Assembly (NCBI GenBank): GCA_947504725.1
Contig: CANNHN010000002.1
Location: forward strand, 124,001-188,000
Origin: Bacteroidota bacterium
Lineage (GTDB): Bacteria; Bacteroidota; Bacteroidia; 2-12-FULL-35-15
Direction of reading: 5' to 3'
Length of the DNA stretch: 64,000 nt
The notes beneath the pieces are model-generated. The model saw nothing but the letters and a program-made list of their open reading frames with translations. It was not told the origin of the DNA and did not search any database. This document shows positions 1-64,000 of this stretch, one piece after another; position 1 is the stretch's first letter, and the number at the start of each line of letters is the position of its first letter. Position numbers and translations under genes: made by a program.

Positions 1-725
1 CAATGAGTAAAGGCTTAATGGAATGGCTAAAAGCTGCAAATCCGGATATTCTATGTGTGCAGGAGCTCAAAGCAGAGCCGGGACAGCTGGATTTAACAGT
101 TTTTGAAGCCGCTGGTTACCATCATTATTGGTATCCAGCACAAAAAAAAGGGTATAGCGGTGTGGCAATTTTCACAAAAAAGCAACCCAATCATGTAGAA
201 TATGGCTGTGGTATTGCTGAATACGATTTTGAAGGACGAGTAATACGTGCAGATTTTGGAGATGTTTCTATCATGAGCGTTTACCATCCGAGCGGCAGCA
301 GCGGGGAGGATAGACAAGCATTTAAAATAAAATGGTTATCCGATTTTCAAAAATACATTGATAAATTAAAGAACGAACGTCCAAAACTCATTATTTGCGG
401 TGATTATAATATCTGTCACCAACCAATCGACATTCACAATCCGAAGAGCAACGCTAAAAGCAGCGGATTTCTGCCCGAGGAACGCGAATGGATTGACAAC
501 TTCATGAAAAAAGGGTTTATTGATAGCTTTCGGCATTTTAACAAAGAGCCACACAACTACAGTTGGTGGAGCTTTAGGTTCAATTCTAGAGCAAAAAACT
601 TGGGTTGGCGCATCGATTATAACTTGGTAAGCAGCAATTTGGAATCAAAAATGCTAAGAGCGGCTATCTTAGCAGAAGCGAAGCACTCCGACCACTGTCC
701 AGTTGTTTTAGAGATTGACTTATAG
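1..725 (+). CDS. xth: Exodeoxyribonuclease III, 5'-truncated by the window edge
   Basis: Mg-dependent AP endonuclease / 3'-5' exonuclease of the ExoIII (EEP) family, acting in base-excision repair. Counting from the ATG at 3, visible motifs are VQELK (catalytic Glu 21), GVAIFTKK, GDYN (Asp 134 and Asn 136), WRIDYNLVS and the C-terminal SDHCP active-site His motif. That ATG is internal: family members start about 13-15 residues earlier with a beta-strand and NGIRAA-like sequence, and the two bases before it fit the end of a preceding Ala codon, so the true start lies outside the window. The YHPSG segment replaces the more usual Y-x-P-N/S-G form. The reading frame closes normally with TAG at 723-725. 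No clear terminator follows before the next promoter-like element. Confidence 0.93.
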   Translation, partial: MSKGLMEWLKAANPDILCVQELKAEPGQLDLTVFEAAGYHHYWYPAQKKGYSGVAIFTKKQPNHVEYGCGIAEYDFEGRVIRADFGDVSIMSVYHPSGSSGEDRQAFKIKWLSDFQKYIDKLKNERPKLIICGDYNICHQPIDIHNPKSNAKSSGFLPEEREWIDNFMKKGFIDSFRHFNKEPHNYSWWSFRFNSRAKNLGWRIDYNLVSSNLESKMLRAAILAEAKHSDHCPVVLEIDL

Positions 726-804
726 AAAACCGCCATTCGTCATGACTTATTTGGTTTTTGAGCTAAAACTTTCTCAATTCATTATGAAATTTGCATAATA
801 TATA

Positions 805-812
805 TATATTTG
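805..812 (+). promoter_or_regulatory. Promoter -7 element for the peptide-binding lipoprotein gene
   Basis: TATATTTG matches the Bacteroidota -7 consensus TAnnTTTG and lies 33 bases before the ATG at 846. A TTTG at 790-793 is too close (11 bases) to be an ideal -33 box, so only the -7 element is convincing. Confidence 0.5.
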
Positions 813-845
813 TGCCTTAGAAAATCAATTATCTAAATATCTGAT

Positions 846-2597
846 ATGAAAAAAATTATTTACTCGTTATTTATTGCAGGATTATTTGCTTCTTGCGGTG
901 ATGGAACTACTACAACAGGCGGTTCTCGCGAAGCTAAAGGTGGCGTTTTTTACGGAAGCGTTTTTAAAATGAACGAAGTGGAAGATTTCCGCAATCTTTA
1001 CCCTTTAAATATAACTGAAGTTACCTCTCATCGTATTGCTAATCAAGTATACGAAGGGCTTGTTAAGCTTTCACAAAGCGATTTAACTATTATTCCTGCT
1101 TTAGCAGAAAAATGGGAGAAAAATGCTGATGCAAGTCAGTGGACATTCCACCTACGTAAAGGTGTTAAATTTCACGATGAGCCTTGCTTTGCTGATGGAA
1201 AAGGACGCGAAGTAACTGCACAAGATTTTATTTATTGTTTCGAAAAACTTTGTTCTTCCAGCCCAGAAAACCAACAGTTTGGTAATACTTTCAAAGATCG
1301 TGTAGTTGGTGCTAACGAATATTTCCAATCAACGGTTGATAAAAAGCCTCTAGCTACTGGTGTTGCAGGGATAAAAGCAATTGACGATTACACAATTCAA
1401 ATTAACTTATTACACCCGTTTGCAGGATTCCTTAACATCTTAAGTACTCCTGGATGCTGGCTTTATCCGAAAGAAGCTTACGAAAAATATGGAGTGGATA
1501 TGCGAGTAAAATGTGTTGGTACTGGCCCTTTCCAAGTAAAAAGTATTAAAGAAGGAGAAGCTGTTATTTTAGAGCGCAACCCAAACTATTGGAATGTGGA
1601 TGAGCATGGTAACCAATTGCCTTACTTAGATGCTGTAAAATACACATTTATTAAAGAAAAAAAATCAGAATTGTTAGAATTTAAGAGAGGTAATCTGGAT
1701 ATGATTTTCCGTTTACCGATTGAAATGATTCCAGATATCTTAGGAGAACTTGGCAGTGCTAAAGAAGGAAATGCTCCTTTCGAAATGCAAGTTGTACCAG
1801 CTATGAGTACATTCTACTATGGTTTCCAGCACCAAAGCAATATCTTCGATAAAAAAGATGTTCGTTTAGCATTCAACTATTCTATTGATCGTGAAAAAAT
1901 TGTGAACTATACTTTGCAAGGTGAAGGCGTACCGGGAAATTACGGTATTGTTCCTCCAAGCTTTAAGTCTTACGATTCTAAATCATTAAAAGGATATAAT
2001 TTTGATGTTGATAAAGCACGTAAATATTTAGCTTCTGCAGGTTACCCTGATGGAAAAGGATTCCCGAAATTAACGCTACAAATTAACAGTGGTGGTGGCG
2101 ATAGAAATATCCAAACTGCTGAGGTTATTCAAAAAATGTTGAAAGAGAATTTAAATATTGATGTTGAAATCAACGTTATGCCTTTCGCTGAACACTTAGA
2201 AAGTTTAGAAACAGGAAAAGCACAATTCTGGAGATCAGGATGGACTGCTGATTACCCAGATCCTGAAACATTCTTAACATTGTTATACAGCAAGCACATT
2301 CCTGCTAACTTAAGCGACAAATCTTTCTTGAACTCTGTTCGTTACAAGAGCGTAAGATTCGATTCATTGTTCTCAGCAGCTATGCAAGAAGTAGATGATG
2401 CTAAACGTTTCAATTTATATTTACAAGCAGATCAACAAGCGATTGATGATGGTGCTATCATGCCAATTTTCTATGATGAAAACTATCGTTTAGTTCAAAT
2501 GAACGTTCGTAATTTCCCAGCAAACGCAATGGAATACCGCGATATGTCTCGTGTTTACATCGAACCGAAAGAAGAAAAAGCAGAAGCTAAAAAATAA
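846..2597 (+). CDS. ABC transporter substrate-binding lipoprotein, family 5 (peptide/oligopeptide)
   Basis: 583-residue extracytoplasmic solute-binding protein of the OppA/DppA-like family 5, which captures peptides or related solutes for an ABC importer. The N-terminus is a lipoprotein signal ending in FASC (Cys 17), so the protein is probably membrane-anchored. The body has the family features: an NQVYEGLVKL segment, the WTFHLRKGVKFHD segment, PLLHPFAGFL-like and GTGPFQVKSI segments, and the C-terminal DGAIMPIFYDENY region. Length is at the long end of the usual 520-600 range. No permease or ATPase genes are adjacent, so the importer partners must be elsewhere; orphan family 5 binding proteins are common. 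It is a single transcription unit ending in a strong hairpin terminator. Substrate cannot be told from sequence. Confidence 0.88.
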   Translation: MKKIIYSLFIAGLFASCGDGTTTTGGSREAKGGVFYGSVFKMNEVEDFRNLYPLNITEVTSHRIANQVYEGLVKLSQSDLTIIPALAEKWEKNADASQWTFHLRKGVKFHDEPCFADGKGREVTAQDFIYCFEKLCSSSPENQQFGNTFKDRVVGANEYFQSTVDKKPLATGVAGIKAIDDYTIQINLLHPFAGFLNILSTPGCWLYPKEAYEKYGVDMRVKCVGTGPFQVKSIKEGEAVILERNPNYWNVDEHGNQLPYLDAVKYTFIKEKKSELLEFKRGNLDMIFRLPIEMIPDILGELGSAKEGNAPFEMQVVPAMSTFYYGFQHQSNIFDKKDVRLAFNYSIDREKIVNYTLQGEGVPGNYGIVPPSFKSYDSKSLKGYNFDVDKARKYLASAGYPDGKGFPKLTLQINSGGGDRNIQTAEVIQKMLKENLNIDVEINVMPFAEHLESLETGKAQFWRSGWTADYPDPETFLTLLYSKHIPANLSDKSFLNSVRYKSVRFDSLFSAAMQEVDDAKRFNLYLQADQQAIDDGAIMPIFYDENYRLVQMNVRNFPANAMEYRDMSRVYIEPKEEKAEAKK

Positions 2598-2614
2598 TAT
2601 CGAATACATATTAC

Positions 2615-2649
2615 AAAAAGCCGCTCCGATAATCTGGAGCGGCTTTTTT
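2615..2649 (+). terminator. Rho-independent terminator after the peptide-binding protein gene
   Basis: Perfect 13-bp stem: AAAAAGCCGCTCC (2615-2627) pairs with GGAGCGGCTTTTT (2636-2648) around an 8-base loop, and a T-run follows. It starts 17 bases after the stop codon. Confidence 0.93.
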
Positions 2650-2740
2650 ATTTTTGTTCTGTCAGAATTATTAACAAATACATCCCCATTTTATGTGGAT
2701 AAACAATCTGCGAAAAAGTATTACTTCCCTCTATTATCAA

Positions 2741-2748
2741 TAATTTTG
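2741..2748 (+). promoter_or_regulatory. Promoter -7 element for the OmpA-type gene
   Basis: TAATTTTG matches TAnnTTTG. It gives a leader of roughly 65 bases before the ATG at 2820. No good -33 box is visible at the expected distance. Confidence 0.42.
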
Positions 2749-2819
2749 TATATGTAATTTTAAACCCAACTCAAATGAAATACGAAGTATTCACAAATAC
2801 CTTAAAAAATAAAAACAAT

Positions 2820-3830
2820 ATGCGTAAAATTTCATTCAAATATCTTTTAATTATTGCGCTTACTACTGGAATGTTTTCTTGTGTTCCTCAACGAAAACTA
2901 GAAGAAGAACAAGCAAAAAGAGAACTCTCAGAAAAAGAACTTGCTGCTTTGAAAACAAGCGCAATGGATTGTGACACTAAGCTAAAAGAAGCCACCAAAC
3001 AAATGGCTGACGATACGAAAGTTATTACTGGTCTTCAAAAAGATACATCTATCATTGGTACGAGCTATAGAAGTCTTACATCTAAATACGACAAGCTAAA
3101 TCAAATAAACGAACAGTTGTTAGACAAATACAACCGTTTGTTAGAAGGCAACTTGGCTGATACCAAAAAGATTGCTGGCGAATTACAAATGACCCAAGAA
3201 CAGCTTTTGAAAAAACAAGATGAATTAAAACTGTTGGAAGCTCAGCTGAACGCACAAAAGAAGAGCCTGGATGAATTAACTGCTGAATTAAAAAAACGTG
3301 AAGCACGTGTTGCAGAATTAGAAGACATCTTGAAAAAGAAAGATGAAGCTGCAAATGAATTGAGAAAAAAACTATCGGATGCGCTATTAGGCTTTGAAGG
3401 CAAGGGGTTGACAATTACTCAGAAAAACGGGAAAGTATATGTTTCGATGGACGAAAGTTTATTGTTTGCTTCTGGAAGCACAACAGTTGAAGCAAAAGGA
3501 GTAGATGCATTAAAAAAAGTAGCAAAAGTATTAGAACAAAATACGGATATCAATGTAATGATTGAAGGACATACGGATGATGTTCCAATGGTTGGGAAAG
3601 GCGAAATCAAAGACAACTGGGATTTAAGTGTTATCCGTGCTACATCCATTGTAAAAATTATTACGAAAAATAGTTCTGTTGATCCAAAACGATTAACTGC
3701 ATCAGGACGCGGAGAGTACTTCCCTATCGATCCTGCTAAAACAAGTGATGCTCGCAAAAAAAATCGCAGAACCGAAATTATTTTAACTCCTAAATTAGAT
3801 GAGTTGTTAAAAGTTTTAGAAACAAATTAA
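2820..3830 (+). CDS. OmpA-family peptidoglycan-binding lipoprotein with coiled coil
   Basis: About 336 residues. The ATG at 2820 is preferred over an in-frame ATG at 2775 because it places a lipoprotein signal at the N-terminus, ending in MFSC and followed by VPQRK. A long charged coiled coil (about residues 25-185) follows. The C-terminal OmpA/MotB-like domain (about 205-325) contains LLFASGS, the IEGHTDD motif and NWDLSVIRA, ending with the NRRTEI segment that normally carries the diaminopimelate-contacting Arg. The likely role is non-covalent anchoring of the cell envelope to peptidoglycan, with the coiled coil spanning the periplasm. Bacteroidota have many such OmpA lipoproteins, and which pathway this one serves cannot be told. 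An A/T-rich hairpin follows the stop. Confidence 0.87.
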   Translation: MRKISFKYLLIIALTTGMFSCVPQRKLEEEQAKRELSEKELAALKTSAMDCDTKLKEATKQMADDTKVITGLQKDTSIIGTSYRSLTSKYDKLNQINEQLLDKYNRLLEGNLADTKKIAGELQMTQEQLLKKQDELKLLEAQLNAQKKSLDELTAELKKREARVAELEDILKKKDEAANELRKKLSDALLGFEGKGLTITQKNGKVYVSMDESLLFASGSTTVEAKGVDALKKVAKVLEQNTDINVMIEGHTDDVPMVGKGEIKDNWDLSVIRATSIVKIITKNSSVDPKRLTASGRGEYFPIDPAKTSDARKKNRRTEIILTPKLDELLKVLETN

Positions 3831-3841
3831 TTTATAACATT

Positions 3842-3893
3842 GAAAAAAAGAAAAAAAGAAAATTGATCGCCTCAGTTTTCTTTTTTCTTTTTG
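3842..3893 (+). terminator. A-rich/T-rich imperfect hairpin, possible terminator
   Basis: A purine tract of A-runs separated by single Gs (about 3842-3862) is the imperfect reverse complement of the T/C tract at about 3875-3892, with one bulged A. The loop is about 12 bases. It lies 11 bases after the OmpA-type gene and ends in T-runs. The pairing is weak because it is almost all A-T. Confidence 0.45.
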
Positions 3894-3953
3894 AAGGAAT
3901 ATGTAACATTTCCGCATTTTTGCGTTATATTAAATCAGACTAGTAAAAATAAT

Positions 3954-5750
3954 ATGAAGAACTTAGTTTTTTGCCTCACAGTCCTTTTACTTGTAAACGC
4001 TTCGTTTGCACAAGAACCTAGTGTCGAATTTTGGGATGTTGCACAAACAAAGAAAAAAAGTGAGCAACAACTTAAAGACGGAATGCAGGACGGAAAATAT
4101 ACGGCTTGGTACGAAAACGGAGACATTGCAAAACAAGGTCTGTTTTCAAAAGGAAAAGCAAACGGAAAATTTATACTTTACTATCCAGGTAAAAAACAAA
4201 AAGCAGAAGAAAATTACATTCTCGGAAAAAAGCATGGTGCCTGGAAATACTGGTATATCAATGGAAACAAAGCACAGGAAACTTTTTTTAAAGAAGACAG
4301 ACCTGATAGTACTTGGACAGGGTGGCACGAATCAGGAAAAATAAAAAGCACTGAAATTTATTTCGCTGGAAAAAAAGAAGGTATCTGGATTTACTATTAT
4401 GAAAATGGACAAAAAGAAAGCGAAGGAAATTTTAAAAATAATTTTGCAGAAGGAAGTTATACGGGTTGGTACTCCAATGGTAACAAGCAAAAGGAAGGAC
4501 AATACAAAATCGATTTGCAAACTGGCTTATGGAAAGAATATTTTAGAAGCGGAAAACCAAAACAAGAATTACAATACGAAAAGGACGAAGTATTACTAAT
4601 GAACCTCTGGTTTGAAACAGGAGAACAGCCAATCAAAAATGGGAATGGAAAATTCACCATGGCTTACGATACCGGAAAAAAGAAAGGCGAAGGAAATTAC
4701 AAAGACGGCCGAATGGATGGAGAGTGGTTGTTTTACTTGCCTTCGGGAGAAAAAGATTTTAAAGTAAATTATATAAAAGGTAAGAAAAATGGAATTTGCA
4801 CCAACTGGTTCATCAACGGAACAGTGAAAAGCGAGGGGCCGTTTGTAAATGATAAAAAGAACGGCTATTGGAAATTTTTTAACGTGAACGGAAAAATTCA
4901 GATAGAAGGAACTCTTACTGATAACCTTAGAACAGGAAAATGGATGTATTGGTATAATAATGGAACAAAAGAAACAGAAGGATATTACAAAAATGATTTG
5001 ATGGATAGTCTTTGGACTTACTATTATAATGATGGAAATAAGTGGAAGGAAGGGCATTACTCTGAAAATTTAAAGACTAAACTGTGGATCACTTGGTATG
5101 AGAGCGGACAAAAATTAGAAGAAGGGAATTTCATTGCAGGCAAAGAAGAAGGAACTTGGTATTCCTGGTTCGACAATGGAGTAATGAAGAATGAAGGAAA
5201 TTTTAAACAAGGTAAAATGGATGGAAGCTGGAAGGCTTGGTTTCCTAACAAAAGTCCTAATTACGAAGGGTTTTACTCCACCGAGGAACGGCAAATAACT
5301 TTGAAATACACGTATAAAGACAAAGCAAAAAGAGATTCCGTTACTTGTAAATCAGGCAATTGGAAATATTATTATGATAACGGCAAAGTAAAAGAAGAAG
5401 GGCCTTACAAATCAGGGGAAAAGGAAGGTCATTGGGTTTTTTGGACTTCCTTTGGATTTAAAGACATGGAAGGAGATTACAAAGAAGAAAAACAAAATGG
5501 CTTGTGGACCTACTATTATGAAACAGGAGTGAAATCGATGGAACAGACCTTTAAGGACGGGAAATTAAGTGGAGATTGCAGTTCATGGTATGAAGACGCC
5601 AAATTAAAAAGCACCACTTCGTATACCTTAGTTAAAGACAGCAAAAAGTTACGTGTAGAAAGCAAACCCAATGGAAAATGGACCTATTATGATAAAAATG
5701 GGAACATTATGATGGAAACGACCTATAAAAAAGGAGAAAAAGTTAATTAA
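3954..5750 (+). CDS. Secreted MORN-repeat protein (YwqK-like repeats)
   Basis: 598 residues starting at ATG 3954. An earlier in-frame ATG at 3891 would add a non-signal extension, while 3954 gives a clean signal peptide ending FAQ. The mature protein is almost entirely about 22 tandem repeats of roughly 23 residues of the kind G-x-W-x-x-Y-Y-x-N-G-x-x-x-x-E-G-x-Y-K-x-G, the MORN variant found in YwqK-family proteins. Near residues 205-220 and 435-455 the repeats are degenerate. The last segments are KPNGKWTYYDKNG and METTYKKGEK. Such repeats form extended beta-hairpin arrays. Function is not known, and the family's antitoxin label comes from distant relatives: no toxin gene is adjacent. The next gene is convergent, with only 2 bases between the stops. 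Confidence 0.85.
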   Translation: MKNLVFCLTVLLLVNASFAQEPSVEFWDVAQTKKKSEQQLKDGMQDGKYTAWYENGDIAKQGLFSKGKANGKFILYYPGKKQKAEENYILGKKHGAWKYWYINGNKAQETFFKEDRPDSTWTGWHESGKIKSTEIYFAGKKEGIWIYYYENGQKESEGNFKNNFAEGSYTGWYSNGNKQKEGQYKIDLQTGLWKEYFRSGKPKQELQYEKDEVLLMNLWFETGEQPIKNGNGKFTMAYDTGKKKGEGNYKDGRMDGEWLFYLPSGEKDFKVNYIKGKKNGICTNWFINGTVKSEGPFVNDKKNGYWKFFNVNGKIQIEGTLTDNLRTGKWMYWYNNGTKETEGYYKNDLMDSLWTYYYNDGNKWKEGHYSENLKTKLWITWYESGQKLEEGNFIAGKEEGTWYSWFDNGVMKNEGNFKQGKMDGSWKAWFPNKSPNYEGFYSTEERQITLKYTYKDKAKRDSVTCKSGNWKYYYDNGKVKEEGPYKSGEKEGHWVFWTSFGFKDMEGDYKEEKQNGLWTYYYETGVKSMEQTFKDGKLSGDCSSWYEDAKLKSTTSYTLVKDSKKLRVESKPNGKWTYYDKNGNIMMETTYKKGEKVN

Positions 5751-5752
5751 TA

Positions 5753-6154
5753 TTACCTTCTTGGATGATGGTGATGTCCTTTGTTTTTCATGTTTTGTGC
5801 ACGAATTGCTCTCACTTCATCTTCTTTACGTCTGCGTTTTTTAGCCAAAACAGTTGTAAACCAAGCAATTCCGATTACAACAGAAAAACCTAATCCCATG
5901 TAAATGTAACTCATGATTTCCTCATGACGAATTCTTTCAAGTTCCTTTGCACTGTTAGCCAAATTTTTTGAAATATTTGCTAGTGAAGGACCAGAATCGT
6001 CAGCTGCTGATATACTTGCGGTATCTGTAATAATGGAGTCGGTTTGTGCAGCAATACGTTGCAAGTTGGCTACAACAAAGAAAACCGTCAATGTAAAAGA
6101 CTTTAAAGCCCCTCCCAAAATTGCATTTTTTTGTATTTTTTGTATGAATTCCAT
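5753..6154 (-). CDS. Small membrane protein with signal peptide and one C-terminal TM helix
   Basis: 133 residues, family not recognised. The N-terminus resembles a signal peptide ending AAQ at about residue 37. A Ser/Ala-rich, probably extracytoplasmic stretch follows, then a membrane helix at about 82-104 and a basic cytosolic tail starting KKRRRKEDE and ending in HHHH-PRR. The predicted topology is a small single-span inner-membrane protein. It converges on the MORN gene and diverges from rimP. A CAAAAATA at 6208-6215 (minus-strand TATTTTTG) is a possible -7 element. Composition and signal features support a real gene; no function is assigned. Confidence 0.7.
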   Translation of the reverse strand: MEFIQKIQKNAILGGALKSFTLTVFFVVANLQRIAAQTDSIITDTASISAADDSGPSLANISKNLANSAKELERIRHEEIMSYIYMGLGFSVVIGIAWFTTVLAKKRRRKEDEVRAIRAQNMKNKGHHHHPRR

Positions 6155-6323
6155 GATATTAATTTTAAAATGTATGCGAATTTTTTATTCTGGAGTAGGT
6201 TATACGGCAAAAATAGTTAAAAAACAATACGTTTTGTACATGTTAGACGTAAATTTATCACGATAGGTTGCTAGAAAAGCACTATTTGACGAAAATTTGT
6301 TAACATAGACTACGTGAAAAAAT

Positions 6324-6354
6324 TTGCAAATAAGAAAGAATGATGTATATTTGC
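6324..6354 (+). promoter_or_regulatory. Bacteroidota-type promoter of the rimP-nusA-infB cluster
   Basis: -33 box TTTG at 6324-6327 and -7 element TATATTTG at 6347-6354, separated by 19 bases. This is the best-formed promoter in the window. The start site would fall near 6360, giving a leader of about 60 bases that contains the hairpin at 6374-6409. Confidence 0.75.
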
Positions 6355-6373
6355 ATCGCTAAAACAGAATAAT

Positions 6374-6409
6374 AATAGAAAGAGGGGACAAAAGTCCCCT
6401 CTTTCTATT
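6374..6409 (+). promoter_or_regulatory. Perfect 16-bp leader hairpin just before rimP
   Basis: AATAGAAAGAGGGGAC (6374-6389) and GTCCCCTCTTTCTATT (6394-6409) are exact reverse complements around a 4-base AAAA loop. The hairpin ends 12 bases before the rimP ATG, inside the predicted leader. It lacks a downstream T-run, so it is unlikely to be a simple terminator. It may be a translational or attenuation control site of the operon, an RNA-stability element, or a protein-binding site. Confidence 0.7.
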
Positions 6410-6421
6410 CATATAATCGAT

Positions 6422-6886
6422 ATGATTTCGGTAGATAAAATACAAAAAATTGCAGAAGAAAAACTGGCTGAAAGCACTAATTTTATTGTTGATATCGCAG
6501 TAAAATCAGGGAATAAGATTATCGTTCTTTTAGATAACGACAATGGTGTTTCTATAGGTGATTGTGTGGCGATGAGCCGTCATATTGAAGCTAGTTTAGA
6601 TAGAGAAGCGGATGATTTTGAATTGAATGTTATGTCTCCAGGACTATCAGAACCTTTTAAAATTTTACGCCAATATCAAAAAAACATTGGAAAACAGGTT
6701 GATATCGTTACCAAAGAAGGCAAAAAACTAAGTGGCAAACTATTGAAAGCTAACAACTTAGGGGTAGAAGTAGAAAGCAAATCAAAAGAACGCGTAGAAG
6801 GTAAAAAAGGAAAACAATTAATTATCAATAATATCAATTTAACATTTAATCAAATCAAAGAAACTAAAATTGTAATATCATTTTAA
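6422..6886 (+). CDS. rimP: Ribosome maturation factor RimP
   Basis: 154 residues, the normal length for this cytosolic factor needed for 30S subunit maturation. It has the N-terminal alpha/beta domain with the region around SIGDCVAMSRHIEASLD, the LNVMSPGLSEPFK motif that marks RimP (usually V-S-S-P-G-x-x-R/E-P-L), and a C-terminal SH3-like barrel ending NQIKETKIVISF. Gene order rimP-nusA-infB is the widely conserved arrangement. nusA starts 12 bases after its stop, so the two are almost certainly cotranscribed from the promoter at 6324-6354. Confidence 0.95.
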   Translation: MISVDKIQKIAEEKLAESTNFIVDIAVKSGNKIIVLLDNDNGVSIGDCVAMSRHIEASLDREADDFELNVMSPGLSEPFKILRQYQKNIGKQVDIVTKEGKKLSGKLLKANNLGVEVESKSKERVEGKKGKQLIINNINLTFNQIKETKIVISF

Positions 6887-6898
6887 TTATTCAAAACA

Positions 6899-8149
6899 AT
6901 GGAAAGTATTAATCTAATTGAATCGTTCTCAGAATTCAAAGAAGTAAAAAACATCGACAGAGCAACTTTAATGAGCATCATTGAAGATGTATTTCGTAGC
7001 ATGCTATTAAAAAAATATGGCTCAGATGAAAATTTCGATATTATTGTTAACCCAGATCGTGGAGACATCGAAATTTGGCATAACCGCGAAGTTGTTGATG
7101 ATGAATTTGCAGATGATAGTTTTGATTATGATGAAGCAAAGCACATCAGCTTAGCCGAAGCTAAAAAAATTGATACTGACCTTGAATTAGGAGAAGAAGT
7201 TGTAACTCCAGTTAAACTAGAACACTTTGGAAGACGCGCTGTATTGGCTGTTAGACAAAATTTAGTTTCTAAAATTTTAGAATTAGAAAAAGATAGTTTG
7301 TACAAAAAGTATAAAGAAAGAGTTGGCGAAATTATGACCGGAGAAGTTTATCAAATCTGGAAAAAAGAATTGCTTATTCTAGATGAAGATGGAAACGAAT
7401 TGTTGTTGCCTAAAACAGAACAAATTCCTTCCGATTTCTTCAAAAAAGGTGACACATTAAAGGCTGTCGTTCAACGCGTAGATATGAAAAACAATTCTCC
7501 AATAATTGTTCTTTCTCGTACATCACCTGCTTTTCTTGAGCGTTTATTTGAATTGGAAGTTCCAGAAGTTTTTGATGGTTTAATTACAATCAAAAAAATT
7601 GTTCGTGAGCCAGGTGAAAGAGCAAAGGTAGCTGTTGAATCGTATGATGATAGAATTGATCCAGTTGGGGCATGTGTTGGGATGAAAGGATCACGTATTC
7701 ATGGTATCGTTCGTGAATTACGCAACGAAAACATTGACGTAATTAACTTTACAAGCAACCCTTCTTTGTTTATTACTCGTGCTTTAAGTCCTGCTAAAAT
7801 CACGTCCGTAAAAATTGACGAAGAAACAAAACGTGCTGAAGTGTTTTTAAAACCTGATCAAGTTTCTTTGGCAATCGGGAAAGGCGGTCACAACATAAAA
7901 TTAGCTGGTAAATTAACTGGATATGAAATTGACGTTTATCGTGATACAGATATCGACTTAGAGGATGTGGATTTAGAAGAATTCTCAGACGAAATTGAAA
8001 GCTGGATTATTGATGAATTAAAAAATATTGGTTGCGATACTGCAAAAAGTGTTTTGGAATTATCTACTGAAGAATTGGTTAAACGTACCGACTTAGAAGA
8101 AGAAACAGTAACAGAAGTAAAAGCAATTTTACAATCTGAGTTTGAATAA
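6899..8149 (+). CDS. nusA: Transcription termination/antitermination factor NusA
   Basis: 416 residues. It binds RNA polymerase and modulates pausing, termination and antitermination. Domains in order: an N-terminal RNAP-binding domain (about 1-130, including IIVNPDRGDIEIWH), S1 domain (about 135-205, GEIMTGEVYQI to PIIVLSR), KH1 (about 235-300, with GMKGSRIHGIVRELRNENIDV) and KH2 (about 305-365, with AIGKGGHNIKLAGKLTGYEIDVY). A short acidic tail with helix-hairpin-helix-like sequence follows (about 375-416). The duplicated acidic repeats of the E. coli protein are absent, as is usual outside Proteobacteria. It is the second gene of the rimP-nusA-infB cluster. Confidence 0.96.
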   Translation: MESINLIESFSEFKEVKNIDRATLMSIIEDVFRSMLLKKYGSDENFDIIVNPDRGDIEIWHNREVVDDEFADDSFDYDEAKHISLAEAKKIDTDLELGEEVVTPVKLEHFGRRAVLAVRQNLVSKILELEKDSLYKKYKERVGEIMTGEVYQIWKKELLILDEDGNELLLPKTEQIPSDFFKKGDTLKAVVQRVDMKNNSPIIVLSRTSPAFLERLFELEVPEVFDGLITIKKIVREPGERAKVAVESYDDRIDPVGACVGMKGSRIHGIVRELRNENIDVINFTSNPSLFITRALSPAKITSVKIDEETKRAEVFLKPDQVSLAIGKGGHNIKLAGKLTGYEIDVYRDTDIDLEDVDLEEFSDEIESWIIDELKNIGCDTAKSVLELSTEELVKRTDLEEETVTEVKAILQSEFE

Positions 8150-8150
8150 C

Positions 8151-8223
8151 CTACGAAATACGAATAGCGAATTACGAATGAAACACATCGTATTCGTAAT
8201 TCGTGAAAATTCGTAATTCGTAG
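8151..8223. repeat. Nested inverted repeat between nusA and infB
   Basis: The outer arms are 8151-8165 (CTACGAAATACGAAT) and 8209-8223, complementary except for one base. The inner arms are CGAATTACGAAT at 8168-8179 and ATTCGTAATTCG at 8192-8203, a perfect 12-bp match. The inner right arm sequence is repeated exactly at 8209-8220, so two alternative pairings are possible. The element starts one base after the nusA stop and ends 20 bases before infB. Confidence 0.85.
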
Positions 8224-8243
8224 TAAATTTTTTAAAAAAGTAT

Positions 8244-11084
8244 ATGTCAGAAAACAAAGAACAACGATTAAGTAAAGTTGCAAAAGAGCTCAATGTTAGT
8301 ATTGGGACAATTACCGAATTCCTTAAAGGGAAAGGCCACGCGGTGGATAATAACCCCATGGCCAAAATTTCTGAGGAACATTATTCGTTGCTGGCAAAAG
8401 AATATCAATCTGAAAAAGCTGCTAAGGAAGATGCACAAAAAGTAACTTCTAGCACTCGAGCTAAGAAAGAAAGCATCACTTTAGAAGACGCTAAAAAACC
8501 TGAACTAAAAAAGAAAGAAGAAGAAGAAGATATTATTATTAAAAACATCCCTAACACTCCTGTTGCAAAAGAAAAAGCGGTAGAAAAGCCTGTTAAAGAA
8601 AAAGAAGTTGAGAAGGAAGTAATTAAATCAGATGTTAAGCTAACTGTTGTTTCTAAAATTGATTTGGATGCTATCAATAGCAAAACCAAACCAACAAAAA
8701 AATCAAAAGCTGTTAAAGAAGAAGAAATCAAAGAAGAAAAGAAAACAAAAACAGCAACAAAAGGGAAAGCAAAAAAAGAAGTTGTTGAAGACATCTCGAC
8801 TCCGCTCGATGTGACAAAAGAGGAAACAGTTGTTCCTACAGATGTACCAGCTAAAGTAGATTTTTACGAAACAAAAGTGGAGAAACTGGAAGGCCCTAAA
8901 ATTATGGGGAAAATTGAACTTCCTGTAAAAGAAGAACGCAAAAAAAATCCGGTTGCCTCCTCTTCAGCTACAAATGCAGACAATAAGAAAAAACGCAAAC
9001 GCATCAAGAAAAGTTTTGGTGGTGCAACATTAGGTGATACTTGGGATCCAAATAAAAAACCAGGAACCGAAGGTGCTGCAAAAACAAATGATACGCCTCG
9101 TAAACAATATCCTATTACTGCACAAAATTCAGGCTCAGCCGGACCTCGCGGTAAATTTAATCCTCGCGCTCCGAAAGTAGAATTAACTCCTGATCAAGTT
9201 GCGGCACAAGTAAAAGAAACACTTGCACGATTAAGTGGTGCAGGAAAATCAAAAGCTTCGAAACACCGTAAATCTAAGCGTGACATCGCTAGTGAACGTA
9301 TTCAGGAAGCAGCTGATCAACAAGAATTAGAGAAAAAAATTATCAAAGTAACCGAGTTCGTTTCTGCAAATCAATTGGCACAGATGATGGATATTTCGGT
9401 GAACGAAATTATTTCTACGTGCATGAGCCTTGGAATGTTCGTTTCCATCAATCAACGATTGGATGCCGAAACTATTGCCATTGTTGCTGAAGAATTTGGA
9501 TATCAATTGGAATTCGTTTCGGTTGAGGTACAAGAAGCGATTAAAGAAGAAGAAGATACAGAAGACCAATTATTAGATCGTTCACCAATTGTAACCGTAA
9601 TGGGTCACGTTGATCATGGTAAAACATCTTTGCTAGATTATATCCGTAAAGCAAACGTAATTGCTGGTGAAGCCGGTGGTATCACTCAGCACATTGGTGC
9701 ATACAACGTGAAATTAGATTCGGGAAAAACAATCACCTTCCTTGATACGCCAGGTCACGAAGCCTTTACAGCGATGCGTGCCCGTGGTGCTCAAGTAACT
9801 GATGTTGCAATTATTGTTGTTGCAGCTGATGATAGTGTAATGCCTCAAACAACGGAAGCGATTAACCACGCTCAAGCGGCAGGTGTTCCAATCATTATTG
9901 CAATTAATAAAATTGATAAGCCAGGAGCAAATCCTGATAAAATACGTGAAGCATTATCACAAATGAATATTCTTGTAGAAGAATGGGGCGGAAAAGTTCA
10001 GTGTCAGGAAATCTCTGCCAAGAAAGGATTACACATTGATGAACTTTTGGAAAAAGTTTTATTGGAAGCAGAAATGTTGAACCTAAAAGCAAATCCAAAT
10101 AAAAATGCAAGCGGAACTGTTATCGAATCTGAATTAGATAAAGGTCGTGGTTATGTTAGTACAATTTTAGTTGAAGCGGGAACATTAAAAGTTGGAGACA
10201 TTGTGTTAGCAGGCTGTTTTAGCGGAAAAGTAAAAGCATTGCATAACGAACGCGGACAAGTTGTAAAAGAAGCAGGACCGGCAATGCCAGTATCTTTGCT
10301 TGGTTTAAGCGGTGCTCCACAAGCGGGTGATAAATTTCATATCATGAACGATGAACGTGAAGCACGTGAAATTGCAGCAAAACGGTTACAGTTACAACGT
10401 GAACAAGGTATCCGTACTAACAAACATATTACATTGGATGAGATTGGAAGACGTTTAGCAATAGGCGATTTCAAGGAGTTGAACGTAATTGTAAAAGGTG
10501 ACGTGGATGGTTCAGTTGAAGCTCTTGCAGATTCATTGCAAAAATTATCGACTGAAAAGGTTCAAGTAAAAATTATTCATAAATCGGTTGGAGCAATTTC
10601 TGAATCCGATGTATTGTTAGCTTCTGCATCCAATGCAATTATTATTGGTTTCCAAGTGCGACCATCTGCTACTGCACGTAAGATCGCAGACGTTGAACAA
10701 ATTGATATTCGTTTATATTCTATTATCTACAAAGCGATTGAAGAAATTCAAGCGGCTATGGAAGGCATGTTGGCTCCTGAGTTCCAGGAAAAAGTGGTTT
10801 GTAACATTGAGATCCGTGAAGTATTTAACATCACCAAGGTTGGAACAATCGCAGGATGTTTTGTATTAGATGGAAAAGTAAATAGAAATACGAAAGTGCG
10901 TATTATCCGTGATGGAATTGTTGTTCACGATGGTGAATTGGGTTCATTGAAACGTTTCAAAGACGATGTGAAAGAAGTAAACAAAGGTTTTGAATGCGGA
11001 TTAAACATCAATGGATTCAACGACATAAAAGTTGGAGATATTATTGAAGGATACGAAATGGTAGAAATAAAAGCGAAGTTGTAA
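8244..11084 (+). CDS. infB: Translation initiation factor IF-2
   Basis: 946 residues. A GTPase that delivers initiator tRNA to the 30S subunit. It starts with an IF2_N-like helix ([20 protein letters not shown]), followed by a long low-complexity Lys/Glu/Ala-rich linker to about residue 330 and a second IF2_N region around 365-415. The GTPase domain begins near 450: G1 GHVDHGKTS at about 454, the IGAYNV switch, G3 DTPGHEAF at about 500, G4 NKID at about 554 and G5 SAKKG at about 588. Domains II, III and IV follow to the C-terminus ([18 protein letters not shown]). Third gene of the cluster, 94 bases after nusA and separated by the nested repeat. The linker is long but typical for this phylum. 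Confidence 0.97.
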
Positions 11085-11091
11085 GAAGTAG

Positions 11092-11192
11092 CAAGTATCA
11101 GGTATCAAGTAGTAAGACAAAATTATTCAAAAAAAATCCCGCTCCGTAAATTACGGAGCGGGATTTTTATTTACACCAAGTCCTGATACTTG
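11092..11192. repeat. Inverted repeat flanking the infB terminator
   Basis: CAAGTATCAGG at 11092-11102 is the exact reverse complement of CCTGATACTTG at 11182-11192, and GTATCAAG-type words recur on both sides. The arms bracket the strong terminator, making a long nested palindrome between infB and the convergent lipoprotein gene. Confidence 0.7.
11131..11168. terminator. Bidirectional terminator between infB and the convergent lipoprotein gene
   Basis: The stem AAAAATCCCGCTCCG pairs with CGGAGCGGGATTTTT around a TAAATTA loop, with T-runs in both directions. The 37 bases 11131-11167 are identical to 39419-39455. Confidence 0.93.
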
Positions 11193-11209
11193 ATACTTGT
11201 GTCTTGATA

Positions 11210-11641
11210 CTATTTCAACTTAGTAATGTTTGAAATCTCAGCAGGAATCCCAACTGTACAACCTGCAGGCTGAGGCATTTTCAGTGGTTGATAATCAAAC
11301 GTAATCGTTTGTCCATCCACATCAATATCCTTATTTAATTTATCTTTAGGAATAAGAGTAATCTCTGCAACATCATCGTGCGCCATAATAATGATTACTG
11401 TTTCGCAACCACCAGCACGGTATTTATGAGAAATTTTTCCTGCATGCGCACCTTGATTTTTACTTGCTGTTGTATTTGTTGATTCCATAGTTGTTGTTGT
11501 TGCAGTTGTTCCCGAAACTCCTGGAGTTGATGAGGAAGAAGTAGTTGCAGCTGCTGAAGCGTTCGCTACTTTTTTTGTTTTACAACTAGTAACAGTACTT
11601 AAAGAAACTGTAACTGCTAAAATAAAAAGAATGGTTTTCAT
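11210..11641 (-). CDS. Small putative lipoprotein with Ser/Thr/Ala-rich linker
   Basis: 143 residues, no family recognised. The signal sequence ends VTSC (Cys 20), then a KTKK motif and a Ser/Thr/Ala-rich low-complexity linker to about residue 65. The C-terminal half is a compact region beginning with HAGKISHKYRAGGCETVIII and including IDVDGQTITFDYQPLKMPQP. The linker-plus-small-domain layout is typical of surface or periplasmic lipoproteins in Bacteroidota. It is convergent with infB. The coding region ends inside the repeat-rich spacer, with its stop at 11210-11212. Confidence 0.7.
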   Translation of the reverse strand: MKTILFILAVTVSLSTVTSCKTKKVANASAAATTSSSSTPGVSGTTATTTTMESTNTTASKNQGAHAGKISHKYRAGGCETVIIIMAHDDVAEITLIPKDKLNKDIDVDGQTITFDYQPLKMPQPAGCTVGIPAEISNITKLK

Positions 11642-11663
11642 AATTATATATATTGGTTTAATA

Positions 11664-11718
11664 AAAACACTCGTGCAAATCGCATTCCAAAAATGGAATG
11701 ACGCTGCACGAGTGTTTT
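11664..11718. terminator. Two-tier hairpin terminator after the 626-residue T9SS cargo gene
   Basis: The outer stem AAAACACTCGTGC (11664-11676) pairs with GCACGAGTGTTTT (11706-11718). Inside it CATTCCA (11683-11689) pairs with TGGAATG (11694-11700). It lies between the minus-strand cargo gene, which ends at 11736, and the start of the next minus-strand gene. Confidence 0.82.
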
Positions 11719-11735
11719 AAAGGATAATTATATTC

Positions 11736-13616
11736 TTATTTTACAAATACTTTAACTACTCTTTGAAAGTTTGGATTACCAATTCTTACCAAATAAGTTC
11801 CAGTAGCTAAACCAGCAACATTAACAGATGTTTCAAAAGAGTTTCCGTTTGGCACTACTTTTTTACCGTTAATTAGTTTACCATTGATATCAAACAAATC
11901 AACTACCATTTCATCGTTTGAAGGCAATTTAGATGCAGAGATATTAAGCATACTTTCATTTTGGAAAGTGTTGAAAGAAGGTTCAACAGAAGCTCCTTCA
12001 GCAACACCTGTTGGTACAGGCAATTGGAATGAATAAACACGAGTTCTTGTTCCTGTTACAGCGTATGTTCCAGTATACCAGAAAGTCAATCCATCAGGAT
12101 CTAATGCTAGTTGAGCATAATCACCCCAACGATTTGAACCACCACAAATACCTGTTCCAGAACCTGCAATTGCTGTAGTTTCAGCAAATGACATTGTTCC
12201 CAATGGATCACTCGCTAAACGACCAGTATAACGTAAACTTGGTGAGATGTTAGCCAATGCACCTTGAGTTGGAGAAGAAGTAGTAGAAGCAGAAATACAG
12301 TAACCTAGACCAATGCTTCCGTTATCATCCATTGCAATACTTTGCAACCAACGATTTGAACCATCAGCAGGAGCATACGTTCCTTCTTGATATAAAGACC
12401 ATACACTAGTTCCAATATTTTGACGTAATTCTACCCATTTAATACTGCGTAATTTACTTGTAGCGTTCATTTTAACCCCCCAAGTCATTACTGCTGTTCT
12501 GTATCCAACCCATTCTCTCATTTGAACACGGTATTGAAGAATTCCACCAATACCATCTAGTTTGGAAGTTGTTCCTGGAGTCCAGATATCGTTCCAACTT
12601 GCATCATAAGAAGCATCAAATGCTGCAGTAGGAATAGTAACAGTCGTTCCAACAGTAGCTGTAGGAGTTACCGGTACCCAGTTTACAGTGAAAGGGAAGA
12701 TTTTAACAGCATCTGTTAACCCACCACCCCAAGCGTTATCAGTATATTGGAAAACTGGCAATGGAGTTCCAGAAGGAGGTAAACCACCATCAGCATCACC
12801 TGGCATTGCACAGAAGAAACCAGAAGGAACACTTGGTGTAAATGTTCTTTCAAAACCTCTTGCCGTTAATCCTAATAACATTTGGCTTCTTTCAAAAACC
12901 ATAATTCTAGAAGACCAGTTTGCTGTCATATAGTACCCGTCATGCCAAATTGAAAATTTCAAATAATCAGGGAAACTACTTCCTGTATATGTATACGTAT
13001 AGTATGTTCCTGTAGGATCTGGTGATGTAGAGATCGCAATATAAATTTTGTTTCCAGAACCGAATTGGCTTAAAAACCAACGATCAGCATAACGATCGTA
13101 CATAATGATTGGATCGCCCATGTTTCCAACTGCTGGGCTCCACAAACTGCCTAAACCAGAAATCGTCATCATAGTAGTTCCGGTTTTGCTATAAATACGA
13201 ATAGGAGTTGCATTTACACCTTGTACATAGTGATTTGGACCTGCTGCTCCAGATGGATCAGGAGGGCATCCACCACCTGTTTGTGCCATCCAGTTTGCAA
13301 TAGGTGGCATTGGTGTTCTTGTTCCTTGCGTTTTTTGTGTAGTTAATTGATCAGTTCCGTATGCTGCACCATCTTTTTCTTCAGAGAATACAAATTCTTG
13401 TGCTCTTCTTTTTTCGCGATCTTTTGATTCTAATTTTTGTTCAATATTAGAATCATCAATTTCGCCATGTACGGCAATATCACGTAGAGGTTTAGAAATA
13501 CCAAAACTTTCCAGTTTTATCATTTCTACTTTGTCATCGCCTGGTACAATTATATTCTGAGCGCAAACAGCACTCACAATAAACAAGCTCGATACAATTA
13601 ATGTAGCTTTTTTCAT
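11736..13616 (-). CDS. Large secreted protein with T9SS type A sorting domain
   Basis: 626 residues with a signal peptide ending VCA and a C-terminal type A sorting domain of about 75 residues (MVVDLFDINGKLINGK, then ATGTYLVRIG, ending KVFVK). This marks it for export across the outer membrane by the type IX secretion system and probable surface attachment or release. The central region (about residues 100-540) is a beta-rich domain with Gly/Trp/Tyr-rich repeats such as GGCPPDPSGAAGPNHYVQ, DRYADRWFLSQF and NRWGDYAQLALDPDG. These resemble a beta-propeller-like fold seen in other secreted proteins of unknown role. No catalytic motif is recognisable. Translation starts directly after a C-run (CCCCCATG). 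Confidence 0.85.
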   Translation of the reverse strand: MKKATLIVSSLFIVSAVCAQNIIVPGDDKVEMIKLESFGISKPLRDIAVHGEIDDSNIEQKLESKDREKRRAQEFVFSEEKDGAAYGTDQLTTQKTQGTRTPMPPIANWMAQTGGGCPPDPSGAAGPNHYVQGVNATPIRIYSKTGTTMMTISGLGSLWSPAVGNMGDPIIMYDRYADRWFLSQFGSGNKIYIAISTSPDPTGTYYTYTYTGSSFPDYLKFSIWHDGYYMTANWSSRIMVFERSQMLLGLTARGFERTFTPSVPSGFFCAMPGDADGGLPPSGTPLPVFQYTDNAWGGGLTDAVKIFPFTVNWVPVTPTATVGTTVTIPTAAFDASYDASWNDIWTPGTTSKLDGIGGILQYRVQMREWVGYRTAVMTWGVKMNATSKLRSIKWVELRQNIGTSVWSLYQEGTYAPADGSNRWLQSIAMDDNGSIGLGYCISASTTSSPTQGALANISPSLRYTGRLASDPLGTMSFAETTAIAGSGTGICGGSNRWGDYAQLALDPDGLTFWYTGTYAVTGTRTRVYSFQLPVPTGVAEGASVEPSFNTFQNESMLNISASKLPSNDEMVVDLFDINGKLINGKKVVPNGNSFETSVNVAGLATGTYLVRIGNPNFQRVVKVFVK

Positions 13617-13968
13617 GGGGGTTTAATTTAGTTAATAAATGTATTTTAAAAGTTTAGAGATAATTTTATTCTGCTAATATAGAAAGTAGAAATTAAAAAT
13701 CCAAATAAAAAAAAAGGAATTAATTAGGAATCGGTGAATGATTAACGCGTGAAGAGAAACTGCTTTCTGCTTGCACATTATTTTCTGCAACAGCTGGTGG
13801 CGTTAAAAAAAGAAAAATAGACGCAGATTCACTGATTAAAAAAATTCTTGCTGATTTTATTGCTAAACCAATAATAGATTTTTGGCTTAAAATCTGCCAA
13901 AATTTATAAAACCCATTAAAATCTCTGAATCTGAGGCCTCAATTCATAACCCGACTTAGTATGAAAAT
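13617..13968. other. 352-base gene-free spacer
   Basis: No credible gene or RNA is visible. It is AT-rich. The stretch at about 13821-13840 (ACGCAGATTCACTGATTAAA) is an antisense relative of the ATCTGCG-type dispersed element seen at 26595-26630, and probably a degraded copy of it. The promoter of the minus-strand cargo gene should lie at its left end, but no clear TAnnTTTG element was found there. Confidence 0.55.
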
Positions 13969-14397
13969 TTACTTTTTTTCTAAAGTGTTTAATTTTGGCA
14001 TTTCAATCTCATCTTGTACAAGAAACGAAGACGGAAATTCTAATTGAATTTCTTTTAAAGCTTTGTAAGCTTCCAATTTTGTTCTATAATCTCCTACTCG
14101 AATGTTAAAATTTGGCTGGTCATATTTTTCGTAAGCACTAATCTCTGGAAATTTAGAAATAAATTTTGCTTTTATTTCTTTGGCTTTGTTTTTATCGGAG
14201 CCAAAATGAATCTTAATACGATACCCTTTAATTGCGGCTTTAGAATTTATTTCAATGTGTTTGTTTACTAATTCTTTTATCTTGTATTCCTGCACCAATT
14301 CAACCTTCCCCGTATCAGAACTTGCTTTCTGGGCAGCCAAAAACTGATTCGAATAAAATATAAAAAAAGCACAAATTACAACGGTAGAAAACTTCAT
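13969..14397 (-). CDS. Secreted SPOR-domain protein
   Basis: 142 residues: a signal peptide ending AAQ (about residue 22) and a C-terminal SPOR domain (about 58-135). The domain has the typical YRIKIHFGSDKNKAKEI beta-alpha start and the FNIRVGDYRTKLEAYKALKEI second half. SPOR domains bind denuded glycan strands of peptidoglycan, often at division sites, so a periplasmic cell-wall-associated role is likely. On the minus strand a TATCTTTG -7 element (plus-strand CAAAGATA, 14402-14409) ends only 5 bases before the ATG. It is divergent from the act operon, with 300 bases between. Confidence 0.85.
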   Translation of the reverse strand: MKFSTVVICAFFIFYSNQFLAAQKASSDTGKVELVQEYKIKELVNKHIEINSKAAIKGYRIKIHFGSDKNKAKEIKAKFISKFPEISAYEKYDQPNFNIRVGDYRTKLEAYKALKEIQLEFPSSFLVQDEIEMPKLNTLEKK

Positions 14398-14401
14398 TTG
14401 A

Positions 14402-14409
14402 CAAAGATA
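14402..14409 (-). promoter_or_regulatory. Promoter -7 element of the SPOR gene, nearly leaderless
   Basis: The minus strand reads TATCTTTG. Its last G is 5 bases from the ATG, so transcription would start at or next to the start codon. No -33 box at proper spacing was found. Confidence 0.45.
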
Positions 14410-14620
14410 ATTTATTAATCTGTTTTTATCTAGAATTAGGCCAAATTTTTGAAAAAATCACCTCGACAGAATTAGTTATCAGTTTGACGAATTCTATATT
14501 TTAAAAGATGAATTTTGCGCCTAAAAATGAAATCAACCACCTCGCTATTTAGAATGAATATAAATTGTCTGTTTTTTATAAAATTTTAACGTTTTTTAAA
14601 TCGCCAATTAATGTTTCTTA

Positions 14621-14628
14621 TAAATTTG
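14621..14628 (+). promoter_or_regulatory. Likely -7 element of the act-cox operon
   Basis: TAAATTTG matches TAnnTTTG and would give a leader of about 60 bases before actA at 14698. The -33 region has only T-runs (14592-14597) rather than TTTG. Confidence 0.48.
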
Positions 14629-14697
14629 TCCCCCAAGTAACAATTCGCACTCTAAGTAGTAGAGGTTTTCAACGGAGTTAAATAGTTAAAAATCAAT

Positions 14698-15984
14698 ATG
14701 GATACAATTTGTAAGCAGTCAAAAAAACACTTTTTGGCAATTTTTTCCCTCCTATTTTTATCATTCTTTCTAAGTATTAACCCCGTTTTCGCCCAAGATG
14801 GCGAAAAAATATTCAAGGAAAACTGTGCTGTTTGTCACAGCATGGGTAAAGAAACCGTTACCGGTCCTGGATTAGAAGGAGTTATGAAACGCGTTCCTAG
14901 CGAGGAGTGGTTGTTAAAGTGGATCAAAAACAACGATGCATTAATCAAAAGTGGTGATGCGTATGCTGTTAAAATCAACGCTTTCGCGGAATCACAAATG
15001 ACTACATTCACAAATTTAAGTGATGATGAAATTAAATCGGTTATCGCATACATAAAAGCGTATGTTCCACCTGTAAAAAAAGTAGATAACAACGCTGGCG
15101 GTGCTGCTGGCGCTCCTTCAGAAGAAGAAGGAAATCCTTTAACATTGTTAATTGGAATCATTGCTTTCTTAATCATAATTGTTGCCGTTTTACGTGGCGT
15201 TCGTCATTCCTTAAAAAATTTACAGAACGAAAAATTAGGAATTCCAGAAATAGAAAAAATAGGTGCTTGGACTGAATTTAAAGAATGGACACGTTCAAAC
15301 AAAACAACTACTGGTGTTTTTGTTTTGTTCATTGTTGGAGGATTAGTTTCTGCAGGATGGTATGCATTGAAAGACATAGGAATTTATGCAAATCCTGAAA
15401 CAAAATTAGAATATAACCCAGAACAACCAATCGCATTTTCTCATAAAATTCACGCTGGCGACAATGCTATTAATTGTCAATATTGCCACTCTGGTGTTGA
15501 AAGAAGTAAAACTGCTGGTATTCCTACTGTAAATGTTTGTATGAACTGTCATCGTGGAATTTCTAAAGGACAATCCGAAGCAGGAACTGCGGAAATTGCA
15601 AAAATTTACGATGCTGCAGGATGGGATCCTCAAGCAGCAAAATACAACAAACCTCAAAAAGCTATTCAGTGGGTAAAAGTTCACAATTTGCAAGATTTCG
15701 TATTCTTTAGTCACCAACAACACGTTAAAGTTGGTAAACAAGAATGTGCTACTTGTCATGGTGATTTAACTACAATGACAACAGCAAAACAAGTTCAACC
15801 ATTATCAATGGCTTGGTGTATTGATTGTCACAGAACAACTGAAGTACCGGGTATGAAAGACAATCCTTATTACGAAAGCTTACACAAAAAATTAGCTGAA
15901 AAATTCAAGAATCTTCCAAAAGATCAACGCAAATTTACTGTTGATAAAATGGGCGGGATTGAGTGTGGTAAATGTCACTACTAG
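14698..15984 (+). CDS. actA: Alternative complex III subunit ActA with extra N-terminal cytochrome c domain
   Basis: 428 residues. Multiheme c-type cytochrome that passes electrons out of alternative complex III (menaquinol oxidation, periplasmic side). After a signal peptide ending FAQ comes a class I cytochrome c domain with CAVCH at 43-47. A Gly/Ala/Pro linker and two membrane helices (about 146-167 and 206-224) follow. The C-terminal pentaheme region has CXXCH motifs at 260, 281, 350, 374 and 423, giving six heme sites in all. The mono-heme N-terminal domain is additional to the pentaheme core of ActA as first described in Rhodothermus. First gene of the act-cox operon. Confidence 0.92.
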   Translation: MDTICKQSKKHFLAIFSLLFLSFFLSINPVFAQDGEKIFKENCAVCHSMGKETVTGPGLEGVMKRVPSEEWLLKWIKNNDALIKSGDAYAVKINAFAESQMTTFTNLSDDEIKSVIAYIKAYVPPVKKVDNNAGGAAGAPSEEEGNPLTLLIGIIAFLIIIVAVLRGVRHSLKNLQNEKLGIPEIEKIGAWTEFKEWTRSNKTTTGVFVLFIVGGLVSAGWYALKDIGIYANPETKLEYNPEQPIAFSHKIHAGDNAINCQYCHSGVERSKTAGIPTVNVCMNCHRGISKGQSEAGTAEIAKIYDAAGWDPQAAKYNKPQKAIQWVKVHNLQDFVFFSHQQHVKVGKQECATCHGDLTTMTTAKQVQPLSMAWCIDCHRTTEVPGMKDNPYYESLHKKLAEKFKNLPKDQRKFTVDKMGGIECGKCHY

Positions 15985-16042
15985 TCACTAGAACTAAGAA
16001 TTAGCAGTTCATAGACAAAACGTATTAGAATTTAAGATTTAG

Positions 16043-16067
16043 CCCTTCGACTTCGCTCAGGGTGACA
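16043..16067. repeat. Dispersed TTCGACTTCGCTCAG-type repeat between actA and actB
   Basis: CCCTTCGACTTCGCTCAG followed by GGTGACA. The same family occurs at 47792, 47843, 49493, 60571 and 63391. This copy sits inside an operon and contains a GTG that could be mistaken for the actB start. Confidence 0.75.
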
Positions 16068-16100
16068 AAAAAGAGAATTAGAATTTATTTTATAAAAGAT

Positions 16101-19100
16101 ATGGCAACAAAAAAATACTGGAAAGGACTAGAAGAATTAAACAAAAGTCCTGAATTTGTTCAAAATGCTAATAATGAATTTGCAGAACAAATTCCTGTAG
16201 AGAAATTCTTAGGAGATAACAATCTTGCTGATAACAGCGGAACTAACAGAAGAGATTTCTTAAAATTTTTAGGATTCAGTGTAACTGCTGCTTCTTTAGC
16301 AGCTTGTGAAACACCTGTTAACAAAGCAATTCCTTATGTTGTTAAACCAGAGGAAATTACTCCTGGTGTTGCAAACTGGTATGCCTCTACTTTTCACGAT
16401 GGTTATGACTACGCTGCTGTTATTGTGAAAACACGCGAAGGTCGCCCTATTAAAGTTGAAGGAAATGAATTATCAAAAGTAACAATGGGCGGAACTAGTG
16501 CTCGTGTTCAAGCTTCTATACTTTCTCTATATGATTCATCTCGTTTAACTGGTCCAGTTACTAAATCTGGAGAAACTTGGAATCCTTCAACTTGGTCAAA
16601 CATTGATAAAGAAATTGGAGGCAAATTAGCAAAAGCTACTGGCGGTATTCGCATTCTTACTTCTACTATTATTAGTCCATCAACAAAAGCAGTAATTGCT
16701 GATTTCGCTGCAAAATATCCAAATACAAAACATGTTACATATGATGCTGTATCTTATTCAGGTATGGCAAAAGCGAATGCTCAAACATTCGGACAAGAAG
16801 TAATCCCTTCTTATCACTTTAATCATGCAGAAGTAATTGTTGGTATTGGTGCTGATTTCCTTGCTAACTGGCTTTCTCCAATTGAATATGCAAATCAATA
16901 TTCAAAAACTCGTAAAGTTGGAAAGAACAAAAATAAAATGTCGAAACACATTCAATTTGAATCCAACTTGTCGTTGACAGGTGCAAATGCTGATGAGCGT
17001 GTTCCAGTAAAAGTTTCTGAACAAGGAAAAGTAGCTGTGAATTTATACAATGCTGTTGCAAAAATTGTTGGTGGCTCTACGCTTCCTTCTTCTGCTTTGG
17101 CTTGTGATGCTGCTATTGCAAAGGCAGCAAAAGAATTAGCAGACAACAAAGGAAAATCTTTAGTTGTTTCTGGTTCAAATGATATGAATGTTCAACTAGT
17201 GGTAAATGGTATTAACCAACTATTAGACAACTACGGAAAGACAATTGATATAGAAAATCCATCTTATATCCGCCAAGGTGACGATGCAGCATTTGCTGAA
17301 TTGGTTGCTGAAATGGCAAGTGGAAAAGTTGGAGCAATTATTACTTATAATACTAACCCAGTTTATACTGCTCCAGCATCCTTAAAATTTGCTGAAGCAT
17401 ATAATAAAGTTGGAGTACGAATTTCATTTGCTGATAGAGCAGACGAAACAGCTTCAATGGCACAGTATATTTGTCCTGACCACCATTACTTAGAGTCATG
17501 GAACGATTACAATCCTAAAAAAGCACATTATAGCTTAGCTCAACCTACTATTACTCCATTATTTGCAGCGCAAAATTCTGGAACTCGTCAAGCACAAGAA
17601 ACATTAATGGTTTGGTCAGGAAACACTTCTGATTACCATTCATATATCCAAAAAATTTGGATGGAACGCGTATATCCTATGCAAGGAAAATACATGAATT
17701 TCACCGAATTCTGGAATAACTCATTACATGATGGAGCAATTGAAGTTGGTAAAGGCGGAGAAGTAGCTGCAATGCCTATGACAGATAGCACAAAAGTTGT
17801 TGCACCTGTTGTTGCTGAAATGAAATCAGATATCACTCCTGAGTTAATTGCAGTTATAAAAGAAATCGGCAAGGTAGATTTAAGTGCTGCCGCAACAGCA
17901 ATCAATGCTGTTAAAGGTGGCGCGATTGAATTGGCACTTTACGAAAAAGTTGCGATCGGAAATGGAAATCAAGGAAACAACCCTTGGTTGCATGAATTAC
18001 CAGATCCTATTTCTAAAATCACTTGGGACAATTACATTACGATGTCTCCTGAGGATATGAAAGAAGCTGGTTACAAATTGATGGAGCGTCAAGACAGAGA
18101 ATCATCTGTTTTAACTCTTACTTCAAATGGCATAACAGTTAAATTACCTGTTGTTCCTCAACCAGGACAAGCTCGCGGAACAGTTGGAATTGCAGTAGGA
18201 TACGGTCGTGATAAAGCTGGTAAACTTGCTGAACGTACTGGAACAGTAGTTGGACAAAATGCTTATCCGTTTGTTCAAATAATGAATGGCACAATGGCTT
18301 ATGATTCATTGAGCGTAACATTAGCAAACACAAATGAAATTACTGAATTAGCAGGAACACAGATTCACCACACAATGATGGGTCGTGAAATTGTTAAGGA
18401 AACAATATTATCTGAATATCAAAAAAATCCAAAATCTGGTAACCACGATGAAATGTTGGTTACACATGCAGGAATTGTAAAAGCTGCTGATATTGATTTG
18501 TGGAATGAGCACGAAAGATTAGGTCACAAGTGGGGAATGACTATCGACTTAAACTCATGTATCGGTTGCGGTTCATGTGTTGTAAGTTGTACTGCTGAAA
18601 ACAACGTGGCAGTAGTTGGTAAAGACCAAGTAATGAAAACGCGCGAAATGCACTGGTTGCGTATCGATCGTTATTACAGCAGTGACATGACAAAAGATGT
18701 TGCTAAAGAAACAGGAGAAGGTGCCATCCAAATGTATTTGGATATGGAGAATCCATCTACTCAAAATCCAAAAGTTGTATTCCAACCAATTATGTGTCAA
18801 CACTGTAACCACGCACCTTGCGAAACAGTTTGTCCAGTAATTGCTACGAACCATAGCTCTGACGGATTAAATGCAATGGCTTATAACCGTTGTGTAGGAA
18901 CTCGTTACTGCGCAAACAACTGTCCATTTAAAGTTAGACGTTTCAACTGGTTTAACTATAACGAAAACCCTGATTACACTTTCAACCCAACACAAGACGA
19001 CTTAGGACGTATGGTATTAAATCCAGATGTTGTTGTTCGTTCTCGTGGAGTTATGGAAAAATGTTCTATGTGTATTCAACGTATTCAAGGTGGAAAACTA

Positions 19101-19400
19101 GAAGCTAAAAAAGAAGAACGCAAATTAGTGGATAGCGACATCAAAACAGCTTGTCAGCAATCTTGCCCTACAAATGCAATTTGGTTTGGTGATTTAAATG
19201 ATGAAACAAGTGCAATTACAGTTTTAAGAAAAGAAGACGAACGTAATTATTTCATCTTAGAAGAACTTGGAATTAAACCAACAGTATCTTATTTAACCAA
19301 AGTGAGAAATGCGGATGAATCTGTTTCAGTAGGGAAAATGCCTGAAGGACATGAAGTGAAACATGAAGAAGCAAAATCAGAAAAAAAGGAACACGCTTAA
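16101..19400 (+). CDS. actB: Alternative complex III subunit ActB (molybdopterin-oxidoreductase-like, Fe-S)
   Basis: 1099 residues from the ATG at 16101; an upstream GTG frame start at 16062 lies within an intergenic repeat and is rejected. The N-terminal region carries a twin-arginine-type motif (Arg 50-51, RRDFLKFLG) followed by a lipobox-like SLAAC (Cys 69), suggesting Tat export and lipid anchoring. The large middle part is related to molybdopterin oxidoreductases; in characterised complexes this domain holds no molybdenum cofactor. The C-terminal part (about 805-1040) is a ferredoxin-like Fe-S module with CIGCGSC (from 820), CQHCNHAPC, CVGTRYCANNC and the CSMC / CQQSCP sets. Together these can ligate three 4Fe-4S and one 3Fe-4S cluster. 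ActB feeds electrons between the quinol site (ActC) and the hemes. Confidence 0.93.
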   Translation: MATKKYWKGLEELNKSPEFVQNANNEFAEQIPVEKFLGDNNLADNSGTNRRDFLKFLGFSVTAASLAACETPVNKAIPYVVKPEEITPGVANWYASTFHDGYDYAAVIVKTREGRPIKVEGNELSKVTMGGTSARVQASILSLYDSSRLTGPVTKSGETWNPSTWSNIDKEIGGKLAKATGGIRILTSTIISPSTKAVIADFAAKYPNTKHVTYDAVSYSGMAKANAQTFGQEVIPSYHFNHAEVIVGIGADFLANWLSPIEYANQYSKTRKVGKNKNKMSKHIQFESNLSLTGANADERVPVKVSEQGKVAVNLYNAVAKIVGGSTLPSSALACDAAIAKAAKELADNKGKSLVVSGSNDMNVQLVVNGINQLLDNYGKTIDIENPSYIRQGDDAAFAELVAEMASGKVGAIITYNTNPVYTAPASLKFAEAYNKVGVRISFADRADETASMAQYICPDHHYLESWNDYNPKKAHYSLAQPTITPLFAAQNSGTRQAQETLMVWSGNTSDYHSYIQKIWMERVYPMQGKYMNFTEFWNNSLHDGAIEVGKGGEVAAMPMTDSTKVVAPVVAEMKSDITPELIAVIKEIGKVDLSAAATAINAVKGGAIELALYEKVAIGNGNQGNNPWLHELPDPISKITWDNYITMSPEDMKEAGYKLMERQDRESSVLTLTSNGITVKLPVVPQPGQARGTVGIAVGYGRDKAGKLAERTGTVVGQNAYPFVQIMNGTMAYDSLSVTLANTNEITELAGTQIHHTMMGREIVKETILSEYQKNPKSGNHDEMLVTHAGIVKAADIDLWNEHERLGHKWGMTIDLNSCIGCGSCVVSCTAENNVAVVGKDQVMKTREMHWLRIDRYYSSDMTKDVAKETGEGAIQMYLDMENPSTQNPKVVFQPIMCQHCNHAPCETVCPVIATNHSSDGLNAMAYNRCVGTRYCANNCPFKVRRFNWFNYNENPDYTFNPTQDDLGRMVLNPDVVVRSRGVMEKCSMCIQRIQGGKLEAKKEERKLVDSDIKTACQQSCPTNAIWFGDLNDETSAITVLRKEDERNYFILEELGIKPTVSYLTKVRNADESVSVGKMPEGHEVKHEEAKSEKKEHA

Positions 19401-19448
19401 ATAAAACGAAACTAAAGAATTTATAATTTATAATTTTTATTAGATAAT

Positions 19449-20840
19449 ATGCAGCACGAATCAGAAATTAGAGAGCCCTTAATTCTCGGGAATAAATCAT
19501 ATCATCAGATTACTGAAGATATCGTTAAACCAATTGAAGGCAAGGCTAACAAGTATTGGTACATCTTACTTACGGTATCTGCTATTTGCTTTATGTGGGG
19601 TATTGGATGTTTGGCTTATACCATTGGAACCGGAATTGGTGTTTGGGGTTCAAACAACGGTGTTGACTGGGCTTGGGACATCACAAACTTCGTATGGTGG
19701 ATTGGTATTGGTCACGCGGGTACATTAATTTCTGCTGTATTACTATTGTTCCGTCAAAAATGGCGTATGGCAATTAACCGTTCAGCTGAGGCGATGACCA
19801 TCTTCGCTGTTTGTTGTGCTGCCATCTTCGTTTTGTTACACACAGGTCGTCCTTGGTTAGATTATTGGTTGTTCCCATTGCCAAATCAATTTGGTTCTCT
19901 GTGGGTAAACTTTAACTCTCCTTTATTGTGGGACGTATTTGCGGTTTCTACTTATTTCTCCATCTCTTTAGTTTTCTGGTACACAGGTTTAGTTCCTGAT
20001 TTTGCAATGGTTCGCGATAGAGCAGTAAAACCATTTGCTAAAAAAATGTATGGCTTATTGAGTTTTGGTTGGGGCGGAAGCGCTCGTCACTGGAGCCGTT
20101 TCGAAGAAGTATCTTTAGTACTTGCTGGTTTATCTACACCACTTGTATTCTCGGTTCACTCGATTGTATCCATGGACTTTGCTACATCAGTAGTTCCTGG
20201 TTGGCATACTACCATCTTCCCTCCATATTTCGTTGCTGGAGCGGTATTCTCTGGATTTGCGATGGTATTGACTTTGTTGTTGATTGTACGTAAAGTATAT
20301 AGTTTAGAAAATTACATTACTGTTAAGCACGTTGAATACATGAACATCGTAATTATTGTTACAGGTTCAATTGTCGGTGTTGCTTATTTAACAGAGTTAT
20401 TTATTTCTTGGTATTCAGGAGTAGAATACGAACAATACGCATTCTTGAATCGTGCTACTGGTCCATACTGGTGGGCTTACGCAGCCATGATGACTTGTAA
20501 CGTAGTTTCACCTCAACTTTTCTGGTCTAAAAAATTACGTACAAATTTAATGTTCACATTTATCATGTCAATTGTTGTAAACATTGGAATGTGGTTCGAA
20601 CGTTTTGTAATTATCGTTCCTACATTGTGTCGTACATTCCTTCCATCAACATGGAACATGTATCATCCAACATTTATTGATATTGGAATTTTCACAGGAA
20701 CAATCGGAATGTTCTTTACATTCTTCTTGTTGTTCTCAAGATATTTCCCAGTAATTGCACAAGCTGAGTTGAAATCAATTTTGAAAGCATCTGGACAAGA
20801 GCACAAAGAAAAAGCAGCTGCAGCACACGCTCACCACTAG
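19449..20840 (+). CDS. actC: Alternative complex III quinol-binding membrane subunit ActC (NrfD family)
   Basis: 463 residues, polytopic inner-membrane protein of the NrfD/PsrC family with about ten membrane helices. The first spans about 38-62 (ILLTVSAICFMWGIGCLAYT). It is one of the two homologous quinol-interacting membrane subunits of the complex. Recognisable segments are the WWIGIGHAGTLISAVLLLFRQKWR helix-2/loop region, HTGRPWLDYWLFPLPNQ, and HSIVSMDFATSVVPGWHTTIFPPYFVAGA, a conserved quinol-site region in this family. The C-terminal tail is His-rich (HAHH). Preceded by actB at 48 bases and followed by actD after a 103-base spacer holding a short repeat. Confidence 0.93.
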   Translation: MQHESEIREPLILGNKSYHQITEDIVKPIEGKANKYWYILLTVSAICFMWGIGCLAYTIGTGIGVWGSNNGVDWAWDITNFVWWIGIGHAGTLISAVLLLFRQKWRMAINRSAEAMTIFAVCCAAIFVLLHTGRPWLDYWLFPLPNQFGSLWVNFNSPLLWDVFAVSTYFSISLVFWYTGLVPDFAMVRDRAVKPFAKKMYGLLSFGWGGSARHWSRFEEVSLVLAGLSTPLVFSVHSIVSMDFATSVVPGWHTTIFPPYFVAGAVFSGFAMVLTLLLIVRKVYSLENYITVKHVEYMNIVIIVTGSIVGVAYLTELFISWYSGVEYEQYAFLNRATGPYWWAYAAMMTCNVVSPQLFWSKKLRTNLMFTFIMSIVVNIGMWFERFVIIVPTLCRTFLPSTWNMYHPTFIDIGIFTGTIGMFFTFFLLFSRYFPVIAQAELKSILKASGQEHKEKAAAAHAHH

Positions 20841-20879
20841 CAACTCACCCCAACTCTTTCCTTTAGGAGAAGAGAAGGT
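20841..20879. repeat. Short intergenic repeat (CTCACCCC / AGGAGAAG type)
   Basis: CAACTCACCCCAACTCTTTC followed by CTTTAGGAGAAGAGAAGG. It can form a small hairpin (CTCTTTCCT with AGGAGAAGAG, imperfect). It resembles 26478-26500. It begins at the base after the actC stop codon. Confidence 0.55.
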
Positions 20880-20943
20880 TTGCAAGTGAATGATAAAAGA
20901 TTAGAGTACTATTTAGATATTAGAATTATATAAAATAAGAAAT

Positions 20944-21462
20944 ATGAGTACAGTAGCAATACACGCAATTTATGACGATGAAGTTCCTTTGTTGGAAACA
21001 GCAAATACTCTTAAGTCGCAAGGAATTAAAGTGAAAGACGTTTTTTCACCTTTCCCAATTCACGGTTTAGATGCAGCTATCGGTGTTCCTAGAACATGGA
21101 TTGCAATATGTGCATTCATTTATGGTTTAACGGGAATGTTGTTAGCTACATTGATGATGTGGTATATGATGATTAGTGATTGGCCTACTGATATTGGTGG
21201 TAAACCAAGTTTCGCTTATTTCATGAACGTTCCTGCATTTATTCCTATTACTTTCGAATCAACTGTATTGTGTGCTGGACATGGAATGGTAATTACATAT
21301 TACTTACGTTGCTGGATGCTTCCAGGAGTAAAAGCAAAAAATCCCGATCCTAGAACTACAGATGATAAATTTTTAATGATTGTAGAAACAAAAGAAGAAA
21401 ACAAATCCAAAATTGAATCATTATTGAGAAATGGTGGAGCATCTGAGATTTCATTTAAATAA
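20944..21462 (+). CDS. actD: Alternative complex III subunit ActD (DUF3341 family)
   Basis: 172 residues, typical for ActD. Two membrane helices, about 50-75 (WIAICAFIYGLTGMLLATLM) and about 95-118, follow an N-terminal cytosolic-like domain starting with a small ferredoxin-fold segment (IYDDEVPLLETANTLKSQG), then PFPIHGLDAAIG, a motif shared by the family. The C-terminus is charged and soluble. It is an accessory, non-catalytic subunit of the complex, placed as expected between actC and actE. Confidence 0.9.
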   Translation: MSTVAIHAIYDDEVPLLETANTLKSQGIKVKDVFSPFPIHGLDAAIGVPRTWIAICAFIYGLTGMLLATLMMWYMMISDWPTDIGGKPSFAYFMNVPAFIPITFESTVLCAGHGMVITYYLRCWMLPGVKAKNPDPRTTDDKFLMIVETKEENKSKIESLLRNGGASEISFK

Positions 21463-21489
21463 AAAACACATTTGTAATTAAGCAGTAAT

Positions 21490-22149
21490 ATGAACAAAAA
21501 AGTAAAACAAATTATTTCTTTAATGGCGGTGTTTGGCTGTATTGCAATAGCTTCTTCGTCTTGTGGGAAAAAAGATCCAAATAGTCCTGGAGTAGAATTT
21601 ATGCCCGACATGTATCGCTCACCTTCATTGGAAACAAATATGGCATACGTTACCATCGAGAATGGGAAGGAAACTGGAGATACGTTGCAAGCAAACAGAA
21701 TGCCTGTAAATGGTACTATCCCTAGAGGATTTATGCCTTATGCTTATGCTAACGACACTGCAGGATATGCAAATGCTGGAAGATATTTACGCAACCCTTT
21801 TCCTGCTAATGCAGCTAATTTAGCTGAAGGAGAAGAATTATACGTAAAATTTTGTGTGCATTGTCATGGTACTGGCGGAGAAGCTGATGGATTAGTTGCT
21901 TCAAAATTATCTGGGCCACCACCATCATACAAAGGGCCAGTATTAATGGCGTTATCTGAAGGAAAAATGTTTCACTCTATCTATTATGGTAAAGGAATTA
22001 TGGGATCTCATTCTTCACAAGTTAGTAAAGCAGAAATTTGGAAAATAATTTTACACATCCAAAAATTACAATATCCAAATGGTGTTCAAGCTCCTGCGCC
22101 ATTAGCTGTTGATTCAGCAGCTGTTGTAAAAGTAGAAGCACATAAATAA
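21490..22149 (+). CDS. actE: Alternative complex III mono-heme cytochrome c subunit ActE
   Basis: 219 residues. Lipoprotein signal ending ASSSC (Cys 25) and a class I cytochrome c domain with a single CVHCH at 122-126 and a distal Met expected from the KGIMGSHSSQVSK segment. It is probably membrane-anchored in the periplasm and passes electrons towards the oxidase. The N-terminal region (MPDMYRSPSLETN and NRMPVNGTIPRG) is characteristic of ActE in Bacteroidota. 27 bases after actD and 32 before actF. Confidence 0.92.
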   Translation: MNKKVKQIISLMAVFGCIAIASSSCGKKDPNSPGVEFMPDMYRSPSLETNMAYVTIENGKETGDTLQANRMPVNGTIPRGFMPYAYANDTAGYANAGRYLRNPFPANAANLAEGEELYVKFCVHCHGTGGEADGLVASKLSGPPPSYKGPVLMALSEGKMFHSIYYGKGIMGSHSSQVSKAEIWKIILHIQKLQYPNGVQAPAPLAVDSAAVVKVEAHK

Positions 22150-22181
22150 TAGTAAAACGATTTTTGAGATTAAAAAGATAA

Positions 22182-23432
22182 ATGCAAACAGATATGAACA
22201 ATAACTATACGTTTACAAATAAAACCAGAAACATCACTTTTGGTTTAATGGCTATAGGCTTAGTTACCATTATTGCTGGATTTTTGACTGATCACGGTCC
22301 AGAAGGTGCTACACACGATACTTACCATGCAGGAACACGCATGTGGGCAAATTTATTGGTGAACGGATGGTTCTTTATGGGAATTGGTTTAGCGGCAACT
22401 TTTTTCATGGCGTTACAATATGCTGCTGAGGTTGCTTGGTCTGTAGCAGTAAAAAGAGTTTACGAAGCTGTATCTTGTTATTTGCCTGTTGGCGCATCTG
22501 TTATAATTTTAGTTTTACTTGCTGGTCAATTTCATGTACACCATTTGTATCACTGGATGGATCCTGCAACAATAGACCCAACTTCTCCTCACTATGATGA
22601 AGTAATTGCTAATAAACACGGTTATTTTGGAGACCACAATTGGTTCTTCTGGTTAAGAACACTTATCTATGTTGGCGTTTGGTGGATGTTTCAAAGAGGA
22701 TTTATTAAGAGATCTGTTGAGCAAGATTTACAAGGCGGAACAAAACTACATTACAAAACAATGGGTAAAGCAGCCACTTTCTTAGTGTTCTTCGCAGTAA
22801 CTTCTTCAACTGCTGCATGGGATTGGATGATGTCTTTAGATGTTCATTGGTTCAGTACAATGTACGGATGGTATGCATTTGCTGGAATGTGGATTTCTGC
22901 AATGACAACGATTATTCTTTTTGTAATTTACTTAAAGCGTAAAGGATATTTAACGCAAGTAAACGAAAGTCACATTCACGATTTAGGTAAATGGGTGTTT
23001 GCGGTAAGTTTCTTATGGAGCTACCTTTGGTTCTGCCAGTTTATGTTAATTTGGTACACAAACATTCCTGAAGAAATTATTTATTTCCATGACCGTTTAC
23101 ATAGCTTTGGTTATATGGGTTTAATGTGGACAGTGTTCGTAATGAATTTTGTTTTCCCAATGATTTTATTAATGAGCCGTGATGCAAAACGTAATTATTA
23201 TTTTTTAATGATTGTTGGCTTTATCATTTTTATTGGACACTGGCTAGATGTTTACATGATGGTAATGCCTGCAACTGTAAAAGGTCACCACAGTTTAGGT
23301 TGGATGGAGATTGGTACAGCTTTAGGGTTTTTAGGATTAATGTTATTTGTAGTTAACAGAGCATTAACAAAGAGACCATTGATGGTAGAGAAACACCCAT
23401 ACTTAGACGAAAGTTTACACCATCATTATTAA
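22182..23432 (+). CDS. actF: Alternative complex III membrane subunit ActF
   Basis: 416 residues, a polytopic membrane protein of about ten helices related to ActC and lacking cofactor motifs. Notable segments are ANLLVNGWFFMGIGLAATFF, HHLYHWMDP, WDWMMSLDVHWFSTMYGWYAF (a strongly conserved stretch in this subunit) and FHDRLHSFGYMGLMWTVFVMNF. It is the second quinol-site-like subunit. An alternative ATG at 22194 would shorten the start by four residues, and the sequence does not decide between them. The C-terminus is His-rich (HHHY). Confidence 0.9.
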   Translation: MQTDMNNNYTFTNKTRNITFGLMAIGLVTIIAGFLTDHGPEGATHDTYHAGTRMWANLLVNGWFFMGIGLAATFFMALQYAAEVAWSVAVKRVYEAVSCYLPVGASVIILVLLAGQFHVHHLYHWMDPATIDPTSPHYDEVIANKHGYFGDHNWFFWLRTLIYVGVWWMFQRGFIKRSVEQDLQGGTKLHYKTMGKAATFLVFFAVTSSTAAWDWMMSLDVHWFSTMYGWYAFAGMWISAMTTIILFVIYLKRKGYLTQVNESHIHDLGKWVFAVSFLWSYLWFCQFMLIWYTNIPEEIIYFHDRLHSFGYMGLMWTVFVMNFVFPMILLMSRDAKRNYYFLMIVGFIIFIGHWLDVYMMVMPATVKGHHSLGWMEIGTALGFLGLMLFVVNRALTKRPLMVEKHPYLDESLHHHY

Positions 23433-23488
23433 GATTAAATTTTTAGATTAAAAAAGATACACAATAACGAATTAACAATTCAAATACT

Positions 23489-24565
23489 ATGATAAAGCTT
23501 TTAGTTTACGTTGCCATAATTTTAGGCGTTCTTGCAATTGGCTATTTGGTGAGGGTTTTCGAACTTGCATCAAGTTTAAAAGGAGCAAAACCTGAAGTAG
23601 TTACCGAAAAAGATAACAAGTTGCAAGCACGATTAATGCTGCTATTCTTGTTTGCTTTCTTTGCTTATACAATTTGGAATTTAGTTGAATTCGCTCCGCG
23701 AATGCTTCCTGTTTCTGCTTCTGAGCACGGTGTTGAAATAGATTGGCTGTTCAACTTTAATATGATTATCATATTTATTGTTTTTGTTATTACTCATATT
23801 GCTTTATTCTGGTTCGCATATAAATACTACGGTCGTAAAGGAATCAAAGTAACATTTTTAGCTCATGACAATAGATTAGAGATGATTTGGACAATCATTC
23901 CTGCAATTGTTTTGGCGGTTATTATTATTTTTGGATTGCGTTCTTGGAACAAAATCACTTCAGATGCTAATCCTGATTCACTTGTTGTAGAATTATATGC
24001 AAAACAATACGATTGGACTGCACGATTCTCTGGACCAGATAATAAATTAGGAAATGCAAATTACCGATTAATTACTGCTACTAATGATCTTGGAATGGAT
24101 TCAACTAGCGCTGAAGGAAAGGATGATATTGTTGTAAAAAATGAAATTCATATTCCAGTTGGAAAAGAAGTTGAGTTTAAATTCCGTTCACGCGATGTAA
24201 TTCACAGTGCATACTTCCCTCACTTTAGAGCTCAAATGAACTGTGTTCCTGGGATGACAACAATGTTTCACTTCACTCCAACAGTTACAACGGCTGATAT
24301 GCGTAAAGATCCTTATGTAATAGATCAAGTTACAGAAATTAATGCAATCCGTTCAGCAAAAGCTAAAAAAGAAGGAAGAACTGAAAAGCCTTACGAATTT
24401 AATTACATTTTATTGTGTAATAAAATTTGCGGAAACAGTCATTACAACATGCAAATGACTGTTATCGTTGACACAGAAGCGGATTACAAAAAATGGTTAG
24501 CAACAAAACCTGCGTTTTATGCAAAACCGGTTGATGCTCCTAAAGAAGTTGCAGTAATTAAATAA
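23489..24565 (+). CDS. coxB: Cytochrome c oxidase subunit II
   Basis: 358 residues. Carries the CuA centre that accepts electrons from cytochrome c or ActE. Four hydrophobic segments precede the cupredoxin domain (about 1-22, 50-68, 92-112 and 133-152), which is more than the two helices of textbook subunit II but seems usual in this phylum. The CuA ligands are visible: His in IHSAYFPHFRAQMNCVPGM and the CNKICGNSHYNM cluster (Cys-x3-Cys-x3-His-x2-Met). No cytochrome c domain is fused at the C-terminus, so electrons must come from a separate cytochrome, plausibly ActA or ActE encoded just upstream. Confidence 0.95.
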   Translation: MIKLLVYVAIILGVLAIGYLVRVFELASSLKGAKPEVVTEKDNKLQARLMLLFLFAFFAYTIWNLVEFAPRMLPVSASEHGVEIDWLFNFNMIIIFIVFVITHIALFWFAYKYYGRKGIKVTFLAHDNRLEMIWTIIPAIVLAVIIIFGLRSWNKITSDANPDSLVVELYAKQYDWTARFSGPDNKLGNANYRLITATNDLGMDSTSAEGKDDIVVKNEIHIPVGKEVEFKFRSRDVIHSAYFPHFRAQMNCVPGMTTMFHFTPTVTTADMRKDPYVIDQVTEINAIRSAKAKKEGRTEKPYEFNYILLCNKICGNSHYNMQMTVIVDTEADYKKWLATKPAFYAKPVDAPKEVAVIK

Positions 24566-24604
24566 TAGAAAATTAAAACATTCAATAATAAAATAATTTA
24601 GCAT

Positions 24605-26416
24605 ATGTCAGATAATCACGGTCATCACGAAAGTCACCACGGACACGATAGTCACGATGAACACCATCATCAAGAATCATTTGTGACTAAATACATTTTT
24701 AGTCAAGACCATAAAACTATTTCTCGTCAGTTTTTAATAACTGCAGTTATTATGGCTTTCCTAGCTATGTTGATGTCGTTCATTTTCCGTTTACAATTGG
24801 CTTGGCCAGGAGAAAAGTTCGCTATCATCAATTTTTTGTTGGGTGACAAATGGGGTAAAGGTGGAACAATTGATCCAGGTGTTTACATGGCTCTTGTTAC
24901 TATTCACGGAACAGTAATGGTGTTCATGGTATTAACTGGTGGATTGAGTGGAACATTCAGTAACTTATTAATCCCTTACCAAATTGGAGCACGTGATATG
25001 GCTTCAGGATTCCTTAACATGCTTTCTTATTGGTTCTTCTTCTTGTCAAGTGTATTTATGATGTGGGGTTTCTTTGTTGAAACAGGACCAGCATCAGGTG
25101 GTTGGACAGTTTATCCTCCATTAAGTGCATTACCACAAGCAATGGATGGATCTAAATTAGGAATGACCTTGTGGTTGGTTTCTATGAGTTTATTTATTGT
25201 GTCTGCCTTATTGGGTGGTTTGAATTATATCGTTACAGTAATTCAATTGCGTACAAAAGGAATGAGCATGACTCGTTTACCTTTAACTATTTGGGCATTT
25301 TTTGTTACTGCGATTTTAGGAGTTCTTTCTTTCCCTGTATTGTTTTCTGCAGCATTACTTTTAATTTTCGATCGTAGTTTCGGAACATCTTTCTACTTGT
25401 CGGATATTTATATTGGCGGACAAGCATTGGAACAAACAGGTGGGTCACCAATTTTATACGAACATTTATTCTGGTTCTTAGGTCACCCTGAGGTATACAT
25501 TATCATTTTACCAGCATTGGGTTTAACTTCAGAAATCATTTCTGTTAACTCACGTAAACCAATTTTCGGTTACCGTGCAATGATTGGTTCTATCATCGCT
25601 ATCGGATTCCTTTCCTTTATCGTTTGGGGTCACCATATGTTTATGACAGGGATGAATCCTTTCTTAGGATCGGTATTCGTATTTACTACATTGTTGATTG
25701 CGATTCCTTCTGCTGTAAAAGCATTTAACTACATCACTACTTTGTGGAAAGGAAATATTCGTTACACTCCAGCAATGCTTTTTGCAATTGGTTTAGTGTC
25801 TACTTTTATTTCTGGTGGTTTAACAGGTATCATCCTTGCCGATTCAGCATTGGATATCAACGTTCACGATACACAATTTGTAACAGCCCATTTCCATATT
25901 GTAATGGGTGTGTCTGCAATCCTTGGAATGTGTGCTGGTGTTTATCACTGGTTCCCAAAATTGTTCTTACGTCACATGAACAAAACGTTAGGATACATTC
26001 ACTTCTGGGGAACATTCATTGCTGCTTACGGAGTATTCTTCCCAATGCACTTTTTAGGATTAGCAGGTGTGCCACGTAGATATTATTCTAACAGTGCCTT
26101 CCCGATGTTCGATAACTTGATAGATATCAATATTTTCATTACTTCGTTTGCCGCTTTAGCTGCAGCAGTGCAAGTAGTGTTCTTGTTCAACTTCTTCTAT
26201 TCTATTTTCCGAGGACCGAAATCAGAACAAAATCCATGGAACGCAAATACATTGGAGTGGACAACACCAATGGAAAACACTCACGGAAACTGGCCTGGCG
26301 CATTGCCTGTCGTTCACCGTTGGCCATACGATTACAGCAAACCTGGTAAAGAACATGATTATGTTCCACAAACTGTTCCTTTAGCTGAAGGAGAAGTTGA
26401 TGGTGGTGGACATTAG
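24605..26416 (+). CDS. coxA: Cytochrome c oxidase subunit I, A1-type
   Basis: 603 residues with twelve expected membrane helices. Catalytic subunit with the low-spin heme, the heme-copper centre and proton channels. Motifs: heme a ligand in TIHGTVMVFMV, GHPEVYII (Cu-B His, proton-channel Glu and the cross-linked Tyr; the Glu marks the A1 subtype), WGHHMFMTGM (two Cu-B His), and HDTQFVTAHFHIVMG (heme ligands). The first 27 residues are unusually His-rich, with eleven His before the first helix. No subunit III or IV gene follows in the window; the operon ends with a strong terminator. Confidence 0.96.
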   Translation: MSDNHGHHESHHGHDSHDEHHHQESFVTKYIFSQDHKTISRQFLITAVIMAFLAMLMSFIFRLQLAWPGEKFAIINFLLGDKWGKGGTIDPGVYMALVTIHGTVMVFMVLTGGLSGTFSNLLIPYQIGARDMASGFLNMLSYWFFFLSSVFMMWGFFVETGPASGGWTVYPPLSALPQAMDGSKLGMTLWLVSMSLFIVSALLGGLNYIVTVIQLRTKGMSMTRLPLTIWAFFVTAILGVLSFPVLFSAALLLIFDRSFGTSFYLSDIYIGGQALEQTGGSPILYEHLFWFLGHPEVYIIILPALGLTSEIISVNSRKPIFGYRAMIGSIIAIGFLSFIVWGHHMFMTGMNPFLGSVFVFTTLLIAIPSAVKAFNYITTLWKGNIRYTPAMLFAIGLVSTFISGGLTGIILADSALDINVHDTQFVTAHFHIVMGVSAILGMCAGVYHWFPKLFLRHMNKTLGYIHFWGTFIAAYGVFFPMHFLGLAGVPRRYYSNSAFPMFDNLIDINIFITSFAALAAAVQVVFLFNFFYSIFRGPKSEQNPWNANTLEWTTPMENTHGNWPGALPVVHRWPYDYSKPGKEHDYVPQTVPLAEGEVDGGGH

Positions 26417-26436
26417 AGATGTAAGATATTAGACTT

Positions 26437-26470
26437 AAAAAGCCCTTCGTATAATGCGAAGGGTTTTTTT
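26437..26470 (+). terminator. Terminator of the act-cox operon
   Basis: The stem AAAAAGCCCTTCG pairs with CGAAGGGTTTTTT around a short TATAATG loop. It begins 21 bases after the coxA stop and ends in seven Ts. Confidence 0.93.
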
Positions 26471-26477
26471 ATTCTCC

Positions 26478-26500
26478 GACCTCATCCAAAGGAGAAGGGA
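26478..26500. repeat. Short intergenic repeat related to 20841-20879
   Basis: GACCTCATCCAAAGGAGAAG followed by GGA. It shares the CTCA-CC and AGGAGAAG words with the copy between actC and actD. Confidence 0.45.
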
Positions 26501-26594
26501 ATGCTTCGTAATAATCATTTGCATTATTCTCTAACTTAATCCAATTGCCAAAGGCAATAAATCCGAAATAAATCCAACCCCAACAAAATATAAA

Positions 26595-26630
26595 AATCCG
26601 TTTAAATCCGTTTTATCTGCGTCATCTGCG
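26595..26630. repeat. Tandem-word element ATCCGTTT / ATCTGCGT
   Basis: Two copies of AATCCGTTT(A/T) followed by two copies of ATCTGCGT(C)-type words in tandem. An antisense relative occurs at about 13821. It is probably one of the dispersed non-coding repeats common in this phylum. Confidence 0.55.
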
Positions 26631-26662
26631 TTCCATTTTTTCTTAGTGAATGAGTATTAACC

Positions 26663-26670
26663 TATCTTTG
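26663..26670 (+). promoter_or_regulatory. Promoter -7 element 5 bases before a GTG start
   Basis: TATCTTTG (TAnnTTTG) with a T-rich -33 region. Transcription would start at or within the GTG codon at 26675. Confidence 0.5.
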
Positions 26671-26674
26671 CCTT

Positions 26675-27346
26675 GTGCAAAAATGCCTTTACATATTCCT
26701 TTTTCTTTGTTTGCTATCAACAAGCACAATTGCACAACCCACCCTCGACACCATTAAACTCAGCTTAAAACAAAAACCACATCTCTTCGGTAAATTTGAT
26801 AGCCGTAATTCTTTTATAGATAATAGCCGAGCAAAAATTTTTGGATTGAAAACTGGATTGAATTTCGGTAACCGATTATATTTTGGAATAGGATACAATC
26901 AACTTAATCCTCCTTCAAAAGATTTTGATAAAATAATTTACATTGAAAATTCCAGCGGACAGTTAGAAAGAACAGCAGCTGTTCTGCGTTTGGCTTATAT
27001 TTCGGTGCATGCCGAATATGTTTTTTATCAAACCAAACATTGGGAACTTAGTATGCCTTTACAATTTGGGGTGGGACAATCCTATTATAAATACAATCAG
27101 TTTGGAAAAAGGAAAGTGATTGAAAAAGACTACAATTTTATTTACGAACCAGCCATTTCTGTTGAATACAAATTTGTTAAATGGGCAGGTGTTGGAGTAG
27201 ATGTAGGTTATCGTTTTATGTTTACTAGTTATAAAAAATTGAATCAAAAATTTACTTCCCCTACTTATGCGTTTAAATTTTTATTGTACTACAACGAGAT
27301 TGTAAAATCTGTTTTCCCGAATAGCAAGTTGGCGAAGAGGATTTAA
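26675..27346 (+). CDS. Secreted beta-strand-rich protein, probable small outer-membrane barrel
   Basis: 223 residues starting at GTG 26675, the only start that gives a full signal peptide (ending IAQ at about residue 21). The mature part alternates hydrophobic and aromatic residues: GLKTGLNFGNRLYFGIGYNQ, LRLAYISVHAEYVFY, MPLQFGVGQSYYKYNQF, PAISVEYKFVKWAGVGVDVGY and FKFLLYYNEIV. These look like amphipathic strands of an eight-strand-type outer-membrane barrel. The protein ends in KLAKRI rather than an aromatic residue. No family is recognised. It is convergent with the large adhesin-like gene. Confidence 0.75.
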   Translation: MQKCLYIFLFLCLLSTSTIAQPTLDTIKLSLKQKPHLFGKFDSRNSFIDNSRAKIFGLKTGLNFGNRLYFGIGYNQLNPPSKDFDKIIYIENSSGQLERTAAVLRLAYISVHAEYVFYQTKHWELSMPLQFGVGQSYYKYNQFGKRKVIEKDYNFIYEPAISVEYKFVKWAGVGVDVGYRFMFTSYKKLNQKFTSPTYAFKFLLYYNEIVKSVFPNSKLAKRI

Positions 27347-27378
27347 ATTACGTGTAATATATTTTATTCAAATGTAAA

Positions 27379-27412
27379 AAATCTCCATGTGAATCACATG
27401 GAGATTTCTCAT
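27379..27412. terminator. Bidirectional terminator between convergent genes
   Basis: AAATCTCCATGTG (27379-27391) pairs perfectly with CACATGGAGATTT (27395-27407) around a 3-base loop, with A- and T-runs on the flanks. It serves the plus-strand gene ending at 27346 and the minus-strand gene ending at 27428. Confidence 0.88.
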
Positions 27413-27427
27413 TTAGTTCTCATTTAT

Positions 27428-30400
27428 TTAATCGTTACTAGCAAGCAATGTTACGTGACCTGTATAGTCGTGATGCTTTTGAGAAAAGTCGCGGACAACA
27501 ATTTTGTAAACATAAACACCTTGCTGTGCAATTTTATCTCCGTTGTTTGCTTTTCCATCCCAACCTGTTTCAAGGTCGTTAGATTGGAAAATCAATTCTC
27601 CCCATCTATCAAAAATCATCATGGTGAATTCACTTATCTCTACTCCTTTCGGCATAAAGAAATCGTTGTTTCCATTTCCATCAGGAGTAAATGCATTTGG
27701 AATATATAAAGTAAATACAGGAGTTACTTCAATTTCCATTGCGATGGAATCGGTACATCCATTCATTGTTGTAGTAATTAATGATACCGTATATTTTCCT
27801 TTGCTTGCATACGTGTGTTGAGGATTTAAAACGGTTGAACCTGTTCCATCTCCAAAATTCCAAACACGTGTTGCAGCATTAGTAGATTGATCATAAAATT
27901 TATAAATTGGACTTAAAATTGTTCCATCCATTCCTTCAGAAGAAAAACTAGCAACAGTTCCAGGATAAACAACAACTGTACTGGTTGTGTTGGCGGTATT
28001 CACACATCCAAATGGAGATGTAACGGTTACACTTATGATGTATGTCCCACTTGCGTTATAAGTGTTTGAAGGACTAACCTGAGAAGAAGTATTTCCGTCA
28101 CCAAACGACCAGCTGTAAGTTGCCCCTGGATTTGTTGTAGAATTATCTACGTAAGTTAAAGTTGCTTCCTCACAATTTGTAATCGATTGTGGCGAAAGAG
28201 CAATCACAGGCAAAGGATGAACTGTAACAGGAACACTTGATGTTATTGTGTTTCCACAAGCATCCATCACCGTTACAGTATACGTTGTATTGGTTGTTGG
28301 AGATACAGTGAACGGACCATTTCCACTTCCTAAGCCACCACTCCAGTTAATTGTAACCGGACCAGTACTTCCAAAAACATTGGATGCTACAGTTGCGCTA
28401 TTTCCTATACACATGGAAGCACCAGGCGATACTGTTAAGTTTGCAAGAGTTAAAGATGTAACATTTACACTCACCATTGCAGTTGTTCCCAGACAACCAT
28501 ACGAATCGGTTGCAATAACACTGTAGGTTGTATTACTTGTCGGACTCACACTTTGTGTTGCACCAGTTCCAATTCCTGTCCATGTAAATGTATAACCTGC
28601 TGTACCGCCTGTAGCAACTGCACTCACCGTTGCATTTTGTCCTGTACAAATTGTTGTTCCACCTGAAGCAATAGTAATCAATGGTGCAGGTTCTGTAATG
28701 GTAACACTTGCAGTAATTGTACAACCATTTGCATCAGTAGCAGTAGCAGTATAAATCCCTGGGCCCAATGCCGTTGTACTTGCTGTTGTTCCGCCACTAG
28801 GCAACCATTGATAAGAATAGGTTGGAGTTCCACCTGCAGGGATAACAATACCTTGTCCGTTATTTAATCCGTTACATGTTACTGGTAATCCTGCGGATGA
28901 TATTGTTAATGCTGGAGGTTCAGTAATTGTAATCGATGAAGTTGCAGAACAATTATTTGCATCGCTAACAGTTGCAGTATATGTTCCTGGATTTAAACTT
29001 GAAACACTTTGTGTTAAAGTTGTAGGAGTAGTATTCCACATATAATTGTAGAAACCTGTACCACCAGATGCACCAACAGTTGCAAAACCATTTGCCATTC
29101 CGTTACACGAAACGTGATTAATGATCATAGCATTTGCAGTTAAAGCATTCGGTTCTGTTGTTGTTACACTTGATGAAACAGTACAACCATTATTATCTGT
29201 TACAACAATGGAATAAATTCCGGCATTTAAATTAATTGCTGTAGCGGAAGTTTGTGCGGGGGTTGTATTCCATAAATAAGTATATGGTCCTGTACCACCT
29301 GCAACCACAATACTTCCCGTTCCGTTATTCAATCCGAAACAAGTACTATTTGTTTGAGAAGTTGTAAATGTTATTGGTGTTGGTGGTTGAGTGATGGTAA
29401 TGGTATCATATTTTAAACATCCACCAGCAGTGGTAACTGTTACATAATATACCCCAGCAGTTAATCCAGTTGCAGTTGATGTTGTTGCACCATTGCTCCA
29501 CAAGTAAGTGTAAGGAGGTGTTCCGCCACTTGCATTCGCAGTTGCAGAACCATTGTTTCCACCGAAGCAAGAAACATTTGTTCCATTCATGTTAACATTC
29601 CCTGGAGCCTCACCAACTCCAACTGTAGTTGTTGCTGTACTCACGCAACCACCCGAACCTGTAACACTCACAGTATAAGTTCCGGAAGTAAGTCCGTTTT
29701 CACTTGGTGTTGTTCCGCCACTAGACCAATTATAAATAAATGGTCCTGTTCCTGTAATAATAGAAACGTCAGCTGTACCATTTGATGCATTACAATTTGC
29801 TGGACTTGCGGTAGCATTTAAAACAATTCCGGTAACAGTAATACAGAATGCAAATGTTTGACTTCCATTATAAGGACAATTATCATCTTGAACGGTAATC
29901 GTGAAACAATGACTAGCAGTACTTATATCAGCGGCAGTTGGCGTCCATGTAAATGTTCCTGTTGGACGCGCTCCACCACTTGATGTAAATGTTGCACCAG
30001 CAATTCCACTGTTCCAAACAATAGAAACGTTTTGTGTTGCATCTGCATCGTAGGTATCTATCGTGAAATTAATTGGCAAACCAGCACAAGCATTTAATGT
30101 ATAAACACCCGTGTTGTTTATTCCAGCAACATATGGATTGTTGTTTGTACAAACAATCGTTCTCATTTGAATATCACGCATTACACTTCCAACGAGTAAT
30201 TCATTTCTATACTCTTGAACTAATACAGCAAAAACAGTAACTTGAATTAAAGTAGGTGTCATACACATATCACCAGTCAAATTATTAAATGTAACTGCAG
30301 GCGCAGAAGCTAAAGGTTGCGTTGCAGTATAAGGTGTAAGGTAGGTTACGGTTGTTGTAGCACTTGTTTGAGGTGCAATTAAAGTATAGTATAAAGAATC

Positions 30401-30991
30401 GCCATCAATATCAGATGAACCATTATTAAAACAATACGGTTGATTCGAACAAACAAAAGGAATTGGATCATTCGAAAAATTAGGAGAACTATTGCAAGGA
30501 AAATTTAAATTATCCAATGTAGCTTCAACATAAATGTTTTCAGCTGATGGATTGAGGATAGTACCTATTGTTGCATTTCTACAACAAAGAGAGAAACTAA
30601 ATACCCAGTCGGTACAACTAGCAGGGAGCGCAGTGATTCCACGATAGATATATTCTTGCACACCGGGATAAGTTCCTCCGGAGCATTGTGTATTAAACAT
30701 GGTGCAAATTGGTGATACATCTAATCCTGTTCCTGGTATTTGGTTAAGTGTTAAATTATAGTTTTGAGCGCAAGAGGCAGAAGCAAGATTTATAGTTACA
30801 GTTCCTGGTGCTGCCACACCGGCACAATCGCGGTAGAAAGAGAGCGATATCTCGTATTGATTTCCGCCCAAGCATCGATAAGTGATATCTGCGCTTTGGG
30901 CGTGCGAGGCAAATGCTTCGTTTGATGTTTGAATAAACATTAAAATAAAGCTTAGCCAAGTAAGGAGTCTGGTAAGTAGTTTAGATTCCAT
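27428..30991 (-). CDS. Surface protein with SprB-like repeats, PKD domains and gliding/T9SS type B C-terminal domain
   Basis: 1187 residues, signal peptide ending AFA. The N-terminal region (about 30-400) is Cys-containing and beta-rich (ITYRCLGGNQYEISLSFYRDC). Then come about five SprB-like repeats of roughly 75 residues, each with a GGT-xx-Y-x-YxW core and YTVTVTDxxGC end, plus two more divergent Ig-like repeats. Two PKD domains (YSWSFGDGNTSS and RVWNFGDGTGST) follow. The last about 90 residues are the gliding-motility-associated type B sorting domain (YIPNAFTPDGNGNNDFF, FDRWGELIFQS, GVYVYKIVVRD). It is probably exported by T9SS and acts as a surface adhesin. Unusually for this phylum, a Shine-Dalgarno-like GGAGG lies 5 bases before the ATG. 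Confidence 0.92.
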   Translation of the reverse strand: MESKLLTRLLTWLSFILMFIQTSNEAFASHAQSADITYRCLGGNQYEISLSFYRDCAGVAAPGTVTINLASASCAQNYNLTLNQIPGTGLDVSPICTMFNTQCSGGTYPGVQEYIYRGITALPASCTDWVFSFSLCCRNATIGTILNPSAENIYVEATLDNLNFPCNSSPNFSNDPIPFVCSNQPYCFNNGSSDIDGDSLYYTLIAPQTSATTTVTYLTPYTATQPLASAPAVTFNNLTGDMCMTPTLIQVTVFAVLVQEYRNELLVGSVMRDIQMRTIVCTNNNPYVAGINNTGVYTLNACAGLPINFTIDTYDADATQNVSIVWNSGIAGATFTSSGGARPTGTFTWTPTAADISTASHCFTITVQDDNCPYNGSQTFAFCITVTGIVLNATASPANCNASNGTADVSIITGTGPFIYNWSSGGTTPSENGLTSGTYTVSVTGSGGCVSTATTTVGVGEAPGNVNMNGTNVSCFGGNNGSATANASGGTPPYTYLWSNGATTSTATGLTAGVYYVTVTTAGGCLKYDTITITQPPTPITFTTSQTNSTCFGLNNGTGSIVVAGGTGPYTYLWNTTPAQTSATAINLNAGIYSIVVTDNNGCTVSSSVTTTEPNALTANAMIINHVSCNGMANGFATVGASGGTGFYNYMWNTTPTTLTQSVSSLNPGTYTATVSDANNCSATSSITITEPPALTISSAGLPVTCNGLNNGQGIVIPAGGTPTYSYQWLPSGGTTASTTALGPGIYTATATDANGCTITASVTITEPAPLITIASGGTTICTGQNATVSAVATGGTAGYTFTWTGIGTGATQSVSPTSNTTYSVIATDSYGCLGTTAMVSVNVTSLTLANLTVSPGASMCIGNSATVASNVFGSTGPVTINWSGGLGSGNGPFTVSPTTNTTYTVTVMDACGNTITSSVPVTVHPLPVIALSPQSITNCEEATLTYVDNSTTNPGATYSWSFGDGNTSSQVSPSNTYNASGTYIISVTVTSPFGCVNTANTTSTVVVYPGTVASFSSEGMDGTILSPIYKFYDQSTNAATRVWNFGDGTGSTVLNPQHTYASKGKYTVSLITTTMNGCTDSIAMEIEVTPVFTLYIPNAFTPDGNGNNDFFMPKGVEISEFTMMIFDRWGELIFQSNDLETGWDGKANNGDKIAQQGVYVYKIVVRDFSQKHHDYTGHVTLLASND

Positions 30992-31152
30992 GGGGACCTC
31001 CGTTTTTTAAATTAGAACAATAAATTAAGAACTACCTCCTTTAACGCCACGAATATGAAAGGGTTTCAGAATTTGTGCTAATTATGTCGGAAGGCAGGAA
31101 ACGGTGTACTAATAATAAAGTAGTATCGATGAAGGAAGGTTTTCTGTAGAAG

Positions 31153-33360
31153 TTATATCCTCACACCAATGATAACAACATCGTCAACCTGCTCTAATTG
31201 ACCTTTCCAGGAGTCGAACGATTTAGCAAGCGCTTCTTTTTGTTCTTCAACAGGAAGTAAATAATTTTTTTGAAGTAATTCTTTAAGCTGATTGTATTTA
31301 TATTTCTTGCCTTTCGGTCCACCAAACTGGTCGGCATACCCATCACTAAAAAGATAAACACAATCTCCTTTTTTCAATTGAAATGTGTGATTGGTATAGT
31401 TGTCCACCTTCCCATCAATGTTTACTCCTATTGGAAATTTATCGGATTTCACTTCATGCAAAACACCATCTGTAACATAATACAAAGAATTGTAGGCTCC
31501 TGCATATTGCAATTCATTTGTTTTTAAATTCAAAGAACACAACGACAAATCCATTCCATCTTTTACTCCTTTTCCATCCTCTGATTGTCGCAGTGTTTTT
31601 GTAACACCATAATCAAGATGTTTTAAAATTTCGGAAGGAACAACGAGTCCCATTTCATTTACCGCTTGCGTCAATAAATTAAACCCGACAACACTCATCA
31701 ATGCGCCAGGAACACCGTGTCCTGTGCAATCTACTGCTGCAAAACACACTGCATCTCCTTTGTGTTCAATCCAATAAAAATCTCCGCTTACAATATCTTT
31801 CGGCCGATAAAAAATAAAACTATCCTGTAAACAATCATTCCAATAGGTATCCGGTGGTAATATAGATTCTTGGATTCGTTTTGCGTAGTTGATGCTATCA
31901 GTGATTTCTTTTTTGTGATTTTCGAGTTCTTCTTTTTGTAACTGAACTGCATTTTTAGAAATAAGCAATTGTTCATTTGTACGTTTTCTCTGTTGATTAG
32001 CCCTTGATACAAGAAACACAACAATCAACAAAATCAGTCCGCCAGAAATAGAAACATAAACAGTTCTTTTTAATCGCTCATCTGATAGTTCTTGTAAAAG
32101 TTTTGCTTCTTTTTGTTTTCCCTCAAATTGATAATTCAATTCTAGTTCCGTTAACTTCTGAGTATTACTCGTATTAAAAATTGAATCGTTGAACTGTTTA
32201 TACAATTTAAAATTAGCATATGCATTTTCGAAATCTTTCGTCTCCTCGTATAAACGAGATAAACTCTGATGAATTTCAATTAAATCTTCTATCGAGTGCA
32301 TCTCTTGCGCCATTGCAAGTGATCGGCTAAGGTATTCTAAAGCCTTTTCGTAGTTCTTAGCATTTAAATAATCAATTCCAATAGTACTATAGCAGATTGT
32401 CAATCCTTGTTTGTCGCCAATTTCATTAAAAATACTAACCGCCTCCAATTGTAATTCCATCGCTTTTTCAAGTTCGCCCATTTCAGAATAAACATTTCCC
32501 ATATTACCAAGAACACCGGCATAGCTATTTCGATCTTTTCCAGAGCCACAGAGAATTTTTATTTTTTCATACATCCGTAAGGCTGCCTGATAATTTTTTT
32601 CATAATAGTAAGAATTAGCAATTGCGGTATAGGAATTAATTAAGAAAGAAGTGTCCTTCAATTTTTCTGCTGCTACCGCAGCTTTGGAAAGATAATCCAG
32701 TCCTAATTTTCTATTAATTCCTTCGGAATACAATGCTCCAATACTTAGCCAAGCCCGCATCTCCAGTTTGGCATTTTTTAAATTTTGTGCTGCCTTTAGA
32801 GCTTTCTGGAAACACGCTAATGCTTCCGTATTTCTTCCTATGTTCTCATAGCAACGACCCAAATTTATATTGTTCTTGCCAATAAGAACTTCCGAATCAG
32901 AGCCTGCACCTAACTTATTCGACTTTTCATAATTTTCAATTGCCCCAACATAATCGCTCATAGCAAGCAAGTTTAGAGCATACCAACTGTAAGCATCAGC
33001 GACCTCCTCACTCGAACTATTTTTCTCTAATAACGGGATTGCCGTTTTGAAACTCTTGACAGCATTTAAGTTGTCGCCTTCGGCATAATAATTCAGCGCC
33101 TTCAATAATTCAAGTTGTGCGTTTACATCTGCACTATTTAGTGGACCTGCTAATTCAGTACACTTAGTGTAATATAATTCAACCCCTTCTTCTCCAGCAG
33201 TAATTAAGGCCTTTATTACCTCGCTACCAATGATAAACTTTTCAAATGGCTCGTTCGCACTTTCGAATACAGATTTCAAACTATCTGTTTTAGGAGTAGA
33301 CTGAACTTCCAAAGAAAAAAGAAAAAGGAAAAGGATGGATATGTAAAATTTATTCTTCAT
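31153..33360 (-). CDS. TPR-sensor SpoIIE-type protein phosphatase
   Basis: 735 residues. Signal peptide, then an array of tetratricopeptide repeats (about 60-400; for example NNINLGRCYENIGRNTEALACFQKAL) predicted to be periplasmic. A membrane helix (about 432-452) and a cytosolic coiled coil with the linker KKEITDSINYAKRIQESILP (about 477-497) lead into a C-terminal PP2C/SpoIIE domain (about 510-735). The domain has the metal-binding motifs SGDFYW, DCTGHGVPGALMS, YLFSDGYADQFGG and VDDVVIIG. Members of this class dephosphorylate anti-sigma-factor antagonists in partner-switching pathways. It lies 59 bases downstream of the LD-carboxypeptidase gene and has a promoter of its own in that gap. Confidence 0.9.
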   Translation of the reverse strand: MKNKFYISILFLFLFSLEVQSTPKTDSLKSVFESANEPFEKFIIGSEVIKALITAGEEGVELYYTKCTELAGPLNSADVNAQLELLKALNYYAEGDNLNAVKSFKTAIPLLEKNSSSEEVADAYSWYALNLLAMSDYVGAIENYEKSNKLGAGSDSEVLIGKNNINLGRCYENIGRNTEALACFQKALKAAQNLKNAKLEMRAWLSIGALYSEGINRKLGLDYLSKAAVAAEKLKDTSFLINSYTAIANSYYYEKNYQAALRMYEKIKILCGSGKDRNSYAGVLGNMGNVYSEMGELEKAMELQLEAVSIFNEIGDKQGLTICYSTIGIDYLNAKNYEKALEYLSRSLAMAQEMHSIEDLIEIHQSLSRLYEETKDFENAYANFKLYKQFNDSIFNTSNTQKLTELELNYQFEGKQKEAKLLQELSDERLKRTVYVSISGGLILLIVVFLVSRANQQRKRTNEQLLISKNAVQLQKEELENHKKEITDSINYAKRIQESILPPDTYWNDCLQDSFIFYRPKDIVSGDFYWIEHKGDAVCFAAVDCTGHGVPGALMSVVGFNLLTQAVNEMGLVVPSEILKHLDYGVTKTLRQSEDGKGVKDGMDLSLCSLNLKTNELQYAGAYNSLYYVTDGVLHEVKSDKFPIGVNIDGKVDNYTNHTFQLKKGDCVYLFSDGYADQFGGPKGKKYKYNQLKELLQKNYLLPVEEQKEALAKSFDSWKGQLEQVDDVVIIGVRI

Positions 33361-33377
33361 TCAGTTATTTTCAAATT

Positions 33378-33406
33378 CAAAAGTACGACATATTTAGAAA
33401 CACAAA
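33378..33406 (-). promoter_or_regulatory. Minus-strand promoter for the TPR-SpoIIE gene
   Basis: The minus strand carries TTTG at 33406-33403 and TACTTTTG at 33385-33378, separated by 17 bases. The ATG (33360) is 17 bases beyond the -7 element. This suggests transcription independent of the upstream LD-carboxypeptidase. Confidence 0.55.
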
Positions 33407-33419
33407 ATCTTAATGACCA

Positions 33420-34454
33420 TTAACTCACTCCGGACTCCAAAAGTTTTAGGCTGCAACTGTTCGCGTCCACCTCAGCTGTAATTCCAATAGGAATGGTGTA
33501 CTTGTTTGCAATGTGTCCAATCATTGCTCCGTAAAAAGCTGGAATTCCTAATGTCTTAATGTGTTGTTCCAAAACTTGCTTAAGTGTAAATGCTTTTTCG
33601 GGTTCTTCTGCATCGCACTTTACACATTTGCCAAAAACAAATCCACTAATATTATTTAATACTCCTGCCAATTTTAATTGCGTTAACATTCGATCAATGC
33701 GGTATGGTTCTTCTCCTGTTTCTTCTATGAATAGAATTTTATTTTTCCAATCAGGTAAATAGTCCGACCCAATCATGCTTGATAATACAGTTAAGTTTCC
33801 ACCTACTAATACTCCTTGTGCTTTCCCTTCAGAAATTGTATAGTGTTTATCTTCGTCTTCATCAGGATATGAGTACGAAACAACTTCTTTATCTACCAAA
33901 ACTCCTTTTACATATCTAATAGTAAAGTCGTTCCAGCCGCTGTTTCCAACAGGGCCATGAAAGGTTGACAATCCAGTTTTCGCATTTATTGCGATCAACA
34001 AAGATGTAATATCACTAAATCCCATAATTACTTTTGGGTTCATTTTAATCACATCATAATTTAATTTATCTAAAATTCTAGCGCACCCCCAACCACCTTT
34101 CATACAAAAAATTGCATTCACATATTTATCAGCAAAAAAATCGTTTATTTCTTTTGCGCGAAGTTCATCTGTTCCAGCAAAGTACCCATGCTTTTCTTTT
34201 AATGTTTGTCCTCGCTTAACTTGAAATCCAGAATTCTCGAGAATGGAAACAAACTTATCTACTTGCGCTTCGTCCCAAACAGCAACAGCTGGAGAGCTTA
34301 TTGCTATAGTGTCGCCTGTTTTTAAAGAAGGTGGTTTGATTAAGGGCAAACTTAATTTATTTTCCACTAAAACATTTTCTTTCATTCCTAAAAGAGGAAT
34401 TGCAAGGGCTGCTAAAGCTGTTGTTGAAATAAATTGTCGTCTGTTATTGTTCAT
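33420..34454 (-). CDS. LD-carboxypeptidase, peptidase S66 family
   Basis: 344 residues from ATG 34454, chosen because it gives a twin-arginine-like signal (NNNRRQFISTTALAALAIPL) and abuts the upstream stop. An ATG six codons earlier (34472) would overlap that gene. S66 enzymes cleave the terminal D-residue of the murein tetrapeptide in peptidoglycan recycling. The nucleophile Ser 147 lies in GFSDITSLL; the Glu (ILFIEETGEEPYRIDRML) and His (MIGHIANKYTIPIG) of the Ser-His-Glu triad are in place, as is the substrate-pocket KGGWGCARIL. Most S66 enzymes are cytosolic, and the Tat-type leader suggests export here. It begins one base after the stop of the propeller-SpoIIE gene, so the two are translationally coupled. 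Confidence 0.9.
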   Translation of the reverse strand: MNNNRRQFISTTALAALAIPLLGMKENVLVENKLSLPLIKPPSLKTGDTIAISSPAVAVWDEAQVDKFVSILENSGFQVKRGQTLKEKHGYFAGTDELRAKEINDFFADKYVNAIFCMKGGWGCARILDKLNYDVIKMNPKVIMGFSDITSLLIAINAKTGLSTFHGPVGNSGWNDFTIRYVKGVLVDKEVVSYSYPDEDEDKHYTISEGKAQGVLVGGNLTVLSSMIGSDYLPDWKNKILFIEETGEEPYRIDRMLTQLKLAGVLNNISGFVFGKCVKCDAEEPEKAFTLKQVLEQHIKTLGIPAFYGAMIGHIANKYTIPIGITAEVDANSCSLKLLESGVS

Positions 34455-34455
34455 T

Positions 34456-37400
34456 CTAAATTCTAATTCCAATTACTAAAATATCATCAATCTGTTCTAA
34501 ATCACCCATCCAATCATTAATTGTTTTCGATAAGATCACTTGTTGTTTATCCATCGGAAGTTGGTGATTCGTCATCAATATTGATTCGAATTGTTTGTAT
34601 TTATACTTCTTTCCTTTGGGTCCGCCAAATTGATCTGCAAATCCATCAGTAAAGATATAAATGCAATCACCCTTTACTAATTCGTATTCGTGATTACTAA
34701 ACTTTTGAAGTTCTTCACCAACAAAAGCACCAATTGGAAATTTATCCCCATTGATTTGAATCATTTTATTATTGCGAATAATCCAAAGAGGATTGTTTGC
34801 CCCTGCAAACTCAATTTTTAATTTTTTAAAATTTATTGCAATCAACGAAATATCCATTCCGTCTCGAACAGTTGCTTCTTCGGGATCTTGATTTAATTTT
34901 TTTGAAAGTTGTGTATTCGCTTCGTTTAATATCAATGCTGGTTTTGAAAGCCCAAGAACATTTACAGTTTGAGTTAAAATATTATGACAAACAATACTCA
35001 TAAATGCACCAGGAACACCATGACCTGTGCAATCAACTGCTGCCACTAATGTTTCATTACCCCAGCGCTCTAACCAATAAAAATCACCACTAACAATTGC
35101 TTTCGGTTGGTAAAAAACAAATGATTCATTTAACGATTGTTTGATAAGTGCATCTGCAGGAAGAATTGCTTTTTGTATTCGTTTCGCATAATGTATACTA
35201 TCTGTGATATCCTTATTTTTTCCATCAATTTCAGAATAGGCTACTTGTAATTTTTCTTTTTCTTGCAGTAATTCATTTGTTCGAATAGCAACTTGCTCTG
35301 CTAATAATTTTTTTGATTGTCGCAGGTTCCTTGTTCGTGCCTTAACGCCTATAAAAATACTTCCAACTCCAGCCACGATTGCAAAAACAAAAAACCATGG
35401 ACGTTTCCAAAATGGAGGAATAATTTCGAATGAATACGAGACGGGGCTTGAATTCCATATCCCATCATTGTTACAGGCTTTTAGGATAAATGTATATTTT
35501 CCTGGGGGCAAATTGGAATAGGTTGTACTTGTTTCTTTCCCAACAGGTAGCCAATCTGAATCAAAGTTCTCCAACATAAATTGATACTTAACTTTAAACG
35601 GATTAGTAAAGGAAATTCCAACAAAATCAAATGTAATATGGTTTTTATCATATGGCAATCTAAGATTTTGTGGAAGACCATTTATCGTACTATCGCAATA
35701 CTTTGAAAAATCTACTTTTTCCAAAAACAAACGAATTCCATTAATGTGGGTTTGTGCTTCAATTCGATTTCTTCGTTCATGTTTCGAATCGTAAATTGTA
35801 ACTCCTCCGATTGTGCCTATCCAAAACTTTCCATCATTATCTTGATAGAAGGCATTTTGATTGCACTCTAATCCTATAAATCCATCTTCTTTACCATAAT
35901 GTTTTAAAACAATTTCCTTTTGATTTACCAATTGACTCAAATCTAATTTATCAATTCCATTATTTGTTCCCAACCACAAAGCGCCTTCATTATCTGGATG
36001 AACATAATAGACCATATTGGAACTCAATCCGTCAATTTCTGAAATGGTTCGAAAAACTTTTCCATTATAAACACAAGCCCCAGCATCTGTACTAAACCAC
36101 ATGTAGCCATAATTATCTCGTGCAATATTTCTAATTTTAGAAAACCCTTCCGGACGCGTTAAACTCGAGAACTTTTTCCCATCATATTTCACAATTTTGT
36201 TTGGACTTCCAAACCATAAATATCCCAAGTTATCTTCAAAAATAGCATTTACACCTTCAGTAAAAATTCCTTGCTCTCTTCCAAATAAGCTAAACGTTTT
36301 GCCATCGAATTTATCTAGACCGTTTTCATGAGCAATCCAAACATTTCCCTTTTTATCGACTAACAAGGCTGAAATATGAGATCCATGCAGCCCTTCCTTA
36401 ATATGATAATTTTTAAATGTTTTTCCATTGTAAACACTCACTCCTGCCGCAGACGTTCCGAACCAAATATTTCCTTTTTTATCTTCGCAAATTGCCCAAA
36501 TATTATTAAAAGGTAATCCATCTTTTTCTTTCGAAAAATTTTGGAATATGATGGTATCACTTTTTTTCCAAGCATCATAATCCAATCGAGAAACACCACC
36601 GCCCCAAGTTCCAATCCACATATTATTTTTGCTATCCTTACAAAAAGACATGATCGTATTGTTGGCCAACCCATGATTCTCATTGATGTTCATGAATAAA
36701 TCATTTCTGTATTTATTTAAACCACCACCAAAAGATCCCAGCCAAATATTGCCTTCTCTGTCTTGCGTGATTCCGCATACCATGCCGTTAGACAAGCCGT
36801 TAAATTTTGTGATTTTTTTCGATTTACTGTATTTAATTTGACTTGCACCACTGGATGTTCCTGCCCAAATTACTCCATCACTATCTTTAAATAACCTGTA
36901 AGTCCCTTCTAAAAAAGGTTTGCCATTTACTTTTAAAGTGTCAAATTTATGCTTCCCTGCATAATTTTTTGAAAGGTCATAAACACTTATCCCACGATAA
37001 GTAGAAACCCAAACCTTATCATCATTAATTAATATGTCTCTGTTTTTGGGATCTAGAAGTCCGTCATTCGTTCCAAAATGAATAATTGATTTCCCATCAT
37101 AACAAAACACACCATTTGGAACTGTCCCTATCCATGTATTTCCCAGCTTATCTTGAACAATACTCCATACCTGATAATGCCCAATAGAATCATTAAAAAC
37201 AAATGGAGTAATTTTTTTCCCATCGTAAATCATGATTCCATCAGAAGTACCAAGCCACAATTCTCCATTAGAATGCTCATGAATACGGTAAATCGTTAAT
37301 TTACCAAGAACAGAATCCTGAACATTTGTAATTTTGTTGTTCGAAAAAAGGTTGAGTCCTTTGGATGTTCCTATCCAAATATTCTGTTTTGAATCTTCGA

Positions 37401-37665
37401 AAATAGCTTGTACTCGATTATTATTTAGCCCATCTTTCGCGCCAAGGGTCTGAAATTTTTGACCATCATAACGACTAACGCCACCACCATTTGTTCCAAC
37501 CCAAATAATACCGGTGTGGTCCTGAAAAACATCATTGATTTGGGATTGAGGTAATCCATCATCGATTGAAAAGGATTTTATATCAAGTTGTTGAGCCTTT
37601 GTGAATAGGCTTAGCCCAAAGAATAGGCATAAATAAAGAAGTATGTTGAGTAATCTCCAATTCAC
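34456..37665 (-). CDS. Beta-propeller sensor SpoIIE-type protein phosphatase
   Basis: 1069 residues. Signal peptide ending KAQ, then about fourteen two-component-regulator-type propeller repeats (about 35-640; IWVGTNGGGVSRYDG-like units) forming two seven-bladed propellers. A Y_Y_Y domain (about 660-745, with PPGKYTFILKACNNDG), a membrane helix (about 756-775) and a cytosolic coiled coil with NKDITDSIHYAKRIQKAILP follow. The PP2C/SpoIIE domain (about 850-1069) has SGDFYW, DCTGHGVPGAFMS, IFTDGFADQFGG and IDDILVIG. The sensor half matches that of hybrid two-component regulators, but the output is a phosphatase. It is followed, one base after its stop, by the LD-carboxypeptidase. Confidence 0.93.
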   Translation of the reverse strand: MNWRLLNILLYLCLFFGLSLFTKAQQLDIKSFSIDDGLPQSQINDVFQDHTGIIWVGTNGGGVSRYDGQKFQTLGAKDGLNNNRVQAIFEDSKQNIWIGTSKGLNLFSNNKITNVQDSVLGKLTIYRIHEHSNGELWLGTSDGIMIYDGKKITPFVFNDSIGHYQVWSIVQDKLGNTWIGTVPNGVFCYDGKSIIHFGTNDGLLDPKNRDILINDDKVWVSTYRGISVYDLSKNYAGKHKFDTLKVNGKPFLEGTYRLFKDSDGVIWAGTSSGASQIKYSKSKKITKFNGLSNGMVCGITQDREGNIWLGSFGGGLNKYRNDLFMNINENHGLANNTIMSFCKDSKNNMWIGTWGGGVSRLDYDAWKKSDTIIFQNFSKEKDGLPFNNIWAICEDKKGNIWFGTSAAGVSVYNGKTFKNYHIKEGLHGSHISALLVDKKGNVWIAHENGLDKFDGKTFSLFGREQGIFTEGVNAIFEDNLGYLWFGSPNKIVKYDGKKFSSLTRPEGFSKIRNIARDNYGYMWFSTDAGACVYNGKVFRTISEIDGLSSNMVYYVHPDNEGALWLGTNNGIDKLDLSQLVNQKEIVLKHYGKEDGFIGLECNQNAFYQDNDGKFWIGTIGGVTIYDSKHERRNRIEAQTHINGIRLFLEKVDFSKYCDSTINGLPQNLRLPYDKNHITFDFVGISFTNPFKVKYQFMLENFDSDWLPVGKETSTTYSNLPPGKYTFILKACNNDGIWNSSPVSYSFEIIPPFWKRPWFFVFAIVAGVGSIFIGVKARTRNLRQSKKLLAEQVAIRTNELLQEKEKLQVAYSEIDGKNKDITDSIHYAKRIQKAILPADALIKQSLNESFVFYQPKAIVSGDFYWLERWGNETLVAAVDCTGHGVPGAFMSIVCHNILTQTVNVLGLSKPALILNEANTQLSKKLNQDPEEATVRDGMDISLIAINFKKLKIEFAGANNPLWIIRNNKMIQINGDKFPIGAFVGEELQKFSNHEYELVKGDCIYIFTDGFADQFGGPKGKKYKYKQFESILMTNHQLPMDKQQVILSKTINDWMGDLEQIDDILVIGIRI

Positions 37666-37720
37666 AAAAAATGTCTTAAAACAGTACTAAATAAAAGAAA
37701 TTTCAGCAAATAACCAATAA

Positions 37721-39400
<1,680 letters not shown>

Positions 39401-39418
39401 ATAGAACTATAAATAATT

Positions 39419-39455
39419 AAAAAATCCCGCTCCGTAAATTACGGAGCGGGATTTT
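39419..39455. terminator. Bidirectional terminator, identical to the one after infB
   Basis: 37 bases identical to 11131-11167: the stem AAAAATCCCGCTCCG against its complement around TAAATTA. It lies between the plus-strand ABC-F gene and the convergent minus-strand thioredoxin-like gene. Confidence 0.93.
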
Positions 39456-39474
39456 AATTTTAATTGTATTCGTA

Positions 39475-40266
39475 TTATTGTTTATTAAATTTCTTTACAG
39501 CCACTCCACTAGCAGTTGTAATTTCCATATAATAAATTCCTTTTTCTAAATCAGAAACATTTAATTCCATTCTTGCTGTTTCATTAACGTTGTTGTTAAT
39601 CAACATTTTTCCTAAAACATCATATACCTTAACAGCTGTTACCATTTCGTTATTAGATGTTTCAATAATCAAATTGTCTACTGCAGGATTAGGGAAAACA
39701 GAAATGCTGTTCGCTAAATTTTCTTCAGTAATACCAGACAAACAAGGTTTTGGAGTCAAACTATTAGCAGCAAAAAATGCAGTAAAATCAGCAGCACTGC
39801 TTATTGGCCACATATCTTGCTCAATAATTGCCTTACTAGGAGCAATTAAAATATAAGTTGGGAATGCACTAATTCCATATGCTGTTACAACTGCATTTCC
39901 ACCACCATCATTACCACTTACAGAAGGGAAAGTAGGGGTTCCTGGTACATGAGCTGCTTCGTAAGCTAATACTTCTGCGTTTGTATCGCCATTGTCAATA
40001 GAGATAAAAAACACATCTTGTGTATTACATCCGTAATTAGTAAACGTTTGTTTAAAGTAAGGAACAGTTGCAATACAAGGAGGGCACGTTGTAAAGAAAA
40101 AATCGATACAAACATATTTTCCAGAGTTTAGGATATTAAATAAGTTGTGCGTAGCACCATGAACATCAGTTACTGTAAAGTCAACTGCCGTTGTTAAAGT
40201 TGTTTGTGCCTTGCTTACTGAGAAACTCATTAAACAAGCAAACATTAGAATGTAAATTTTTTTCAT
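39475..40266 (-). CDS. Secreted thioredoxin-like (TlpA/redoxin) protein with T9SS type A sorting domain
   Basis: 263 residues. Signal peptide ending KAQ, a thioredoxin-like fold (about 25-160) with the redox pair in FFTTCPPCIATVPYF (CPPC), and a C-terminal T9SS type A sorting domain (about 185-263; FPNPAVDNLIIET to KGIYYMEITTASG). The CPPC centre is typical of TlpA/redoxin-type thiol oxidoreductases. Fusion with a sorting domain means it acts on the cell surface or outside the cell rather than in the periplasm. It may keep secreted proteins' disulfides in shape, though its substrate is unknown. Confidence 0.88.
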   Translation of the reverse strand: MKKIYILMFACLMSFSVSKAQTTLTTAVDFTVTDVHGATHNLFNILNSGKYVCIDFFFTTCPPCIATVPYFKQTFTNYGCNTQDVFFISIDNGDTNAEVLAYEAAHVPGTPTFPSVSGNDGGGNAVVTAYGISAFPTYILIAPSKAIIEQDMWPISSAADFTAFFAANSLTPKPCLSGITEENLANSISVFPNPAVDNLIIETSNNEMVTAVKVYDVLGKMLINNNVNETARMELNVSDLEKGIYYMEITTASGVAVKKFNKQ

Positions 40267-40373
40267 AGATTTTAAATTTTAGAGATTAATTTAAATCAAA
40301 TTAACGAAATGATTCTCGAATTATCAAGAATAAAGACGACTATTATTAGTAATTGATGAGGAATAAATCTCTT

Positions 40374-41597
40374 TTATTTTCGAGCTGGCCTTCTATCTTT
40401 ACTGAAATTCGGCTTCTTTTTGCCTGAAAACGGCTTTTTTATTCTTACATCTGGATTGTATAGTGGTCCAGCTGGAAATCCTTCTGGTAAAGCTATTTTA
40501 TTTATTGTTGCTGCAATTAATGTTTCTATTTGTTGAAATTTTTGCTGATCGTACTCGTTAATAAAAGTCAATGCTACACCAGTAGAAGCTGCACGAGCTG
40601 TTCTTCCTATTCGATGAATATAATCTGCTGGCTCACCAGGGACATCATAGTTGATCACTAATCCAATATCTTCGATGTCAATTCCACGCGACAAAATATC
40701 TGTAGCTACTAATATTTGCAATTTTTTACTTCTAAAATTTCTTAAAACTTCTTCTCTTTCTGGTTGCTCTAAATCGGAATGAATTGCTTTCGCTTTTAAT
40801 CCTGCTTTTATTAAATCTCGCTCTAGTTCTTTTACTTTTATTTTAGTAGACACAAAAATAATAACGCTACTATATTCTTTAGCAATTAATATTGATTTAA
40901 TAAGATTGTTTTTTTGAGTATCATAAACAAGATAGGCTCCTTGATCAACCCCTTCAGCTGGTTTCGCTAAGGAAATACTTATTTGTTCAGGATTTTTTAA
41001 AAGCTTTGTAGCAAGCGTTCTAATTTTCGGAGCCATCGTTGCCGAAAACATTAAAGTCTGTCTTTCTTTCGGCAAATACGTTGTAATTTTCATAATATCA
41101 TCCACAAACCCCATGTCTAACATACGGTCTGCTTCATCTAAAATCAAATGTTTTAGGCTATCTAACTTCACATATCCCATATTTAAATGAGCCATTAATC
41201 GCCCCGGAGTAGCAATAATAACATTTGCCCCTTCGGTTAATGCTCGTCTTTCTTTCTCAAATACACTTCCATCGCTTCCGCCATAAATTGCCAAAGAGCT
41301 TACAGAAGTAAAATAGGAGAATCCTTGCAACGCTTGATCAATTTGTAATGCCAATTCCCTTGTTGGAACAATAATTAATGTATCGGTTTTATCGGTAGGA
41401 TTTTTAGAAATTTTATCTAATATAGGAAGTACAAAAGCGGCTGTTTTTCCAGTCCCCGTTTGTGCACAACCAATTAAATCTTTGCCACTTAAAATAATAG
41501 GAATCGCCTGCTCTTGAATAGGAGTTGGGGTTTCAAATCCCATTGAATCTAGCCCTTCTTGTAAGTTTCCTTCAAAATTAAAATCACTGAACTTCAA
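40374..41597 (-). CDS. DEAD-box RNA helicase (RhlE-like)
   Basis: 407 residues, ATP-dependent RNA helicase with all core motifs: Q motif PTPIQEQAIP, motif I AQTGTGKT, Ia PTRELALQ, Ib TPGRL, II DEAD, III SAT, then the C-terminal RecA-like domain with IIFVSTK, SRGIDIEDIG and HRIGRTAR. The C-terminal extension is short and basic (KPFSGKKKPNFSKDRRPARK), as in RhlE-type helicases. These help ribosome assembly and RNA turnover in the cold. It stands alone between two genes and is divergent from the acyltransferase gene. Confidence 0.93.
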   Translation of the reverse strand: MKFSDFNFEGNLQEGLDSMGFETPTPIQEQAIPIILSGKDLIGCAQTGTGKTAAFVLPILDKISKNPTDKTDTLIIVPTRELALQIDQALQGFSYFTSVSSLAIYGGSDGSVFEKERRALTEGANVIIATPGRLMAHLNMGYVKLDSLKHLILDEADRMLDMGFVDDIMKITTYLPKERQTLMFSATMAPKIRTLATKLLKNPEQISISLAKPAEGVDQGAYLVYDTQKNNLIKSILIAKEYSSVIIFVSTKIKVKELERDLIKAGLKAKAIHSDLEQPEREEVLRNFRSKKLQILVATDILSRGIDIEDIGLVINYDVPGEPADYIHRIGRTARAASTGVALTFINEYDQQKFQQIETLIAATINKIALPEGFPAGPLYNPDVRIKKPFSGKKKPNFSKDRRPARK

Positions 41598-41718
41598 ATT
41601 TTTTTGTTTTATGTTTTCACGAAGATACGCTTAAATTTTGATTTTTTACTCTTGTTTTCATTTATGGGATTGCTTTTATAAGCTATTTCCTATATATTCG
41701 TAAAGCAAAAAAACAAGG

Positions 41719-42288
41719 ATGTTCAAATTGATTTACAAACTACTCGGCTGGAAAGTATCACACTTTCTTTCGAATGACATAAAAAAATGCGTCATCGTAG
41801 TTGCACCTCACACGAGCAACTGGGACTTTATTTTTGGAATGGGAGCTGTTAGTGTTATGAAACTTAATCAACGCTTTATCATCAAAAAAGAATGGATACG
41901 ATTTCCTATAAAAAAATTAATGTTTTCGCTTGGCGCATTGCCCATCGATAGAAACAAAAAAAATTCGATAGATGAAAAGAAAAGCTCTGTAGACGCTATT
42001 GCCGATTTGTTTAAAGATCACAATGAACTGCGCCTGGTCATAACTCCAGAAGGAACTCGCTCAAGAGTAGAAAAGTGGAAAACAGGATTCTACTATGTTG
42101 CTCTGAAAGCAAATGTTCCAATAGCATTGGCATTTATCAATTACGAAACAAAAACATGTGGCGTTGATAAAATTATTTATCCCAGCGGTGATTTTAAAGC
42201 CGACATGAAACAGATAATGGATTATTATAAAAACATAAAAGGGAAAAACTCTGAAAATTTTTCTTTAGATTTAGAATTAAGTAAATAG
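41719..42288 (+). CDS. 1-acyl-sn-glycerol-3-phosphate acyltransferase-type enzyme (PlsC family)
   Basis: 189 residues, short for PlsC but with the defining motifs: HTSNWD (His-x4-Asp catalytic motif, near residue 34), IKKEWIRFPIKKLMFSLGALPIDR (block II) and PEGTRSR (substrate-phosphate binding, near residue 111), followed by a FYYVALKANVPIALAFI strand (block IV). It transfers an acyl chain to a lysophosphatidic acid-like acceptor at the inner membrane face. Small PlsC-like enzymes of this size occur widely in Bacteroidota, and some act on other lipid acceptors. The next gene starts 29 bases later with its own -7 element inside the 3' end of this one. Confidence 0.85.
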   Translation: MFKLIYKLLGWKVSHFLSNDIKKCVIVVAPHTSNWDFIFGMGAVSVMKLNQRFIIKKEWIRFPIKKLMFSLGALPIDRNKKNSIDEKKSSVDAIADLFKDHNELRLVITPEGTRSRVEKWKTGFYYVALKANVPIALAFINYETKTCGVDKIIYPSGDFKADMKQIMDYYKNIKGKNSENFSLDLELSK

Positions 42289-42296
42289 TATCTTTA
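42289..42296 (+). promoter_or_regulatory. Promoter -7 element of the thioredoxin-TPR gene
   Basis: TATCTTTA, a close variant of TAnnTTTG, with TTTA at 42264-42267 as a possible -33 box (21-base spacing). It starts one base after the preceding stop codon. Confidence 0.45.
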
Positions 42297-42317
42297 CCAT
42301 TATAAAATCACATTCAC

Positions 42318-43499
42318 ATGAAAAAATATTTCTCAATCTTATTTCTTGTAACATTTGTTACAGGAATTTCTATCGCACAAAATCGCAGTATAGAATTTGA
42401 ACACGGAACATTTGCTGAGATATTAGCAAAAGCGAAAAATGAAAACAAAATGATTTTTATAGATTGTTACACCACTTGGTGTGGGCCATGTAAGTGGATG
42501 GCAAAAAACATTTTTACAAACGATACTGCTGCCGATTTCTACAACAAAAATTTTGTGAATGCAAAAATTGACATGGAAGCTGGAGAAGGAATTGATATCG
42601 CAAAAAAATATGGGATCCGCGCATATCCGACTTTGCTTTACATAAACAGCGAAGGAACACAAATGCATCGCATTTGTGGTTCAGGGCCTGTTGCATCGTT
42701 TGTTGAAAATGGCAAAAACGCAATGTCTTCAGACAAAAATTTAGCAGCAATTACCAAACGCTTTAACGCAACAAAACCTACACCTGAATTAGCTGCATCT
42801 TATTTTTCAATGCTAAGCGAGGCTTGCCAAAATTTAGATGTTGAAGTAACTGCTTATTTTTCATCTTTAAAAGAAAGCGAATTGACTTCAAGAGGAAACT
42901 GGGAAATAATTTATCAGCATGTCAACGATTATAAGTCAAAGACATTTCAATCTTTTGAAACCAATAAAGATGCATTCTCAAAATTATACACGTTCGACTC
43001 TGTTGAAAGCAAATTGAATAGTGTTTATGCAAAAGGCTTGTGGACTTCAGTTCAAAAGAAAGAAATGGTAGAATATGAATCAATAAAGGCAAAACTTCAA
43101 AAATCAAAAACAAAAGAAGCTGAAAAAATTCTTCTTCAAACAGAAATTGCTTTGTTCCAACAATCACAAGAGTGGGCAAAATATGCTACAGCTGTTTCTA
43201 ATTATATTTCAAAATGTTCAGTTGAAAATCCAGGAGAATTAAACAGCTATGCTTGGTCGTTTTATGAAAGCATAGATGATAAAATTATGCTAGAAAAAGC
43301 TGAATCTTGGGCTAAAAAAGCAATTGAATTGCATGAAGATTGGGCGTTTTTCGATACATATGCTGCTGTGCAATTTAAGCTCGGCAAAAAATCTGACGCT
43401 CAAAAAAATGCTCAAAAAGCTATTGAACTAGCAAAGAAAAATGGCGCAGACAGCAAAGAAACCGAAGCACTATTAGAAAAAATCAATGCTCTTAAATAG
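42318..43499 (+). CDS. Secreted thioredoxin-family protein with C-terminal TPR-like helices
   Basis: 393 residues. Signal peptide ending IAQ, then a thioredoxin domain (about 25-140) with CYTTWCGPCKWMAKNIF, carrying a WCGPC redox centre, and the cis-Pro segment IRAYPTLLYI. The remaining 250 residues are helical, with TPR-like units near the C-terminus (ESWAKKAIELHEDWAFFDTYAAVQF). It probably acts in the periplasm as a disulfide reductase/isomerase, with the helices recruiting a client. Clients are unknown. Confidence 0.88.
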   Translation: MKKYFSILFLVTFVTGISIAQNRSIEFEHGTFAEILAKAKNENKMIFIDCYTTWCGPCKWMAKNIFTNDTAADFYNKNFVNAKIDMEAGEGIDIAKKYGIRAYPTLLYINSEGTQMHRICGSGPVASFVENGKNAMSSDKNLAAITKRFNATKPTPELAASYFSMLSEACQNLDVEVTAYFSSLKESELTSRGNWEIIYQHVNDYKSKTFQSFETNKDAFSKLYTFDSVESKLNSVYAKGLWTSVQKKEMVEYESIKAKLQKSKTKEAEKILLQTEIALFQQSQEWAKYATAVSNYISKCSVENPGELNSYAWSFYESIDDKIMLEKAESWAKKAIELHEDWAFFDTYAAVQFKLGKKSDAQKNAQKAIELAKKNGADSKETEALLEKINALK

Positions 43500-43602
43500 C
43501 ATTTCAAAACCCTAAAAATATTATTTATAGTAATCGGCACAAACTTTGTCGTACGTTTTTAGACACTTGTCCAATTTAAAAGCATTAGTCTAAAAACTTG
43601 AA

Positions 43603-43610
43603 TATCTTTA
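43603..43610 (+). promoter_or_regulatory. Promoter -7 element 7 bases before an ATG
   Basis: TATCTTTA ends at 43610 and the ATG is at 43617, so the mRNA may be leaderless. No -33 box at the standard distance. Confidence 0.45.
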
Positions 43611-43616
43611 CGTTGC

Positions 43617-44600
43617 ATGAAAACTCATTTACGAAACATTTTCGGACTTCTTCTCCTTTCAAATTTTTCGTTTTCACAACAAGTTCCTGCTGTAGAAGAA
43701 AACATTCCATTTTTAGTAACCTTCGGAAAAGAAGGCGATAAATCTTGGGGAGATGATGATTTTTCTCAAACCTACTTCTTTGTTGTACCAAAGTTTCAAG
43801 TGACACCCATTTATATTCGTGTTTTTGATGCAGAAATCAGTGCTGATTTTGATGAAAAAAAAGGAGAGTATAATACAAAAACTAAATTTTCGGTTTATGG
43901 AGGGAAGGAAACATTCACGAATAAAGATGTTCGATTAAAAGATCCTGCTGGAAAATACAAAAGTGGAAACTTACTTGCAACTAAAACATTCGTAAATAGC
44001 GATGTATATGATGGAGAATGGTATACGTTCGCCCCTTTTAATCCATCCGAAGGAGAATTGGTATCAGAATACGGAGGCTATATCTTTAAAATTATTTCAG
44101 AAGGATTAAGTGGAGATGATGGAAACCTTTATAAATACTTCCTGAGTTCATCACCTATCGAAAATAAAGCTATTGAAGGCGGAAATGCTTTTACATTTGA
44201 GTTTACCTTCAGATTGTCTGACAATCAAAAGGATATTGCTCACCTTTATCCTTATGTTGAACAAAACGTTTACTCTGTTAGGATTTCAAATTTTGATTTT
44301 GATTTTGATGGGCAAGTCAATATTGTATCAATGGCGAAAAAAGGCGAACTTGGCAAAGCGTCAGGAGATAATGTTTGGGAAAACACAACTCATATAATAG
44401 TGGAAAAGGAAAAAAAGACTACTCTTGATGTTCAATTCATAAAAAACAAAAAGGTTCATATAAAAAATAACAATGTTACACTCTATGTTACTAACCAAGA
44501 TGGAAATTTATTACCAATATACACAGTTCCTATAGGCGGAGTGCCTCAAAATAACAGTAAAATACAATTTAAACAAAAGAAAAAAACAACTCCATATTAA
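43617..44600 (+). CDS. Secreted protein of unknown family paired with a sensor-phosphatase
   Basis: 327 residues, not recognised. Signal peptide ending FSQ at about residue 21. The mature protein is Gly/Asp/Lys-rich and looks beta-structured, with repeated segments such as PFLVTFGKEGDKSWGDDDFSQTYFF, TPIYIRVFDAEI, DVYDGEWYTFAPF and RLSDNQKDIAHLYPYVEQNVYSV. The tail is Lys-rich (QKKKTTPY). It lies 18 bases before the TTG start of the next sensor-phosphatase gene, so they are probably cotranscribed from the -7 element at 43603. A ligand, inhibitor or envelope-stress reporter for that sensor is possible, but this is inference. Confidence 0.75.
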   Translation: MKTHLRNIFGLLLLSNFSFSQQVPAVEENIPFLVTFGKEGDKSWGDDDFSQTYFFVVPKFQVTPIYIRVFDAEISADFDEKKGEYNTKTKFSVYGGKETFTNKDVRLKDPAGKYKSGNLLATKTFVNSDVYDGEWYTFAPFNPSEGELVSEYGGYIFKIISEGLSGDDGNLYKYFLSSSPIENKAIEGGNAFTFEFTFRLSDNQKDIAHLYPYVEQNVYSVRISNFDFDFDGQVNIVSMAKKGELGKASGDNVWENTTHIIVEKEKKTTLDVQFIKNKKVHIKNNNVTLYVTNQDGNLLPIYTVPIGGVPQNNSKIQFKQKKKTTPY

Positions 44601-44618
44601 GATTATACTCTAACGCTT

Positions 44619-46691
44619 TTGAAAAAATTATTTGCAATATATATAGGTTTTTTAGGAGCGATACTCTTCCCTTCATTTTCATACTCTCAAGCTTACCAAA
44701 TTAGAACCTACGGAATTGACAATGGAATTACTCAACCATATGTTTACACCATCAACCAAGACAAAAAAGGATATCTCTGGGCAGGAACTGGCGATGGAGC
44801 CTGTAAGTTTGATGGAATAAGTTTTAAATCATTTTATACGAATGATGGATTCGCTGAAAATTTTGTTACTACAAGCTTAAAAGACAATCAAAAAAATTTA
44901 TGGATTGGACACAACCAAGGAGGAATTACTTTTTATGATGGTAAGACATTTAAGATAATTAATACGAGTGGATTTACTAAAAGCCCTGTTACTTCTATTA
45001 TTTCCGATGACAAGGGTGGCGTTTGGTGTGGGACTTTAAATGATGGCGTATTCCGAATAAGCAAATCGTTTGAAGTAGAGGTATTTAAAATGGAATTTAA
45101 TCAATTAACTGTTTTTTCTCTCGCCAAAACAAAAAACAATCAATTGCTCGTTGGAACTGGAGACGGATTAATGCTATTTGATTTGATAGGAGAAAAACGA
45201 AAGCCCGTTTTTTTAAACAAAATTAAGTCTGTTCCAGAAACAAAAATTCAATGCATCGTTAAAAAAAATAACTCGCAAAGTTTCTGGATAGGCACAGAAG
45301 ATGAAGGATTATTTCTATTAACCCCAGAAACTTTAAATAGCAAAAACTTCAAATCGACATCAATTGGAAATAATTTATCGATTAAATTCTCAAACATCCA
45401 AGATGTGTATGAAGACAAACTTACAAACCTATGGATTGCAACTTTTGGCAGCGGTGTTATTAAACTAACGTTTTCTACAAACACTGTAAAGTACGATGAG
45501 ATTATACAATTTTCTGAAGAAAATGGACTTGGGAACAATTATACAAAAACTATCTATTCAGATCACGAAGGAAATATCTGGGTCGGAACATATGGTTCTG
45601 GGCTCGTTCTATTGCAGGACAATTGTTTTACATTCTATACTCATTCAGAGAAACAGTATAGCAACAATGTTACTTCTATATTAATTCAAGAAAAAACAAA
45701 ATGGTTTGGTGTAGAAAATGGATTAATAAAAATAGACTTATTCTCAAAAACGAAATGGGAATTCTACAATAAAAAGAACGGTTTTGTGGATGATAAAATA
45801 ACTGCCCTATTTCAATCCGATTCAAATTCTTTAATAATCGGAACAAATAGTAATGGTGCATATAAAATGGACATTGAAAAAAAAACGTTTTCAAAAATAT
45901 CATTGAATGACGATCAATTATGCAAATCCATAAATTCTATTACAGGAAATAAAGATGTTATCTGGATTGCAACAAAAGGAGGAATATTTAAACTTGAACC
46001 AAAAGCAAAAATCTCTACTCATTTCACTACCGAAAGTGGATTAACACACAACAATATCAATCAAGTTATCTTAGGTTCAGATAATAGACTATGGGTTGCA
46101 ACCCACAGTAACTATATTTCATATATTGACTCACGGGATGAAATAAAAAACATTCTAATATACAAGGGGGTTGATTTAATTAATGTTACGGGGATATTAC
46201 AAGACCATCAAAAAAACATTTGGATCGCTACCCTAGGAAATGGAATATTTAAAATTAAAGATACAATCGTTGCAAAATACACGATAGAAAAAGGATTAAA
46301 ATCAAATTACTGTTATAGTATTATTGAAGATGGGTCACACAACATTTGGATTGGACATCGATTAGGACTAAGCAGAATAAAAACTAAAACAAGCGAAATT
46401 GATGTTTTTGATAAAAATGAAGGAATACTTGGCGATTGTAACACTACTTCTTCCTTTACAGATTTTGAAGGATATACATGGTTTGGAACAACTATGGGAA
46501 GTGCAAAATTTGATCCGCATAAAGAAGTAAAAAACCTAACTCCTCCAATAGTAAATATTACTTCTTTTAAAATTAATGACAAAGAAATAGATTTCACAAG
46601 AGACACGATTTACCCTTATGATGATTATCGATTACGAATCGATTTTGTTGGTATAACTTTTAAATCCAGTACACACGTCCAATTCCAATAA
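44619..46691 (+). CDS. N-terminal fragment: beta-propeller sensor region
   Basis: 690 residues from a TTG start that gives a good signal peptide (ending SYSQ). It carries the propeller repeats: IRTYGIDNGI, GYLWAGTGDG, NLWIGHNQGG, NIWVGTYGSG and many more, up to WFGTTMGSAKF. It stops at the premature TAA just inside the Y_Y_Y domain. Without the following helix and phosphatase it would be an exported, soluble propeller. It starts 18 bases after the unknown secreted-protein gene. Confidence 0.75.
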   Translation: MKKLFAIYIGFLGAILFPSFSYSQAYQIRTYGIDNGITQPYVYTINQDKKGYLWAGTGDGACKFDGISFKSFYTNDGFAENFVTTSLKDNQKNLWIGHNQGGITFYDGKTFKIINTSGFTKSPVTSIISDDKGGVWCGTLNDGVFRISKSFEVEVFKMEFNQLTVFSLAKTKNNQLLVGTGDGLMLFDLIGEKRKPVFLNKIKSVPETKIQCIVKKNNSQSFWIGTEDEGLFLLTPETLNSKNFKSTSIGNNLSIKFSNIQDVYEDKLTNLWIATFGSGVIKLTFSTNTVKYDEIIQFSEENGLGNNYTKTIYSDHEGNIWVGTYGSGLVLLQDNCFTFYTHSEKQYSNNVTSILIQEKTKWFGVENGLIKIDLFSKTKWEFYNKKNGFVDDKITALFQSDSNSLIIGTNSNGAYKMDIEKKTFSKISLNDDQLCKSINSITGNKDVIWIATKGGIFKLEPKAKISTHFTTESGLTHNNINQVILGSDNRLWVATHSNYISYIDSRDEIKNILIYKGVDLINVTGILQDHQKNIWIATLGNGIFKIKDTIVAKYTIEKGLKSNYCYSIIEDGSHNIWIGHRLGLSRIKTKTSEIDVFDKNEGILGDCNTTSSFTDFEGYTWFGTTMGSAKFDPHKEVKNLTPPIVNITSFKINDKEIDFTRDTIYPYDDYRLRIDFVGITFKSSTHVQFQ

Positions 46692-46781
46692 AAACTCGAG
46701 GGATATGATGTTGACTGGTCTGACAAAACGAACAATGCATTTGCACAATATGGAAAATTAAGTGAAGGCGAATACACTTTT

Positions 46782-47771
46782 TTGTTACGAGCATACAATA
46801 AGGATGGTATATATAATCAATCTCCCTTTAGCATTAAAATAAAAATTGCATTGCCAATTTGGAAGCGTGCTTGGTTTATAATTTTGTGTATTGCAATAGT
46901 GATTTATGGATTCTATTTGATTTTAAAAATCAGAGAACGTAATCACAGGGTGTTTGAGATTGAATTAAAGAAAGCATTAAATGAAAAAACGCGAGAAGTA
47001 ATTTTTCAAAAAGAGGAAATTGAAAAAAAGAACAAAGATATTACCGATAGTATTCGATATGCGAAACGAATTCAAGATGCAATACTGCCAGAGTTACAGA
47101 CATTGAAAAATTATATCCCCGAATCATTTATCTTTTTTCAACCCCGAGATATAGTAAGTGGAGACTTTTATTGGTTCCACAGATTTGGAGATTACCTTGT
47201 TCTTGTTTGTGCCGATGCAACAGGACATGGTGTTCCTGGAGCATTTATGAGTATGATTGGAAGCACCTTGCTGAAAGAAATTGCAGCTCGAAAAGGGATT
47301 GACTCACCTGCTTTTGCGCTTGCACTATTAGATGAAGAAATAAAAATATTATTAAAACAAACTGACAGTGAGCATCATCAAACACAAGATGGTGTCGATG
47401 TAATAATTTGCGAAATAAATTTAAAAACGCATTTTGTTAGAATTGCTTCTACGAAACGACCAATTATTATTTCTAAAGACAACGAATTAGTTGTGCTAAA
47501 AAAAGACAATACCGAAACCCAACAATACGAAACAAAAGACATTCAATTATCTAAAGGCGATACATTGTATTTATTCACAGACGGCTACTCAGATCAATTT
47601 GGGGGGGACGAAGGCAAGAAAATAAAAATTGCAAATGTGAGAACATTACTTGACGACATTAAAGAACTTCCGATTCCAAAGCAAGAAATGATTATTGAAA
47701 AATATTTTAATGATTGGAAAGGCGGCTACGAACAAATTGATGACGTTCTATTTATGGGGTTGAAACTTTAG
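46782..47771 (+). CDS. C-terminal fragment: Y_Y_Y end, membrane helix, linker and SpoIIE phosphatase
   Basis: The open frame resumes at 46692; the first ATG-like start gives 329 residues from 46782. It contains a membrane helix (RAWFIILCIAIVIYGFYLIL, about residues 29-48), a coiled coil with NKDITDSIRYAKRIQDAILP, and the complete PP2C/SpoIIE domain with SGDFYW, DATGHGVPGAFMS, LFTDGYSDQFGG and IDDVLFMG. The catalytic half is intact, so if translated on its own it would be a sensorless phosphatase. No start signal of its own is evident. Confidence 0.7.
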   Translation: MLRAYNKDGIYNQSPFSIKIKIALPIWKRAWFIILCIAIVIYGFYLILKIRERNHRVFEIELKKALNEKTREVIFQKEEIEKKNKDITDSIRYAKRIQDAILPELQTLKNYIPESFIFFQPRDIVSGDFYWFHRFGDYLVLVCADATGHGVPGAFMSMIGSTLLKEIAARKGIDSPAFALALLDEEIKILLKQTDSEHHQTQDGVDVIICEINLKTHFVRIASTKRPIIISKDNELVVLKKDNTETQQYETKDIQLSKGDTLYLFTDGYSDQFGGDEGKKIKIANVRTLLDDIKELPIPKQEMIIEKYFNDWKGGYEQIDDVLFMGLKL

Positions 47772-47791
47772 AAAGAGATGTCTATGCAAAC

Positions 47792-47816
47792 ACTTCGACT
47801 CCGCTCAGTGTGACAT
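47792..47816. repeat. Dispersed TTCGACTCCGCTCAG-type repeat, copy 2
   Basis: ACTTCGACTCCGCTCAGTGT followed by GACAT. It lies in the 125-base spacer before metZ. Confidence 0.75.
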
Positions 47817-47842
47817 TCCATTTTTAACAGGATGATAATGCG

Positions 47843-47891
47843 GAGTCACCCTGAGCATTCTGCGTTGAAGCAGACACCATCGAAGGGCGCA
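47843..47891. repeat. Dispersed repeat, variant with internal hairpin, copy 3
   Basis: GAGTCACCCTGAGC at the left and CGAAGGGCGC at the right, opposite in orientation to copy 2. The middle holds TCTGCGTTGAAGCAGA, a small palindrome (TCTGC / GCAGA). The same middle word occurs at 49508-49523. Confidence 0.7.
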
Positions 47892-47896
47892 CTAGT

Positions 47897-49066
47897 CTAT
47901 CTCGATTTCTCCAGCGCCTGTTCAATATCCGAAATGATATCTATAATGTTTTCTAACCCAACCGAAATCCTTACCATCCCAGGAGTAATTCCTATTTCCT
48001 TTCTTTCTTCTTCTGTTAATTTTGCATGCGTTGTAGATGCAGGATGAGTCGCAATCGTTCTTGTGTCACCCAAATTGGCTGTGAGTGAACACATTTGTAA
48101 TGCGTCCAAAAATTTTCTTCCTCTTTCTATTCCACCTTTAATTTCAAACGTAACAATTCCACCACCCATACTCATTTGCTTTTTTGCTATTTCAAATTGA
48201 GGATGTGATAACAAAAACGGATAACGTACTTGCAATACATCCGGATGATTTTCTAACAAGCCGGCTAACTTGTGCGCATTCTGGCAATGACGCTCCATAC
48301 GTATTGAAAGTGTCTCCAAACTTTTTGAAAGTACCCAGGCGTTAAATGGTGATAATGCAGGACCGGTACTTCTACAAAGTGTATATATCTCTTTAATTAA
48401 TTCCTTTTTGCCTAAAACAATTCCACCAACTACTCTCCCTTGTCCATCAATATATTTTGTTGCCGAATGCGTTACTAAATGTGCTCCATATTTTATAGGT
48501 TGTTGGATAAATGGTGTAGCAAAACAATTGTCCACATTCAAAATAATATTGTGTTTGTTTGCTAAATTTCCCAACCACTCCAAATCAATTATGTCTAAGC
48601 CCGGGTTAGAAGGCGTTTCCACAAAAATCATTTTTGTGTTTTTTTGAATCAGCTTCTCCCAAGTTTCTGGTTTATTCATATCTGCATACGAATGCTCAAT
48701 TCCCCATTTTGGTAAAAATTTAGTAATAATAGTATGTGTTGAACCAAAAATAGAACTCGCAGACAAAATATGATCTCCACTTTTTAACAACGCCATAAAA
48801 CTTGCAAAAATAGCAGACATACCAGAAGCTGTTGCATAACCTGCTTCTGCGCCTTCCATCTGACACATTTTTTCTACAAACTCTGTCGAATTCGGATTGG
48901 AAAAGCGACTATAAATATTTCCTTCCTGTTCATCGGCAAACATTGCACGCATTTGTTCTGCATCCTCAAATGTAAAACTGGATGTTAAATACAAAGGAAC
49001 AGAATGTTCTCTGTTTTCAGTTTTTTCCGACTGTGTTCGAATCGCGTTTGTTTCAAATTTCTTCAT
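47897..49066 (-). CDS. metZ: O-succinylhomoserine sulfhydrylase-like PLP enzyme (MetZ type)
   Basis: 389 residues of the cystathionine gamma-synthase / homoserine sulfhydrylase family (PLP fold type I). It makes homocysteine from an activated homoserine and sulfide. The PLP lysine lies in THSATKYIDGQGRVVGG, with the Asp of NVDNCFATP binding the pyridine ring and YATASGMSAIFA near the phosphate site. The SATKYIDGQGR form is characteristic of MetZ. Its closest neighbour across the divergent region is metX, which makes O-acetylhomoserine, so the true substrate here is probably the acetyl ester. It starts inside the end of the OsmC gene (14-base overlap) and is therefore cotranscribed with it. 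Confidence 0.88.
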   Translation of the reverse strand: MKKFETNAIRTQSEKTENREHSVPLYLTSSFTFEDAEQMRAMFADEQEGNIYSRFSNPNSTEFVEKMCQMEGAEAGYATASGMSAIFASFMALLKSGDHILSASSIFGSTHTIITKFLPKWGIEHSYADMNKPETWEKLIQKNTKMIFVETPSNPGLDIIDLEWLGNLANKHNIILNVDNCFATPFIQQPIKYGAHLVTHSATKYIDGQGRVVGGIVLGKKELIKEIYTLCRSTGPALSPFNAWVLSKSLETLSIRMERHCQNAHKLAGLLENHPDVLQVRYPFLLSHPQFEIAKKQMSMGGGIVTFEIKGGIERGRKFLDALQMCSLTANLGDTRTIATHPASTTHAKLTEEERKEIGITPGMVRISVGLENIIDIISDIEQALEKSR

Positions 49067-49478
49067 TTACACTCACTTTATAAGTTATTTTAGCTCCGGC
49101 AATTTCCAACGTTTTAGAAACCGAACAATATTTTTCCATCGATAATTGAACTGCTCTTTCAGCTTTCTCTTTATCAATTTGTCCCTTAAATTTAAAATGG
49201 ACTTGCACTGTTTCCCATAACGCAGGCTCCTTTCCTTGCTCACGCTCGCCCTCAATGCTAATAGTAAAATCTTCTATTACTTGTTTTTGTTTTTTTAATA
49301 TCAATACAATATCAATAGCACTACAACCACCCAATCCCATCAACAACATTTGCATCGGTCGCACACCTTTATTGTGTCCACCAATATTTTCACCCGCATC
49401 CATTTGCGCAACGTTTCCTGTTTCACTTATCGCTTCAAAGTGAAAAGCATCATCCATTCGTTTTAGTTCTATTCTCAT
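49053..49478 (-). CDS. OsmC-family peroxiredoxin-like protein
   Basis: 141 residues of the OsmC/Ohr fold. The two redox Cys are visible: GLGGCSAIDIV (near residue 52) and EKYCSVSKTL (near residue 118). It reduces organic hydroperoxides in known family members. It overlaps the start of metZ by 14 bases, giving translational coupling. Pairing OsmC with a sulfhydrylase fits cysteine/homocysteine redox metabolism, but a direct link is inference. Confidence 0.9.
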   Translation of the reverse strand: MRIELKRMDDAFHFEAISETGNVAQMDAGENIGGHNKGVRPMQMLLMGLGGCSAIDIVLILKKQKQVIEDFTISIEGEREQGKEPALWETVQVHFKFKGQIDKEKAERAVQLSMEKYCSVSKTLEIAGAKITYKVSVNEEI

Positions 49479-49492
49479 ATTTTTTCCTTTGA

Positions 49493-49540
49493 TGTCATTT
49501 CGAGCATTCTGCGTTTAAGCAGAAACTATCGAGAAACGCA
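49493..49540. repeat. Dispersed repeat, TTTCGAGC variant with internal hairpin, copy 4
   Basis: TGTCATTTCGAGC, then TCTGCGTTTAAGCAGA, then AACTATCGAGAAACGCA. It shares the TCTGCGTT-AAGCAGA core with copy 3 and sits between OsmC and metX, which diverge. Confidence 0.7.
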
Positions 49541-49591
49541 TTGTTTTATATTTATCGATTTCAAAGGTAAGTAATTGGAGGAAATTTTGTT

Positions 49592-49599
49592 TAGTTTTG
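49592..49599 (+). promoter_or_regulatory. Promoter -7 element of metX
   Basis: TAGTTTTG (TAnnTTTG) ending 12 bases before the ATG at 49611. It supports that start, because the in-frame TTG at 49575 lies upstream of it. Confidence 0.48.
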
Positions 49600-49610
49600 C
49601 TGTGTTTAAT

Positions 49611-50618
49611 ATGAATAAGCACTTTTTTACATATCGTCAACCGATAAAATTAGAAAACGGACAAACATTACAAACGCTTGATGTTGTTTACCATACCTAT
49701 GGAACACTCAATGCCGACAAAAGCAATGTTGTTTGGTTTTGTCATGCATTAACCGCAAACAGTGATGTTTCCGATTGGTGGAATTCACTTGTTGGCGAGG
49801 GCAAAACATACGATCCTGCAAACTACTTTATTGTTTGTGCCAACATCATTGGTTCTTGTTATGGTTCATCCGGACCATTAAGCATCAACCCTGAAAAAGA
49901 AAAACCATTTTTTAGTTCTTTTCCTCAAGTGACCATTCGTGATATGGTACAAGCACATATCATCTTGCGTAAACATTTAGGAATAGAAAAAATAAACACA
50001 ATCATCGGTGGTTCTATGGGCGGATACCAAGCCATTGAATGGGCTTTAACAGAGCCAAGCATTTTTGATAACTTGGTATTAGTTGCAACCGGTGCGCAAG
50101 AATCTGCATGGGGAATTGCCATTCATACAGCGCAACGTTTGGCTATTGAAACCGATTTAACATGGAAAGAACACACTCAAACTGCCGGAGCTATTGGTTT
50201 AAAAGCTGCTCGTGCAATTGGAATGCTAACGTATAGAAATTACGATGCATTTGTGAAAACACAAACGGATGATGAACATAAATTAGATAATTTCAAAGCA
50301 AGCTCCTACATCAACTATCAAGGAGAAAAGTTAGTAAAGCGTTTCAATGCATACAGCTATTGGGTTTTAACGAAGTCGATGGACTCACACAACATTGCAC
50401 GTAACCGCGGTAAATTGGAAGATGTTTTAAAAAGCATAAAAACAAAAACAACCATCATCGGTATTTCAAGTGATTTCCTTTGTCCGATTGCCGAGCAAAA
50501 AATATTGGCGCAACATATTCCAAATTCTAAATTTATAGAAATTGATTCGCCATATGGACACGATGGATTTTTGATTGAAGGCAAATTGATTGGGGAGGCG
50601 ATAGAGAATAATAGTTAA
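49611..50618 (+). CDS. metX: Homoserine O-acetyltransferase MetX
   Basis: 335 residues from ATG 49611; an in-frame TTG at 49575 is ahead of the likely promoter. Alpha/beta-hydrolase-fold enzyme that acetylates homoserine for methionine synthesis. The nucleophile Ser is in GGSMGGYQA; the Asp and His of the triad are in SDFLCPIAEQ and PYGHDGFL. The NGQTLQTLDVVYHTYGTLN start and CHALTANSDVSDWW loop are typical of MetX. Divergent from the OsmC-metZ pair, and together they form a small methionine locus. Followed directly by a strong terminator. Confidence 0.93.
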   Translation: MNKHFFTYRQPIKLENGQTLQTLDVVYHTYGTLNADKSNVVWFCHALTANSDVSDWWNSLVGEGKTYDPANYFIVCANIIGSCYGSSGPLSINPEKEKPFFSSFPQVTIRDMVQAHIILRKHLGIEKINTIIGGSMGGYQAIEWALTEPSIFDNLVLVATGAQESAWGIAIHTAQRLAIETDLTWKEHTQTAGAIGLKAARAIGMLTYRNYDAFVKTQTDDEHKLDNFKASSYINYQGEKLVKRFNAYSYWVLTKSMDSHNIARNRGKLEDVLKSIKTKTTIIGISSDFLCPIAEQKILAQHIPNSKFIEIDSPYGHDGFLIEGKLIGEAIENNS

Positions 50619-50648
50619 AAAAAGCGCTGAATAACTTCAGCGCTTTTT
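50619..50648. terminator. Bidirectional terminator between metX and ferritin
   Basis: AAAAAGCGCTGAA pairs with TTCAGCGCTTTTT around a 4-base loop. It begins at the base after the metX stop and ends before the ferritin stop. Confidence 0.93.
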
Positions 50649-50651
50649 ATT

Positions 50652-51176
50652 TTAAGCTTTTCCCTTATCTGCTGCAGAGGTATCCGCAACTGCTATTCCG
50701 CCCAAATCTCTGTCAAAGAAATACAATCCACTCTTATCTCCACCAATAAATTTCAATTTATCTAATATTTTACGAGCCAAAGCTTCTTCTTCAATTTGTT
50801 CGGATACATACCATTGCAAGAAGTTGTGAGTCGTATAATCCTTTTCTTTCAAACATACTTCTACACAATTATTAATTTCATTTGAAACCAAAATTTCATG
50901 TTTCAATACTTCCTCAAATACAAATTGTACCGATTTGAATTTTTGTGGTTGTGCTTTTAATGCAGGGATTAACGCTTGTCCACCTCTTTCATTCACATAC
51001 TTAATCAATTTTAACATGTGTAATCTTTCCTCATCTGCATGTGTATACAAAAATGCTGCAACCCCTTCTAACCCTTGAGTTTCAGCCCAAGAGGCCATTG
51101 CTAAATAATATTGTGAGGAAGATGCCTCAAGTTCTATTTGCTGATTTAATGCTGATTCTACTTTTTTTGCGATCAT
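50652..51176 (-). CDS. ftnA: Ferritin (bacterial FtnA-type)
   Basis: 174 residues from ATG 51176. An upstream in-frame ATG (51221) would add an unusual HFMIDIHNHNK extension. Iron-storage ferritin with ferroxidase ligands visible: Glu in the first helix (QQIELEASSSQYYLAMA), the HADEERLHMLKL helix (Glu and His), and the Glu residues of VSEQIEEEALA. A four-helix bundle without heme ligands points to FtnA rather than bacterioferritin. The C-terminus is short and Ala/Lys-rich. A minus-strand -7 element (51235-51242) fits the transcript start. Confidence 0.93.
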   Translation of the reverse strand: MIAKKVESALNQQIELEASSSQYYLAMASWAETQGLEGVAAFLYTHADEERLHMLKLIKYVNERGGQALIPALKAQPQKFKSVQFVFEEVLKHEILVSNEINNCVEVCLKEKDYTTHNFLQWYVSEQIEEEALARKILDKLKFIGGDKSGLYFFDRDLGGIAVADTSAADKGKA

Positions 51177-51234
51177 AGTTTTTGTTTTATTGTGATTATG
51201 GATATCTATCATAAAATGCATCCCTTAATTAAAA

Positions 51235-51242
51235 CAAAGTTA
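51235..51242 (-). promoter_or_regulatory. Minus-strand -7 element of ferritin
   Basis: The minus strand reads TAACTTTG (TAnnTTTG), about 59 bases before the ATG at 51176. No Fur box is obvious. Confidence 0.48.
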
Positions 51243-51324
51243 AAGCATTTTTGTTTCCGAAAAAAGCTTTTCCTTCATTAACGATTTTTAACCCTTAAGT
51301 GCTAAAAAAAGGGGGAATAATGAT

Positions 51325-51332
51325 TATCTTTG
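51325..51332 (+). promoter_or_regulatory. Plus-strand -7 element of the DUF4175-like gene
   Basis: TATCTTTG (TAnnTTTG), 50 bases before the ATG at 51383. No good -33 box. Confidence 0.5.
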
Positions 51333-51382
51333 GAAGTATAGAAAATTGTAACAAAGTGCCAAAAACAACGTTATAGAATCGC

Positions 51383-54300
51383 ATGTCTAGCAATTACCAA
51401 AATTTAATTGAAAAACTGGATGAATTCATCCGCAAGTATTATAAAAATCTGCTTTTACGTGGATTGATTTATAGTACGGCTTTGGTTTTGTTGTTTTTTG
51501 TTTCGGCAACAACACTTGAGTACTTCGCACATTTTAATTCCGCTGTTAGAACCATCCTGTTTTACTCTTTTGTATTTGCTACTTTATTCATTTTAGTAAA
51601 ATACATTGCTATCCCCGTTTCAAAGCTTTATAAAATAGGAAAAATCATTTCTCACGAAGAAGCTTCAGCGATAATTGGAATGCACTTTTCAAATGTACAG
51701 GACAAATTACTGAACGTATTACAATTACAATCGCTTCAAGAAACAACCCAACAACTATCAACCAACAATTATCAACTAATTGAAGCCAGCATCGATCAAA
51801 AAACAAAAGAGTTAAAACCTATCCCGTTTACTTCTGCTGTTGATTTTTCTGAAAACAGAAAATATTTAAAATATGCATTGATACCTGTTTTACTGATTAC
51901 GGTTATTCTGTTTGCCGCACCCAGCATTATTACCGATGGAACTAAGCGTTTGGTTAAACATAGCGAATATTTCGAAAAGGAAGCGCCTTTCCAATTTGTA
52001 ATCACCAACTCTGATTTACAAACAGTTACACAACAAGATTACGAACTCAAGGTAAAGCTTACCGGAGATGAGATTCCAGACAACATTTATGTGGAGATTG
52101 ATGGAAACGAATTTAAGCTCAACAAAGAAAACATTATCAATTTTACTTATATTTTTAAGAACGTACAAAAAAACATTCCCTTTCAATTGGCTGCTGATGG
52201 CTTTAAGTCGAAAGGGTATGAATTGGTTGCATTACCAAATCCAATCTTATTAAATTTTGATATTGCATTAGCATATCCAAAGTATTTAAACAAAAAAGAT
52301 GAGTTGGTAAAAAACACAGGAGATTTAGTTGTGCCTGCTGGAACCAAAATAAGCTGGAATTTCAACACTCAAAACACTGAACAACTTCGTTTGAATTTTA
52401 ATGATACATCCTTTTCAGTTGCCCCGTCAGCTGAAAACAACTTTGTATATTCAACGCGATTGTTCCGCGATAAATCTTATTCTGTCACAACTGCTAATCA
52501 ATTTTTGAAAAGCAAAGATTCTGTTACTTACTCTATAAATGTGATTCCAGATGCTTATCCGCAAATTACTGTTGCGGAGAAAAAAGATTCTACTTCTAAT
52601 AAACGAATTTATTTCAGAGGAGAAGTAAAAGACGATTATGGATTTAATAAGCTTTCATTCAATTATCGTTTTATTAATAACAATGATTCTGCTGCGACAG
52701 ATAATTATAAAAAAATGACTACTAATGGAATTCCGATTGCTGTAAATAAAATGCTTACACAAGATCAGTTTTTTCATTATTGGGATATGACCGAATTGGG
52801 CGTAGCGCCTGGTGATGAAATAGAATATTATTTTGAAGTTTGGGATAACGATGGTGTAACGGGAAGCAAATCAGCAAGAAGTCAAAAAATGATTTTTAAG
52901 TCTCCTACTTTAAAAGAATTAGAAGAAAACACGGATAAGAATAATAACAAAATCAAAGACGATTTAGAAGAAAGTATTCGTGAAGCAAAAGAAGTTCAAA
53001 AAGAATTGGCTGACTTGCAACGCAAAGTGGCTGAGAAGAAAGATTTGACATGGGAAGAGAAAAAGAAGTTGAAAGAGTTACTCGACAAGCAAAAAAATCT
53101 TCAAAAGAAAATTGAGAACGTTAAAAACGAGAATCAACAAAATAACGAGCAAAAAAATGAATACAAGCAACCGAATGAGGAAATGCTTGAAAAACAAAAA
53201 CAACTGGAAGAGTTGTTTAATAAGGTAATGACTCCAGAGCTGAAAGAGAAATATGATGAATTACAAAAACTTTTAGAGAAGTTAGATAAAGACAAAGTGC
53301 AAGAAGCGTTAAAGAAAATGAAGTTGGAGAACAAAGATTTATTGAAAGAATTAGATCGTAATCTTGAAATTTTCAAGCAATTGGAAGTGGAACAAAAAAT
53401 CCAAGAGAGTATTGATAAGCTAAACGAAATGGCTAAAAAGCAAGATGAGCTTGCTAAGCAGTCGGAAGAAAAAAAGACGGAATCCAAAGAACAAAAATCA
53501 AAACAAGATGATTTGAACAAAAAGTTTGAGGACTTAAAAAAGGATTTAAAAGAACTTGAGAAAAAGAACAGTGAATTAGAAGAGCCGAAGAAGCTCGAAA
53601 ACACAGAGCCAAAGCAGGAAGAAATTAAAAAAGAAATGGAGAAAAGTAGCGAAAGTTTGAATGAGAATAAAAAGAAGGAAGCTGCAAAATCACAAAAAGA
53701 TGCTACTCAAAAAATGGAAGAGATGGCTAAGCAAATGGAGCAAGCACAAGCCAAAGAGCAAGAACAGCAAGAAGGAGAAGACATTGATAAAATGAGAGGA
53801 TTGTTGGAAAATTTAATTCAATTGTCGTTTGGCCAAGAAGCTTTAATGGGACAATTATCCAAAACAAAACCCAATGACCCTCAATACGTAAAGATCAATC
53901 AAAAACAGAAAAAGTTGAAAGACGATTCGAAAATGATTGAAGATACTTTGTTGGCATTGAGTAAACGTGTCCCTCAAATTGCGGCTGCAGTGAATAAAGA
54001 AATAAGTGCTATCAACATGAATATGGATAAGGCATTAAGTGAAATTACTGAATCGCAAACACCTTCTATCGATGGGAAAAATCACAAACAAGAAGCGTTA
54101 AGTCGTCAACAGTTTGCAATGACTTCCATCAATAATCTAGCATTGATGCTGAATGAGGCGCTTTCGCAAATGCAGATGAATGCAAAAAATAGTAAGCCAG
54201 GCAATGGAAGTTGCAAAAAACCAGGTGGGAAAGGTCAAAAACCTTCTATGGCAAATATGCGTCAGATGCAAGAGCAAATCAATCAACAGATAAAAAAGTT

Positions 54301-54787
54301 AAAAGAGGGCATGGAAAAAGGCGGAAACAAGCCAGGGAACAAACCTGGAATGGGAACGGGTGGGATGAGTAAAGAATTGGCACAATTAGCTGCACAACAA
54401 GCTGCATTGCGTCAAGAATTGCAAAAAATGAGTGACCAAATCACTAAAGATGGAAAAGGTGCCGGAGGAATGAGCAAAATTATTGAGAAGATGGAAGAAA
54501 CGGAGACGGATTTGGTAAATAAAATGCTTAGCCAAGAAACTATTATGCGTCAAGAGGAAATCCTGACTCGCTTGCTGGAAAGCGAAAAGGCGGAGAAAGA
54601 ACGTGAGATGGATGAAAAAAGACAGTCAAATGAATCAAAAAATGCAAATTTTAGTAACCCTAATGAATTTTTAGAGTATAATATGCTGAAACAAAAAGAA
54701 ACGGAATTACTCAAAACGGTTCCACCGTCATTAACTCCTTTCTTTAAGTCAAAAGTAAACCAATACTTTAACAACTTTGGAAACTAA
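51383..54787 (+). CDS. Large membrane protein of the DUF4175 type with a long charged coiled coil
   Basis: 1134 residues. Three hydrophobic segments near the N-terminus (about 24-45, 55-75 and 165-185) anchor it in the inner membrane. A beta-rich region (about 190-510) follows, then a very Lys/Glu/Gln-rich coiled-coil stretch (about 520-820). A Gly/Lys-rich and Met/Gln-rich part (about 935-1040) ends the protein, with a short C-terminal domain NPNEFLEYNMLKQKETEL. Matches the DUF4175 family of Bacteroidota as I recognise it; molecular function unknown. Its TAA is followed, one base later, by the ATG of an RsbW-like kinase, which indicates coupled translation. Confidence 0.78.
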   Translation: MSSNYQNLIEKLDEFIRKYYKNLLLRGLIYSTALVLLFFVSATTLEYFAHFNSAVRTILFYSFVFATLFILVKYIAIPVSKLYKIGKIISHEEASAIIGMHFSNVQDKLLNVLQLQSLQETTQQLSTNNYQLIEASIDQKTKELKPIPFTSAVDFSENRKYLKYALIPVLLITVILFAAPSIITDGTKRLVKHSEYFEKEAPFQFVITNSDLQTVTQQDYELKVKLTGDEIPDNIYVEIDGNEFKLNKENIINFTYIFKNVQKNIPFQLAADGFKSKGYELVALPNPILLNFDIALAYPKYLNKKDELVKNTGDLVVPAGTKISWNFNTQNTEQLRLNFNDTSFSVAPSAENNFVYSTRLFRDKSYSVTTANQFLKSKDSVTYSINVIPDAYPQITVAEKKDSTSNKRIYFRGEVKDDYGFNKLSFNYRFINNNDSAATDNYKKMTTNGIPIAVNKMLTQDQFFHYWDMTELGVAPGDEIEYYFEVWDNDGVTGSKSARSQKMIFKSPTLKELEENTDKNNNKIKDDLEESIREAKEVQKELADLQRKVAEKKDLTWEEKKKLKELLDKQKNLQKKIENVKNENQQNNEQKNEYKQPNEEMLEKQKQLEELFNKVMTPELKEKYDELQKLLEKLDKDKVQEALKKMKLENKDLLKELDRNLEIFKQLEVEQKIQESIDKLNEMAKKQDELAKQSEEKKTESKEQKSKQDDLNKKFEDLKKDLKELEKKNSELEEPKKLENTEPKQEEIKKEMEKSSESLNENKKKEAAKSQKDATQKMEEMAKQMEQAQAKEQEQQEGEDIDKMRGLLENLIQLSFGQEALMGQLSKTKPNDPQYVKINQKQKKLKDDSKMIEDTLLALSKRVPQIAAAVNKEISAINMNMDKALSEITESQTPSIDGKNHKQEALSRQQFAMTSINNLALMLNEALSQMQMNAKNSKPGNGSCKKPGGKGQKPSMANMRQMQEQINQQIKKLKEGMEKGGNKPGNKPGMGTGGMSKELAQLAAQQAALRQELQKMSDQITKDGKGAGGMSKIIEKMEETETDLVNKMLSQETIMRQEEILTRLLESEKAEKEREMDEKRQSNESKNANFSNPNEFLEYNMLKQKETELLKTVPPSLTPFFKSKVNQYFNNFGN

Positions 54788-54788
54788 T

Positions 54789-55205
54789 ATGGTACTTGCA
54801 GAAAATCAAAAAATAAGAATCGCTTCGAGAGCTGAGAACATCATCCTTGTTGAGCGTATGATTGAAGATGTATGTGATTTATTCAACATCAGCGAAGATT
54901 ATTACGGGAATATCCTTGTAGCAATAACAGAAGCAGTAAACAATGCTATCTATCACGGCAATCAAGCTAATCCCAAGAAAAACATTGATATCTTTTTTAA
55001 ATCATTCCCTGATCATGTTTCATTTATTGTGAAAGATGAAGGAAAAGGATTTAACTACGATAGTTTACCAGATCCAACAAATCCCGAAAACATTGAGAAC
55101 CCAAATGGTCGTGGCGTATTTTTAATGCGCAACTTAGCTGATAACGTTTCTTTTGAAGAAAATGGCAGCAAAGTTATTTTGGATTTCAAAATGCAAATTA
55201 ACTAA
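54789..55205 (+). CDS. RsbW-like serine kinase / anti-sigma factor ATPase (HATPase_c)
   Basis: 138 residues from ATG 54789; an ATG at 54777 inside the upstream gene would add four residues. The GHKL ATP-binding fold is intact: N box ITEAVNNAIYHGN, G1 KDEGKGFN, and G2 PNGRGVFLMRNLADNV. Such kinases phosphorylate an anti-sigma-factor antagonist (STAS protein) or bind a sigma factor. They are the counterparts of SpoIIE-type phosphatases in partner-switching. No STAS protein or sigma factor is adjacent. Cotranscribed with the DUF4175-like gene. Convergent with the next gene, whose stop codon overlaps its last codons by 8 bases. Confidence 0.9.
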   Translation: MVLAENQKIRIASRAENIILVERMIEDVCDLFNISEDYYGNILVAITEAVNNAIYHGNQANPKKNIDIFFKSFPDHVSFIVKDEGKGFNYDSLPDPTNPENIENPNGRGVFLMRNLADNVSFEENGSKVILDFKMQIN

Positions 55206-56658
55206 CTTTCATTTTCAGCCAATCGCTGTAGTTGATTATATCTGTATCCGAAGAACTACTCAATAGTATACCATCAAGCAACGTGTTAATTTCCTTTAAC
55301 AGTTGCTTGTTCTTTTTTATGCCATCCGACTTTACCATTTTATCTATTAAAAAAATCATTTGTTTCTGACGTGCATATTCTTCTTTTTTCAAAAGGACCG
55401 AATACTCTTTTTTTACACGTAACAATTTGTGTTCTAAATAATCAAAATCGTTTAACTCATATCGAATCATCAACTCAAACACGGCCAATTTTAAATGCCA
55501 TGCTTCATCCAAATGCTTAAAAGCGTCTTGCATCATTGGTTTTACTAAGTTTTTCAACGATTCTTTGAAATTCTTTTTATCAAAATTCAAAACCGCCAAA
55601 TTTAAATATACAAACACATTATAAACAGGAAGTTTTTTAATACTTGCATTATCTTTCGCTTCATGTAAAATTTCTATCGCCCTATCAATATTTTTTACAG
55701 AATAGTTTATCACGAGTGAATTGTAATAATAAAACAAGTACTTATCATACAACTGCTTGTTAAACTCTTCCATAGCCGATTTCAGCTTGTTGACATAGGT
55801 TAATGAAAGATCTATTTTTTGATTTTTAAACAAAGAATTAATCAAATAGGTTAACATTTGAAGTTTTGTATCGTGATTGTTTTTATTAAACAACTTCTCT
55901 TTTGAAAATTCATCAAATGTTTTTAGTAAATATTTTTCTAGGGATTTATAATCCTGTTGTTGAAGCAGGATACGGCTTACCGACTGGTAGATTTTAAAAC
56001 GTAAAACTGGACTATTTTTTACATCCTTGCTTTTTGCAAAATCGTTGACTGTTTTTTGCAACAAATCTAAAATCTCCGTGTTTTGTTTTGCAAAATTTTG
56101 CGAAACCTTGATACGATAAATCAAAGCTGCCAAAATATCATCAATCTCTTGTACCTTATTGAGTTTCGAGCGATTGTCTTTTCGCTTTTGAATGTATTCT
56201 TCTGGGTTAATCTCTAATGTTTCGTGCGAAAGTTTGATGAATTCGCCATAAATAATATCCAACCAATCTAAATGCTCACTTTCGTTTGCCTTTCGGAAAG
56301 CCTTATTTAAATAGTAATACGCGGTTGGTGCCTGACCTTTGCTTTGAAATAATCGCGATAGAAATAGATAATTTAAAATAATATTGTATTCATTGGCATC
56401 ATAATAATGAAGTGTTAAACTTTTTCCTATGTCTTCAAAAAGCCTGTTTTTTAGGCGATACAAAGCATTTTTATCTTCTGAATTGTATAGTTTTTTTAGT
56501 ATTTTGTCTTCATTGTACTCAGGAAATTGTTTGCGAATAAAATCAAACAAGACTTCGTCTTTTCTTTCTGTTGCCTTTTCTGTTCGATTGATAAAGAGTT
56601 TAAAATTTCGAATTTCCTCTTTATTCATATTACCGATTACTTCTGGAAGAATGTTCAT
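55198..56658 (-). CDS. Helical cytosolic protein of unknown family
   Basis: 486 residues with no signal peptide or membrane segment. All-helical composition with TPR-like spacing in places (YYYLNKAFRKANESEHLDWLDIIYGEFIKL, YLFYYYNSLVINYSVKNIDRAIEILHEAKDN), suggesting a solenoid. It begins NILPEVIGNMNKEEIRNFKLFI. Proteins of this kind occur widely in Bacteroidota without an assigned role. It overlaps the RsbW-like gene by 8 bases tail to tail and is divergent from a T9SS cargo gene. Confidence 0.8.
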   Translation of the reverse strand: MNILPEVIGNMNKEEIRNFKLFINRTEKATERKDEVLFDFIRKQFPEYNEDKILKKLYNSEDKNALYRLKNRLFEDIGKSLTLHYYDANEYNIILNYLFLSRLFQSKGQAPTAYYYLNKAFRKANESEHLDWLDIIYGEFIKLSHETLEINPEEYIQKRKDNRSKLNKVQEIDDILAALIYRIKVSQNFAKQNTEILDLLQKTVNDFAKSKDVKNSPVLRFKIYQSVSRILLQQQDYKSLEKYLLKTFDEFSKEKLFNKNNHDTKLQMLTYLINSLFKNQKIDLSLTYVNKLKSAMEEFNKQLYDKYLFYYYNSLVINYSVKNIDRAIEILHEAKDNASIKKLPVYNVFVYLNLAVLNFDKKNFKESLKNLVKPMMQDAFKHLDEAWHLKLAVFELMIRYELNDFDYLEHKLLRVKKEYSVLLKKEEYARQKQMIFLIDKMVKSDGIKKNKQLLKEINTLLDGILLSSSSDTDIINYSDWLKMKVS

Positions 56659-56697
56659 TTTTATAGTTTTGAATACGTAAGAAAATTACAAAATTTA

Positions 56698-56728
56698 TTT
56701 AATATCCCGAAATATTTAAATACATTTG
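56698..56728 (+). promoter_or_regulatory. Promoter of the small T9SS cargo gene
   Basis: TTTA at 56698-56701 and TACATTTG at 56721-56728 with 19-base spacing, matching the Bacteroidota layout except for the last base of the -33 box. Confidence 0.52.
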
Positions 56729-56763
56729 ATTAGAAAACATCCCTTAACACTAAAAATGACATC

Positions 56764-57453
56764 ATGAAAAAGTATGTTTTTTTATTTCTCCTTTCTTTTT
56801 TGCTTCTCAGCAATAAAGGAATGTCGCAGGCCTCCTTAGGAATTAGCCAAGCTGCCTATATCGTTTACAATGATACCGTATCTGCGTTTGCATTAGATAG
56901 TATTAATATTTATGTGGTGAACAAGGGAGACAGCACTTTTTTGGACTCCTATCAAATTATTACTGATGTGCAAGATTCTAATTCTGTAACGGCTTATCAC
57001 AATATTGATACAGTAGGCATGTTTTTATCATTAATACCGCCTGGTGATAGTGTTAATTTAACTATCAATGCAAATTATATTATGGGAGACTCTGCCTCAC
57101 AATATCATTACAAAATAAATGTAATTGTTATATGGCCACTTGCTGCAAGTGCTGCAACCAAAGATTCGCTTACATTCAATGTGTTTATTTTATTGCCAAC
57201 ATCAATAAATGAAATCGATCTGTCACATCTAATTAAAGCGTATCCGAACCCTGTAGTTAACAATATTACCCTCGAAAACAAGGGTAAAAACAGCATTGAA
57301 GAAGTAAGAATTTACGATACTAAAGGCCGCTTGATTGAACACCTTGCTAACCCTCAATTTATCTGTACAGAGGGGTGGGCAAAAGGAACATATCTCATCA
57401 CCCTACAACTCGAAGATGGTAAAACACATACCATTCGAGTCATTAAACAATAA
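56764..57453 (+). CDS. Secreted T9SS type A cargo protein
   Basis: 229 residues. Signal peptide ending MSQ, a beta-rich domain of about 120 residues (for example INIYVVNKGDSTFLDSYQII and LIPPGDSVNLTINANYI), and a C-terminal sorting domain starting KAYPNPVVNNITLEN and ending THTIRVIKQ. The middle domain resembles an Ig-like or immunoglobulin-fold unit, but no catalytic motif is present. It is a small surface or secreted protein of unknown use, ended by a strong terminator. Confidence 0.85.
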   Translation: MKKYVFLFLLSFLLLSNKGMSQASLGISQAAYIVYNDTVSAFALDSINIYVVNKGDSTFLDSYQIITDVQDSNSVTAYHNIDTVGMFLSLIPPGDSVNLTINANYIMGDSASQYHYKINVIVIWPLAASAATKDSLTFNVFILLPTSINEIDLSHLIKAYPNPVVNNITLENKGKNSIEEVRIYDTKGRLIEHLANPQFICTEGWAKGTYLITLQLEDGKTHTIRVIKQ

Positions 57454-57469
57454 CTTTGTTTTTAAACGG

Positions 57470-57510
57470 GAAACGCTCATTGATAATTTATCAATGAGCG
57501 TTTCTTATTT
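57470..57510 (+). terminator. Terminator after the T9SS cargo gene
   Basis: 16-bp perfect stem GAAACGCTCATTGATA (57470-57485) and TATCAATGAGCGTTTC (57489-57504), then a T-rich tail. A new -7 element begins 24 bases downstream. Confidence 0.9.
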
Positions 57511-57533
57511 TCCGAAAACTAAATCTTATTAAT

Positions 57534-57541
57534 TACCTTTG
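57534..57541 (+). promoter_or_regulatory. Promoter -7 element 5 bases before an ATG
   Basis: TACCTTTG (TAnnTTTG) just after a terminator; the ATG at 57546 follows by 5 bases. A leaderless mRNA is likely. Confidence 0.5.
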
Positions 57542-57545
57542 CAAT

Positions 57546-57884
57546 ATGGATACAGAGTTTGAATACCAAAATGCACTAAAGCAAATAGAGAAAAGGTTTG
57601 GTGGGGATATCGATATGCAGGGATTGCTTTTTATAATTGGATTGCAAGAGCTTGGCAAAGGGAAAATAAAGCTTTCTAAAAATGAAAAACTGGATGTCCT
57701 TCATATTGCAATCTGTACATTGCTTTCTCCTTATGGATATTATGAATTTGAAGGATTAGATAAAGATGGCTGGCCACATTGGAAAACAATGGAAAACCTG
57801 CCACCATTAAAACCAGCGCAGCAACAAGAAATAATAAAACAAGCTATTGTTGAATACTTTAAAACTGTAGAAATGCAGCCTTAA
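57546..57884 (+). CDS. Small cytosolic protein of unknown family
   Basis: 112 residues, no signal or membrane helix. Contains LLFIIGLQELGKGKIKLSKNEKLDVLHIAI and a conserved-looking end, PPLKPAQQQEIIKQAI. It has the look of a widespread conserved protein of this phylum, but no domain name can be given. It is convergent with the small lipoprotein gene, with no bases between the two stop codons. Confidence 0.72.
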   Translation: MDTEFEYQNALKQIEKRFGGDIDMQGLLFIIGLQELGKGKIKLSKNEKLDVLHIAICTLLSPYGYYEFEGLDKDGWPHWKTMENLPPLKPAQQQEIIKQAIVEYFKTVEMQP

Positions 57885-58241
57885 TTATTGGATTTTTACT
57901 GTAACATCAGCATCCTTACCTGGCTCATCTAATCGTAAAACACCAACTCCCGTTCCTGAAATTCCTGTTTTTGTAGCTGTTACGTCAAAAATGGCTGGCA
58001 ATTTTACATCAAAAGTAGCCTCGCCAGACCCATCAGTCGTTCCATTATAAACAACATCTCCATTTACAGAAGGAGCGGCTAATTTAACAGTTGCTCCTGA
58101 TACAACAGCACCATTGGTATCAATCACTTTTACTTTTCCGTGACACGTTTTATCTTTATTACAAGAAGTCGAAACAAACATTACTGAAAGTATTGCTACC
58201 ACTGCTGTAATTGCTGAAATTTTGTTTAATAACGTTTTCAT
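57885..58241 (-). CDS. Small lipoprotein with carboxypeptidase-regulatory-like (Ig-fold) domain
   Basis: 118 residues. Lipobox STSC (Cys 27), then a single beta-sandwich domain with KVKVIDTNGAVVSGATVKLAAP and TTDGSGEATFDVKLPAIFDVTATK, the pattern of the carboxypeptidase regulatory-like / Big family. Such lipoproteins sit in the outer or inner membrane and often contribute to surface structure. No enzymatic signature. Confidence 0.82.
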   Translation of the reverse strand: MKTLLNKISAITAVVAILSVMFVSTSCNKDKTCHGKVKVIDTNGAVVSGATVKLAAPSVNGDVVYNGTTDGSGEATFDVKLPAIFDVTATKTGISGTGVGVLRLDEPGKDADVTVKIQ

Positions 58242-58295
58242 GTTGTATATTTTCTTTAAAATCTAAATTTCGGTATGATGAATGTAAGACTTGTT

Positions 58296-58303
58296 TATCT
58301 TTA
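58296..58303 (+). promoter_or_regulatory. Promoter -7 element of the cyclophilin gene
   Basis: TATCTTTA, 27 bases before the ATG at 58330. It overlaps an earlier in-frame ATG at 58291, which supports the later start. Confidence 0.48.
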
Positions 58304-58329
58304 CGTTTAACAAATTTAACACATTTAAA

Positions 58330-59175
58330 ATGAAATACAAAAAACTTTTCATAGGATTTTCATTTGTTTTAGGACTTTTATTGATGTTTTCCTCTTTTAG
58401 TCCCAGCAAAATCAAGGGAGAAGGAAATATAAACGTGCTTATTAAGACTACCTACGGGGATATTAAGATAAAACTCTACAATGAAACCCCATTACACAGG
58501 GATAATTTCTTAAAACTGGTAAAAACACACTATTTAGATAGCCTATTGTTCCATCGTGTCATTCAAAAATTCATGATTCAAGGCGGGGATCCCGATTCAA
58601 AAAATGCTCTTGGAGGTGAATTATTAGGCGAAGGCGGACCCAAATACACTATTCCTGCAGAAATAAATCGTATGCGATATCACAAAAAAGGGGCACTTGC
58701 TGCTGCTCGAGAAAGCGATTTAGATAATCCAACACAAGCTTCATCAGGCTCGCAATTTTACATTGTACAGGGGAAAACCTACACCGATTCATTATTAAAA
58801 ACTCAAGCCGTTAGAATTACCAAAAGAACTTTATATGCCTATTTTGTGAATCTCGCTGAAAACAAACATTATCTAGACGACTACAAACGTTATGTTAAAG
58901 AAGAAAAAGTTGACAGCATAAAATACATCAACGATATTTTTGATGCAAAAGTGGAAAAAGAATTGCCAAATGTGGCACAATACAAATTTACTCCCGAACA
59001 AACTCAAGCTTATACAACTATTGGCGGAACTCCATCATTGGATAATACATACACAGTTTTTGGTGAAGTTTACGAAGGGTTAGAAATTGTAGATTTAATT
59101 GCTGCTCAAAAAACAGACAAGAACGCTAGACCAATTGAAGACATTCGAATCATAAGTGTTTCAATTATTCCTTAA
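58330..59175 (+). CDS. Peptidyl-prolyl cis-trans isomerase, cyclophilin type
   Basis: 281 residues from ATG 58330; an earlier in-frame ATG (58291) lies inside the promoter. Hydrophobic N-terminal segment (about 5-24), so it is exported or anchored. The cyclophilin core is clear: KTTYGDIKIKLYNETPLHRDNFLKL, FHRVIQKFMIQGGDPDS (catalytic Arg), GGELLGEGGPKYTIPAE, ASSGSQFYIV and YTVFGEVYEGLEIVDLIA. An insertion of about 70 residues (about 155-225, Lys/Tyr-rich) separates SGSQFYIV from the last strand, a layout common in this phylum. It assists envelope protein folding. pheS follows after 26 bases. Confidence 0.9.
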   Translation: MKYKKLFIGFSFVLGLLLMFSSFSPSKIKGEGNINVLIKTTYGDIKIKLYNETPLHRDNFLKLVKTHYLDSLLFHRVIQKFMIQGGDPDSKNALGGELLGEGGPKYTIPAEINRMRYHKKGALAAARESDLDNPTQASSGSQFYIVQGKTYTDSLLKTQAVRITKRTLYAYFVNLAENKHYLDDYKRYVKEEKVDSIKYINDIFDAKVEKELPNVAQYKFTPEQTQAYTTIGGTPSLDNTYTVFGEVYEGLEIVDLIAAQKTDKNARPIEDIRIISVSIIP

Positions 59176-59201
59176 CTTCGTCCATTATTTTAAAGAAAAA
59201 G

Positions 59202-60224
59202 ATGAAAGATCGTATTGAAGAACTATTGAATGAAATTGAATCATTTACCGCAAGTAGTAAAGAACATGTGGAAGAGTTTCGTATTAAACTATTAAGCAAA
59301 AAAGGAAAAGTAAAAGAACTATTCGAAGAGTTCAAAAATGTTGCTCCGGAAATGCGTAAAGAAGTTGGACAAAAACTAAATGAACTTCAAAATAAAGCGC
59401 AAGATAAAATCAATCATCTGAAAGAAACATTTGAAGACTTAACAGATTCAAAAGAAGCGAACATTGATTTAACGCTTCCTGCTGAAAAAATTACAGTCGG
59501 TTCTCGACACCCATTGTCAATTGTAAGAAACCAAATCGTAGAAATTTTTTCACGAATCGGATTTACAGTTTCAGACGGGCCAGAAATTGAAGACGATTGG
59601 CATAATTTTACAGCGTTGAATACACCTGCAGATCATCCTGCACGTGATATGCAAGACACGTTTTACATTTCAGAAAATCCAGATATCGTTTTAAGAACAC
59701 AAACATCTTCTGTTCAAGTTCATATTATGGAAGGCTCACAGCCACCTATTCGCACTATTTCTCCAGGACGTGTATATCGAAACGAAGCAATTTCTGCTCG
59801 TGCGCATTGTCAGTTTCATCAAGTAGAAGGTTTGTATATTGATAAAAAAGTTTCGTTTGCCGATTTAAAACAAACACTCTTATATTTTTCAAAAGAGATG
59901 TTTGGCGAAGAAACAAAAATTCGTTTGCGACCCTCCTATTTCCCTTTTACAGAAATCAGTGCAGAAATGGATATATCTTGTCCTTTTTGCAAGGGTGATG
60001 GATGCAACATCTGTAAAGGTGCTGGATGGGTAGAAATTTTAGGTTGCGGAATGGTTGATCCAGCTGTTCTAGAAAATTGCAAAATTGATAGCAAACAATA
60101 CAGTGGCTTTGCATTTGGAATGGGAATAGAACGTATAGCGATGCTTAAATATCAAGTAAAAGATCTTCGTTTATTTTCTGAAAACGATATTCGATTTTTA
60201 AAACAATTTAAATCCGTTATTTAA
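59202..60224 (+). CDS. pheS: Phenylalanine-tRNA ligase alpha subunit PheS
   Basis: 340 residues, the usual length. N-terminal coiled coil (about 1-90), then the class II core: motif 2 RVYRNEAISARAHCQFHQVEG, the LRPSYFPFTEISAEMD stretch, and motif 3 AFGMGIERIAMLKYQVKDLR. Cys 260, 263, 268 and 271 form two CXXCXGXG units (CPFCKGDG, CNICKGAG), a DnaJ-like zinc-site pattern placed between the core motifs. This is a known variant of PheS in several phyla. pheT is not in the window. A TPR gene begins 3 bases after the stop. Confidence 0.96.
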   Translation: MKDRIEELLNEIESFTASSKEHVEEFRIKLLSKKGKVKELFEEFKNVAPEMRKEVGQKLNELQNKAQDKINHLKETFEDLTDSKEANIDLTLPAEKITVGSRHPLSIVRNQIVEIFSRIGFTVSDGPEIEDDWHNFTALNTPADHPARDMQDTFYISENPDIVLRTQTSSVQVHIMEGSQPPIRTISPGRVYRNEAISARAHCQFHQVEGLYIDKKVSFADLKQTLLYFSKEMFGEETKIRLRPSYFPFTEISAEMDISCPFCKGDGCNICKGAGWVEILGCGMVDPAVLENCKIDSKQYSGFAFGMGIERIAMLKYQVKDLRLFSENDIRFLKQFKSVI

Positions 60225-60227
60225 TAA

Positions 60228-60545
60228 TTGACTCTTTCTCGATTAGAACAATTACAACAAATGCTTAAGGCTGAGCCTAACGATTCATTCTTAAACTATG
60301 CATTGGCATTGGAATACGCCAAGGTCAAAGATGTTATCAGAGCGATTGAATTGATTGAAAATTTGCTTTCAAAAGATGAAAATTATTTAGGCGCTTATTA
60401 TCAATTAGGAAAATATTACGAGCAAATTCAAGATATACCAAAAGCTATTTCAACATATACAAAAGGAATAGAGGTCGCAAAAAAAATCAAAAACAACAAA
60501 GCGATTGGTGAGTTAAATGAAGCGCTGTGGATGCTGGAAGACTAA
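60228..60545 (+). CDS. Small TPR protein coupled to pheS
   Basis: 105 residues from TTG 60228, three bases after the pheS stop. The next in-frame ATG would remove the first helix. Three TPR-like helical pairs: PNDSFLNYALALEYAKVKDVIRAIELIENLL and YLGAYYQLGKYYEQIQDIPKAISTYTKGIEVA. A small scaffold protein of unknown partner, linked to pheS by spacing only. Followed by an inverted pair of dispersed repeats that may act as terminator. Confidence 0.82.
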   Translation: MTLSRLEQLQQMLKAEPNDSFLNYALALEYAKVKDVIRAIELIENLLSKDENYLGAYYQLGKYYEQIQDIPKAISTYTKGIEVAKKIKNNKAIGELNEALWMLED

Positions 60546-60570
60546 GTTCTAAAATATATTTCGCCATTAT

Positions 60571-60628
60571 ACTCCGACTCCGCTCAGTATGACAACCTAA
60601 ATCGTCACACTGAGCGGAGTCGAAGTGT
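60571..60628. repeat. Inverted pair of dispersed TTCGACTCCGCTCAG repeats, possible terminator
   Basis: ACTCCGACTCCGCTCAGTATG and its complement-like GTCACACTGAGCGGAGTCG at 60604-60622, around a 10-base loop. It forms a stem of about 20 bp between the convergent TPR gene and the M1 aminopeptidase gene. Confidence 0.75.
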
Positions 60629-60643
60629 TTATAAAATAGAATG

Positions 60644-63340
60644 TTATTTTATCGTATCAAACACCTTTCCCACTTTTTCTTTTTGCACTTTTGCGCTTTC
60701 AATTTCGCTTTCTAACAAATGAATATCTGCGTTGGGATTTATTTCTTTTAGTTTTTTAATTTTTTCAGTATTAGAAGAAATCTTGTCATCATACATCGTA
60801 ACAATTTCCTTAACCGACTTTTTTGCATAATACGCAACCCATTTTGAAGCTTCAGAATCGCTTGCAATGCCCGCTAATATTTCAACCCCCTTGTTTACTG
60901 TTTGATCTTTTTTATCCTTTTTCAGAAACATAGCATATTGAGAAACAAAACCTACCAATGAAAATCCAGTGAACTTAGAAGCATTTTTAACAAAAAAATC
61001 ATTTTGCTCGTCTGTTCCATTCATTGCATACAAATCTGCTATTGAATATAGTATATCAATATTTTTTTCATCCTCGTAAGGCTTAGCAATCACCATCGCT
61101 TCTTTCGGGTTAATTTTTCCTATAGCAGATAAAGAAGAACTAAAAACATAGTATGACTTATCTCTCAATCCATTCTTATAAATTATTTCTAAATCGGTGT
61201 CTTTATAATTTGCATACAAATATTCAATGGCCGATGAGCGCACTATCGATTTAGCATCATTTTGAGCTATTAGCATTAATTTTTGTTTGATTTCTTTTTC
61301 ATGTCCTGCTTGAATTGCATTTAAGCCTCCAATTGCATCTAATCGCAAAGCCCAAAACTTGTCACTCAATGCTTTTATAATTACTGCTGCTGCTATCGAG
61401 TCGCTCGACTTTTCAAATAGCTTCGAGAGCGCCTCTTGTCTATCTAAATACAACGGAGCGTTCGAATATTGAAATGCTAATTCTGATATTGATTTTGTTT
61501 CAAATTTAGTACATAAAAGCATTTTTTGTGCATCCACATTTACCAAATCAGGCTTTAAAGCTGCTGGAAATTCAAATGTTTCATCCGTTTTGGAAAGTGT
61601 AATTTTTTTGCGTTCTATTTTTCCACTTACATACAAATCGATGTACATTGGAATTTTAAACAACGGTGTTTTTGAAAAATCTTGTACTTGTTTAATTTGA
61701 ATTTTTTCTTTTTTATTTACTGCATCGTATTCTGAATTGATAACCAAAGCAGGGTGTCCCGAGGAGAGGAACCATTGATTAAAGAACCAGTTCAAATCTT
61801 CACCAGTTACTTTTTCGAACGCCATTCTTAATTGATGAATTTCAACAGATGTATATTTATTCGTTTCAAGATAAAGTTTTAGAGAGGCAAAAAAAGCATC
61901 ATCACCAACATATTTTCTCAACATGTGAAGTACTTGTCCGCCTTTATTATAGCTGTGCGCATCAAACATATCTTCTTTATCGTTGTATTGAAAACGAATT
62001 AAGTTTACTTGTTTTCTATCCGACTCGCCCAAATAACCCATTCTGGACTCCGCACTATGATGGTCAGCAGCATCTAACCCATATTTATGTTCCTGCCATA
62101 AATATTCTCCGTAAGTTGCAAACGATTCGTTCAAAGGCAAGTTGCTCCACGATTCGCATGTTACTAAATCTCCAAACCACTGATGAAACAATTCGTGTGA
62201 AATGTAATCCTCAAAATCTTGGTCTAACAATTCTCTGTCTGTGCGTTGTAAAAGTTCAATATGAACAGTTGCAGTAGTGTTTTCCATAGCACCTGAAACA
62301 AAATCTCTTACTGCAATTTGAGAGTATTTATTCCAAGGATATTCAACGCCTAATTTGTTTGAAAAAAAATCTAACATCTCTGGTGTATTCCCGAAAACAG
62401 CCTTTGCATAAGGTTCGTATTCCTTCTCAACATAGTAATTAACTTCGCGTCCTCTCCATTTACTGTCCTTCACCAAAGCAAAATCTCCAACTGCCATCAT
62501 TGCTAAATATGGAGCATGTGGTAATTCCATTTTCCAATAATCAGTGCGAGTGCCATCACCGTTATCAAATGAAGAACACAACTCCCCATTTGAAAGTGTA
62601 ACATACTTTTTATCTACCGTCATGTATATTTCCTGCGTCATACGTTCATTCGGACGATCAATGGTAGGCATCCAAACAGAAGTTGATTGCGTTTCCCCTT
62701 GCGTCCAAATTTGTTGCGGTTTGTTTTTATCTTTTCCATCTGGATTAATAAAGTACAGTCCTTTATCGTCATTAATGGCAAGACTTCCACCGCCTTTTTT
62801 TAATTCATTAGGTTTTGAAACGTATTCTATAAAGATGGTGTACTCTTCATTGTTTTTATACTCTTTGTCAAGTTGAATAGTGATTACATAATTCTCATAA
62901 CCATATTTTAATGGCGATTTTGTTTCCACTTCCGAAACAGTTGCTTCATATTGTCCCATCGGATTTTTTTTCGAATCCATTCCCGTTTTCTGGTACTCTT
63001 TTTTTACTAACGACACCTCTTTAATTTCCATTCCCCGTGCATCAAGTAACAACGTTGAAGTTGGATAGAAATATGGTTTTACTGTAATGGTTGCTTTTCC
63101 GAACATGTATTGTTTTGTCCAATCAAAACTTACATCCAACTTAGTATGAAGAATGTCACTCAGTCTGGTTTCCGAAGCATGATATTGCTCAACTTGTATA
63201 TTGGTAGAAGTGGTTTCAATCGTATCTAAATTCATTACGACTAAATCATCACCGTTGTCGGTCGATTTTTTAAATACGTTACAGGAAGAAACAACTAGGG
63301 CTACTGCAAGAAGAAAAATTCGTGTTTTCAAAATCATCAC
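60644..63340 (-). CDS. M1-family zinc aminopeptidase lipoprotein
   Basis: 898 residues. Lipobox VSSC (Cys 20) anchors it in the membrane. The M1 catalytic domain shows the GAMEN exopeptidase motif (near residue 349) and HELFH (His 382, Glu 383, His 386) with the third zinc ligand Glu 405 in NESFATYGEYLW. The N-terminal beta domain (about 45-240) and C-terminal helical repeat region (about 620-898) are as in M1 enzymes with a HEAT/ARM-like end. It cleaves N-terminal residues from peptides in the envelope or outside the cell. Confidence 0.94.
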   Translation of the reverse strand: MMILKTRIFLLAVALVVSSCNVFKKSTDNGDDLVVMNLDTIETTSTNIQVEQYHASETRLSDILHTKLDVSFDWTKQYMFGKATITVKPYFYPTSTLLLDARGMEIKEVSLVKKEYQKTGMDSKKNPMGQYEATVSEVETKSPLKYGYENYVITIQLDKEYKNNEEYTIFIEYVSKPNELKKGGGSLAINDDKGLYFINPDGKDKNKPQQIWTQGETQSTSVWMPTIDRPNERMTQEIYMTVDKKYVTLSNGELCSSFDNGDGTRTDYWKMELPHAPYLAMMAVGDFALVKDSKWRGREVNYYVEKEYEPYAKAVFGNTPEMLDFFSNKLGVEYPWNKYSQIAVRDFVSGAMENTTATVHIELLQRTDRELLDQDFEDYISHELFHQWFGDLVTCESWSNLPLNESFATYGEYLWQEHKYGLDAADHHSAESRMGYLGESDRKQVNLIRFQYNDKEDMFDAHSYNKGGQVLHMLRKYVGDDAFFASLKLYLETNKYTSVEIHQLRMAFEKVTGEDLNWFFNQWFLSSGHPALVINSEYDAVNKKEKIQIKQVQDFSKTPLFKIPMYIDLYVSGKIERKKITLSKTDETFEFPAALKPDLVNVDAQKMLLCTKFETKSISELAFQYSNAPLYLDRQEALSKLFEKSSDSIAAAVIIKALSDKFWALRLDAIGGLNAIQAGHEKEIKQKLMLIAQNDAKSIVRSSAIEYLYANYKDTDLEIIYKNGLRDKSYYVFSSSLSAIGKINPKEAMVIAKPYEDEKNIDILYSIADLYAMNGTDEQNDFFVKNASKFTGFSLVGFVSQYAMFLKKDKKDQTVNKGVEILAGIASDSEASKWVAYYAKKSVKEIVTMYDDKISSNTEKIKKLKEINPNADIHLLESEIESAKVQKEKVGKVFDTIK

Positions 63341-63390
63341 TTTTATTTTAGGAAATCAAAGGTTGTGAAAATAATATTGATTTCAAATAA

Positions 63391-63416
63391 TTTCTCGACT
63401 TCACTCGAAATGACAA
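63391..63416. repeat. Dispersed repeat, TCTCGACTTCACTCGAAATGAC variant
   Basis: Diverged copy of the dispersed family (TTTCTCGACTTCACTCGAAA), in the spacer before the biotin carboxyl carrier gene. A further related word (GAAGTGGAGGAAACTA, 63449-63464) follows. Confidence 0.55.
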
Positions 63417-63535
63417 AAAAACCAGTCGTCAACGTGTCCTTCCGACCGAAGTGGAGGAAACTAACTAAACATGGACATAACAAAGAATATGCTCGAAATA
63501 GCGAAATTTTTCCGTTACATCCGAAATGACAAATT

Positions 63536-63567
63536 TTTGCTACAGCAGTCAAAAAACAATACATTTG
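63536..63567 (+). promoter_or_regulatory. Promoter of the biotin carboxyl carrier gene, nearly leaderless
   Basis: TTTG at 63536-63539 and TACATTTG at 63560-63567, 20 bases apart. The ATG is 5 bases beyond, so transcription should start at or beside the start codon. Confidence 0.68.
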
Positions 63568-63571
63568 TAAT

Positions 63572-64000
63572 ATGCTAAAAGTAAAAGTTAATAATCAGAC
63601 CGAGCTTGTTATTGAGCTCGAAAATGCAAGCACTGGAACCATTGATGGTAAAGCATTTGCTTGGGATGTAATTGAAGTTAAAGATGGTAGTTTTCATATT
63701 ATAAAAGACAATCGTTCTTACAATGTGGAAGTGATAAAAGCTGATGCTGCTGAAAAGAGTTTTTTGATAAGTGTGAACGGGAATAAGTATCAGCTAAATG
63801 TGAAAGATAAGTTTGATGAATTGTTGAAGAGTTTAGGATTTGATGATCTGAGTGCTAAAAAAGTAAACGAAATAAAAGCACCTATGCCAGGATTAGTTTT
63901 GGATATACGAGTTAATGAAGGAGATATCGTTAAAAAGGGAGATCCTATTTTAGTATTAGAAGCGATGAAAATGGAAAACATTATCAAATCACCAACCGAT
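63572..64000 (+). CDS. Biotin carboxyl carrier protein subunit, 3'-truncated by the window edge
   Basis: At least 143 residues. N-terminal beta-rich region (LKVKVNNQTELVIELENAS, GNKYQLNVKDKF) of acyl-CoA carboxylase biotin carrier subunits, then the biotinyl domain beginning KAPMPGLVLDIRVNEGDIV and reaching the biotinylation site EAMKMEN, whose Lys carries biotin. The window ends just after, at KSPTD. Such proteins carry CO2 between biotin carboxylase and carboxyltransferase in acetyl-CoA or propionyl-CoA carboxylases. Its partner genes are beyond the window. Confidence 0.9.
   Translation, partial: MLKVKVNNQTELVIELENASTGTIDGKAFAWDVIEVKDGSFHIIKDNRSYNVEVIKADAAEKSFLISVNGNKYQLNVKDKFDELLKSLGFDDLSAKKVNEIKAPMPGLVLDIRVNEGDIVKKGDPILVLEAMKMENIIKSPTD

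Follow-up and report, generated by a model that had tools for sequence, protein, structure and literature searches.

A private in-frame TAA at a conserved tyrosine codon of a propeller-SpoIIE sensor phosphatase gene in a Bacteroidota genome

Results

The window analysed here is a stretch of 64,000 nucleotides from a Bacteroidota genome, and all coordinates without a contig name are positions in it. On its plus strand the frame from 44619 to 47771 comprises 1050 codons and a terminal stop, and its translation contains one internal stop, a TAA at codon 691, which is the sole interruption of a frame free of frameshifts. The features of the locus are as follows.

43617-44600, plus strand: uncharacterised exported protein of 327 amino acids, adjoining the phosphatase gene upstream
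44619-46688, plus strand: sensor half, with a signal peptide-like N-terminus, Reg_prop beta-propeller repeats and the first Y_Y_Y strands
46689-46691, plus strand: private in-frame TAA, codon 691, at an otherwise invariant tyrosine of the Y_Y_Y domain
46692-47771, plus strand: second half, with the remainder of Y_Y_Y (Pfam positions 13-64), a transmembrane stretch, a coiled linker and a SpoIIE/PPM phosphatase
46782-46784, plus strand: TTG, the first and only early ATG, GTG or TTG codon past the stop, 30 codons in

An earlier note on this DNA had claimed that the frame is open apart from the TAA and that the two flanking halves hold register and motifs. The translation bears out the first point, and the second agrees with the Pfam matches, which place Reg_prop upstream of the TAA and Y_Y_Y (from model position 13) and SpoIIE downstream with the register maintained, and with the phosphatase motifs GDFYW, D-TGHG, TDG and DD, which are conserved and intact in the second half. 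Propeller, Y_Y_Y domain, membrane helix and phosphatase are thus all in register here but split by the TAA, and they lie in one frame in 14 orthologues. Because the 1050 codons align over their full length to relatives without a frameshift, a chance reading frame is excluded. The start codon of the full gene at 44619 is a TTG, found as the same TTG in 12 of 15 sequences; this conserved rare start may hold down expression of the phosphatase gene.

The orthologues come from a search of 58 relatives, in which the gene was present in 14 genomes, all of the same genus; the named relatives are metagenome-assembled Bacteroidetes, one of them from Lac Pavin, and no second genome of the source species was found in a scan of the named genomes. 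Against the sensor half the orthologues show 57-79% identity. The earlier note had proposed a comparison of the locus in close relatives, and in this comparison every orthologue is uninterrupted at codon 691 and encodes tyrosine there (TAT in 11, TAC in 3), so that the TAA is private to the source genome. The ancestral codon was therefore one for tyrosine, from which TAA differs by a single base, as the note had supposed in placing the stop one substitution from TAT or TAC. Its further claim that the stop occupies an aromatic position of the Y_Y_Y domain also holds, since all six full-length paralogues compared carry tyrosine or phenylalanine at the site; among them the paralogue at 34456-37665 on the minus strand has phenylalanine (KYQ-F-MLENFDSDW). 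None of the 14 orthologues has a split gene or a stop at this locus. Conservation of the stop in relatives together with a good start for the second half would have spoken against a lesion, and the stop is conserved in none of them; its absence from the orthologues leaves standing the readings in which it is fresh. A stop missing in the orthologues and lying at a conserved sense codon, the pattern by which a recent nonsense pseudogene is recognised, is what the locus presents.

Both halves of the gene are still under strong purifying selection. A purpose-written codon model applied to seven taxa gave an omega of 0.029 for the whole gene, and a branch model gave 0.038 on the source-genome branch versus 0.028 elsewhere, a difference that is not significant (2dlnL 1.6); with the halves tested separately, 2dlnL was 0.6 and 1.3. 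Adding a tail of neutral evolution to the source-genome branch for the whole gene worsened the fit as the tail lengthened, with 2dlnL of -2.3 for a tail of 0.02 substitutions per site and of -7.7 for one of 0.033. Neutral decay since the stop arose is bounded by this profile at about 0.025 substitutions per site, or about 1% of the branch, a bound that leans mostly on amino-acid changes, with rough branch lengths, because synonymous sites are near saturation (pairwise dS about 2). The branch model and the neutral-tail profile together rule out an old pseudogene. With both halves constrained and the phosphatase motifs intact, the stop is either very young or absent from the organism.

Discussion

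Our preferred interpretation, which we consider probable, is that the TAA is a real, recent and private point mutation, or a strain polymorphism, that converted the conserved tyrosine codon of a propeller/Y_Y_Y/SpoIIE gene into a stop; we infer in this case that the stop is physically present in the organism and terminates translation efficiently. The earlier note had left three readings side by side. Two of them, a fresh nonsense mutation and an assembly or consensus error, both fit the data, since the stop is private and lies one base from a tyrosine codon, and selection on the gene is not measurably relaxed. The third, in which sensor and phosphatase are now made as separate proteins, fares poorly: there is neither a good nor a conserved internal start, and no relative is split.

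The gene would be intact in the organism if the TAA came from a mistake in consensus or assembly, or from a minority allele that the assembler retained, and we hold this to be possible, though clearly less probable than a genuine mutation. Such an origin would account for the fact that neither half shows any sign of relaxed selection, and a pseudogene called from an internal stop in a draft assembly is often an error, spurious stops being common (PMC11017572). The source genome also contains further lone stops in otherwise clean genes. A scan for same-frame pairs separated by one stop covered 740 kb, about 22% of the genome and partly picked around SpoIIE paralogues, and contained two clear cases, the TAA at 46689-46691 and a TGA on contig C1 at 17701; a third case is known on contig C19. 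The C1 case is a private TGA in a repeat protein (G000 C1, L072 17701-17703) where relatives have glycine or alanine, and two relatives 85-90% identical to this protein are open at the site with glycine. The C19 case is a private TAA within the phosphatase domain of another SpoIIE paralogue (G000 C19, L010 2089-2091, minus strand), at a site where the orthologues are open and carry lysine, aspartate, glycine or asparagine. The remaining same-frame pairs in the 740 kb look, by eye, like tandem genes or intergenic continuations. Applied to 400 kb of G033, a sister genome, the same scan, also judged by eye, gave no clear single-stop case, a difference in the direction expected of base errors that carries no weight given a small sample selected in part for its SpoIIE genes. 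A rate of about 2-3 such stops per roughly 0.75 Mb is, however, compatible with a real background too, and the assembly itself (43 contigs, 3.40 Mb) is 99.6% complete with contigs up to 626 kb. That at least two more intact genes each carry a lone private stop points to background nonsense or base-level error and to nothing specific to this gene. The private nonsense codon is confirmed but is an ordinary event, whether mutation or error.

That the stop is functional, with the halves produced separately by a restart or the stop partly read through, we regard as improbable. Sensor and phosphatase halves do both still look constrained, and in-frame stops with low dN/dS have been described as widespread among bacteria (PMC7918605), but the constraint and the low dN/dS are equally expected of a stop that arose too recently to show its effect. 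In the second half the first ATG is codon 185, already within the phosphatase domain. The TTG at 46782 corresponds in orthologues to TTG, TTA, CTA, CTG, CAT or GTT, and this variability marks it as an ordinary coding position and not a conserved start. Nothing stands out in the RNA folding near the stop (z -0.45), which gives no structural signal, and a split or stopped gene would be unprecedented among the 14 orthologues. The specific version in which the TAA is real and tolerated, the cell making and using both the exported propeller fragment and a phosphatase that arises from its own start or from rare readthrough, is in our view very improbable. Reassignment of TAA to an amino acid in the source organism, to which the internal TAA codons of two SpoIIE paralogues might seem to point, can be dismissed, since most of the coding-like frames sampled (145 of 206) end in TAA, most other one-stop pairs restart right after the stop as tandem genes do, and the sites match tyrosine in one gene and lysine, aspartate, glycine or asparagine in the other.

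If the point mutation is genuine, translation would end after residue 690 and yield an exported propeller fragment of 690 residues that lacks the membrane anchor and the phosphatase. This one phosphatase would be lost or nearly so, the rest of the gene having had too little time to decay, and many SpoIIE paralogues are still present in the genome. The SpoIIE phosphatase domain is matched over most of its length at about 30 places in the 3.4 Mb genome, a very large set. By homology of its domains (PDB 4a2l and 3v9f for the sensor, 6k4e for the phosphatase), the intact protein would link an exported propeller sensor and a Y_Y_Y domain through a single membrane helix to a PP2C-type phosphatase in the cytoplasm, whose target, judging from the families involved, is presumably a partner-switching anti-sigma antagonist. 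Taken alone the stop has little significance, representing at most the very recent loss of one of many paralogous sensor phosphatases, or a base error. Its practical consequence is that gene callers will divide the gene in two, and neither half is to be read as a designed protein. Were the stop real and tolerated, it would offer a natural test of propeller sensor function without its phosphatase.

The exported protein encoded at 43617-44600 is likely an unnamed partner of the propeller-SpoIIE sensor. It has no match in Pfam, NCBIfam or PDB, and each of the 14 orthologous loci carries its orthologue directly upstream of the phosphatase gene. A second pairing of an exported protein with a propeller-SpoIIE protein is found elsewhere, for example on contig C10 of the source genome (G000) and in three other genomes (G009 C6, G018 C12, G028 C156). 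In one further genome (G031 C311; L051, L065) the upstream exported protein is apparently frameshifted, with two overlapping matches in different frames.

Comparison with known systems

The same combination of propeller and Y_Y_Y periplasmic sensor is found in the Reg_prop/Y_Y_Y sensors of Bacteroidota, the ectodomains of hybrid two-component systems, and the sensor described here matches two of their structures, PDB 4a2l and 3v9f, at 4.8e-43 and 8.6e-40; the first also matches the Y_Y_Y remnant downstream of the TAA. Whereas the output of the hybrid two-component sensors is a histidine kinase, here it is a SpoIIE phosphatase, in a copy that carries a stop. A literature search found no work on the Reg_prop-Y_Y_Y-SpoIIE domain architecture. 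The phosphatase domain resembles the SiaA/SpoIIE family of PP2C phosphatases, with matches to PDB 6k4e at 6e-29 and to NF038263 at 2.2e-49. The sensor domain of SiaA differs from that of this protein, and the score against the NF038263 equivalog model, 168.6 of 700 bits, falls below the curated cut-off, so the protein is not SiaA itself. As a lesion, the locus has its closest counterpart in the single-nonsense or spurious pseudogenes of draft assemblies (PMC11017572), with which it shares a lone internal stop in an otherwise intact gene whose relatives are intact, and from which we saw no differences.
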